Shown: in pieces, positions 1 to 35,666 of the stretch
Position numbering within the stretch: the first letter of the stretch is position 1
Layout of the letters: every line of letters begins with the position of its first letter
Origin: an uncultured Eubacteriales bacterium
Lineage (GTDB): Bacteria; Bacillota; Clostridia; Christensenellales; Aristaeellaceae
Assembly (NCBI GenBank): GCA_900318145.1
Contig: ONJM01000022.1
Location: 1 to 35,666 of the forward strand
Direction of reading: 5' to 3'
DNA length: 35,666 nucleotides
Notes under the pieces: model-generated
What the model was told of the DNA's origin: nothing
Seen by the model: only the letters and a program-made list of their open reading frames with translations
Database searches by the model: none
Position numbers and translations under genes: made by a program

Positions 1-260
1 CCATCCATTATGGCAGCCTCCTCGACATCCTTCGGAAAGTTTCTGAAAAAATTCATCATCAGTATCACATTATATACGGGGAGACTGCCACTTAGGATCA
101 GGCCAGCCATGTTGTCCATCATGCCATAATTCTTCATGCACATGTACCAGGGAATGGTTCCGCCATTGAACAGCATGCAAAATACCACAATCCACATCGT
201 AACGTTTCTACCATGAAACTCTCGTTGACTGCGGGATAAAGGATAAGCTATTTGCGTGCC
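1..260 (-). pseudogene. 5'-truncated carbohydrate ABC transporter permease (LplC/YtcP-like), continues off the left edge
   Basis: The minus strand is open from 260 to the window edge. It encodes a typical membrane permease segment: an AYPLSR stretch, a hydrophobic helix (WIVVFCMLFNGG), IPWYM, and the cytoplasmic coupling loop PKDVEEAAIMDG, which is the EAA motif that contacts the ATPase in binding-protein-dependent sugar importers. In this family about 100 residues precede the AYPLSR region, but here a TAA stop at 261-263 lies only four codons upstream and no start codon is present. The 5' part is therefore missing and this is a remnant. The break lies immediately next to the stop codon of the AlbA_2 gene, so the permease was probably cut when the accessory block arrived or rearranged. 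The 3' end is outside the window, so its integrity is unknown. Confidence 0.8.
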
Positions 261-267
261 TTATGTT

Positions 268-1755
268 TTACAAAATTCGATAGTGTCGTGAACGTCTGTC
301 ACCTTCTGCTGCAATCTTTTCCTCATCTACCAATTCGGCCAGCAGAGCTCTTGTTCTTGACAAACTTAGTCCAAGTTGTTCTGATAATTCTGCAGTACTG
401 CAAATACGCTTTTTCTGAATAAAATCCATAATTGTTTGTTTGTGTCGAACTGTTTTTGCCAGTTTCCCATTATCACCTGTTTTTATCGCTTTTTTTTGTC
501 GCCTGTTTTTATCGCCTGTTTTTATCGCTTGTTTTTCGAATGAAAGCGTCAGAATCGTGCGGTCGGGATTATACTGTTCTTCCACTTCCGGAGCTTTCCA
601 GCCTTGCGATTCCCATACTGCAAAGATATCAGGCACTCCGCTGCCGGCACGTTCTCCGATGCCGATCATATTGAACATCTTCATCAGTGCTTTGTTCCGC
701 GGATCCGAAATACCGCCCTTGAGCATCTGATCTTTTCCGGTTCTGATGTAGCCAGGATTTTCAATTGTGATGCTGCTTGCATCCTTCCGGATCACGACCC
801 CGCGGGGAACAAAAAAGTCTGTGTTAACCAGGCAATTTGCAAGCGCTTCCCGAAGGGCTTTGTGAACCGGTGTGTCGTCGATGCGTGTAATCCCTTCCAG
901 CTTGAACGGAATCTTCAGATCTTTTGCCAACTTGGAATTGACCCGGAAGAAGAAATCAAAGAGGTTTCCGGTCCAGTCCCCGGAACTGGACTGAAGTCTG
1001 TCTGTCCAGCGGATGGTTGGATCAAGCATTTCCCTGTAATCCAGAAAGTATTCCGGATACTCATATAGGATGCGGTATTCCTCACCAAACATCAGCAGTC
1101 CTGCGGCAGTCGGATGCAGCTTCCCATCTCCCTTGGCCCGTTTTACAGCTCCGATGCGTTCAAGGTATGTTTCATCCGTCAGACCTTCCCAGACATGATC
1201 ATTCCGATACGCAGCATGGCGATTGCGGTATGCGTGAACAGTTTCTGCGTTGAGATCGGAGATATCCATATCCTCCAGTACTTTCATGTCAGCGGTTTCC
1301 TCAGTCTGATCCCGCAGCATGGCTTTGACTTCTGCTTTCGTGCAGTGATAGTCTCCCTCACCGTTCCTGCGGAACGTTCCGTTCATCATATCATCGTTTA
1401 CGAAGACCGGCTTATCCTCCCGCTGTGCTCTGGGAACATGTATAGCAAGAATATCTTTGCCATTCAGCTGCAGAATCCTCACATCATCATCTGAAAGCAA
1501 ATTAATGCTGACTTTTTTTCGATTGTTGACTGTGTTCCAAAAATCCTTTTTAAGTTTAACAGCATCCGAAATACCTGTGGCAGAAAAGCTTCCATCTGAA
1601 TTCTCCGTAACGCCAAGCAAGATCATTCCACCATAGCAGTTTGCCATGGCTGAATAGGTATCCCACAGGTTTTGAGGAAGACTATCCTTCGCCTTCTTTG
1701 CTTCAAGCCGGTTGTCCTCCCGGTACTCATCGAATCTGTTAACATCGAATTCCAT
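268..1755 (-). CDS. AlbA_2 (Schlafen-like) / GHKL-type ATP-binding / winged-helix protein
   Basis: A 495-residue protein of the COG2865 type. Residues about 14-135 form the AlbA_2 (Schlafen AlbA) domain, with LEAKKA and the glycine-rich NCYGGMILLGV. Residues about 300-390 look like a C-terminal HATPase_c_4 module (EALANCLVNTDF, ENPGYIRTG, GERAGSGVPDI). Residues about 430-495 form a winged helix (STAELSEQLGLSLSRTRALL). The start at 1755 is chosen because AAGGAAGAGG lies just upstream and because a consensus promoter (-10 at 1838-1843) falls inside the longer open frame that reaches 1974. Proteins of this family are annotated as transcriptional regulators and also occur in defence islands; the function here is not known. 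A basic linker at about residues 405-427 is encoded by a 13-bp tandem repeat. The gene may be cargo of the mobile element or an older flanking insertion. Confidence 0.88.
   Translation of the reverse strand: MEFDVNRFDEYREDNRLEAKKAKDSLPQNLWDTYSAMANCYGGMILLGVTENSDGSFSATGISDAVKLKKDFWNTVNNRKKVSINLLSDDDVRILQLNGKDILAIHVPRAQREDKPVFVNDDMMNGTFRRNGEGDYHCTKAEVKAMLRDQTEETADMKVLEDMDISDLNAETVHAYRNRHAAYRNDHVWEGLTDETYLERIGAVKRAKGDGKLHPTAAGLLMFGEEYRILYEYPEYFLDYREMLDPTIRWTDRLQSSSGDWTGNLFDFFFRVNSKLAKDLKIPFKLEGITRIDDTPVHKALREALANCLVNTDFFVPRGVVIRKDASSITIENPGYIRTGKDQMLKGGISDPRNKALMKMFNMIGIGERAGSGVPDIFAVWESQGWKAPEVEEQYNPDRTILTLSFEKQAIKTGDKNRRQKKAIKTGDNGKLAKTVRHKQTIMDFIQKKRICSTAELSEQLGLSLSRTRALLAELVDEEKIAAEGDRRSRHYRIL
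474..538. repeat. 13-bp tandem repeat inside the AlbA_2 gene
   Basis: CGCCTGTTTTTAT occurs at 500-512 and 513-525, a variant CGCTTGTTTTTCG at 526-538, and CACCTGTTTTTAT at 474-486. The unit length is not a multiple of three, so gain or loss of one unit would shift the frame just before the winged-helix domain. Confidence 0.85.
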
Positions 1756-1807
1756 GCGTTCCTCTTCCTTCTTCGTCCGAAATACGTAAGGAGCTGGATG
1801 CAAATCG

Positions 1808-1866
1808 TGTGAAATGCGCATTTCACAAACAACATGAATTATAGCTGAAAACCCCTTTTCTTTCAA
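1808..1866 (-). promoter_or_regulatory. Promoter and palindromic operator of the AlbA_2 gene
   Basis: On the minus strand TTGAAA (1861-1866) is followed by a 17-bp spacer and TATAAT (1838-1843). Just downstream of the expected transcription start is a perfect 20-bp palindrome, TGTGAAATGC/GCATTTCACA, at 1808-1827. Its position fits an operator, possibly for autoregulation by the winged-helix protein it precedes; that link is inference. Confidence 0.75.
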
Positions 1867-1945
1867 CGCATATGCTTTGTTATGAGTGAATGCTGACGGT
1901 GAAAAATACTTTATCACGATGCCTTTTTTCGAAAAACGGTACACG

Positions 1946-1986
1946 ATGGAACAGAATGAAACAAAATGGAACACATGCGGCTATTG
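1946..1986. repeat. Iteron block 1: three 10-bp repeats plus common tail
   Basis: ATGGAACAGA, ATGAAACAAA and ATGGAACACA follow each other in perfect 10-bp register (1946-1975) and run into TGCGGCTATTG (1976-1986). The same tail closes block 2 at 2391-2401. An AAAAACGGTAC at 1932-1942 resembles the reverse complement of the 11-bp repeats beside the integrase (10 of 11 positions). Confidence 0.7.
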
Positions 1987-2275
1987 TAAATCACATGCCG
2001 ACATGATAATGTTACGATGGATATATTGAAAGCTGTCATCCTTCAGGACTCCCGCATATAGCCGGGTGAATTCTGGCAATCAGTAGTGAAGGATTCAGCG
2101 GATGGCATATGATAACGTATCGCTGAAAATACAGGCAATAGTACTGCCACAGAGAAGCCACTGCCCGCCAAGCGCAAAATTTGATACTCAATGCTAAACG
2201 ATAAGACAAAATGTTACACGATAGCATATTGATGATACAAGCAGGGGTATGATATTGTATGATTGTCAGATCAAT
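1987..2275. other. AT-rich intergenic stretch with short repeats, no gene recognised
   Basis: No open frame here has a credible start and ribosome site. It contains an ATGCTA...TAGCAT inverted repeat (about 2190-2227), two related ATGTTAC(AC)GAT words, and one copy of the module GTATGATATTGT...GTCAGA (2247-2270). The composition resembles a non-coding regulatory or replication region of the mobile element. Confidence 0.5.
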
Positions 2276-2307
2276 AAAAAGTCCGCCTGATGTGGCGGGC
2301 TTTTATT
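2276..2307. terminator. Orphan bidirectional terminator
   Basis: GTCCGCC (2281-2287) pairs with GGCGGGC (2294-2300) around a 6-nt loop, with A5 on the left and T4ATT on the right. No gene ends here on either strand, so it either insulates the parM region or ends a short untranslated transcript. Confidence 0.75.
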
Positions 2308-2350
2308 CATCTCTCTGTCAACGGCCTTTTCCTCTGATTTTTTACAAATT

Positions 2351-2401
2351 TCCGGAAGGATTCGGAAAGAAACGGAAGCATTCGGAAACATGCGGCTATT
2401 G
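2351..2401. repeat. Iteron block 2: four 10-bp repeats plus common tail
   Basis: TCCGGAAGGA, TTCGGAAAGA, AACGGAAGCA and TTCGGAAACA lie in strict 10-bp register (2351-2390) and run into TGCGGCTATTG (2391-2401), the tail of block 1. The general shape, NNCGGAARNA repeated upstream of a parM-like gene, is like the direct repeats of parC centromeres or replication iterons; which it is cannot be told from sequence. Confidence 0.75.
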
Positions 2402-2435
2402 AGAAGAAAGCCAAAGTATGATATTGTTATACTCG

Positions 2436-2515
2436 TCAGAAAAGAAAAATCTGAAAAAAGAGACGGAATGAGAAAGAAAGAGACGAAAAGAGAAAAAAAG
2501 AGAAAGAAATAGATA
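2436..2515. other. Strand-asymmetric purine tract
   Basis: About 80 bases of the + strand are almost all A and G, built of GAAAGA/GAGACG-like words, with only a few pyrimidines. It lies between iteron block 2 and the parM promoter. It may be an easily melted or triplex-prone element of an origin or centromere; no gene is present. Confidence 0.6.
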
Positions 2516-2762
2516 TTGAATTACCGATCAAAAGCTGATATCGTTATTCTTGAAAAATTAAGAGTTGCGTCTGCGAAAGACCACCGACAGCAATGCCGGT
2601 GTTTTTTTATGCCCATTTTGAAGGAGGTGGTGCCTATGAGTGTGCACAGATCAAACTAATACAACTAGGAAACCGGCGACATAACGGAAGCCGGTGCAAG
2701 AAAGACAGAAGAAGTCTCTGCAAGGAGCCTTCAGAAAGCAAAAAGTTAGGAGGATTATTACT
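2516..2762 (+). promoter_or_regulatory. parM-like promoter and structured leader
   Basis: TTGAAT (2516-2521), a 17-bp spacer and TATCGT (2539-2544) form a plausible promoter. The leader of about 210 nt then contains a terminator-like hairpin (CACCG 2582-2586, CGGTG 2597-2601, T7), a seven-codon ORF with a very strong ribosome site, and a second hairpin, ACCGGC/GCCGGT (2672-2677 with 2690-2695). The parM ribosome site AGGAGG is at 2748-2753. The arrangement resembles an attenuator. Confidence 0.55.
2636..2659 (+). CDS. Possible leader peptide MSVHRSN
   Basis: ATG at 2636 is preceded by AAGGAGGTGG at ideal distance and opens a seven-codon frame ending in TAA. It lies between a terminator-like hairpin and a second hairpin in the parM leader. 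The strong ribosome site is the only evidence for translation; the role as a regulatory uORF is inference. Confidence 0.4.
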   Translation: MSVHRSN

Positions 2763-3689
2763 TTGAGTACAACCATCATCGCCGTAGATCATGGCTACGG
2801 CAATATTAAAACGGTCCATGAGATTTTTCCATCGGGGGTTACAGCCTGTAAGGATGAACCGACACTTTCCCAGGATAAGCTTAACTGGGCAGGCAGGTGG
2901 TATATCATCGGAGAAGGACATAAAGAGTTTACGGATGATAAAGCCCAGGACGAAGACTATCTGCTGCTGACGATGGTCGCTATGGCCATGGAACTGAAGC
3001 TTCAGGGTAAAACGGAAGCAGAAGTCCATCTGGCAGTCGGATTGCCCCTTACGTGGGTCGGTGAACAGAAGGAAAAGTTCCGCACTTATTTCCTTCGTAT
3101 CCCTGTGTTGGACTACAACTATAACGGTGTTGACTACCATGTGGAGCTGACCGGCGTAAGCGTTTATCCGCAGGGCTTCGCTTTCGCTGTCACACACATC
3201 CGAGATTTCACTGGCATTAATATGCTCTGCGATATCGGAAACGGCACTATGAGCAGCATGTTCATCAATGACTGCCGTCCTGTCAGCGGAAAGATGTTCA
3301 TGGATAAACTGGGAACGTATCAATGTGTTCTCACAATTCAGGAAGCACTGATGAAGACCTGTCATCTTTCCGTGGAAGAGAGCATCATTGAACAGGCTCT
3401 TCGCGGTGAAGCCACTCATCTCAGCAGTCGTGTACAGGAGGGAATCAACGGTGCTGCTGCAGAATATGCGGAAACCATCATGCGGCGTCTCCGGGAGCAT
3501 GGCTACAATCCGGAATTGGTGAAGCTGCACCTGATGGGTGGCGGTGCGTGCATTCTCCGGAACTTCGGAAAAATCAATGCCGATAATGTATATTTCACGG
3601 AAGACATTCACGCAACCGCCAAGGGCTATCAGTTCCTGGCAGAGCGAGAACTGGGGATAGGCGGTGCCTCTATTGAAAAAGGAGAATGA
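2763..3689 (+). CDS. ParM/StbA-like actin-family segregation ATPase
   Basis: A 308-residue actin-like protein. The phosphate-1 loop is near the N-terminus (AVDHGYGNIKT, residues 7-17), the phosphate-2 motif DIGNGT begins at about 157, and the adenosine motif LMGGGACIL lies at about 257-265. ParM-type proteins polymerise with ATP and push DNA copies apart through a ParR adaptor bound to parC. The start is TTG at 2763, nine bases after AGGAGG; an ATG further upstream at 2694 has no ribosome site and would add a basic tail unlike the family. The gene overlaps the next by 26 bases, as in parMR operons. Finding it on an integrating element suggests that the excised circle is partitioned like a plasmid, or that it stabilises the element. 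Confidence 0.85.
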   Translation: MSTTIIAVDHGYGNIKTVHEIFPSGVTACKDEPTLSQDKLNWAGRWYIIGEGHKEFTDDKAQDEDYLLLTMVAMAMELKLQGKTEAEVHLAVGLPLTWVGEQKEKFRTYFLRIPVLDYNYNGVDYHVELTGVSVYPQGFAFAVTHIRDFTGINMLCDIGNGTMSSMFINDCRPVSGKMFMDKLGTYQCVLTIQEALMKTCHLSVEESIIEQALRGEATHLSSRVQEGINGAAAEYAETIMRRLREHGYNPELVKLHLMGGGACILRNFGKINADNVYFTEDIHATAKGYQFLAERELGIGGASIEKGE

Positions 3690-4002
3690 ATACTTTTTCA
3701 ATGTAAGGCTGAACCTGAAGAAGGCTGATTATCGGAAGGCTTACAACCGGCTGATGAATCGTCACAGCCAATCAATTTCTGACTGTGTTGTGGATGCATT
3801 GTGTTTCATGGATGAATCGCATCCGCAGGTGCTTCAGTCAGAGCAGCTTCAGGCGGCAGTCCGAAAGGAATTGAGGGATTTCTTTCAGGACTGGAAACCG
3901 CCTGAAACCATGACTGCAGCAGTAAGCGGAGTCGCAGGGAAGGACTCCGCACCAACAGAAGATGATCTGGCTGCGGCCATGGACTTTATGGATTCACTGT
4001 AA
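3664..4002 (+). CDS. Small protein, likely ParR-like centromere-binding adaptor
   Basis: A 112-residue protein translated from GTG at 3664 (TTG at 3673 is an alternative), overlapping the end of the ParM-like gene. The N-terminal half (FNVRLNLKKADYRKAYNRLMNR) resembles the ribbon-helix entry of small plasmid DNA-binding proteins. The C-terminal half is variable and acidic and ends in an AAAMDFMDSL tail, which in ParR proteins would contact the actin filament. No family signature is strong enough to name it on its own; the call rests on size, order and overlap with parM. A terminator hairpin follows directly at 4003-4030. Confidence 0.6.
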   Translation: MPLLKKENEYFFNVRLNLKKADYRKAYNRLMNRHSQSISDCVVDALCFMDESHPQVLQSEQLQAAVRKELRDFFQDWKPPETMTAAVSGVAGKDSAPTEDDLAAAMDFMDSL

Positions 4003-4066
4003 GTGATATCGGAATGGTATCACTTTTTTTCATGCTTATGAAGAAGTGATACCAAATCGATATCAC
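4003..4066. terminator. parMR terminator and mirrored second hairpin
   Basis: GTGATATC (4003-4010) pairs with GGTATCAC (4016-4023) and is followed by T7 (4024-4030), a good terminator for the parM/parR-like pair. A second hairpin, GTGATACC (4046-4053) with GATATCAC (4059-4066), is a near-perfect inverted copy of the first. The two 21-bp units form a larger inverted repeat with a 22-bp centre, which may also be a protein-binding site. Confidence 0.75.
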
Positions 4067-4069
4067 ATA

Positions 4070-4248
4070 CCGGGAGTCCAGAGGGAAACCCTCTGGGTCG
4101 GGTGCAGGGTGACAACGCCTGCCGGGAGTGCAGAGGGCAGCGCCCCTGCCCGGAGTCCAGAGGTGGAACCTCTGGCCCAGTCATGTGTTGGGCCCGCAGG
4201 GTCCGACACATAGTACTGGGTATTACCTGTCGTTCCAACAGGCTTTTT
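4070..4248. other. Candidate origin of transfer (oriT): hairpin cluster upstream of the relaxase
   Basis: Three related direct repeats begin hairpins: GGGAGTCCAGAGGG (4072), GGGAGTGCAGAGGG (4124) and CGGAGTCCAGAGGT (4151). The stems are CCAGAGGG/CCCTCTGG (4078-4096), an imperfect GCAGAGGGC/GCCCCTGC (4130-4149) and CCAGAGGT/ACCTCTGG (4157-4175). A 13-bp stem, ATGTGTTGGGCCC with GGGTCCGACACAT (4183-4211), follows. CCTGT/ACAGG plus T5 (4226-4248) is terminator-like. A GC-rich hairpin cluster directly upstream of a MobV relaxase fits oriT; the nick site is not identified. Confidence 0.6.
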
Positions 4249-4309
4249 AGCGCCTCAGCTCCTCCCCGCCACCCCATAAATCCTCAAACAGAAAGGAGGT
4301 GAAATCTTT

Positions 4310-5599
4310 ATGGGATCTCAAAGGGTAACCCGCCACAGCGGTCGCTCCGGAAAAGGCGGTGCTTACAGTTCCAAACACAATGACCGGCAATTCGATGCTG
4401 AAAACGCGGAACACATTAACAAAGAGCGCATGAAGCAGAATGTCTATTGGGATTATCTGAACGGAGAACGAACTCATGCCGAACAACAGAATGGAGATTA
4501 CCCCTCCTTCCAGGCTGTCGAAAAGCAGTTCTATGCGGAACGGTACGGAGATTATCTTTCCGGCCAGGCTGAACGAAACCGAAAGTCAGGTCATTCCAAT
4601 CGGAATCGGACTGTAGACGATCTGCTTCATGATAAGCGCATCTGCCCCGAAGAAACAATCTTTCAAATAGGAAAAAAAGGAAGTGAAACACCGCCAGAAG
4701 TGCTGTTAGAAGTGATTCATGATTATCATGGCCGGTTCAATCAATTGTTTGGAGAACATGTTCATATTATCGACTGGGCCTTGCATCTGGATGAAACAAC
4801 ACCCCATGTTCATGAACGACATGTCTTCGATATGACAAACAACCATGGAGAAATCGAGCCAAAGCAGGAAAAAACGCTGGAAGTAATGGAAATTCTGCTT
4901 CCGAAGCCCAGTGAGAAGCCCGGCAAGTACAACAATCGGAAAATGGCTTTCGACGCGATTTGCAGGAATCTGTTCATTGATGTCTGTAAGCAGCACGATC
5001 TTTCGATCGAAGAAGAACCAATCTACGGCGGTCAGGCTTATCGTGAGAAAAATGATTATATCATTGAATCACAGCAGGCAGAGATTGCTGAACAGCAGCA
5101 GGTTCTTAGCAGCCAGCTTGCACAACAGGCGCAGAATAATCAGCTTCTGACTCAGCAGCAGGCGCAGATCGAAAGAAATGCCGATCTGCTGGAAGATGAA
5201 GAAAAGTTCATTGCCAGTATTGCTGCGCAGGCTCATGACGAAGCGGTACACATGACTGCAGAAAAAGTCATCCGGGAAGTCCAGAACGAAACAATTAACG
5301 CACTCTCTGTATTCAAAGAAATGAATACTTCTCCGGAAAAGAAACTGAAGCCGGCCATTCGGGAAACAGTCATTGCTTACCTTGATGGCGCGATCTCTAC
5401 GATTCGGAATCGCACTGAAAAGCTGATTAGCCGGATCAGGAAAAAGCTGTTCAGTCCTGAGCTCCGTACGGAGAATACCAAAAAACTTGAAAAGAAGCTT
5501 GCTCCGTCCATTCATGAGCAGCTCCGGGCTTTCCGGCAGAAACAACTGGAAATGCCATCCCGGCAAAGGAAGATTCATCGGGATGATCCATCCAGGTAA
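4310..5599 (+). CDS. MobV-family relaxase (plasmid mobilization/recombination protein)
   Basis: A 429-residue protein. The N-terminal region has the SKHNDR...AEHINKER pattern of MobV/Pre proteins. The metal-binding signature HLDETTPHVH lies at residues 159-168, where the histidines hold the divalent cation used to nick oriT and attach covalently to the 5' end. Residues about 235-300 are Q/A/E-rich and probably a coiled coil; the C-terminus is basic, which suits DNA contact. The ATG at 4310 has a perfect AAGGAGGTG site. No type IV secretion genes are present, so transfer would depend on a helper conjugative system. The hairpin cluster immediately upstream is the expected substrate. A terminator follows at 5624-5652. 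The catalytic tyrosine or histidine near the N-terminus was not assigned. Confidence 0.85.
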   Translation: MGSQRVTRHSGRSGKGGAYSSKHNDRQFDAENAEHINKERMKQNVYWDYLNGERTHAEQQNGDYPSFQAVEKQFYAERYGDYLSGQAERNRKSGHSNRNRTVDDLLHDKRICPEETIFQIGKKGSETPPEVLLEVIHDYHGRFNQLFGEHVHIIDWALHLDETTPHVHERHVFDMTNNHGEIEPKQEKTLEVMEILLPKPSEKPGKYNNRKMAFDAICRNLFIDVCKQHDLSIEEEPIYGGQAYREKNDYIIESQQAEIAEQQQVLSSQLAQQAQNNQLLTQQQAQIERNADLLEDEEKFIASIAAQAHDEAVHMTAEKVIREVQNETINALSVFKEMNTSPEKKLKPAIRETVIAYLDGAISTIRNRTEKLISRIRKKLFSPELRTENTKKLEKKLAPSIHEQLRAFRQKQLEMPSRQRKIHRDDPSR

Positions 5600-5623
5600 C
5601 CTATGAAAATTGAATATTTTTTT

Positions 5624-5652
5624 CTTCGGTCATCCGCGACCGGAGTTTTTTA
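5624..5652 (+). terminator. Terminator after the relaxase gene
   Basis: CTTCGGTC (5624-5631) pairs with GACCGGAG (5638-5645, one G-T pair) and is followed by T6. The remaining gap to 5804 holds a GGAACC...GGTTCC inverted repeat and no recognisable gene. Confidence 0.8.
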
Positions 5653-5804
5653 AGCAGAATGTATTCCTACATTTCTGAAAAGCGGGGAACCTGATGAATT
5701 TATTGTGATGAAAGGTTCCACAAGAATTCGTACTCAACTGGAGCCAGCAGATTGTTCTCCCGGCTTTTTTCTCGACTGTTATCATTTTAAGGAGGAAATA
5801 TTCG

Positions 5805-6428
5805 GTGAACCCTTTCCCTATTGTAAAGGCTGCGGTTACTGTCAAAGATGCCGCTGTATTTTATGGAATGAAAGTCGGACGGAGCAACATGATGATCTGT
5901 CCTTTCCACGATGATCATCATCCGTCCCTGAAACTTTATCCGGATCATTTTCATTGCTTCGGCTGTCATGCATCCGGAGATGTAATCACTTTTGTCGGAA
6001 GACTGTTCAATCTTACCCCGTATGAAGCTGCCAGGAAGATCATGGCAGATTTCCACATCGACCCCACCGCTCCTTCTTCGGCGGCTGCTCTCCCCATGGG
6101 GGAGCAGCTGCGTGAAGCGGAGCTCAAATGTCAGGGAACGCGGTGTGTCCGTGCCCTGGTACGTTTCGAAAACCTGCTGAAGAAGGAACAGGAACAGTAC
6201 GCTCCTGCCACCATGGACGAACCCTGGAATGATCGGTTTGCCCGAGCCTGCAATGCTTTGCCGCAGATCAGCCAGTATCTGGATGATCTGTTTGACGCGG
6301 ACATAACCGTTCGACAGGAAACTGCCTATGATCTGATCAGCAGCGGAGAAATTGAGCGGATTGAAAAGATCCTCGCTCAGGAAAGGAAGGAAAAGTCTCA
6401 TGGAGAAGACCCCTGCAGAGCGGCCTGA
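5805..6428 (+). CDS. CHC2 zinc-finger (DnaG-type primase N-domain) protein
   Basis: A 207-residue protein starting at GTG 5805 after AAGGAGGAAA. Residues about 25-90 are the CHC2 zinc-binding domain of primases, with ligands C32, H35, C51 and C54 in CPFH and CFGC, followed by GDVITF. In DnaG this domain recognises the template and is fused to a TOPRIM catalytic domain; here no TOPRIM part is present. The remaining C-terminal half is helical, without a recognised motif. Stand-alone CHC2 proteins are common next to P4-type helicases on mobile elements, where both probably start replication of the excised circle. The 3' end overlaps the start of the helicase gene by 29 bases, indicating translational coupling. 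Confidence 0.88.
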   Translation: MNPFPIVKAAVTVKDAAVFYGMKVGRSNMMICPFHDDHHPSLKLYPDHFHCFGCHASGDVITFVGRLFNLTPYEAARKIMADFHIDPTAPSSAAALPMGEQLREAELKCQGTRCVRALVRFENLLKKEQEQYAPATMDEPWNDRFARACNALPQISQYLDDLFDADITVRQETAYDLISSGEIERIEKILAQERKEKSHGEDPCRAA

Positions 6429-7785
6429 ATGGTGGCCGGACTGGTATGACGGAAAGAACATTGACGAAACAATGTTTTGCGGGTCTTTCATTCAGAATCA
6501 TCCGCTTGTTTATTGTGAAGAAGCCTTTTTCACCCGAGAAGGAGTTTTATATGATCACTCTGTTCTGAAAAAGATGATCTTCGCTACCATCCATCCTTTC
6601 GTGCATACCAATGTATCCAAAAAGATTACCAACCTGGTGGAACTGATGAAAATCACGGCGTATACCAGCAGCCTGCCTCCTCAGGATGACAGGATTTATC
6701 TGGCTAATGGAACGCTGTTGCTGAACGGGAGCTTCTATCCGCAGAAAAACGAGATCGTGCGTAGTCGTTTTCCGATCTGCTTTAACCCTAACGCAGCTCC
6801 ACCTGCGTGTTGGCTGCATTTTTTGAATGAACTGCTGTATCCGGAAGATATCCTGACACTTCAGGAATTCATTGGATACTGTCTGATTCCCAGTAATAAG
6901 GGACAGCGCATGATGGTTATCAAGGGAAACGGCGGTGAGGGAAAAAGCCAGATAGGTGCTGTTCTTCTGAAGCTGTTCGGTAACAGCAACGCCAAGGATG
7001 GCAGCGTAGGAAAGGTATCTGAAAACCGTTTTGCCCGGGCTGATCTGGAGCATATTCATCTGATGATCGACGATGATATGCGGATGGAAGCCCTGAAACA
7101 GACCAACTATGTCAAATCCCTTGTGACCGCGCAGGGCAAGGTGGACCTTGAACGGAAAGGAAAACAAAGCTATCAGGGCTACATGTACGCGCGGTTGCTC
7201 GCTTTCTCCAACGGTGATCTTCAGTCATTGTATGACCGGAGTGATGGTTTTTATCGCCGTCAGTTGATTCTCACTACGAAGGAAAAGGCACCGAACCGTA
7301 CAGATGATCCAAATCTGGCAGCCAAGATGTGCCAGGAACTTGAAGGCATCTTTCTCTGGGCCTTTCAGGGGTTGCAGCGCCTGATCGCCAACAGCTTTCG
7401 TTTCACGGAAAGCGAACGGGCCAAAGCCAACCGGAACGTCGTCAGGCAGGATGCCAACAATGTGATTTCCTTTATGGAATCCACCGGATACTTCTACTTT
7501 GATCCGAAGGCTTCCATCAGTTCGCTCGAACTGTATCAGGTATATCTTGTCTGGTGTCAGGAAAACGCTTGTACACCCCTTAAACAGCGGAGTTTCAGCG
7601 ATTATCTGATTACGAACCAGAAGAAATACGGACTTGAATATAACAACAACCAGAGCAACTCTGCTGGACGAAGAGTCAGAGGTTTTAAGGGGATCGCTGC
7701 TAATATTGACCTTTCTATAGCAATTGCCAAGCGCCTGCCGGATGCGAATCCCTTAGATAAGCTATTTAGGAGCTTTTCGCAGTAA
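6400..7785 (+). CDS. P4-family phage/plasmid primase-helicase (SF3 ATPase)
   Basis: A 461-residue protein. Walker A is GNGGEGKS at 176-183 and Walker B is HLMIDDDM at about 220-227, in the D5/P4-type superfamily 3 helicase layout. A D5_N-like region precedes them (FLNELLYPEDILTLQEFIGY), and a C-terminal winged-helix-like domain (YQVYLVWCQENACTPLKQRSF) follows. Such enzymes unwind the origin of phage or plasmid DNA. The ATG at 6400 is chosen because GGAAGGAAAAG precedes it and upstream codons belong to the overlapping CHC2 gene. The pair CHC2 plus P4 helicase is the likely replication module of this element. Confidence 0.88.
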   Translation: MEKTPAERPEWWPDWYDGKNIDETMFCGSFIQNHPLVYCEEAFFTREGVLYDHSVLKKMIFATIHPFVHTNVSKKITNLVELMKITAYTSSLPPQDDRIYLANGTLLLNGSFYPQKNEIVRSRFPICFNPNAAPPACWLHFLNELLYPEDILTLQEFIGYCLIPSNKGQRMMVIKGNGGEGKSQIGAVLLKLFGNSNAKDGSVGKVSENRFARADLEHIHLMIDDDMRMEALKQTNYVKSLVTAQGKVDLERKGKQSYQGYMYARLLAFSNGDLQSLYDRSDGFYRRQLILTTKEKAPNRTDDPNLAAKMCQELEGIFLWAFQGLQRLIANSFRFTESERAKANRNVVRQDANNVISFMESTGYFYFDPKASISSLELYQVYLVWCQENACTPLKQRSFSDYLITNQKKYGLEYNNNQSNSAGRRVRGFKGIAANIDLSIAIAKRLPDANPLDKLFRSFSQ

Positions 7786-7790
7786 ATTTA

Positions 7791-7846
7791 CGTACGTCCG
7801 TACAAGCGTACCATATAATGAACGTACACAGGTACGCACGTACGCG
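7791..7846. promoter_or_regulatory. GTAC operator array, 8-bp phasing, centred on TATAAT
   Basis: GTAC tetramers start at 7792, 7800, 7808, 7824, 7832 and 7840, each exactly 8 bp from the next except for one double step in the middle. The missing position is occupied by TATAAT (7814-7819), a perfect -10 box for the following xis gene. No consensus -35 lies 17 bp upstream. The array therefore looks like an operator or iteron cluster controlling or competing with the xis promoter. Confidence 0.75.
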
Positions 7847-7890
7847 GAAAAAGAAGCCATTCTCACTATACTATGAAAGGAGTGTTGCCT

Positions 7891-8178
7891 GTGTTTGATC
7901 AGGCTTTACCGCTGAAAACTCAGAAAAAAACCTGTTCTGATTCCCAAATAGAGACGGCTGTCAGGTTTCCTTCTGTGCCGCGGATGACCCTTACAGTTGA
8001 GGAAACAGCAGATGAACTGCATCTTTCCAGGCCTGTCGCCTACGAACTGGTTAAGGAACCGGATTTTCCCTCATTCAGGATCGGTAAACGAATTCTGGTG
8101 AACCGACTGGGGCTGCAACACTGGATTGATGAACAGAGCAGTCAACCGCTGTCTGAACCGGCGGATACCGCAGCATAA
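7891..8178 (+). CDS. Excisionase-like helix-turn-helix protein
   Basis: A 95-residue protein with one MerR/excisionase-type winged helix at about residues 33-82 (MTLTVEETADELHLSR...FPSFRIGKRILVNRLGLQHWI). The family binds att-site DNA, bends it and directs the integrase towards excision. The start is GTG at 7891, eight bases after AAAGGAG; an ATG at 7873 has no ribosome site. The first 30 residues are polar and lack a motif. The gene lies between the GTAC operator array and the integrase, the usual place for a recombination directionality factor. Binding as a general regulator is the alternative. Confidence 0.8.
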   Translation: MFDQALPLKTQKKTCSDSQIETAVRFPSVPRMTLTVEETADELHLSRPVAYELVKEPDFPSFRIGKRILVNRLGLQHWIDEQSSQPLSEPADTAA

Positions 8179-8211
8179 AGTCACACTGAAGAAATAAACC
8201 AAACGAACCAT

Positions 8212-8312
8212 TGCCCCACAAGGCTAAGACTGTTATCATAGACACAGGGGAAATCAAACACCCCTGTGAACCTTGATAACTGAATCAGATAGCTTTGTGG
8301 GGCATTTTTATT
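8212..8312 (+). promoter_or_regulatory. Nested three-stem hairpin between xis and int
   Basis: TGCCCCACAAGGCT (8212-8225) pairs with AGCTTTGTGGGGCA (8291-8304), GTTATCA (8232-8238) with TGATAAC (8274-8280), and CACAGGGG (8243-8250) with CCCCTGTG (8261-8268). The three stems stack coaxially. TTTTTATT (8305-8312) follows, then the integrase ribosome site GGAGG at 8314-8318. It is terminator-like and probably attenuates int expression. Confidence 0.8.
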
Positions 8313-8326
8313 GGAGGATAAAGAAA

Positions 8327-9505
8327 ATGTCTCGCAATCAGTTAGCTCAGCGAAGCGATGGACGCTTCAAGGTAAACTATAAAAACAAGCAGTTTTACGG
8401 AAAGAGTAAAAAAGAAGCACTCCGTAAACGCGATGAATATGTCGCATTGGAAAGAGCGGGAATCGACTACGATTGCTGCGACACGCCATTCACGGAATAC
8501 GGGCTGAGATGGCTCGAAACCTATCGTGTTGATTGCAGTTCCCGTCAACAGCAGCAGTATGCCGGTATGATCAGATATGCCGGTGAGAAGCTGAATAATA
8601 AGCCGATGCGGCGCATTACAGTGACAGATATTCAGGCTGTCACCAATACACTCTCTGTTTATTCCACTTCCTATGTCAACAAGTTTCTGACCACCATGAG
8701 GGGAATCTTCCGCACAGCTTTTGCAGAAGGCGCGATCCTGCGCAACCCGATGGACCTGGTCAAACGTCCAAAATGTAAAAAAACCGAAGGGCACCGGGCC
8801 CTCGAAGAGTGGGAACGCGATTTGATCTGTTCCACTTATCAGGAGCATGATTTCGGTCTTGTGGCGATGGTCATGCTTTTCACCGGCCTTCGCAGGGGCG
8901 AAGCAATCTTTATCAATGTTGATCGGGACGTGGACTTTGAACGGAATTTGATTACGGTAAGAGGCGCGGTAACTTTCACCAACGGAAATCAACCGGAGGA
9001 ATCAGAGGGAAAGACCGAGAACGCAAAGCGGACTATTCCCCTTGTAAAGCCTCTGGCAGATGCACTTCGGGGGCATCATGGACTTTTATGTACAAAAGAA
9101 GACGGTACACTTATGTCGCAGACCGCTTTCGAACGAAAATATGAGTCCTATATGGCATTCCTGGAAACCAGGATTAACGGATGTCCGAAACGCTGGTATG
9201 GCCGTACCAGAGCGCATAAAGCGCTTTTGGCCGCCGGACAGGAGCTTCCACTCTGGAAGGAAGTGACGATTCGTTGTCATGACTTTCGGGTTGACTTCTG
9301 TACCCGGTGTTATTACGCCGATATTCCCGTCGTAACCCTGCAGCACTGGATGGGGCATGCATCTCTGAAAATGATTCTGGAGATCTATACTAAGCTTTCC
9401 AAGGCTGCGGAGGAAAAAGACGCCACCAAGCTGGCTGCATTTATGGAGAAAGGGCTTGTTCCCCAAGTTCCCGAACAGGAGCAGTCTTCATTCAGGGCCA
9501 GCTAA
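8327..9505 (+). CDS. int: Tyrosine recombinase integrase of the element
   Basis: A 392-residue site-specific recombinase. An N-terminal arm-binding region (FKVNYKNKQFYGKSKKEALRKR) is followed by a SAM-like core-binding domain (about 55-150) and the catalytic domain. The catalytic residues are visible: R189 in TGLRRGEA, probably K234, H318 and R321 in CHDFR, H344 in HWMGH, and nucleophile Y354 in EIYTKL. The length and layout match Tn916/phage-type integrases of Bacillota. The ATG at 8327 follows TTGGAGGATAAAG. The gene points towards tRNA-Arg and ends about 230 bp from its 3' end, which makes that tRNA the likely attachment site. The nested hairpin upstream probably controls it. Confidence 0.93.
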   Translation: MSRNQLAQRSDGRFKVNYKNKQFYGKSKKEALRKRDEYVALERAGIDYDCCDTPFTEYGLRWLETYRVDCSSRQQQQYAGMIRYAGEKLNNKPMRRITVTDIQAVTNTLSVYSTSYVNKFLTTMRGIFRTAFAEGAILRNPMDLVKRPKCKKTEGHRALEEWERDLICSTYQEHDFGLVAMVMLFTGLRRGEAIFINVDRDVDFERNLITVRGAVTFTNGNQPEESEGKTENAKRTIPLVKPLADALRGHHGLLCTKEDGTLMSQTAFERKYESYMAFLETRINGCPKRWYGRTRAHKALLAAGQELPLWKEVTIRCHDFRVDFCTRCYYADIPVVTLQHWMGHASLKMILEIYTKLSKAAEEKDATKLAAFMEKGLVPQVPEQEQSSFRAS

Positions 9506-9557
9506 CCGTCAGATGCTCTCAGACCTTATATAAAGCCACATCCGGTCGTTTTTTCCT

Positions 9558-9611
9558 GAACCGTTTTTGAACCGTTTTTGAACTGTTTCGGTACGTAAAA
9601 ATGGGTAAAAA
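9558..9611. repeat. Putative integrase arm-type sites at the right end of the element
   Basis: GAACCGTTTTT occurs at 9558-9568 and 9569-9579, and a variant GAACTGTTTCG at 9580-9590, in perfect 11-bp tandem. Two GTAAAAA words (9595-9601, 9605-9611) follow; on the minus strand they read TTTTTACCCATTTTTAC. Such repeats flanking a crossover site are typical arm-binding sites of tyrosine integrases. Confidence 0.6.
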
Positions 9612-9709
9612 TACGTGATATTATGTCTCGGACATGTCGGATCTGGTTAACATAGGATTTGAATAGCATCAATGTGAAAAACGCTGGAAGCGTTGAAATA
9701 TAAAGGAAA

Positions 9710-9734
9710 AGGAGACTTCTTTCGAAGTCTCCTC
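9710..9734 (-). terminator. Terminator of the tRNA-Arg gene
   Basis: AGGAGACTTC and GAAGTCTCCT form a 10-bp stem with a 4-nt loop just beyond the tRNA 3' end. On the minus strand TTTTCCTTT follows. Confidence 0.8.
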
Positions 9735-9736
9735 TC

Positions 9737-9813
9737 TGGTGAGCCCGGCGGGATTCGAACCCACGACCTTTTGATTCGTAGTCAAACACTCTATCCAGCT
9801 GAGCTACGAGCCC
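9737..9813 (-). tRNA. tRNA-Arg (anticodon ACG)
   Basis: A 77-nt cloverleaf on the minus strand with encoded CCA. It has the acceptor GGGCTCG paired with CGGGCTC, the D-arm TAGCTCAGCTGGATAGAG, the anticodon loop CTACGAA and the T-loop TTCGAAT. Anticodon ACG, read as ICG after deamination, decodes CGU/CGC/CGA. The integrase gene lies next to its 3' end, which makes it the likely attB. Confidence 0.97.
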
Positions 9814-9838
9814 ACATGCTGTTCCTGACAGCCCAATT

Positions 9839-9867
9839 ATATTATCACAACCGATGAAACGTGTCAA
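9839..9867 (-). promoter_or_regulatory. Promoter of tRNA-Arg
   Basis: Minus strand TTGACA (9862-9867), 17-bp spacer, TAATAT (9839-9844). A separate TATAAT at 9894-9899 on the plus strand, without a good -35, probably serves mnmM. Confidence 0.8.
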
Positions 9868-9934
9868 ATCTTTTTTTCCTTTTCAGCAGCGGGTATAATT
9901 GCGGTGCGGAGAATGAACGAATCCGGAGGAATTT

Positions 9935-10501
9935 ATGGCTTATGAACTGAAATCTGCCCGCTTCCTTGCGCGGGAGGCACTTGAGCGGGCTGTAAAAGCC
10001 GGGGATGTCCTTGTGGACGCGACCATGGGGAACGGGCATGACACGCTGTTCCTGGCGGAACAGACGGGGGCAGAAGGGCATGTTTATGCTTTTGATATCC
10101 AGGAAGACGCTGTGGCTTCCACACGAAAGCTGCTGGAGGAGCACGGCATGTCGGACAGGGCCACGCTGCTGTGCCGAAGCCATGCGGAAATAGAGGAAAC
10201 CGTCCCTGGGCCGATTGACGCGGCAGTGTTCAATCTTGGATGGCTGCCGGGCGGGGATCACGGCATTACCACGCGGTGCGAATCCACGAAAAAGGCGGTA
10301 CAGGGCGCGCTGAAGCTGCTGCGCCGCGGGGGAATCGTTACAGTCTGCGCTTATCCAGGGCATCCGGAGGGGGAGCGGGAACGGGATATGCTGGCAGCGT
10401 TTTTTGCCGCATTGCCCAACAGAGAGTATAATGTGCTGCGGCAGACTTTTCCGAACGCGGGAGAAGGAGCTCCGGAGTGCTTTGTCATTCAGAAGCTCTG
10501 A
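9935..10501 (+). CDS. mnmM: MnmM (YtqB) tRNA wobble-uridine methyltransferase
   Basis: A 188-residue class I SAM-dependent methyltransferase of the rRNA_methylase/YtqB family. The SAM motif DATMGNGHDT is at residues 28-37, and the family hallmark NLGWLPGGDH is at 100-109. In Gram-positive bacteria the family member MnmM converts the nm5(s2)U to mnm5(s2)U at position 34 of certain tRNAs, replacing the MnmC methyl-transfer step. The length matches the family. The ATG at 9935 follows CCGGAGGAATTT at good distance. The gene is divergent from tRNA-Arg and about 40 bp upstream of a small acidic protein, probably in one transcript that ends at the hairpin at 10774-10800. Confidence 0.88.
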   Translation: MAYELKSARFLAREALERAVKAGDVLVDATMGNGHDTLFLAEQTGAEGHVYAFDIQEDAVASTRKLLEEHGMSDRATLLCRSHAEIEETVPGPIDAAVFNLGWLPGGDHGITTRCESTKKAVQGALKLLRRGGIVTVCAYPGHPEGERERDMLAAFFAALPNREYNVLRQTFPNAGEGAPECFVIQKL

Positions 10502-10538
10502 ACAGGTGATAAATCAAAAAGAAAGGAAATATAAACCG

Positions 10539-10748
10539 ATGAAGTTTGATCTCAGCCAATTGCCGGATCCGGACACTTTGGATACCGGAAGCCTCCGGGA
10601 GCTATACAGCCAGCTGGAGGAACTGTACGGGGAAATTGAAGCGCAGGAGCCGGAGGACGAGGAGAGCGAGGAATACGATGCCTGGCTGGATGACCTGGAA
10701 GAGGTTGAGGACCTGATGGACGAGATTGAAGAGCGCCTGGAGGACTGA
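10539..10748 (+). CDS. Small acidic coiled protein, unknown function
   Basis: A 69-residue, strongly acidic protein (LEELYGEIEAQEPEDEESEEYDAWLDDLEEVEDLMDEIEE region, shown here only as composition) that begins MKFDLSQLPDPDTLDT. The C-terminal two thirds are a run of E and D with leucines at helical spacing, suggesting one or two amphipathic helices. There is no signal peptide or cysteine. The ATG at 10539 follows AAAGGAAAT. It lies 37 bases after mnmM and before a shared terminator, so the two are probably co-transcribed. I do not recognise a family, and no function is proposed. Confidence 0.7.
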   Translation: MKFDLSQLPDPDTLDTGSLRELYSQLEELYGEIEAQEPEDEESEEYDAWLDDLEEVEDLMDEIEERLED

Positions 10749-10773
10749 ACGGTTCCTGCAGGCAGAGACGCAG

Positions 10774-10800
10774 AAAGGGCTGCCGCGAGGCAGCCCTTTT
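10774..10800. terminator. Bidirectional terminator between mnmM operon and putP
   Basis: AAAGGGCTGCC (10774-10784) pairs with GGCAGCCCTTTT (10789-10800) around GCGA. A and T tracts on both sides serve the plus-strand operon and the converging putP gene. Confidence 0.88.
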
Positions 10801-10827
10801 GAAACCGGTTCGGGTTCTGAATAATGT

Positions 10828-12294
10828 TCAGTCAATTTCCTGATAATTCGCGCCTTTTTCAAAGAGCTCTTCCACCTCGGCGGAGGGAGCTTTGGTGCAC
10901 AGGGCGACCAGTACGGCGGCAACCGCCCCGCAGATGAATCCGGGAACAATTTCATACACACCGGTTGGCTTGGACAGGAGGATCAGCCAGAGGATATCCG
11001 TTACCGCACCGGTGATGATGCCGGCCATGGCACCCGCAAAGTTCAGGCGCTTCCAGAAGAGGCTCAGCAGGATAACCGGTCCGAACGCGGCGCCGAACAC
11101 GCCCCAGGCGTTGGACACCAGACTCATAATGTTTCCGGCGTCGGGGTTGGAAGCAATGACCAGGGCAATGACCGCGATGATCAGCACAACCATGCGGCCG
11201 GTCCAGAGCATTTCACGGTCGCTCGCTTTGTTGCCGCGGACGATGGGTTTATATACGTCGCTCGAGAAAGCAGAGGCGGCAGACAGGAGCTGGCTGTCCG
11301 CGGTGGACATGGACGCGGCCAGAATCGCGGAAAGCAGAATGCCGGACACCACCGAGGGGAAGATCGTGCGGACCATGGTGATGAACACCCGTTCGTTCTT
11401 GACGATTTCAGCGTCCAGGCCGATCATCTGCCGGCCGAAAATACCAACCAGCGCCGCGAAGACCAGGATCAGCGTCGTCCAGGAGATACCGATGACCGCG
11501 GACCTGCGGACAGCCTTCTGGGAACGGACGGAAAGGAAACGGATGATGATATGCGGCATACCGAAATAGCCGAGGCCCCAGCCAAGGCCGGAAACAATAT
11601 CCTGCCAGCTGGTAAAGACGTTGAAGAACGCCGGGGTTTCTTCCGTGATCGTCTTCGCATCCACCTTCAGCATATTCATCGCAAAGATCGGCGCAATCAG
11701 CAGGGCGCCAAGCATCAGCAGGCCCTGGAAGAAGTCCGTCCAGCAGACAGCTGAAAAACCGCCCAGGAAAGTGTAGGCGATGATGATGCCTGCCGCCAGG
11801 TACATGGCGAAGCTGGGATCCAGGCTGGGGATAACCGTCTGGAACATCGAACCGGCGGCCTTGATGGAGGAGGCGGCATAGATGGTGTAGGCCACAAGGA
11901 AGATGACCGCGCAGGTAACCTGAAGCGCATAGGACTTGGAACGGAAGCGCCGGGTCAGATACTGCGGAATGGTAATGGCGTCGTCGGAAACGATGGAGAA
12001 GGCGCGCAGACGCGGCGCTTCAAAAATCCAGCTCAGCGCATAGCCGACAGCAAGGCCGACCGAGATCCAGACCTGTCCGAGACCGGCGGCATAGATCGCC
12101 GTGGGGAGTCCCATGAGCACCCAGGCGCTCATGTCGGAGGCGCCGGCGGATAGCGCGGATACCCAGGGCCCCATTTTCCGGCCGCCAAGGAAGTATTCCT
12201 TCTCGCCGCCGCCGCGGGAGCGCAGGAAGAAGAAAAGGCCGATGCCTACCATGAAGCTCAGGTAGATAATGAAGACAATCAGTTCAGTGTTCAT
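10828..12294 (-). CDS. putP: PutP sodium/proline symporter
   Basis: A 488-residue protein of the sodium:solute symporter family with about 13 membrane helices. The PutP-specific segment SAGASDMSAWVLMGLPTAIY (about residues 50-69) includes the Na+ site, and GGFSAVCWTDFFQG and ILAASMSTADSQLL are typical of the family. It imports proline with Na+ across the cytoplasmic membrane for nutrition or osmotic balance. The length matches PutP of other bacteria (about 490-500). It starts at ATG 12294 and is transcribed from the promoter with TATAAT at 12348-12353. The gene is monocistronic, ending at the shared hairpin 10774-10800. A long palindrome over the start site suggests tight regulation. Confidence 0.92.
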   Translation of the reverse strand: MNTELIVFIIYLSFMVGIGLFFFLRSRGGGEKEYFLGGRKMGPWVSALSAGASDMSAWVLMGLPTAIYAAGLGQVWISVGLAVGYALSWIFEAPRLRAFSIVSDDAITIPQYLTRRFRSKSYALQVTCAVIFLVAYTIYAASSIKAAGSMFQTVIPSLDPSFAMYLAAGIIIAYTFLGGFSAVCWTDFFQGLLMLGALLIAPIFAMNMLKVDAKTITEETPAFFNVFTSWQDIVSGLGWGLGYFGMPHIIIRFLSVRSQKAVRRSAVIGISWTTLILVFAALVGIFGRQMIGLDAEIVKNERVFITMVRTIFPSVVSGILLSAILAASMSTADSQLLSAASAFSSDVYKPIVRGNKASDREMLWTGRMVVLIIAVIALVIASNPDAGNIMSLVSNAWGVFGAAFGPVILLSLFWKRLNFAGAMAGIITGAVTDILWLILLSKPTGVYEIVPGFICGAVAAVLVALCTKAPSAEVEELFEKGANYQEID

Positions 12295-12320
12295 TCAATC
12301 ACCGCTTTCAAATGATTTAA

Positions 12321-12376
12321 AATACTGAATCCTGTATACAGGTCAGTATTATATGCGGCAGGCGCGGACGACGCAA
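12321..12376 (-). promoter_or_regulatory. putP promoter with overlapping palindromic operator
   Basis: Minus strand TTGCGT (12371-12376), 17-bp spacer, TATAAT (12348-12353). A nearly perfect 30-bp inverted repeat, AATACTGA..CCTGTA/TACAGG.TCAGTATT (12321-12350), covers the edge of the -10 box and the expected +1. The centre CCTGTATACAGG (12331-12342) is a perfect palindrome. Confidence 0.78.
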
Positions 12377-12482
12377 GAACACTTTCGTACATTCTTTGTT
12401 TATTGTGATAAAGCAGAAAACAGAGGATGGTCCAGGTCCCGCACGGCAGGCCGGCAAACCGATAAAAAAGGGAAAACCGGAA

Positions 12483-12511
12483 TTGCAATCCGAAAAACCG
12501 CATGATATAAT
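12483..12511 (+). promoter_or_regulatory. Promoter of the Na+/Pi transporter gene
   Basis: TTGCAA (12483-12488), 17-bp spacer, TATAAT (12506-12511). A small GGCGCTCC/GGGAGCGCC hairpin lies in the leader at 12541-12558. Confidence 0.75.
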
Positions 12512-12586
12512 TCAGTTGTTAAGGAGATAGGAAAGGGCATGGGCGCTCCGGGAGCGCCGGGAAGGAAACATGCCGACGGAGGGAAT

Positions 12587-14368
12587 ATGAATATCACAGA
12601 TGTAATCAAGCTCCTGGGCGGGGTTGCGATGTTCCTGTTCGGAATGTCGCTGATGGGGGACAGCCTGAAAAAAGTTGCGGGCAATAAGCTCGAACTGATT
12701 CTTTACAGGCTTTCCGGCACACCGCTGAGGGGCATTTTGCTTGGTACCGGGGTCACGGCGGTGATCCAGTCCTCTTCCGCGACCAGCGTAATGGTGGTTG
12801 GCTTTGTAAACTCCATGATGATGAAGCTGCGCCAGGCGCTGGCGGTGATCATGGGCGCCGTGGTGGGCACCAGCATCACTGGGTGGCTGATCTGCCTGAG
12901 CAGCGTGGGCGGCAGCGGGACATCCACGGTGCTGGAGCTGCTGAATACGGAAAACCTCAGCGCGATCGCGGCAATCGCCGGGATTCTGATGCGGATGATC
13001 TGCAAAAAGAAGGCGCTGATCCATACCGGGGACATCCTGATGGGTTTCGCGGTGCTGATGTTCGGAATGAAGACCATGAGCAGCGCGGTCTCCGGACTGC
13101 GGGAGGATCCCGGGTTTGTTTCCTTCCTGACGAACTTCAACAATCCTTTTCTGGGAATCCTGATGGGCTTTGTGTTCACGGCGATCCTGCAGAGCGCGAG
13201 CGCTTCCGTCGGTATCCTGCAGGCTCTGAGCAGCACCGGGATCATGACTTTTTCCGAAACGCTGCCGATTATTCTCGGTATCGCCATCGGCGCTTCCGTT
13301 CCCGTGATTCTTTCCGGACTGGGTTCTTCCAGGGAGGGAAAACGGGCGGCTTTTTCCTACCCCGTGATCGAAATCCTGCGGGTGATTCTTTTCGCCGCCG
13401 TATTCTATGGGCTGAACGCTTTTCTGCATTTCTCCTTTATGGAAGACAAGGTGAACATGTTTAGCATCGCGCTGATGAATACGCTCTTCCGGGTAAGTAC
13501 GGTGATGGTGCTCGCCTGGTTTATTCCGCTGATTGAAAAACTGATGATCCGGCTGGTCAAGGGAGATCCACGCGAGGAAGAAGAGACGGAGGACATGAAC
13601 CGTCTGGAGGAACGTTTCCTTGCGTATCCCACGCTGGCGGTTGAGCAGACCCGGCTGACCATGAACAAGATGGCTGAGCTGACCAGAAAATCCATCCAGA
13701 CGGCGATGGGCATGCTGGATGAGTATTCCGCCAAGGCCATGCAGGAGGTTGTATCCCTGGAAGGCATTGTTGACCGCTATGAGGACAAGATCGGCAGTTA
13801 CCTGATGCGCCTGACAGGCCAGGAAATGACAGAGACGCAGAACAAGGCGGTCAGCCAGTACCTGCGGACGATTACGGATCTGGAAAGAATCAGCGACCAT
13901 GCCCTGAATATTGCCCAGCGGGCGGAGGAAATCCAGGAAAAGAAAATCCGCTTTTCCGACAAGGGCGAGAAGGAAATGGAGAAGCTTCGGGAAGCTATCG
14001 GCGCGATTACGGAGCTTACGATCGAATGCTTCCTCTCCAATGACACGGAAACAGCGTACAGGGTGGAACCCCTGGAACAGGTTATCGACGTCATGTGCCG
14101 GAGAATGCGGGAAAAGCATACCGCCAGGCTTCAGAAGGGGAAATGCACGATCGCCAACGGCTATGTGTTCAATGATCTGATTTCCGATTTCGAACGCGTT
14201 TCAGACCATTGCTCCAATATCGCGATTGTCCAGATTGAACTGGAGGACAACGCCCTGGATGTGCATGAGATGTCCGAAGCCCTGAAACAGGAGCATACGC
14301 ATCAGTTCGACTTCTTTTTCGAAGAATATTCGGAACGTTACCTTAAGAAAAAAGAAGAAACAGCCTGA
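12587..14368 (+). CDS. Na+/phosphate-type cotransporter with C-terminal PhoU domain
   Basis: A 593-residue protein. The N-terminal half holds two Na_Pi_cotrans repeats with the inverted QSS signatures: GTGVTAVIQSSSATSVMVVG at about residues 48-67 and FTAILQSASASVGILQALS at about 198-216. Residues about 340-580 form a PhoU-like bundle of helices (ISDHALNIAQRAEEI, FERVSDHCSNIAIV). Members take up phosphate with sodium; the PhoU part is thought to gate or sense. The start at ATG 12587 follows GGAGGG; an in-frame ATG at 12539 would add a GAPGAPG-rich tail absent from the family. It has its own promoter and a strong terminator, so it is a single-gene unit. Substrate specificity is by family only. 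Confidence 0.88.
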   Translation: MNITDVIKLLGGVAMFLFGMSLMGDSLKKVAGNKLELILYRLSGTPLRGILLGTGVTAVIQSSSATSVMVVGFVNSMMMKLRQALAVIMGAVVGTSITGWLICLSSVGGSGTSTVLELLNTENLSAIAAIAGILMRMICKKKALIHTGDILMGFAVLMFGMKTMSSAVSGLREDPGFVSFLTNFNNPFLGILMGFVFTAILQSASASVGILQALSSTGIMTFSETLPIILGIAIGASVPVILSGLGSSREGKRAAFSYPVIEILRVILFAAVFYGLNAFLHFSFMEDKVNMFSIALMNTLFRVSTVMVLAWFIPLIEKLMIRLVKGDPREEEETEDMNRLEERFLAYPTLAVEQTRLTMNKMAELTRKSIQTAMGMLDEYSAKAMQEVVSLEGIVDRYEDKIGSYLMRLTGQEMTETQNKAVSQYLRTITDLERISDHALNIAQRAEEIQEKKIRFSDKGEKEMEKLREAIGAITELTIECFLSNDTETAYRVEPLEQVIDVMCRRMREKHTARLQKGKCTIANGYVFNDLISDFERVSDHCSNIAIVQIELEDNALDVHEMSEALKQEHTHQFDFFFEEYSERYLKKKEETA

Positions 14369-14380
14369 GCGGCCGAAAGC

Positions 14381-14409
14381 GCCCGCGGAGAAACCCGCGG
14401 GCCTTTATT
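14381..14409 (+). terminator. Terminator after the Na+/Pi transporter
   Basis: GCCCGCGG (14381-14388) pairs with CCGCGGGC (14395-14402) and is followed by CTTTATTTT. Confidence 0.88.
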
Positions 14410-14413
14410 TTCT

Positions 14414-14442
14414 TTGACATGCGGGAAAAGATGTGATAACAT
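14414..14442 (+). promoter_or_regulatory. Promoter of the zinc-ribbon membrane protein gene
   Basis: TTGACA (14414-14419), 17-bp spacer, TAACAT (14437-14442). Confidence 0.75.
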
Positions 14443-14496
14443 AAACTTAATAAGCTCCCGTTAATTCCATAATATTCAGAAAAGAGGAATGATCTG

Positions 14497-14907
14497 ATGT
14501 TCAGCAATATCGGTCGCAAGGTCAAAGGCCTGGCTGTATTTCTTTGCGTGATCGGGATTCTGGGGTCCGTCGGCACAGGCGCGTTCCTGTACCTGTCGAA
14601 GCTGATGGAGCTGATTCCCTGCATTGCAATCGCGGCCGGCGGCGCGGTGGTCAGCTGGCTGAGCTCCTGGGTTGTGTATTGCATCGGGGATACGCATGTG
14701 CGGGTTGAACGGCTTGAGAACAAGCTGATCCCGAAGCCTGCCTACGCGGAATACCTGGCGGGCAGTTCAGCGTCCAGGGGGGCCTGCGAGATCTGCGGGA
14801 AGGTGACGGATCTGATCGACGCAAAGATCGAGGATCAGCTCGGCACCCGTTACCGGAAGGTGTGCAGGGAATGCTTCGCGGCCAATCATTGCACGGAAGC
14901 GGAATAA
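14497..14907 (+). CDS. Small two-helix membrane protein with C-terminal zinc ribbon
   Basis: A 136-residue protein. Two membrane segments lie at about residues 10-32 (GLAVFLCVIGILGSVGTGAFLYL) and 38-62. A charged stretch (HVRVERLENKLIPK) follows, and then a cytoplasmic tail with CEIC at about 97-100 and CREC at about 122-125, the four cysteines expected for a zinc ribbon. No named family is recognised. Comparable small membrane zinc-ribbon proteins are common in Clostridia and are annotated as hypothetical. It starts at ATG 14497 after AGAGGAATGATCTG, has its own promoter, and ends at the hairpin 14951-14976. A sensor or assembly-factor role is possible but unsupported. Confidence 0.75.
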   Translation: MFSNIGRKVKGLAVFLCVIGILGSVGTGAFLYLSKLMELIPCIAIAAGGAVVSWLSSWVVYCIGDTHVRVERLENKLIPKPAYAEYLAGSSASRGACEICGKVTDLIDAKIEDQLGTRYRKVCRECFAANHCTEAE

Positions 14908-14950
14908 AACCTGCCGCAGGGCTGCGCCGGTTTCCGGAATACCGGAATGA

Positions 14951-14976
14951 AAAGCGTTCTTCGGAGCGCTTTTTTT
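14951..14976 (+). terminator. Terminator before mgtE
   Basis: AAAGCGTTC (14951-14959) pairs with GAGCGCTTT (14964-14972, one G-T pair) around TTCG, followed by a T tract. Confidence 0.88.
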
Positions 14977-14977
14977 C

Positions 14978-15007
14978 TTGACTTTGTTTTTGCGTAAAGG
15001 GTATAAT
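14978..15007 (+). promoter_or_regulatory. Promoter of mgtE; leader of about 230 nt follows
   Basis: TTGACT (14978-14983), 18-bp spacer, TATAAT (15002-15007). The leader is GC-rich and structured: CTCCGG/CCGGAG near 15023-15040, and GCATAC/GTATGC and GGAAC...GTTCC inside the short ORF. The core of the M-box Mg2+ riboswitch was not recognised. Confidence 0.78.
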
Positions 15008-15077
15008 AACCGGGTAGTCCGGCTCCGGAATCGGCCGGAGAGGATATCGAGGGCAAATGTAATAAGGAGGGAATGTC

Positions 15078-15164
15078 ATGGACGCTGGGAGTAGCAGCGG
15101 CATACCGGTCGGGCGAAGTATGCGGAACCTGAGCGCCACGGCGTTCCTGTTCCATCTCAGATAA
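15078..15164 (+). CDS. 28-codon leader ORF upstream of mgtE
   Basis: ATG 15078 is preceded by AAGGAGGGAA at ideal spacing, one of the strongest ribosome sites in the window. It opens a 28-codon frame (begins MDAGSSSGIP, ends FLFHLR) that stops 81 bases before mgtE. The frame contains two hairpins, so ribosome progress could change folding. Short translated leaders control Mg2+ transporter genes in enterobacteria (MgtL); homology is not claimed. It could also be a small protein in its own right or a chance frame. Confidence 0.5.
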   Translation: MDAGSSSGIPVGRSMRNLSATAFLFHLR

Positions 15165-15245
15165 TTTCAGGCGGGGCTTCGTCCTCCCGTATGCATCGTG
15201 TGCTTACTGCTGGCTTCATCATCCTGTGAATGGGAGGGAGCAAGC

Positions 15246-16637
15246 ATGGCGGATCATTCTGTCACGATGGAGAACACTTTATCCACTCTGCTGTCAGACA
15301 AAAAATACGCAACAATCCGGGATGTGCTGGTAACCATGAACCCGGCGGATATTGCCGCGGTCTTTTCCGGGGTTGAAACGGAGAAACTGCCGCTGCTTTT
15401 CCGGCTGCTGCCGAAGGAGCTCGCTGCCGAAAGCTTCGTGGAAATGGAGAGCGATCAGCAGGAAGCGCTGATCCGGGGTATCAGCGACAGTGAACTGCGC
15501 CAGGTCATGGACGAGCTGTACGTGGACGACGCGGTGGACATTGTTGAGGAAATGCCTGCCAACGTGGTCCAGCGGATTCTCGCGCAGTCCGATCCGGAGA
15601 TGCGCAAGGAAATCAACGAGATTCTGCAGTATCCGGAAAATTCGGCAGGTTCCGTGATGACTACGGAATATGTCAAGCTGTCGCCGAATATGACGGTGGG
15701 GGACGCGATCCTGCGCATCCGCCGGACCGGCGTGGACAAGGAAACGATCTACACCTGCTATGTGCTGGAGAACCGGCTCCTGGTGGGCACGGTTTCCGTC
15801 AAGAGCCTGCTGCTGGCCCCCAGTGACCTGCAGACGATCGACAGCATCATGGAATCGAACCTCATCACGGTGACGACGCATACCGACCAGGAAGAAGTTG
15901 CCCAGATGATGAGCAAATACAACCTGCTGGCGATTCCTGTCGTGGACGGGGACAACCGGATGGTCGGCATCGTTACATTTGACGACGCCATGGACGTCAT
16001 GGAAGACGAGGCGACCGAGGACATCGAGATCATGGCCGGTATGACGCCGAGCGACAAGACCTATCTGCGGTCTTCTCCTCTCGACCTTTTCCTGCACCGG
16101 ATCCCCTGGCTGTCCCTGCTGCTGATTTCCGCGACGTTCACCGGCCTGATTCTGACGAACTTTGAGGAAAAACTGGCGGTAATGGTCTGCCTGACGGCGT
16201 TTATCCCGATGCTGATGGATACCGGCGGCAATTCCGGATCCCAGTCTTCCGTTACGGTGATCCGTGCCCTGTCGCTTGGCGAACTGGAGTTTAAGGATAT
16301 CCTGAAGGTCATCTGGAAGGAACTCCGCACGGCGGTGCTGTGCGGTACTGCGCTGGCAGCGCTGTGTTTCGCAAAAATCATGGTTGTGGATCATCTGCTG
16401 CTGAAGACGGAGGATGTAACGGTAACCGTCGCGCTGGTCGTAAGCCTGACCATGTTCGTTACGGTACTGTGCGCCAAGATGGTGGGCTGCACACTGCCCA
16501 TGCTGGCGAAGAAACTCGGGTTTGACCCGGCGGTGATGGCGAGCCCGTTTATTACCACGATTGTGGACGCTCTGTCGCTGCTGGTTTATTTCGGGATCGC
16601 GACCATGCTGCTGCCCCAGCTTCAGATGATCGGGTAA
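15246..16637 (+). CDS. mgtE: MgtE magnesium channel/transporter
   Basis: A 463-residue protein with the full MgtE layout. An N-terminal superhelical domain (about 15-125, AAVFSGVETEKLPLLFRLLP, LYVDDAVDIVEEMPAN) is followed by two CBS domains (about 130-255), a plug helix, and five membrane helices (about 285-460) with the pore motif region LMDTGGNSGSQSSVTVIRAL. MgtE is a homodimeric Mg2+-selective channel that closes when the cytoplasmic domains bind Mg2+. The ATG at 15246 follows GGGAGGGAGCAAGC; further upstream in-frame codons have no ribosome site and encode unrelated sequence. The length is normal. The leader with its own short ORF suggests post-initiation control. The next gene (flippase) starts 37 bases later and may be co-transcribed. 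Confidence 0.93.
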   Translation: MADHSVTMENTLSTLLSDKKYATIRDVLVTMNPADIAAVFSGVETEKLPLLFRLLPKELAAESFVEMESDQQEALIRGISDSELRQVMDELYVDDAVDIVEEMPANVVQRILAQSDPEMRKEINEILQYPENSAGSVMTTEYVKLSPNMTVGDAILRIRRTGVDKETIYTCYVLENRLLVGTVSVKSLLLAPSDLQTIDSIMESNLITVTTHTDQEEVAQMMSKYNLLAIPVVDGDNRMVGIVTFDDAMDVMEDEATEDIEIMAGMTPSDKTYLRSSPLDLFLHRIPWLSLLLISATFTGLILTNFEEKLAVMVCLTAFIPMLMDTGGNSGSQSSVTVIRALSLGELEFKDILKVIWKELRTAVLCGTALAALCFAKIMVVDHLLLKTEDVTVTVALVVSLTMFVTVLCAKMVGCTLPMLAKKLGFDPAVMASPFITTIVDALSLLVYFGIATMLLPQLQMIG

Positions 16638-16673
16638 CGGCAGCGCGCCGCTGCGCTTCACAGGAGGAATGGC

Positions 16674-18089
16674 ATGAGTACGAAAAAGAACGCGGCGTAT
16701 AATGTGGCCTACCGCATGTTCTCCGTATTCCTGCCGCTCGTGACAGCCCCATACCTGTCCCGCACGGTCGGGACGGACGGTGTGGGGCTTTATTCATTGG
16801 CGTGGAGCGTTTCCTACATTTTCTGCCTGATCGGGATGCTGGGCCTGAACGATTACGGGGTGCGCACGATTGCTCAGGCACGGGATGACCGGGAAAAACT
16901 GGACCGCACATTTTCAGCCATCTGGCAGATGCAGCTGCTGGTGGCCGGCACGACGCTTGCTGCATGGTTCGGGTACGTGTTCCTGGTGGCCGGGGAGGAA
17001 CGGACAATTGCCCTGCATCTGACGATGATGAGCGTAAGCTGCCTGTGCAGTTTTGACTGGTGCCTGATGGGGCTGGATATCTTCAAGCCTATCGCGCTGC
17101 GGAATACCTTCGTGAAGCTGGCGGCCGCCGCCTGCGTTTTCCTTTTTGTAAAAGAAAAAACGGACCTCTGGATCTACGCCTTTGTCTGGAGCCTTGCGAC
17201 ACTGGCGGGCAACCTGCTGAGCGCCGCGTCCCTGCGCGGGAAAGTGACATACAGGCGTGTTCCGCTGCGGGAAAGCCTGAAGCATCTCGCGCCCTGCGCG
17301 GTGCTGTTCATTTCCGTGCTTGCGGTGAACGTCTACCGGACCATGGACAAGGTGATGGTCAGCGCCATCGCCGGCGTGGAGGAGAACGGCCTGTATGAAA
17401 ACGCGGAGAAGATTATTTACTGCCTGAGCGGGTTCATTTCCGCCATCGGAACAGTGATGATGCCCAAGGTGGCCCATATGCAGGAAAAAGGCGAGACGGA
17501 ACGGATCGGGCGTCATATTGACCGGAGCATGGAACTGATCCTGTGCATGGTCAGCGCCATGGCCTTCGGCGTTGCGGCGGTGGCGGATCGGTTTGCTCCG
17601 CTGTTCTACGGGGAAGACTTCCGTTATTCCGGGACGCTGATGATTCCGCTGGCGTTCACGCTGATCATGATCGGTTTCGCCAACGTGATCCGGACACAGG
17701 TGGTGCTGCCGCAGAAGCGGGATCATATTTTTGTAAAGAGCGTGTGCTGCGGGGCGGCAGTGAACCTGATTGCCAACGCCTGCCTGATTCCGGGGCTGAA
17801 GAGCATGGGCGCGGTGGCCGGAACACTGATGGCGGAAATGACGGTGCCGGTGGTGCAGTACCTGATTCTCCGGAAGGAGCTGCCCTACAGGCAGTATCTG
17901 CGCTACGTCGGAATCTACGCCGTGTTCGGACTGGCAATGCTCAGATGCGTCCGGCTGGCAGGAATGCTCCTGCCGCGGGAAACATGGCTGAATCTTGCGA
18001 TCCAGACGGTGACGGGCGCCACGGTATACGGAGGCCTTTGCCTGGGATACTGGAAAATCACGGGGAAAAGCTTCCGGGAGATCGGCTGA
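16674..18089 (+). CDS. Polysaccharide/oligosaccharide flippase (Wzx-like, MOP superfamily)
   Basis: A 471-residue, highly hydrophobic protein with about 12-14 membrane helices. The N-terminus, NVAYRMFSVFLPLVTAPYLS followed by RTVGTDGVGLYSLA and GMLGLNDYGVRTIA, is the classic start of Wzx/RfbX-type flippases, which move undecaprenyl-linked sugars across the membrane. The second half has PKVAHMQEKGE and FYGEDFRYS, which are also typical. The ATG at 16674 follows CAGGAGGAATGGC. No glycosyltransferases are adjacent, so the substrate is open; the converging LCP gene, which attaches such polymers to the wall, fits the same theme. The gene ends before the hairpin at 18116-18140. Confidence 0.88.
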   Translation: MSTKKNAAYNVAYRMFSVFLPLVTAPYLSRTVGTDGVGLYSLAWSVSYIFCLIGMLGLNDYGVRTIAQARDDREKLDRTFSAIWQMQLLVAGTTLAAWFGYVFLVAGEERTIALHLTMMSVSCLCSFDWCLMGLDIFKPIALRNTFVKLAAAACVFLFVKEKTDLWIYAFVWSLATLAGNLLSAASLRGKVTYRRVPLRESLKHLAPCAVLFISVLAVNVYRTMDKVMVSAIAGVEENGLYENAEKIIYCLSGFISAIGTVMMPKVAHMQEKGETERIGRHIDRSMELILCMVSAMAFGVAAVADRFAPLFYGEDFRYSGTLMIPLAFTLIMIGFANVIRTQVVLPQKRDHIFVKSVCCGAAVNLIANACLIPGLKSMGAVAGTLMAEMTVPVVQYLILRKELPYRQYLRYVGIYAVFGLAMLRCVRLAGMLLPRETWLNLAIQTVTGATVYGGLCLGYWKITGKSFREIG

Positions 18090-18115
18090 CAGCCGACTGC
18101 GGGAGCGAAACAGAA

Positions 18116-18140
18116 AGGGCTGCGGAAGAACCGCAGCCCT
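18116..18140. terminator. Shared terminator between flippase and LCP genes
   Basis: AGGGCTGCGG (18116-18125) pairs with CCGCAGCCCT (18131-18140). The T-rich side (TTTCTG) is on the minus strand, so it serves mainly the LCP gene. Confidence 0.8.
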
Positions 18141-18160
18141 GATCTTATGCCCGGAAATCA

Positions 18161-19372
18161 TCAGTTGGCCGGATAGTAAGCGCCGTAGATGAACTGATGG
18201 AGTTCTTCTGTAGTCTTCTGTATACTGGTCAGCTTGACTTTGCCGTTCTGATAGCCGAAGCCGGTTTCCCCGGGAATCCGGTTTTCCTCGATCAGGGACG
18301 TCATGCTGTCCAGATGGCTCATGATTTCGCCGTCCCGGACCGCCGGCCAGAGCTTTTCAAACATGACCTGCAGGTTCATATTGGTGACAAAGTATTTCGT
18401 CAGATCCATCAGCAGATTCAAAGGGTTCAGTTCCCTGCTCTTGAGCTTTTCGGCAACAGGATGCAGCAGTGCCTCCAGCAGGCGGCGGGTGCGCCCGGTG
18501 CGCTGCAGGTCATTCTGCCCGGCAATACTCCGGGTACGCGCGAAAATCAGCCCCTGCAGGCCGTCCAGATGCTGCACGCCGTTCTTCACGTCCAGCGCTT
18601 TGCGGCCCTTGGAATGCGTATCGTACGTCATTTTGGAGCCTTTGTCGTGAATGTATTTGTTGATGGCCTTTGCCTCGGCTTTGGTGAGGTCGATATCCAC
18701 GCCGTTGAAGTATTCAATGATTTCTTCCACGCCGTAAAAATTTGTGGCGATATAGTACTGAATGTTCAGCTGGAAGTTGTGGTTTACGGTGCGCATCAGG
18801 ATGTCGGGACGGTCCGCGGAATGATGGAAGGTGCCGTTCTCAAAATACCGGACAGCAAAGGCATTGTTGATGGCGCCCGTGGAATAGCCGACACCGTTTG
18901 ACTTGGGAATGTCCACAAGCAGGTCACGGGCGATGGAGGTCAGCTTCAGGGTTCCCTCAATCCGGTCGATGGAGAGGATCATTACCACGTCGCTGCGCTT
19001 GACATGGCCGTTATATGAACCCATCTGCTGATCGAGATACTGTTCCGCTTTCCGGGTCTGCGTCCGGTAGTCGAGGCCGATCAGGAGGATGTTGATCACA
19101 TCATCCGGAAGATTTTCGTTGATGTCCAGCTCATCATAATTGATCGTGGAATCATCGGCCAGCAGATCCCCGATGGGCCCTTCGTCGGCCGACTCCTCCT
19201 CCGGAGCTTCCTCTTCGTCGGGAAGGACGATATTTCCGTCGTCATCCAGATCCAGGTCAATATCCTCGTCGTCAAAGAGATCATCCAGGTCGATTTCCTC
19301 TTCTGTTTCGGCGAAGGAGAGGACGGGCAGGAACAGGGCGAGGCAGAGCAGAAGGGCCAGTATACGTTTCAT
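18161..19372 (-). CDS. LytR-CpsA-Psr (LCP) family cell-wall polymer ligase
   Basis: A 403-residue exported protein. A signal peptide (MKRILALLLCLALFLPVLSFA) is followed by an extremely acidic linker at about residues 22-85, and then the LCP domain from about residue 90: INILLIGLDYR, SDVVMILSID, LTSIARDLLVDIP, INNAFAVRYF, and the family-typical LIFARTRSIAGQNDLQRTGR. The arginines and aspartates in these motifs bind the pyrophosphate of the lipid-linked donor. LCP enzymes transfer teichoic acids or capsule from undecaprenyl phosphate to peptidoglycan. Most LCP proteins have an N-terminal membrane anchor; here the N-terminus looks like a cleavable signal, so it may be released. It lies 21 bases after yfbR in the same direction, in a probable two-gene operon. 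Confidence 0.9.
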   Translation of the reverse strand: MKRILALLLCLALFLPVLSFAETEEEIDLDDLFDDEDIDLDLDDDGNIVLPDEEEAPEEESADEGPIGDLLADDSTINYDELDINENLPDDVINILLIGLDYRTQTRKAEQYLDQQMGSYNGHVKRSDVVMILSIDRIEGTLKLTSIARDLLVDIPKSNGVGYSTGAINNAFAVRYFENGTFHHSADRPDILMRTVNHNFQLNIQYYIATNFYGVEEIIEYFNGVDIDLTKAEAKAINKYIHDKGSKMTYDTHSKGRKALDVKNGVQHLDGLQGLIFARTRSIAGQNDLQRTGRTRRLLEALLHPVAEKLKSRELNPLNLLMDLTKYFVTNMNLQVMFEKLWPAVRDGEIMSHLDSMTSLIEENRIPGETGFGYQNGKVKLTSIQKTTEELHQFIYGAYYPAN

Positions 19373-19393
19373 GAAAAAATCCTCCTGAAAAGG

Positions 19394-19984
19394 TTACTCA
19401 TTTGTCGGGTGGTTCAGTTCATCCAGGGTCATTTCAAAGGCAGGCAGGAAATCCCGCAGGAAGTCGCGCACTTCGGGGAGACTGATTGCGTCCAGGCTTT
19501 TGCGGACATTCTCCGCCGCATAGTCGAATTCGCGGTTGCCGGCCCGCTTTTCCTCCAGGCATTTAATGTACGCGGAAATCTTGTCCGCTGCCTTGACCAC
19601 ATCCCGGTCGTACCCTTTTTCCTGCTTCAGGCATGGCGTAAAGGCGGGACGCAGATCTTCCGGCAGGAGCGCAAGGAGCCGGTCCGCCGATACGTCTTCC
19701 AGTCGGCGGTAGGCGCCGCGAAGCGCTTCGTTATGGTACTTCACAGGCGTTGGCAGATCGCCGGTCATAACCTCGGTGGCGTCATGGTAGACCGCAAGGG
19801 TCAGCACATGCTCCGGATCTGTATCCCGGTGATACCGGTCCCGCCCGATGACGGCGATCGCGTGGGCGATCATGGCAACCTGGAGGGAATGCTCCGCATC
19901 GTTTTCCGGCTGGGTGTTGCGCATCAGGCTCCAGCGGCTGATGAGCTTAAGCCGGGAAAGATAAGCAAAAAAAGCGTAGGACAT
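19394..19984 (-). CDS. yfbR: YfbR-like HD-domain 5'-deoxynucleotidase
   Basis: A 196-residue HD-superfamily phosphohydrolase. The metal and catalytic residues of the E. coli enzyme are all present at nearly the same positions: H32 in NDAEHS, H67-D68 and E71 in YHDATEVMTGD, and D134 in AADKISAY, as well as the specificity pair R17-W18. The family hydrolyses deoxynucleoside 5'-monophosphates to deoxynucleosides and phosphate, adjusting dNMP pools. The start at 19984 follows AAAGGAGT. The length matches the family (about 199). A promoter lies directly upstream (TATAAT on the minus strand at 20005-20010), and the LCP gene follows 21 bases downstream. Confidence 0.9.
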   Translation of the reverse strand: MSYAFFAYLSRLKLISRWSLMRNTQPENDAEHSLQVAMIAHAIAVIGRDRYHRDTDPEHVLTLAVYHDATEVMTGDLPTPVKYHNEALRGAYRRLEDVSADRLLALLPEDLRPAFTPCLKQEKGYDRDVVKAADKISAYIKCLEEKRAGNREFDYAAENVRKSLDAISLPEVRDFLRDFLPAFEMTLDELNHPTNE

Positions 19985-20004
19985 AGTGACTCCTTTCACG
20001 AGCC

Positions 20005-20033
20005 ATTATACCCGGGAGGTCCGGAAGTTTCAA
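20005..20033 (-). promoter_or_regulatory. Promoter of yfbR and the LCP gene
   Basis: Minus strand TTGAAA (20028-20033), 17-bp spacer, TATAAT (20005-20010). Confidence 0.78.
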
Positions 20034-20036
20034 GAC

Positions 20037-20067
20037 AAAAAAGCATCCGGGCCGGAGGCCCGGATGC
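20037..20067 (-). terminator. Terminator of the AbrB gene
   Basis: GCATCCGGGCC (20043-20053) and GGCCCGGATGC (20057-20067) form an 11-bp perfect stem. The T tract lies on the minus strand (20037-20042). Confidence 0.92.
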
Positions 20068-20083
20068 GGGAAAGGAAGTAAAA

Positions 20084-20326
20084 TCAAAGCTGCTTGAGAT
20101 CCTTCAGGCAGGCAGAGCAGATCATCTTGTCCTTGTACGGGGTGAGGCCGCGGCTGCTGCCGCAGAAAAGGCAGTCCGGCTCATACTTGTGCAGGATCAC
20201 GGAAGTACCCTCGACAAAAATCTCGAGCATATCCTTCGGCCCGATTTCCAGCGTGCGCCGAAGCTCAATCGGGAGAACAATGCGCCCCAGGGCGTCCAGC
20301 TGACGGATAACTCCTGTAGTTTTCAT
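20084..20326 (-). CDS. AbrB/SpoVT-family transition-state regulator with C-terminal CxxC pairs
   Basis: An 80-residue protein. Residues 1-47 are the swapped-hairpin AbrB DNA-binding domain (TTGVIRQLDALGRIVLPIELRRTLEIGPKDMLEIF, here described as the usual MKxTGIVRxxDxLGRIVLP pattern). The C-terminal part has CLFC at about 52-55 and CSAC at about 70-73, four cysteines that could form a small zinc knuckle in place of the usual AbrB multimerisation tail. AbrB proteins repress stationary-phase and sporulation genes in Bacillota. The gene is single, between its own promoter (20370-20398) and a strong terminator, and is divergent from cmk. Its targets are not known. Confidence 0.9.
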   Translation of the reverse strand: MKTTGVIRQLDALGRIVLPIELRRTLEIGPKDMLEIFVEGTSVILHKYEPDCLFCGSSRGLTPYKDKMICSACLKDLKQL

Positions 20327-20369
20327 GGAAAAAACCTCCCTAATGATCTGCTGCTTTCAACTTGAATTG

Positions 20370-20398
20370 AGTATATATTTCAAAAAAACACGTGTCAA
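20370..20398 (-). promoter_or_regulatory. Promoter of the AbrB gene
   Basis: Minus strand TTGACA (20393-20398), 17-bp spacer, TATACT (20370-20375). Confidence 0.83.
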
Positions 20399-20453
20399 GC
20401 GAAAAAACAGCAAAATTGTAAAAACATATCGTTTCAGCTTTGTGGAGGAAAGA

Positions 20454-20482
20454 TTGAACCATGCGGGCGTATTGTGTATAAT
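20454..20482 (+). promoter_or_regulatory. Promoter of the cmk - plsC - ispH/S1 operon
   Basis: TTGAAC (20454-20459), 17-bp spacer, TATAAT (20477-20482), divergent from the AbrB promoter. Confidence 0.82.
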
Positions 20483-20520
20483 AAACACGATACAACTTTT
20501 CAGAGTCGGAGGTTCGGAGT

Positions 20521-21192
20521 ATGAGGCTGAACGTTGCAATAGACGGTCCGGTAGGAGCGGGAAAATCAACGGTCGCGGACGCTGTGGCGAAGCGGCTGGG
20601 AATTCTGCATCTGGATACAGGCGCCATGTACCGCGCGCTGGGGCTTGCGGCGCTTCGGGCAGGGATTGATACCGGAGACGAGGAAAAAATTGTCGGGCTG
20701 TGCAGGGGGCTGAAGATTGCCGTCAGCTATGAAGCGGACGGCCAGCACACGTTCATTGAAAATGAGGATGTGACCGGGCTGATCCGGACGCCGGAAGTCA
20801 GTATGGCGGCCTCCACCGTGAGCCGGTACGCCGAAGTGCGGAAGGAAATGGTCCGGATCCAGCAGCGCCTGGCCGCTGAAACGGACATGCTGGTAGACGG
20901 CCGGGATATCTGCACGACAGTGCTGCCGTACGCTGCCGCGAAAATTTTCCTGACAGCGGACCAGGAGGAACGCGCGCGCCGCAGGTATCTGGAGATGCGG
21001 GAAAAGGGAATGAACGATTCCTTTGAAAATGTGCTGGCGGAACTGAAAAAGCGGGATGAGCAGGATATGAACCGCCCCGTGGAACCGCTTCGCCGGGCGC
21101 CGGACGCGGAGCTTGTGGATTCCACTTCCCTGACCTTCGATGAGACGGTGGACGCGATTCTGCGGATTGTGGAGGCAAAACGCAATGGCTGA
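20521..21192 (+). CDS. cmk: Cytidylate kinase
   Basis: A 223-residue nucleoside-monophosphate kinase. The P-loop GPVGAGKS is at residues 9-16, HLDTGAMYRALG at about 30-41, the CMP-specific DGRDICTTVLP at about 125-135, and the lid ARRRYLEMREKG at about 155-166. It phosphorylates CMP and dCMP with ATP in the pyrimidine salvage and lipid-precursor pathways. It starts at ATG 20521 after TCGGAGGTTCGGAGT. The 3' end overlaps plsC by 8 bases. The order cmk, plsC, ispH, S1 is conserved in many Clostridia and supports the identification of all members. The length is standard. Confidence 0.95.
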   Translation: MRLNVAIDGPVGAGKSTVADAVAKRLGILHLDTGAMYRALGLAALRAGIDTGDEEKIVGLCRGLKIAVSYEADGQHTFIENEDVTGLIRTPEVSMAASTVSRYAEVRKEMVRIQQRLAAETDMLVDGRDICTTVLPYAAAKIFLTADQEERARRRYLEMREKGMNDSFENVLAELKKRDEQDMNRPVEPLRRAPDAELVDSTSLTFDETVDAILRIVEAKRNG

Positions 21193-21835
21193 AAAGATCC
21201 TGGAGCCTGTAACGGATAAACGAAGCATCCTGTATGAGGTCATACGTTTCCTGGCAAAGATTGTTTTCGGGACCGTGATGCCTGTGCGGTGCTACAACAG
21301 GGAACGGCTGGACGCGGAAGCCCCCTATGTGCTGATTGCCAATCACCAGCACGCGCTGGATCCTGTCGCGATGGCCATTAAGATTCCCGGGCGGCAGGTT
21401 GTTTTCCTCGGGAAAAAGGAACTGGGAAAAGGAAAACTGGCGGAGAAGATTCTGACCCGGGCACACTGTATTCTTGTGGACCGGCACAACACGGATATGG
21501 CAGCCATGCGGAACTGCATGAAAGCCGTCAAAATGAAAAAAATCCTGCTGATTTTCCCGGAAGGCACGCGGCACCACGAGGGCCAGATGGAACAGATTGA
21601 AAACGGCGCGTCCCTGATCGCCATGCGGACCCGGGCACCGATCATTCCCATGTATATCGACCGGAAGCTAAGCTTTTTCAAGGTTACGCGGATGTATGTG
21701 GGAGAACCCATCGCCTATGACGACCTGCTGGAAAAGGGAATCAACAAGGACACCTGCGAGGAGATGAACGAGCGCTTCCGGAAGACCTTCCGGAAGATGA
21801 TTGCGGAACACGGTACGGGAGCCGCAAAGAAATAA
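21185..21835 (+). CDS. plsC: 1-acyl-sn-glycerol-3-phosphate acyltransferase (PlsC family)
   Basis: A 216-residue membrane-associated acyltransferase. Motif I is NHQHALD at 53-59 (the H-x4-D catalytic pair), motif III is FPEGTR at 124-129, and PIIPMYI follows. An N-terminal hydrophobic helix (IRFLAKIVFGTVMPV) anchors it to the inner face of the membrane. It acylates lysophosphatidic acid to phosphatidic acid in phospholipid synthesis. The ATG at 21185 overlaps the end of cmk by 8 bases, indicating translational coupling. The next gene is 88 bases downstream. Another lysophospholipid substrate is possible, as the family is broad. Confidence 0.9.
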   Translation: MAEKILEPVTDKRSILYEVIRFLAKIVFGTVMPVRCYNRERLDAEAPYVLIANHQHALDPVAMAIKIPGRQVVFLGKKELGKGKLAEKILTRAHCILVDRHNTDMAAMRNCMKAVKMKKILLIFPEGTRHHEGQMEQIENGASLIAMRTRAPIIPMYIDRKLSFFKVTRMYVGEPIAYDDLLEKGINKDTCEEMNERFRKTFRKMIAEHGTGAAKK

Positions 21836-21923
21836 AAAAAAATTTCCGGACTTGCAGGAAATTCAGCAGGGGAAGCGAAAATACTTATAGATGTAGCGTA
21901 ATTGAAAGCGAAGGGATACGGTT

Positions 21924-23963
21924 ATGCCTCTGGAGGTTGCTGCTCACGCCGGGTTCTGCATGGGCGTCCGGCGGGCCGTGGAGATGGCGGAGAAAGCGGC
22001 GCAGGATGGAGTTCCCTCCTGTACGCTGGGCGACCTGATTCATAATCCCTCCGTTGTTGCAAAGCTTGAGGAGAAAGGGCTGGCTTCCGTACAGAATACG
22101 GAAGAGGCCGGAAACCGCAGGGTGCTGATCCGGAGCCACGGGGTATCACGGGCGACGATGGAGCAGCTGCAGGCGGCCGGCCAGGAGGTTCTGGATCTGA
22201 CCTGCCCTTTCGTGGACCGGATGCACCGGATTGTGGAGGAATCCTCCCGGGACGGAACGCCGGTGATCCTGGTAGGGGAAAAAGAACACCCGGAAGTGCA
22301 GGGGACGGCCGGCTGGGCATACGGCCCGGTGTGGGTCGTGGCAGCGCCGGAAGAAGCGGAAAGCCTGCCGGAGATGGAAAGAGCAGCCGCCGTTTCACAG
22401 ACCACTTACCCGCCGGAACGGTGGGAAACGGTGCTGAAGGTGCTCCGGCAGAAGATCCGTACTCTGGACGCGCACTGCACCATCTGCAACGCCACGGAAA
22501 TCCGCCAGCGGGAAGCGGCGGAGATGGCTGGCCGGATGGACGCCATGATCGTGGTCGGCGGCCGGAACAGCGCAAATACGCGAAAACTTTTCGACGTCTG
22601 CAGAAGCAGATGCGAAAAGACGATCCTGGTAGAGAGTGCGGCGGAAATACCGCCCGCCTTTGCAAATATAGATTCCGAAAAGATTGGAATCACCGCCGGT
22701 GCATCCACACCGACGGATTCACTTAAGGAGGTTGTCACACGCATGAGCGAACTGGAAAACAAGGACCTGACCCAACCCGCTGAGGAGGAAAACCACAATG
22801 ACTTCATGGCAGAAGTCGAATCTACTCTGGTGAGGATCCGGCCCGGACAGACGTTGACCGGAAAAGTCGTGCAGATCACCGACGATGAAGTCTGCGTCAG
22901 CATCGGCTACAAGGCAGACGGACTGATCAAGCGCGCGGATCTGGTTGACCAGGATGTCAAACTGGACGATGAGATTGAAGTCGAAGTCGTCAAAGTAAAC
23001 GACGGAGAAGGCAATGTGCTGCTGAGCCAGCGTAACATCGTCAACCGCAAGGCGTGGGACGCCCTGATGGAAAAATACGAAGCAGGCGAGTATGTGGACG
23101 CGGTCGGCAAGGAAGCTGTCAAGGGCGGCCTGATCGCCGACATCGGCGGCGTACGCGCTTTCGTACCGGCCAGCCAGCTGAGCCAGCGCTACGTTGAGAA
23201 GATCGCGGATTACGTCGGCAAGGATATGCGGCTGAAGATCATCGAAGTTGACAAGCAGAAAAAGCGTGTCGTGGCCAGCCGCAAGGCTGTTGTCGCGGAA
23301 GAATCCGCCGCGAAAAAGAAGGAAGCCTGGGAAAAGCTGGAAGAGGGCGTCGTGATTCACGGTATCGTCCGCCGGCTGACCGATTTCGGCGCTTTTGTGG
23401 ACGTCGGCGGCGTGGACGGACTGATCCATATCACCGACCTGAGCTGGGGCCGGATCAAGCATCCGAGCGAAGTGGTCAAGCCCAACCAGGAAGTGGACGT
23501 GAAGGTTCTGTCCCTGGACCGCGAAAAGGAACGCATCCAGCTGGGCTACAAGCAGCTGCAGCCCCATCCGTGGGATAACGCGGTTGAAAAGTATCCGGAA
23601 GGCGAGATCGTGGACGGCAAGGTTGTCCGGATCACCGATTTCGGCGCGTTCGTGGAACTGGAGCCCGGCTTGGACGGCCTGGTGCATATCAGCCAGTGCG
23701 CGACAACCCGCGTGGCCAAGGTGGAAGACGCCGTGAAGGTCGGCGAGGAAGTCAAGGTCAAGGTGCTGGGCGTGGATCCCGAGAAGAAGCGCATCAGCCT
23801 GAGCATCCGCCAGGTGCTGGAGCCGGAAGTTCCCGCCGCGGAAGAAGCTCCCGTACAGGAAGCTGAATATGAAATCGTCGCTACGGACGAAACCGTCGCC
23901 GAGCAGGTTGCCGAAGCGGTGGAAGGCGTAGTGGAAGCAGCGGAAGAAAAGACTGAAGGCTGA
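21924..23963 (+). CDS. ispH: Bifunctional IspH (HMBPP reductase) / ribosomal S1-like protein fusion
   Basis: A single 679-residue frame joins two usually separate proteins. Residues 1-275 are IspH, the [4Fe-4S] enzyme that makes IPP and DMAPP in the MEP pathway. The cluster cysteines are C12, C94 and C188; the substrate residues are H40, H72, H122 and E124; NSANTRKL and AGASTP are typical. After an acidic linker (about 276-300), four S1 RNA-binding domains follow (about 308-375, 393-462, 478-548 and 563-634), the third and fourth with the strong TDFGAFV motif. A disordered acidic tail ends the protein. Four-domain S1 proteins of Bacillota bind mRNA and the ribosome. The same fusion is annotated in other Clostridia, where separate genes are otherwise adjacent in the cmk operon. 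The ribosome site at ATG 21924 is weak (GAAGGGA). Confidence 0.93.
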
Positions 23964-23978
23964 TAACGCCCGGAAGAA

Positions 23979-24014
23979 GGAAGAGGGACTGCGGAGATCC
24001 GCAGTCCCTCTTCC
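23979..24014. terminator. Strong terminator after the ispH/S1 gene
   Basis: A 16-bp perfect stem, GGAAGAGGGACTGCGG with its complement (23979-23994 and 23999-24014), around AGAT. It lies between converging genes and probably serves both. Confidence 0.9.
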
Positions 24015-24030
24015 TGTCTGTAAAAGAAGG

Positions 24031-25233
24031 TCAGTTGTTGGTGTAGTTGTCAAAATAGCCCTGTACCAGCACGATGGGCGTTCCCTTGTCGCCGGAGCCG
24101 CTGGTCAGGTCACAGAGGGAGCCGATCAGGTCGGTCAGCTGGCGGGGAGTGGTTCCTTCGGAAGCCATCTTTCCCTTCAGATTGCCGTCCTTGGCACGGA
24201 TGCTGGATTCAATGGCTTCACGCAGCGCGTCTCCGTTCAGGTGCGCGAAATCGTTGTCCGCCAGGTACTTCAGCTTCAGCTCGTTGGGGGTGCCGATGAG
24301 GCCGGGTGTATGGGCGGGAGAGACTACCGGGTCCGCCAGCTCCCAGATCTTGCCCTTGGGATCCTTAAAGGCGCCGTCACCGTAGACCATAACTTCAACG
24401 CATTTACCGGTGGCGCTGAGAATCCGCTTCTGAATATCTTCCACCAGGGCAGTGCAGTTCCGCGGGAACAGCTTCACAGTATCCTCGGTGCTCTTGTTGG
24501 AACCCAGCAGGCCGTACTGCTCGTTGCAGCCGCTGCCGTTCACAGGCGCGTTGAGGATATCATCCAGGCCAAGGACAATTTTCGCACCTGCCGCTTTCAG
24601 AATCCGCTTGGTGCGGGCGCGGGTATGAATATCGCAGGCGATGACGGTGTCGGTATACTCAAGAATCGCACGCGGCTGATTGGCAAAAATGATTTCCGCT
24701 TCCGCACCGGCAGCTTCTATGATTTCCGCATAGTAAGCCACATAATCCACGCCGGTAAACTCGTGGCGGTTTTCACCGAAAAGATCCCGGTACTGCTTCA
24801 GGGTGAGTACATCGGAATAGGGATTGACGCCGGCAGCGTCGATCTTGTCCAGGCTGACCAGCTCGTTGCCGACTTCGTCGGAAGGATAGGAGAGCATAAG
24901 CACAATTTTCTTCGCGCCCATAGCGATGCCTTTCAGGCAGATGGCGAAACGGTTCCGGCTGAGAATCGGGAAAATAACGCCGATGGTTCCTCCGCCGCAT
25001 TTGGCCCGCACATCGTCCGCAATATCCTGCACGGAGGCGTAATTGCCCTGGGAACGGGCAACGACGGACTCGGTGACGGAAATAACGTCCCGATCCCGCA
25101 GTTCAAAGCCTTCTTCCTTTGCGGCCAGCAGGATGCTTTCCGTAACGATGGAGGCGAGGTCGTCCCCCTGACGGATGATGGGGCAGCGGATGCCGCGGGA
25201 AACGGTGCCGACTCTTCTGGTGTTCTTTTCCAT
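24031..25233 (-). CDS. Coenzyme F420-0:L-glutamate ligase-like protein (CofE family)
   Basis: A 400-residue protein of the F420_ligase family. Visible family features are a conserved N-terminal region (RGIRCPIIRQGDDL, RDRDVISVTESVVARSQGNY), a glycine-rich segment, and GLDDILNAPVNGSGCNEQYGLLGSN with VEVMVYGDGAFKDP further on. True CofE adds glutamates to F420-0. Many Clostridia carry longer homologues of about 400 residues without making F420, so the substrate here may be another carboxylated molecule. It starts at ATG 25233 after GAAAGGAATT, with a good promoter at 25280-25308. It stands alone and converges on the S1 terminator. Confidence 0.8.
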   Translation of the reverse strand: MEKNTRRVGTVSRGIRCPIIRQGDDLASIVTESILLAAKEEGFELRDRDVISVTESVVARSQGNYASVQDIADDVRAKCGGGTIGVIFPILSRNRFAICLKGIAMGAKKIVLMLSYPSDEVGNELVSLDKIDAAGVNPYSDVLTLKQYRDLFGENRHEFTGVDYVAYYAEIIEAAGAEAEIIFANQPRAILEYTDTVIACDIHTRARTKRILKAAGAKIVLGLDDILNAPVNGSGCNEQYGLLGSNKSTEDTVKLFPRNCTALVEDIQKRILSATGKCVEVMVYGDGAFKDPKGKIWELADPVVSPAHTPGLIGTPNELKLKYLADNDFAHLNGDALREAIESSIRAKDGNLKGKMASEGTTPRQLTDLIGSLCDLTSGSGDKGTPIVLVQGYFDNYTNN

Positions 25234-25279
25234 ACGGATAATTCCTTTCCGGGGCCTGGTTTCAAAGCCCACAAACGAA

Positions 25280-25308
25280 AATATAATCCCGATCGTTTTA
25301 AAGATCAA
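25280..25308 (-). promoter_or_regulatory. Promoter of the CofE-like gene
   Basis: Minus strand TTGATC (25303-25308), 17-bp spacer, TATATT (25280-25285). Confidence 0.65.
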
Positions 25309-25356
25309 GGCTTTTTTTGTCCGGATCCTGATTTTCTCCCGAACGGAGAACGGCGT

Positions 25357-25845
25357 TTATTCGGGCTTGTTCAGGTTTCCGGCGGCAATCTGTTCGTCCA
25401 CCCACAGCTGCAGGTTGGAAACGCTCAGGGCGATCCTGTCCAGGGTCGCCTTGATTTCGGCAAAGTCCGCGTATTCGTCAGCCTTCACCTCGCCGTCCTC
25501 CACGATTTCCAGCAGCCGGTCGCGGCTCCTGGAAAGCTTGTTCAGGGAATTCAGCGTTTCTACAGCGATCTGCGCCAGTTCCTTGGATTCCGTCCGCAGG
25601 GCGGATACCTGCCCGATGGGGCATTCGTTGCAGCAGTAATAATTCCGCAGGGAGGGCGTTTTGTAATACTCCGCCATCAGCATGACGTCTTCCGGCTGAA
25701 TCTGCGTACGGCCGTTCTCGATTTTTTCAATGCGCTCCGGCGAGAAACCGGGGATCAGCTCACCAGCTTTTTCGCGGGTGAGTCCCAGGTCTTCCCGGGT
25801 GGTCTGCCAGATGGATTTATTTTCCTTCGTCGATCTTCTGCCCAT
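25357..25845 (-). CDS. XRE-family helix-turn-helix regulator
   Basis: A 162-residue protein. Residues about 12-60 are a Cro/C1-type helix-turn-helix (TTREDLGLTREKAGELIPGFSPERIEKIENGRTQIQPEDVMLMAEYY, described here by its LTREKAGEL and IEKIENGR motifs). Next come two cysteines in NYYCCNECPIG, which may bind a metal. The C-terminal half is helical (about 85-150) and probably dimerises. The start at 25845 follows GAAGGGAGCAGCAAAG; the gene begins inside the last 29 bases of the C39-like lipoprotein gene in the same direction, so translation is probably coupled. Homologues with this helical tail are common in Clostridia; the target is not known. Confidence 0.82.
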   Translation of the reverse strand: MGRRSTKENKSIWQTTREDLGLTREKAGELIPGFSPERIEKIENGRTQIQPEDVMLMAEYYKTPSLRNYYCCNECPIGQVSALRTESKELAQIAVETLNSLNKLSRSRDRLLEIVEDGEVKADEYADFAEIKATLDRIALSVSNLQLWVDEQIAAGNLNKPE

Positions 25846-27394
25846 CTTTGCTGCTCCCTTCCGTATCTTTTGCGTCGTTTTCTTCCGATTTGTCCAGCTG
25901 AATGTATTTTTCATGCACCCAGCCGCGGAGGCCTTTTCCTTCGACCAGATAATAGCTGTCCTGCTTGTCCGCGACAGCGACCGGGGTATCCTTTTTCCAT
26001 TCCGCCAGGCCGGTGCTTTTCTTATCCGGGTTCAGGTGAACGGTGGCCCGTCCGGAGACGATTACGCCGGTGGCAAAGGACTCCGGCGCGGCCGGCAGGA
26101 CGGTGACGTCCTCCGGAGTAAGGTAGCCGAACGCGTCATCCCACCAGGCGTAATAAGAATCCTCGTCGCTGCTCAGAAGCAGCACCATGTAATTGCGCTT
26201 GATCACGCTTTTGCCGGTGATCCGCCGGCCGTTTCCATCCTTCAGATAGGTGCCTTTCTTCGCGGTGACCATGGCGATCCGCGGCGCGTGGGCATCTCGG
26301 CCGGAGATCACAAGATTCCGCGTGGGGACCCGCCACGCGGCTTTGTCCCGGCCAACCTTGGTGACAAGGGCTCCCACATATTCAACGGATACACCGCGGA
26401 GCCCTTCCTCCGTTTCCGCCTTCAGCCACTGCTGCCGGATCAGCCGCATGCCGCGCCGGGCGCAGTAACCGATATCCATCCAGTAGTCCGTACCGCCGTA
26501 TTCACGGGTTTCGAAGAACCAGCGGATACCGGGCAGAAGGGACGGCGCCGCGGCTTCCGTGTATGTGCCGTCCTCGCTGAGGGAAAAAATGCTTTCCGGC
26601 GAGGTGATCCGTTCATAGGTGGCGCCGGGCGCGCTGTCCACGACATGGACTTTCGTACCGTCCCCGCTGACGCCGTCCGCCAGGGCAATGTGGCCGTCCA
26701 CGATGCTGAAGGAGAGAAGGTCTCCCCGCCGGAGAGAATCGGCTATTTCCTTTTCAGTCGTCAGCAGGTCCTTCTGGGTCAGAAAATCATAATCCGCCGC
26801 GGCTTTTCCGATCAGTCCCGCGTTGTAGGTGCCCCTTCCTTCCACATAATAGTAGGAATAGGTTTTCGCCAGCGCATCCGGGGCCACGGCCGCGTCAGAG
26901 ATTCCCATGCGCTGCAGCGCGTGGCTCAGCGCGAAGATGGCGCAGCCTGCTTTCTGCAGATCCCGCTTGGAGGAATACTTCTTTTTGTACCACCAGCCGT
27001 CCTTCTGGCTGTAGACTACATCCGGATTCTCCTGGGCCGGGGCGAATCCGGAAACCGGAACCGTGATTTCCACGGTTTCCGTATCTTCCTTGCCCCAGGA
27101 AACCGTGACACGCAGGGTATATTCGCCTTCCTGCCGCGGACGGAAGGAAGCGGTGAGGTGCCTGCCGTTATCGGGATCCTTGCTCACGGGTTTATAGGTG
27201 ATTGACTTTTCTTCCCCGATAAAGAGCTCCCAGGAAATCTCCTGCGGATCCTCCCGGCCCGGCGTGACCGCAACATCCACATAATCCCCGACGCGGGGGT
27301 TTTCCGGGGAGAAGGCGGCAACCGTTTCCGCCGCCGCGGCGGAACATCCTGCCGCCAGCAGCAGGAAGCACAGCAAAACCAGCAATCGTTTCAT
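25817..27394 (-). CDS. Lipoprotein with C39-like cysteine peptidase domain and SH3-type tail
   Basis: A 525-residue exported protein. The lipobox LAAGC places the lipidated cysteine at residue 17. Residues about 25-115 are an Ig-like sandwich (GEYTLRVTVSWG). Residues about 125-265 resemble Peptidase_C39_2, with the triad C151 (KAGCAIFALSHAL), H235 (DGHIALADG) and D253 (VHVVDSAPG). After a middle region rich in aromatic residues, two SH3-like modules (about 355-430 and 440-505: GRRITGKSVIKR, KGLRGWVHEKYIQLD) probably bind the cell wall. Such proteins cleave peptides or wall cross-links outside the cell; the substrate is unknown. It starts at 27394, 16 bases after the GH27 gene, and overlaps the XRE gene at its end. 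Confidence 0.8.
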   Translation of the reverse strand: MKRLLVLLCFLLLAAGCSAAAAETVAAFSPENPRVGDYVDVAVTPGREDPQEISWELFIGEEKSITYKPVSKDPDNGRHLTASFRPRQEGEYTLRVTVSWGKEDTETVEITVPVSGFAPAQENPDVVYSQKDGWWYKKKYSSKRDLQKAGCAIFALSHALQRMGISDAAVAPDALAKTYSYYYVEGRGTYNAGLIGKAAADYDFLTQKDLLTTEKEIADSLRRGDLLSFSIVDGHIALADGVSGDGTKVHVVDSAPGATYERITSPESIFSLSEDGTYTEAAAPSLLPGIRWFFETREYGGTDYWMDIGYCARRGMRLIRQQWLKAETEEGLRGVSVEYVGALVTKVGRDKAAWRVPTRNLVISGRDAHAPRIAMVTAKKGTYLKDGNGRRITGKSVIKRNYMVLLLSSDEDSYYAWWDDAFGYLTPEDVTVLPAAPESFATGVIVSGRATVHLNPDKKSTGLAEWKKDTPVAVADKQDSYYLVEGKGLRGWVHEKYIQLDKSEENDAKDTEGSSKDGQKIDEGK

Positions 27395-27410
27395 CCGTAA
27401 CTAACTCCGT

Positions 27411-28658
27411 TTATTTGATCAGCCAGACCGCGGCATCGTGGGGCGAAAGGGCGGCTCGAAGAACGCCGGTTTTCCGGAGCGCTTTGCCGGACCAGAGTTC
27501 CCGGCCCCGGAAGAACGGCAGTCCCGCTTCCGCGGCGGCCAGGGAAACAGCGCGTTTCCTGTCCCCCAGATTGAAGAGGGCGATATATACGCCCTGCCCG
27601 TCCTGCCGGGGAGAAATCCAGACGCTTTCCTCCGGCAGAGTGCGCAGCGGATGCGCGCACCAGCCGCTCCGCAGGATCTCCAGCACGTCCCGGCTGGTCA
27701 GCAGGGAAAGCGTGAAATCATCGTTCTTCGTCATTTCCGCGCCAATCATCAGCGGGGAGCGCATCATGCACCACAGGGTCATCATGGTGCGCTGTTCGGC
27801 ATGCGTGAAGCGGGTCCGGCTATCCGGATCCTCGCATTGCCGGAGGGCGCCGACAGGGAGCATATCCGCGTCCGGCCAGTGTCCGGGACCGGCATGAATA
27901 CACCATTTTTCAGCGCGTTCGAACATCCCCTTTAGGAGGCGCCAGTCATCCCAGAAATCGTCGGTGATGCGCCACATATTGGCGTTGGCTTTCAGGTGCT
28001 CCGCCTGCTCCAGCGGCGCCGGCCCGGGGGAAAGGCTCAGCACAATGTCCCGCCCGCAGTTGCGGCAGGCTTCGGAAATCAGCTCGATTTCCCGCCGGCA
28101 GCGGGGATATTCCCGGGCAATATCGTCGCACTTGACGAAGTCTACGCCCCAGGAGGCGTAGAGACGGAAAATGCTGTCATAATAGGCTTTGGCATCCGGC
28201 GTGTCGCAGCGGAGGCCGTACATATCCGGATTCCACGCGCAGACGGAGCCGGGATCAGCCGCGAGGTGGCAGAAACAGCCGCTGTCCGCAACGGGCAGGT
28301 GCGCGTGCGCCGCGGCGCGGGGCAGGCCCCGCATGATATGAATGCCAAATTTCAGGCCAAGGGAATGCACGTAATCCGCAAGGGGCCGGAAACCGGCTCC
28401 GTCCGCCGCACTGGGAAAACGGTTCACCGCCGGGATCAGCCGGCCGAACCCGTCCATCGCAAGCTCCGTGAAAGGCTCATAGGAATGATCCCTCGCGTTG
28501 GGACGGGCCCACTGGATATCCACCACCACATATTCCCAGCCGAAAGGTTTCAGGTATCTGGCCATATATTCCGCGTTTTTGCGGACGGTTTCCTCCGTTA
28601 CGGCAGCTCCGTAGCAATCCCAGCTGTTCCAGCCCATCGGGGGTGTCTGTGCAATCAT
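27411..28658 (-). CDS. GH27 alpha-galactosidase
   Basis: A 415-residue cytoplasmic glycosidase. The family start TPPMGWNSWDCYG is at residues about 5-17, and VVVDIQW at about 45-51. The nucleophile aspartate lies in DFVKCDD (about residue 178, where relatives have KYD/KFD), and the acid/base aspartate in RITDDFWDDW (about residue 234). GPGHWPDADML and MMRSPLMIGAEM are also typical. A small beta domain closes the protein. There is no signal peptide, so it acts on imported alpha-galactosides such as melibiose or raffinose breakdown products. ATG 28658 is preferred; a GTG one codon upstream is also possible after AAGGAGGAACAG. It has its own promoter and leads a run of three co-directional genes. 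Confidence 0.9.
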   Translation of the reverse strand: MIAQTPPMGWNSWDCYGAAVTEETVRKNAEYMARYLKPFGWEYVVVDIQWARPNARDHSYEPFTELAMDGFGRLIPAVNRFPSAADGAGFRPLADYVHSLGLKFGIHIMRGLPRAAAHAHLPVADSGCFCHLAADPGSVCAWNPDMYGLRCDTPDAKAYYDSIFRLYASWGVDFVKCDDIAREYPRCRREIELISEACRNCGRDIVLSLSPGPAPLEQAEHLKANANMWRITDDFWDDWRLLKGMFERAEKWCIHAGPGHWPDADMLPVGALRQCEDPDSRTRFTHAEQRTMMTLWCMMRSPLMIGAEMTKNDDFTLSLLTSRDVLEILRSGWCAHPLRTLPEESVWISPRQDGQGVYIALFNLGDRKRAVSLAAAEAGLPFFRGRELWSGKALRKTGVLRAALSPHDAAVWLIK

Positions 28659-28688
28659 CACCTGTTCCTCCTTTTCCTCAACCTAACC

Positions 28689-28717
28689 ATTATACCAAAC
28701 AGAACGGGGCAAGACAA
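28689..28717 (-). promoter_or_regulatory. Promoter of the GH27 gene
   Basis: Minus strand TTGTCT (28712-28717), 17-bp spacer, TATAAT (28689-28694). Confidence 0.8.
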
Positions 28718-28751
28718 GAAAAACCGCCTGCCGCGGGACGCGGGCAGGCGG
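28718..28751 (-). terminator. Terminator of the M20 peptidase operon
   Basis: CCGCCTGCC (28724-28732) pairs with GGCAGGCGG (28743-28751). On the minus strand TTTTTCTTG follows. Confidence 0.88.
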
Positions 28752-28758
28752 AAGTGTT

Positions 28759-30195
28759 TCAGCGGTTGTTCCGGATCAGATTCCGGTAAAAATCCACCGC
28801 GCCGGGGAGACAATCAATTCCGATATTCTCGTTGAGGCCGTGCATGCCTTTCATCTGCTCCGGCCCGTAAATAACGGGAGCAAAGCGGAAAACATGACCG
28901 CAGATTTCCTGGTAGAACCGGGCGTCCGTCGCGCCGGTCATCACATAGGGAGAAGCGGGGCAGCCGGGGAAGGTTTCCTCCACAACGCGGCACAGCATCC
29001 GGAACGCGTCTCCGCCGAGATCCGCGGAAGGCGTGTAATCCGAGGCGGAGAGTACTTCCGTTTCCAGGCTGTGCTTTCTTGCGCGCCTTTTAATGATTTC
29101 CAGGCTTTCCTCCATTCCCTGGTGGGGAATGAAACGCATATTGGCGCTCACGGTCGCTTCCTGGGGCATTACGTTGCAGGCGGCGGAGCCGGTCTGCATG
29201 GTGAAGGCGATGGTTGTACGGATCATGGCGCCGGCCTGGGCGCTGATGGCAGGAAGCACCTGCAGGAGCACCGGCCGGAAAAGCCAGAGATTGCCGAAAA
29301 TCCATTTCATGGGGAAGGAAGCGTATGGGGCCAGGGTTTCAAACATCGCGGCGACTTCCTTCGGCAGGCGGCGGCGGAAAACCCGGTGGGTTTCCACGTC
29401 GTGTACGAAGGCGGCAAGGTTCGCAATGGGGGAATGGGGCTTCGGGGTACTGGCGTGTCCGCCGTCGGAGCGGGCGGTAAAGCGGACATCCGCCTTGCCT
29501 TTTTCAAACACCCCGATCATGGCGAAATTCCCGTGGATGCCTCCCATCGGTTCGGCGATGATGCCGCCGCCCTCGTCGCAGACGATCCAGGGGCGTACGT
29601 TCCGCCGCTTCAGCTCCGCCACAAGTTTCGGGCAGCCGTCTCCCGCCCATTCCTCCGTACAGGAAGACGAAAGGTACACATCGTTTTCCGGCTCATATCC
29701 TTCTTCCAGAAGCTCTTCCACGGCCTGGAAAAACGCCATCACCGAGCACTTTGTATCCGAAGCGCCGCGGCCCCAGACTTTTCCGTCCGCGATCATGCCG
29801 GAGAAAGGCGGACGGTCCCAGTTTCCTTCAGCGGGCACGACGTCCTGGTGGCTCATAAGCACCAGCGGTTTTTCGCTGCTCTTCCCCTTCCAGAAGAAGA
29901 GCAGATTCCCGTCGATTTCCGTTTTCTCCAGCCGGGCGTGAACCAGGGGAAACTGGGATTCCAGAACCCGGTGAAAGGCAAGAAACTTTTCCCGCTGCGC
30001 CTCTCCGGGCACGGAGACGGTTTCGCACTGAATCATCCGGGAAAGCTTTTCCGCGCATGCCTCGGCCCGCGCGGGATCCGGGGCGGGTGCATAGGTGGAT
30101 TTCCGGGAAGGAATGAACAGCGTCCGGACCAGTGAAACAAGAACCGCGAGAAGCAGCAGGCCCAGCAGGCCGAGCAGGATCCAGCCGGCAATCAT
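28759..30195 (-). CDS. Membrane-anchored M20-family metallopeptidase
   Basis: A 478-residue protein. One N-terminal membrane helix (residues 4-27) leads into a di-zinc M20 fold. The metal ligands are H116 (MSHQDVVPA), D147 (GRGASDTKC), E182 (CTEEWAGDG, with E181 as the catalytic base), D207 (CDEGG) and H452 (MHGLNEN). A dimerisation domain lies at about 230-340. Its length and membrane anchor recall PM20D1-type carboxypeptidases, which cleave N-acyl amino acids or dipeptides. It is the last gene of an operon with two membrane proteins: three bases separate it from the upstream gene, so a peptide or acyl-amino-acid imported or exported by them may be its substrate. The terminator follows at 28718-28751. 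Confidence 0.9.
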   Translation of the reverse strand: MIAGWILLGLLGLLLLAVLVSLVRTLFIPSRKSTYAPAPDPARAEACAEKLSRMIQCETVSVPGEAQREKFLAFHRVLESQFPLVHARLEKTEIDGNLLFFWKGKSSEKPLVLMSHQDVVPAEGNWDRPPFSGMIADGKVWGRGASDTKCSVMAFFQAVEELLEEGYEPENDVYLSSSCTEEWAGDGCPKLVAELKRRNVRPWIVCDEGGGIIAEPMGGIHGNFAMIGVFEKGKADVRFTARSDGGHASTPKPHSPIANLAAFVHDVETHRVFRRRLPKEVAAMFETLAPYASFPMKWIFGNLWLFRPVLLQVLPAISAQAGAMIRTTIAFTMQTGSAACNVMPQEATVSANMRFIPHQGMEESLEIIKRRARKHSLETEVLSASDYTPSADLGGDAFRMLCRVVEETFPGCPASPYVMTGATDARFYQEICGHVFRFAPVIYGPEQMKGMHGLNENIGIDCLPGAVDFYRNLIRNNR

Positions 30196-30198
30196 AGA

Positions 30199-30879
30199 TC
30201 AGGCCGCCTCCTTCTTTTCCCTGCGCCAGCGCAGCCAGCTCAGCGCGATGGCGATCGCGCCGCTGGGAATGATCATGAAACTGGTGGAGGAGGTGAGGGA
30301 AGGTACCAGGATGAACAGGATCATCATGGCGCACAGGGGGACCGCCGCCAGGCGGGGATCCTTCCGGTAATACCGGCAGGCCATTGCGCCGAAGAGCGCC
30401 GGCACCACGTTGTCAAAAGCGGGACGGAGCACCGGACTCCGGAGCACCGGCTGCAGGGGAATCATCAGCGCCACGCCGACTGCGAGCACCAGAATCGTCA
30501 CCAAGGCGGAGGTGGCAATGGACAGCGTGGAGATCACTTCGTTTTCAGCGGTGCCGGTCTTCGCTCCGGTAAGCTCCCGGGCGTTCATGGCGCACGGAAT
30601 CTTCATGTTGATCAGGTTGCCGGTGATAAAGGCAAGGTAACTGCCGCCGGCACCCAGCATGGGGGTGTAAACCAGGTATTCCACAAAGCTCGATACGGTC
30701 CATACGAGCCCGACGGCCAGGAAACCGCGGCCGGCGGCCGCCAGATCCGGCATCGCGCCCAGAATGCCGCCGATTACAAAAGGAGCGCCTGTCAGAAGAA
30801 TCAGCACCATGACGGAGAAGATCCGTCCGAGCCAGTGGGTATGGCTGATATAGGTATCATAGGAAAAATCACGTTTCAT
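30199..30879 (-). CDS. Polytopic membrane protein, partner of the DUF5058 protein
   Basis: A 226-residue protein with about six membrane helices (residues about 17-40, 50-72, 78-95, 115-140, 150-168 and 180-212), separated by short loops; the loop at about 95-115 (NMKIPCAMNARELTGAKTGTAENEV) is polar and probably functional. I do not recognise a named family. The start at 30879 follows AAAGGAGGAGACAGAAA, 16 bases after the DUF5058 gene, and the M20 peptidase starts three bases after its stop codon. The tight spacing argues for a two-component transporter made with a peptidase. The loop sequence and helix count are similar in style to small-solute permeases, but no transport motif is clear. Confidence 0.8.
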   Translation of the reverse strand: MKRDFSYDTYISHTHWLGRIFSVMVLILLTGAPFVIGGILGAMPDLAAAGRGFLAVGLVWTVSSFVEYLVYTPMLGAGGSYLAFITGNLINMKIPCAMNARELTGAKTGTAENEVISTLSIATSALVTILVLAVGVALMIPLQPVLRSPVLRPAFDNVVPALFGAMACRYYRKDPRLAAVPLCAMMILFILVPSLTSSTSFMIIPSGAIAIALSWLRWRREKKEAA

Positions 30880-30895
30880 TTTCTGTCTCCTCCTT

Positions 30896-31681
30896 TCACA
30901 GGCTGACCAGGACCGTGGCGATCATGCCGATCAGCATGCTGCCGGCAATGGCGAAGTTTTCAACCCATTCCCATTTCTTCTTTTCCTTCAGCCAGATGAA
31001 CACGCCCATGGCGGCCGCGGCCGCGGCAACCGCCACCAGCGGTGTCCAGTTTCCCCGGAAGGAGAAAAGGGAAGTAACATATTTCACACCATCCGCTGTC
31101 TCTTCCGGCTTCCGGGAGACAAACTCGCCGATATAGCTGCCCAGATAGGCGCTGACCATGCCGATAAACATGGCGACCATGGCGCGGTCCCCGAACCCGC
31201 CGGATTTCTTCTCCAGTTCCTTTCCTTCGAAACGCCGGAGGTATTTCCTGTTGAAGAGGGTTGTAAGGATCATGCCCCACATGATGCAGATGCTCATGAG
31301 CAGGGCAATGGTGGAGAAGGCCTGCACCGTCATTTCCCCGGAACTGAGCCGGACGCCCAGCTGTTCGGCCGCGCCTTCCGCGACGGAGGTCTCATAATGC
31401 AGCGCACCGATAACACTCAGCCGAAGCCAGGGCCAGGGCGTGCCCAGACTGCCGCTCAGCGCCAAAACACCCAGCAGGATTCCCACGCTGGGAAGGATGG
31501 AAAAGGTGGCGCTGGAGGTTACCGCCCGGCGCATTCGCACCGGATCCATGCCCAGGGCCTTGCCCGCGTGCCACGCGCGCAGAATAAAAATCACGCATAC
31601 GACGGCAATCAGCGCCACGATGACGCCGCAGACCAGCCAGATGCCGCCGCCGTTCAGCTGCTGCAGTACAGTATTGTCCAT
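30896..31681 (-). CDS. DUF5058-family membrane protein
   Basis: A 261-residue protein with about six membrane helices. The segment SILPSVGILLGVLALSGSLG and PWPWLRLSVIGALHYETSVA at about residues 60-105, after AGKALGMDP, matches what I know of the DUF5058 family; the function of that family is unknown. The start at 31681 follows CCGGAGGGATTTT; longer in-frame codons upstream reach into the divergent promoter region and are not used. It is the first gene of an operon with a second membrane protein and an M20 peptidase. A TATAAT on the minus strand (31712-31717) provides the promoter. A role as a transporter of a peptide-like compound is inference. Confidence 0.8.
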   Translation of the reverse strand: MDNTVLQQLNGGGIWLVCGVIVALIAVVCVIFILRAWHAGKALGMDPVRMRRAVTSSATFSILPSVGILLGVLALSGSLGTPWPWLRLSVIGALHYETSVAEGAAEQLGVRLSSGEMTVQAFSTIALLMSICIMWGMILTTLFNRKYLRRFEGKELEKKSGGFGDRAMVAMFIGMVSAYLGSYIGEFVSRKPEETADGVKYVTSLFSFRGNWTPLVAVAAAAAAMGVFIWLKEKKKWEWVENFAIAGSMLIGMIATVLVSL

Positions 31682-31711
31682 AAAATCCCTCCGGAATATC
31701 AGAATGAAGGA

Positions 31712-31791
31712 ATTATAGCACAAACGGCGGAATGTAAAAAGACCGGGACGCCCGGAAGGAACTTGACAGCCGTTTTCCGAACCGGTATGCT
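31712..31791. promoter_or_regulatory. Divergent promoters of the DUF5058 operon and the GH43 gene
   Basis: On the minus strand TATAAT lies at 31712-31717 with a T-rich -35 region near 31735-31740. On the plus strand TTGACA (31763-31768), 17-bp spacer and TATGCT (31786-31791) serve GH43. Confidence 0.7.
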
Positions 31792-31843
31792 TCAGGCTGC
31801 GGAACGGACAGCACGCGCATGCGCAGGAAAGGAAGGATAAAGA

Positions 31844-33265
31844 ATGGACAGGGCTTATATTCGCGGGGCGAATCCTTATATGCCGCTCTGGGAACATGTG
31901 CCGGACGGGGAACCCAGGGTTTTCGAATACCGGGGAGAAAAACGCGTTTATGTTTACGGCTCCCACGATACGGAGCGGACCGAGTACTGCGGCCCGGACT
32001 ATGTGGTCTGGTCCGCGCCGGTGACGGATCTGACGGACTGGAAATGCCACGGCGTATGCTACCGGGCGGAGGACGGAAGCATCCTTTTCGCGCCGGACGT
32101 GGTGCAGAAAGGTGATACTTACTATATGTACGCGGCGGAGCGGAAAGGATCCAGGATCATGGTGGCTTCCGCGAAAACGCCCTGGGGGCCGTTCACCAAT
32201 CCCGTAAAAACAGAACTGGGCTTCGATCCCGGCGTTCTGGTGGACGACGACGGGCGGGTGTACGCCTACTGGGGATTCTGCGGCTCAGCCTGCGCGGAGC
32301 TGAACGAGGATATGGCCACCATCAGACCCGGTACGCTCCGGATGCATCCGCTGACCCACTGCAACGCGCCCTGGGCGCGGCAGGACGGACACAGCGGAAA
32401 GGATTATTTCTTTGAAGCGTCCAGTCCGCGGAAAATTTTCGGCAAATATGTGTATATTTACTCGAAAAGGACGGAGGAGGAAGTGCCGGAGCTGGGTGTA
32501 TATGAGCACTGCAACGGTTTTCTGTCCTACAAATGGAGCGATTCCCCGCTGGAGGGATTCAGGGACGGCGGAGATATCAGCTTCAACGGCGGGGAGATCC
32601 TGCCGGGAGAAAACGGGCGGAATGTGATGAGCTACCGCTGGGGAAACAACCACGGCTCCGTAATGGAAGTCAACGGCCAGTGGTATATCTTCTACCACCG
32701 GCAGACGGGCACGGACGAATACTCCAGGCAGGCGATGCTGGAGCCGATCGACGCGGCGCAGGGGAAGGACGGGAAGATCTATCTCGGGAAGATTACCTAC
32801 CGCGGCGGAGAACCGGTTGCGTGCGGCCCTGTCGAAATGACTTCCCAGGGGCCGCAGGCCAACGGGCTGGACGCGAGGTTGTGGATTTCCGCCGGCTACG
32901 CGTGTCACGTGCATGGCGGAAAAAAGCCGGCTTATATCGCGCCGGTGTATGAGCAGCGGGAGGATATCTCCGCGCCGGTGAAGGATATCACCGACGGGAC
33001 GACCGTCGGCTTCCGCTACCTGCAGTTCGGGAACAACGCGCCGCGGACCGTTACGGTGAAGCTGTCCGCGGCGGGGAAGGTCAGGGTGCGGGTACGGACC
33101 GACACCTGTGACGGAAAGGAAATCGCCGTGTTCACAGCGGAGCCCGGAACGGCGGAAATCACCGTCCCGGTGAAAGGCGCCGGCATCGGAAAACACGCGG
33201 TCTATTTCGTTTTTGAAACGGAAGGGGAAGGCACCGCGGAAATGGACCGGTTTACCTTTGACTGA
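31844..33265 (+). CDS. GH43-family glycosidase (arabinofuranosidase/xylosidase type)
   Basis: A 473-residue protein. The five-bladed propeller covers residues about 1-310. The base aspartate may be the one in the N-terminal blades (YGSHD or APDV), the pKa-modulating aspartate lies in FDPGVLVDDDG, and the acid glutamate in FFEASSPRKI (about residue 190). NNHGSVMEVNGQWYIFYHRQT closes the propeller. Residues about 340-473 form a CBM6-like beta-sandwich (VGFRYLQFGNN, AAGKVRVRVRTD). There is no signal peptide, so it acts inside the cell on imported oligosaccharides. ATG 31844 follows AGGAAAGGAAGGATAAAGA. The substrate is not decided by sequence; plant hemicellulose side chains are the usual ones. 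It is divergent from the DUF5058 operon. Confidence 0.87.
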   Translation: MDRAYIRGANPYMPLWEHVPDGEPRVFEYRGEKRVYVYGSHDTERTEYCGPDYVVWSAPVTDLTDWKCHGVCYRAEDGSILFAPDVVQKGDTYYMYAAERKGSRIMVASAKTPWGPFTNPVKTELGFDPGVLVDDDGRVYAYWGFCGSACAELNEDMATIRPGTLRMHPLTHCNAPWARQDGHSGKDYFFEASSPRKIFGKYVYIYSKRTEEEVPELGVYEHCNGFLSYKWSDSPLEGFRDGGDISFNGGEILPGENGRNVMSYRWGNNHGSVMEVNGQWYIFYHRQTGTDEYSRQAMLEPIDAAQGKDGKIYLGKITYRGGEPVACGPVEMTSQGPQANGLDARLWISAGYACHVHGGKKPAYIAPVYEQREDISAPVKDITDGTTVGFRYLQFGNNAPRTVTVKLSAAGKVRVRVRTDTCDGKEIAVFTAEPGTAEITVPVKGAGIGKHAVYFVFETEGEGTAEMDRFTFD

Positions 33266-33270
33266 AACGG

Positions 33271-33299
33271 TTGTAAAAAAAACGGGCGTATGATATAAT
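33271..33299 (+). promoter_or_regulatory. Promoter of tRNA-Ser
   Basis: TTGTAA (33271-33276), 17-bp spacer, TATAAT (33294-33299). Confidence 0.8.
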
Positions 33300-33313
33300 G
33301 CGCCCGTTGCCAT

Positions 33314-33399
33314 GGAGCGGTATCGAAGTGGTCATAACGGCCCTGACTCGAAATCAGGTGTACGGCAACGTACCGTGGGTTCGAATCCCACCCGCTCCG
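33314..33399 (+). tRNA. tRNA-Ser (anticodon CGA)
   Basis: An 86-nt class II tRNA: acceptor GGAGCGG with CCGCTCC plus discriminator G, anticodon loop CTCGAAA, a long variable arm (TACGG...CCGTA), and T-loop TTCGAAT. Anticodon CGA reads UCG. CCA is not encoded. Confidence 0.96.
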
Positions 33400-33405
33400 C
33401 TCGCT

Positions 33406-33445
33406 GGAGCCCTTGAATTTCCTACATTCTTGGGCTCCGTTTTTG
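33406..33445 (+). terminator. Terminator of tRNA-Ser
   Basis: GGAGCCC (33406-33412) pairs with GGGCTCC (33432-33438) around a 19-nt loop, followed by GTTTTTG. Confidence 0.78.
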
Positions 33446-33826
33446 TGTTTTACACTTATTTTACCCTTGTTTTTACCCTTATTGGAACGGATGACACACG
33501 AAAAAGCGGGACCGGATTGTATATGGCCTTTCCCTTGATTGCAACAATTATATTATCCGGCGATGATTGAACTGGAAATATATCCGGAAATCAGAGCGGT
33601 CCGACTGACGACCATGCCGGATCAGATGACTTATCCAGGAAACGGGTAACAGTTTGAGGTGAAGTCATGAAACGCTTTATTTCAAAGCAAATTATCACAG
33701 TTACCGCATATAGGTAGTTTTACTAAAGGGTTTTTTTTCATGATTATTACCCTTTTTTTCTCTTATTGGAGCGAATAACAGACGTAAAAAAGGAATTCGA
33801 TGCCGTTTGCAGGGAATCCTGTATAA
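33446..33826. other. Gene-poor stretch after tRNA-Ser: probable integration scar
   Basis: TTTTACCCTT at 33459-33468 and TTTTTACCCTT at 33470-33480 are tandem. The sequence after the second (CTTATTGGAACGGATGACA, from 33478) recurs imperfectly at 33761-33780 (CTTATTGGAGCGAATAACA). The same TTTTTACCC word, in the same orientation relative to the tRNA, lies beside tRNA-Arg. A 16-codon frame, 33667-33717 (MKRFISKQ...), has a GAGGTG ribosome site but no recognisable product. The stretch looks like decayed arm and att sites of a lost element. Confidence 0.5.
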
Positions 33827-33859
33827 GAAAAACCCGCCGATCTGTCATGAATCAGCGGG
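33827..33859 (-). terminator. Terminator of the secreted-protein gene
   Basis: CCCGCCGAT (33833-33841) pairs with ATCAGCGGG (33851-33859, one mismatch-tolerant position). On the minus strand TTTTTC follows. Confidence 0.78.
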
Positions 33860-33910
33860 CAGTACGGAAAAAGCGGTTTCCGGCCTGGTTCAGCAATCGC
33901 TTCCGCACAA

Positions 33911-34615
33911 TTATGGTGTTTCTTCTAAATGGTGCAGGGTAATAGAAATACCGACGTTTTGTTCAACGCCGAAGTTTTCCCTGAATGTGGAGTAATCCTG
34001 GAATTTGATCGCTTTTCCATAGGATACGGGCACAACAAAAGTAATGGATTCAGTATCCTGTGCTGTATCCATGGGAATCAGGCATTCCCTCCATCCTATG
34101 ACGGTCCCGTCTTCCAGTTTCATTTCTGTTCCCGCGGTGAAATCAAGATAAGTGCCGTCTGCCAGTTCAAGATACTCCTCATTGTGGCAATACGGACATT
34201 CAAGCCACCGCTGACCTTTCCCGTCCAGCCACTGGTTTTCTTTATCCACATCCGGATATCCCGTGACTTTGAGATCTCCCATAATCCAGTCTTCAATGAC
34301 CTGATCCCATTCAGTCCCTTCATCCGGAGCGCCTTCGTAAAGGGTGATCAGGTCTGTTACGGCACAGATTCTGTAGGCGATAAAAACATGATTTCCGACA
34401 TAGCAGCCCTGGCCAATCTCAAACCGCGCGCCGTCCTCTGTGGTCAGGGATGCCTCAAGTGTTTCCGCAACCTGATCCAGTCCGGCCAGCCTTTCATCCG
34501 CATATTCATCCATGGCAAGCTCCCCGAATATCCCGTATTCAGATGCGGACGCAGTGGATACTGAATAACAGGCAATGAAAATCATCAGTATCATGGACAA
34601 TCGTTTTTTTGCCAT
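33911..34615 (-). CDS. Secreted protein of unknown function with a CPYC motif
   Basis: A 234-residue protein. A signal peptide (AKKRLSMILMIFIACYSVSTASA) is cut near residue 24. The mature part is acidic and beta-rich: YVGNHVFIAYRI, DWIMGDLKVTGYPD, a CPYC pair at about residues 139-142, and a tail with FVVPVSYGKAIKF. The overall look recalls DUF4179-type exported proteins of Clostridia, but I cannot assign the family. The start at 34615 follows GAAGGAGGAATGATT; the codon nearer the ribosome site is too close. Base use is more AT-rich than in the core genes. An ACGGG...CCCGT inverted repeat lies upstream, and a terminator follows. It sits between the integration scar and a disrupted hydrolase, so the whole stretch may be accessory. 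Confidence 0.75.
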   Translation of the reverse strand: MAKKRLSMILMIFIACYSVSTASASEYGIFGELAMDEYADERLAGLDQVAETLEASLTTEDGARFEIGQGCYVGNHVFIAYRICAVTDLITLYEGAPDEGTEWDQVIEDWIMGDLKVTGYPDVDKENQWLDGKGQRWLECPYCHNEEYLELADGTYLDFTAGTEMKLEDGTVIGWRECLIPMDTAQDTESITFVVPVSYGKAIKFQDYSTFRENFGVEQNVGISITLHHLEETP

Positions 34616-34634
34616 AATCATTCCTCCTTCAGAC

Positions 34635-34660
34635 ACGGGTATACAACGCTATATTCCCGT
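34635..34660. promoter_or_regulatory. Inverted repeat upstream of the secreted-protein gene
   Basis: ACGGG and TATA (34635-34643) are mirrored by TATA and CCCGT (34650-34660). It lies in the leader or promoter region; no consensus promoter was found beside it. The rest of the gap to 34780 holds nothing recognisable. Confidence 0.45.
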
Positions 34661-34774
34661 TCATGATCAATAAACGATTTTCAGGCCTGATTTGTTCTGC
34701 GGAAGGTTCTTTCCGGCAAAAAGACGGAGGCACATTGTTCATCTGCAGCTTAATGCCGAATGCTCTTTGCAGAC

Positions 34775-34808
34775 AAAAACGGCCGGTATATCTGTCCGTA
34801 TACCAGCC
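34775..34808 (-). terminator. Terminator of the hydrolase gene
   Basis: GGCCGGTATA (34781-34790) pairs with TATACCAGCC (34799-34808, one mismatch). On the minus strand GTTTTTG follows. Confidence 0.75.
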
Positions 34809-34836
34809 ATTTTCCGCTTGCGCCGGAACTGCCATC

Positions 34837-35571
34837 CTATTCCTGCGCAAGGAAGCGCAGAATCCGTTCTTTGTAATCCGGCGCTGTATCGTACGCCGCG
34901 TGGCCGTACCCGTCGTACATGTACAGTTCAACATCGGTATGATCTTTCAGCAGCTTTGCGATTTCTCCGGAAGCATCCGCTCCAAGCACCCGGTCGTCCG
35001 CAGATCCGATGACCAGCACGGGACAGGCGATCTTCCGCAGCTTTTCTCTGGCGTCGAAATCCTTCAGGCCTTCCGCCAGAACCACAAAACGCCGCAGATT
35101 TTCCTCCGTAACGTTTTTCGAGCTTTCCGCCAGCAGATTACGGGATTGTTCGAATACTTCCCGCGGCCAGACGGCTTCTCCGAATGCCAGATATAAGTCT
35201 CCGGCGTTTCCGGCTTCCGCCAGCTGAACCCATCTGCCGACAGCCTGGTACTGTTCGTCCGTTATACAGGCGGATGAAGACCCGATTATCAGCCTGCTGA
35301 CGAGTTCCGGCGCTTCGGCTGCGATTTCCATGGCGATCATCCCGCCCTGCGACGCTCCGAACAGGCAGACCTGTTCCAGGCCCAGTACCCGGAACGCGGC
35401 TGCCGTATCCCGTGCCATTTCCTGAACGGAGTATTCCGCGGGCAGTTCATTCCTCCGGTCGAACACAAAAACCGTAAATCTGTCTGTCAGCAGGCTGTAT
35501 GCTTTCGCGACTGCGTCCGCATAGTTCAACACGCTTTCCACGCTTAGCCCCGGCAGGATTACGAAGGCTTT
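34837..35571 (-). pseudogene. Alpha/beta hydrolase, 5' end lost
   Basis: The frame encodes an alpha/beta-hydrolase fold. The first strand KAFVILPGLS begins directly after a stop codon (TAA at 35572-35574), and the nucleophile elbow GASQGG follows FRVLGLEQVCLF. The acid is probably in VIGSADDRVLGA, and the histidine in YDGYGHAAYD near the C-terminus. Relatives carry 10-20 more residues before KAFVILPG, and no start codon with a ribosome site is available; GTG at 35541 would remove the first strand. The break lies six bases from what looks like an insertion-sequence end, so the gene was probably cut by it. The catalytic residues are otherwise intact. The substrate is unknown. Confidence 0.75.
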
Positions 35572-35577
35572 TTAAAG

Positions 35578-35666
35578 TGTACCCCATGTCAAGGACAAAA
35601 TGAGTTTTAGGGCTTTACCATCAGCTGGATATTCCCGTATACTGAAAATGCTTTACCGACAGGGAG
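35578..35666. mobile_element. Probable insertion-sequence terminus (IS3-like), continues off the right edge
   Basis: TGTACCCCATGTCAAGGACA starts where the hydrolase frame ends; such TG-starting, CAAGGACA-containing ends are seen in IS3-type elements. A minus-strand frame ending at 35607 (GNIQLMVKP then TAA) could be the last codons of a transposase, but too little is present to tell. The boundary and family are inference. Confidence 0.5.

What the first reader, a model, noticed from the sequence alone, without database searches (positions are those of the whole stretch)
7791..7846. Six GTAC sites at exact 8-bp phasing around a TATAAT box upstream of xis
Seen: GTAC at 7792, 7800, 7808, 7824, 7832 and 7840. 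The unit that should lie at 7816 is replaced by TATAAT at 7814-7819. An 8-bp repeat is unusual because it does not match one helical turn, so neighbouring sites rotate around the DNA. Inference: an oligomeric regulator, or the primase/helicase or Xis itself, binds here and silences or activates excision. No -35 box is present, which suggests activator dependence.
Basis: partly seen in the sequence, partly recalled or inferred. Interest (0 to 1): 0.78.

Follow-up and report, generated by a model that had tools for sequence, protein, structure and literature searches.

The report
Probable replication origin beside its helicase
The evenly spaced GTAC letters are most probably the landing pad of the element's own DNA-unwinding enzyme, that is, a replication origin lying right after that enzyme's gene, rather than a switch bound by the excision protein; the layout is known from other mobile DNA, but this family shows naturally how enzyme and landing pad change together.

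Summary
In detail: six GTAC at 7792, 7800, 7808, 7824, 7832, 7840, with TATAAT at 7814-7819, far beyond chance.

The xis interpretation fails. The site starts 4 bp after the stop codon of a DUF5906 / primase_Cterm (TIGR01613) helicase and tracks that gene. Of 80 evaluable distinct regions at helicases about 60% or more identical, 70 have 8-bp-phased GTAC within -130..+170 of the stop, against 9 of 2855 control windows. Xis-int directly follows in 4 of 81 regions. Twelve loci found by int (nine with an xis match, 43-74%) lack it. Two are the same element (int 85%, xis 74%, relaxase 68%) with another helicase (VapE-type in L165) followed by other repeats (TGGTTGC/T every 12 bp).

The site is two inverted arms of three 8-bp units; TATAAT is their spacer, seen only in the window and one 99% copy. 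In other lineages the core is GTTC or GTCC while 8-bp spacing, inversion and position persist.

Best reading: iteron replication origin of a self-loading helicase, as reported for SCCmec Cch2 and SaPI Rep. Binding and replication are untested here.

The parts
7790..7812 (+). left arm: three 8-bp units with GTAC cores at 7792, 7800, 7808
   Evidence: inverted-arm architecture in relatives
7824..7845 (-). right arm: inverted copy, GTAC cores at 7824, 7832, 7840
7813..7823 (.). spacer between the arms, contains TATAAT 7814-7819; length and sequence vary among relatives
   Evidence: arm spacing 7-154 bp; TATAAT within -60..+70 of the stop only in window and L003 of 57 two-arm regions; between-arm AT 43% on average
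7867..7872 (+). TATACT, the conserved TATA-like box 23 bp after the last GTAC of the right arm; candidate -10 of the xis-int transcript or unwinding region
   Evidence: TATA at +15..+35 in 43 of 58 distinct flanks, shuffles mean 6.4, max 15; no sigma-70 promoter predicted here
6400..7785 (+). DUF5906 / primase_Cterm (P4-type) helicase, the probable initiator that binds the arms with its C-terminal domain
   Evidence: TIGR01613 123.9 bits, cut-off 108.7; Pox_D5 C-terminal match 21.1 bits, just under its cut-off 21.4
5805..6428 (+). CHC2 zinc-finger primase-like protein upstream of the helicase; present in most but not all relatives
   Evidence: match in 81 of 90 loci with at least 2.2 kb upstream of the helicase stop
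7873..8178 (+). xis-like HTH_17 protein; neighbour, does not track the site
   Evidence: HTH_17 over cut-off; excisionase model TIGR01764 27.1 bits, under cut-off 28.8
8327..9505 (+). tyrosine integrase; neighbour

Best explanation
The site is the iteron part of the replication origin of an integrative mobilizable element. The DUF5906/primase_Cterm helicase encoded just upstream binds the 8-bp-spaced GTAC units through its C-terminal domain, assembling on the two inverted arms (by analogy as two oligomers facing each other), opens the DNA and lets the element copy itself when it is excised or transferred, with the neighbouring CHC2 protein helping to prime. Shown here: the repeats, the inverted arms, their linkage to the helicase gene and not to xis, int or relaxase, and the change of core sequence with helicase lineage at constant 8-bp spacing in several lineages. 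Inferred: binding by the helicase, origin firing, two oligomers, priming.
For: Position: at the helicase stop codon (left arm just inside the gene or just behind it, right arm behind it) in most relatives. 70 of 80 evaluable distinct regions have 8-phased GTAC and 57 have two phased arms; controls 9 of 2855 windows. The exact 16-mer of the right arm occurs in 1 of 391 class genomes, and there right after a 62% identical helicase. Independence from neighbours: arms kept with a MobV-type relaxase motif downstream (24 FAKYKGPE, 26 RNDGIDRT), a MobA/MobL one (6) and xis-int (4). In 45 genomes of the genus the helicase is in 7 and the integrase in 10; both lie on one contig only in the window's genome and its copy, G522 has them on different contigs. 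Natural swap: L165/L166 keep int 85%, xis 74%, relaxase 68% but the helicase gene is exchanged (VapE-like in L165), and GTAC is replaced by TGGTTGC/T repeats 12 bp apart right after the new stop. Core change with 8-bp spacing and inversion: GTCC in L173/L174 (helicase 61/58% id), GTTC in L100 (49%), TAGGC in L115 (46%), GGTGTCTT in L086 (43%). Over 36 helicase clusters tandem repeats around and after the stop reach p<=0.05 in 16, against 0 of 37, 1 of 37 and 2 of 34 control stretches; lag 8 occurs in 18 of 36 against 5-6, lag 9 in 22 of 36 against 7-13. In eleven loci cores and first spacer are symmetric between arms (42/44, 40/44, 44/44), the second spacer is near chance (13/44). Precedent: Cch2 of SCCmec, a Primase_Cterm helicase, binds direct repeats just downstream of its own gene with its isolated C-terminal domain (PMC7581432, section 6 and passages).
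Against: Ten of 80 regions lack 8-phased GTAC: L004, L005, L032, L046 keep the layout with mutated cores and L074 is cut short, but L042, L049, L061, L065, L073 (one lineage, helicase about 60% id) show no comparable repeat; that lineage also has no CHC2 match. In the per-cluster tandem test the window's own cluster is not significant (p 0.26) and the largest GTAC cluster (L016, 78 loci) scores p 0.98, the repeat being short and interrupted; in L015 and L127 the top repeat is not an iteron that I recognise. In L116 and L087 only one arm has 8-bp spacing, and L085 has 9-10 bp. The DNA between the arms is not AT-rich on average (43%, flanks 61-63%, 56 loci), unlike PICI origins. L011 and L012 have arms together with an xis match (55% and 40% over 58 residues). 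Many loci are relatives of one another, so counts overstate independent evidence.
Confidence: 0.82

Rival explanations
1. Mainly a regulatory site: a protein (the helicase itself or another element protein) binds the arms to switch a promoter whose -10 box is the conserved TATA-like box just 3' of the right arm, driving xis-int or the relaxase.
For: TATA at +15..+35 from the last right-arm GTAC in 43 of 58 distinct flanks (shuffle mean 6.4, max 15), with most offsets 21-27; in the window no sigma-70 promoter with a -35 is predicted there; where the right arm lies 118 bp from the stop (L023) the best box is still 26 bp behind the arm.
Against: Site follows the helicase whatever gene is downstream; repeats recur after helicases of divergent families; an AT-rich unwinding region would look the same.
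Confidence: 0.1
2. A hairpin in RNA or single-stranded DNA (3' end of the helicase mRNA, or a single-strand initiation site used after conjugative transfer).
For: Seven loci folded as single strands all fold better than shuffles, z -2.6 to -7.7.
Against: The second spacer does not pair (13 of 44 symmetric, chance 11) while the 8-bp register of the cores is often kept (right-arm registers of L004 and L101 were set by hand); arms are 153-154 bp apart in L023, L075, L080; the left arm lies inside the coding region in the gut lineages; no Rfam match at E<=1; no terminator-like site at the arms.
Confidence: 0.04
3. Operator of Xis, the ParR-like or the AlbA_2 protein controlling excision.
For: In the window the site lies directly upstream of xis; L011 and L012 also have the arms followed by an xis match (55% and 40% over 58 residues) and an integrase.
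Against: Twelve loci found through the integrase, nine with an xis match, have no 8-phased GTAC, including the sister element with xis 74% and int 85%; an xis match follows in 4 of 95 helicase loci; TATAAT is not conserved.
Confidence: 0.02
4. Origin of transfer (oriT).
For: 52 of 81 regions have a Mob_Pre-type relaxase motif within 3.4 kb downstream (50 of them with GTAC) and 6 a MobA/MobL one (one example of each confirmed by Pfam); oriTs often hold inverted repeats (recalled).
Against: Same arms with two unrelated relaxase families and with xis-int; in the window the relaxase-like gene ends 2.2 kb upstream of the site and has its own repeat-rich upstream region.
Confidence: 0.02

Closest known systems
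SCCmec Cch2 helicase and its direct repeats (PMC7581432; section 6 and passages seen)
   Same: Primase_Cterm-type helicase; short direct repeats immediately 3' of its own gene; C-terminal domain binds them there; a primase in the same operon.
   Different: Cch2 iterons are AAGTG direct repeats within 23 bp and the nearby inverted repeats are dispensable for binding; here the core is GTAC/GTTC/GTCC, 8-bp spaced, in two inverted arms; the partner is a CHC2 protein, not CCPol-MP.
SaPI / PICI pri-rep-ori replicon (PMC6092414; passages, Replication section and first part of Discussion seen)
   Same: Origin immediately 3' of the initiator helicase gene, made of two sets of iterons.
   Different: PICI iteron sets flank an AT-rich region; here the DNA between arms is on average not AT-rich, the left arm can lie within the helicase gene, and most elements examined have a relaxase near the site.
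Phage P4 alpha protein with ori/crr (recalled, and mentioned in PMC6092414)
   Same: P4-family primase-helicase domain (TIGR01613) and cis repeats as initiation site.
   Different: P4 fuses primase and helicase; its iterons differ in sequence and length (recalled).
SV40 T-antigen / papillomavirus E1 origins (recalled; compared with SaPI Rep in a passage of PMC7581432)
   Same: Hexameric helicase-initiator recognising repeated short sites.
   Different: DNA-binding domain is N-terminal there; no sequence relationship tested.

Membership tests
Primase_Cterm (TIGR01613) self-loading helicase with downstream iterons (Cch2-like) | helicase of the P4-type primase C-terminal family | tested here: met
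   123.9 bits against cut-off 108.7; DUF5906 over cut-off
Primase_Cterm (TIGR01613) self-loading helicase with downstream iterons (Cch2-like) | short repeats at the 3' end of the helicase gene, conserved among relatives | tested here: met
   70 of 80 evaluable distinct regions; one lineage of five loci without
Primase_Cterm (TIGR01613) self-loading helicase with downstream iterons (Cch2-like) | C-terminal domain binds the repeats; repeats needed for unwinding | not testable with these tools
   no assay; structure prediction failed, then unavailable
SaPI/PICI replication origin | two iteron sets directly 3' of rep | tested here: met
   window: both arms behind the stop; 57 of 80 evaluable distinct regions with two 8-phased GTAC arms, though in many the left arm is inside the gene's end
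SaPI/PICI replication origin | iteron sets flank an AT-rich region | tested here: not met
   mean AT 43% between arms, 63% and 61% in the flanks, 56 loci; the window's own spacer is 75% over 12 bp
SaPI/PICI element | phage satellite with helper-phage induction | not testable with these tools
   the element has a relaxase-like gene and an actin-like protein; induction cannot be tested
Xis operator / excision promoter | site conserved with xis/int | tested here: not met
sigma-70 promoter at 7814-7819 | -35 and -10 hexamers with proper spacing, conserved | tested here: not met
   no promoter there; TATAAT only in window and L003
MobV oriT | site tied to one relaxase family | tested here: not met
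   arms occur with Mob_Pre and MobA_MobL relaxases and with xis-int downstream
MobV oriT | nick site within it | not testable with these tools
   needs biochemistry

The most novel reading that the evidence does not exclude
The site is a combined origin and promoter switch: helicase bound to the right arm covers the -35 region of a promoter whose -10 is the conserved TATA box 21-27 bp away, so that loading of the replication helicase turns the downstream mobility genes (xis-int, or the relaxase) on or off, tying copying of the element to its excision or transfer. The core series GTAC / GTTC / GTCC at fixed 8-bp spacing would then be a readable specificity code between helicase C-terminus and origin.
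Probability: 0.22. Interest if true: 0.7.

Novelty: new member of a known kind. Interest (0 to 1): 0.45.

Why it matters
It assigns a function and a likely binding protein to a site otherwise read as an excision switch. PMC6092414 (2018) called the 'origin right behind its helicase' layout shared by no bacterial replicon other than PICIs; PMC7581432 (2020) extended it to SCCmec; here it appears in mobilizable elements of gut and rumen Clostridia. The natural series of cores (GTAC, GTTC, GTCC) at constant 8-bp spacing, and a sister element in which helicase and repeats were exchanged together, give ready-made material to learn how these helicases recognise their origins. It also gives a cheap annotation rule: look just behind, and inside the last codons of, DUF5906 helicase genes for the origin.

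Tried and rejected
Rejected: Xis/ParR/AlbA_2 operator, sigma-70 promoter at TATAAT, oriT and RNA hairpin, for the reasons given under rivals. An early 'long form / short form' split was dropped when one search showed that the missing left arm lies inside the helicase coding region. A first hope that the arms flank an AT-rich melting region, as in PICIs, failed. I looked for element ends: no direct repeat of the tRNA-Arg end was found within window 1-10000, and the 99% copy L003 sits at the same tRNA, so attL stays unknown. Viral-contig scans with the R. albus helicase, the L087 helicase and the integrase gave no confirmed relatives; the one with the L085 helicase gave two. PDB search by sequence gave nothing at E<=1; Rfam nothing. 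Comparing C-terminal helices (RSFSD in many GTAC lineages, KTFVE in the GTCC pair L173/L174) is only suggestive, since L100 (GTTC) and L101 (GTAC) share KSFAN. Non-independence: L003, L151, L157 and L172 come from one contig by length; L058, L117 and L142 likewise; counts were deduplicated by identical region only. The xis-int label was set by hand for four loci (checked).

Full report
What was checked. Runs of this kind do not arise by chance: random windows gave at most 3 (300 first-order and 300 third-order Markov windows) or 4 (1 of 5000 random placements of 98 sites, the real number of GTAC) in phase, against 6 here, and the assembly of 3.24 Mb holds the triple-phased pattern only here.

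Setting. The window carries an integrated element: actin-like protein (2694-3689), a small ParR-like protein (3664-4002; a name by position, no family hit), a relaxase-like protein with an HxDExxPHxH-type motif (4310-5599; no Pfam or NCBIfam hit), CHC2 primase-like protein (5805-6428), DUF5906/primase_Cterm helicase (6400-7785), an excisionase-like HTH_17 protein (7873-8178) and a tyrosine integrase (8327-9505), next to tRNA-Arg(acg) (9737-9813, minus strand). The GTAC block starts 4 bp after the helicase stop codon.

What it travels with. A scan of one genome each of 84,980 species with the helicase found 152 relatives, of which the best 80 were kept; 12 more loci came from viral contigs. With the window, L083 and L084 this made 95 loci, 81 distinct regions, 80 evaluable. 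70 have GTAC pairs exactly 8 bp apart within -130..+170 of the helicase stop; 57 have two such arms; 300-bp windows elsewhere in the same loci show such a pair in 9 of 2855 cases. Among lags 5-24 bp, lag 8 is by far the commonest (70 loci; next 16 bp with 11); lag 4 (59 loci) comes largely from GTACGTACGTAC, which also contains lag 8. In the gut lineages the left arm, GTGTACGTACGTACCGG, lies inside the last codons of the helicase gene, where it spells CTYVP near the C-terminus, and the right arm, GTACGTATGTACGCAGC, follows 5-30 bp after the stop in most. The two arms read as the same half-site on opposite strands, about GCTGCGTACRTACGTACCGG. Arm spacing ranges from 7 to 154 bp, with clusters near 16, 42 and 54 bp. 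The exact 16-mer GTACGTATGTACGCAG occurs in 1 of 391 class genomes, right after a 62% identical helicase.

What it does not travel with. By the first motif recognised within 3.4 kb downstream, the 81 regions split into MobV-type relaxase FAKYKGPE (25, of which 24 with GTAC), RNDGIDRT-type (27, 26 with GTAC), MobA/MobL (6, all with GTAC), xis-int (4, all with GTAC: window, its copy L003, L011, L012; set by hand), other (9, 5 with GTAC) and under 1 kb of sequence (10, 6 with GTAC) (families confirmed by Pfam on one example each). An xis match at E<=1e-4 exists in these 4 of the 95 loci only. Conversely, loci found through the integrase show no 8-phased GTAC anywhere in the 3.4-11 kb read: L112, L113, L118, L119 and L165-L169, all nine with an xis match; L114, L170 and L171 (int only, 34-35%) also lack it. 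Only L172, the contig of the 99% copy, has it. None of the twelve gave a match to the window helicase. L118 and L119 integrases are only 25-28% identical, so the weight rests on L112, L113 and L165-L169 (xis 46-74%, int 52-85%). In 45 genomes of the genus the helicase is in 7 and the integrase in 10; the two occur together in three genomes, on one contig in two (the window and its copy).

A natural swap. L165 and L166 are the same kind of element as the window by int (85%), xis (74%) and relaxase (68%), but give no match to the window helicase; in its place L165 has an ORF with a VapE-like domain (PF05272, 214.9 bits; a DUF5906 match of 23.8 bits is under the cut-off, so a distant relationship remains; L166 was not scanned, its sequence upstream of xis is nearly identical). 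There the GTAC arms are gone; directly after the new stop stand three TGGTTGC/T copies 12 bp apart (4165, 4177, 4189), preceded by a TGATTGC in step, and followed by a 16-bp perfect inverted pair holding the same core. The repeats thus changed with the helicase while xis and int stayed.

Core changes, spacing stays. Helicases of the same genus at 58-61% identity (L173, L174) have GCGTCCATGCGTCCG ... CGGACGCAYGGACGC: core GTCC, 8-bp spacing, inverted, same place. L100 (49%) has GTTC three times at 8 bp and the inverted set; L101 (45%) GTAC; L115 (46%) TAGGC at 8 bp in both arms; L086 on R. albus plasmid pRUMAL02 (43%) GGTGTCTT at 8 bp in both arms. L116 (43%) and L087 (43%) have GTGCCTA-type units with 8-bp spacing in one arm only, and L085 (47%) departs with 9-10 bp. 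Over 37 helicase clusters (75% identity), 36 usable, tandem repeats in -60..+200 are significant (p<=0.05) in 16, against 0 of 37, 1 of 37 and 2 of 34 control stretches; lag 8 in 18 of 36 and lag 9 in 22 of 36 clusters against 5-6 and 7-13 in controls. The window's own cluster (p 0.26) and the largest GTAC cluster (p 0.98) are not significant in that per-cluster test; their evidence is the phased GTAC test above. In L015 and L127 the top repeat is not an iteron that I recognise.

DNA site or hairpin. Single strands of seven loci fold well, so a hairpin had to be considered. In eleven three-unit loci the two arms agree at the outer core (42/44), first spacer (40/44) and middle core (44/44) but not at the second spacer (13/44, chance 11); the third core agrees in 28/44, the losses being mainly in loci where it is shifted by one base or mutated (right-arm registers of L004 and L101 set by hand). 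Together with arms 153-154 bp apart in three loci and lineages with plain direct repeats, this favours double-stranded recognition.

The TATA question. A different box is conserved: TATA within 15-35 bp after the last GTAC of the right arm in 43 of 58 distinct flanks (shuffles 6.4 on average, 15 at most), mostly at 24-27 bp; in the window it is TATACT at 7867-7872. It may be a -10 box whose -35 region is occupied by the right arm, or an easily melted stretch. This is the most interesting open point.

Known systems. SCCmec Cch2, described there as a Primase_Cterm helicase, binds direct repeats right behind its gene with its C-terminal domain and needs them for unwinding (PMC7581432, section 6 and passages). 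SaPI/PICI origins lie 3' of rep and have two iteron sets around an AT-rich region (PMC6092414, passages, Replication section and first part of the Discussion). The present site shares place and repeat logic; it differs in the 8-bp inverted arms and in lacking an AT-rich middle on average. I therefore call it a new member of the kind 'iteron origin behind a self-loading helicase', not a PICI origin. Searches for the motif (GTACGTATGTAC: 0 papers), for DUF5906 with helicase (2 papers, listing only) and for integrative and mobilizable elements with iterons and primase (1 paper, listing only) showed no description of this site; the main text of the IME review PMC5704250 holds neither 'primase' nor 'origin of replication' (passages). 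Most subscription journals are not in that library.

Limits. One helicase lineage (L042, L049, L061, L065, L073) shows no comparable repeat and no CHC2 match. CHC2 was found in 81 of 90 loci with enough upstream sequence. Relatedness among loci inflates the counts.

Noticed in passing
window 7867-7872 and 43 of 58 related flanks: A TATA-like box is held mostly 21-27 bp after the right arm, while the -35 region is the arm itself; origin or promoter role open.
   Followed up: partly
gut-lineage loci among L016-L099, last codons of the helicase: The left origin arm lies inside the coding sequence and dictates the residues CTYVP near the C-terminus; arm-to-arm spacings of these loci are 31, 40-44 and 54-55 bp (close to 3, 4 and 5 helical turns), with three outliers at 153-154.
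   Followed up: no
window 4003-4310: Repeat-rich stretch upstream of the relaxase-like gene (three CCGGGAGTCCAGAGG-type copies), a candidate oriT.
   Followed up: no
window 268-1974 (minus): SLFN_AlbA_2 / HATPase_c_4 gene contains 13-bp tandem repeats (TTATCGCCTGTTT type) at 470-536, a period that is not a multiple of three.
   Followed up: no
window 4310-5599: Relaxase-like protein with an HxDExxPHxH-type motif has no Pfam or NCBIfam match, although it is 50% identical over 244 residues to a protein in L087 and 68-70% to ones in L004, L005 and L165.
   Followed up: no
L042, L049, L061, L065, L073: One DUF5906 lineage (helicase about 60% id) has no GTAC arms and no CHC2 match; a GTTACTYTTGACAARAGTAAC hairpin lies 154-242 bp after the stop in L049, L061, L065 and L073; L042 is too short to tell.
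   Followed up: no
window, whole: GTAC is twice as frequent as dinucleotide shuffles predict (98 against 46.8), but a third-order Markov model gives the same number (98.6).
   Followed up: yes
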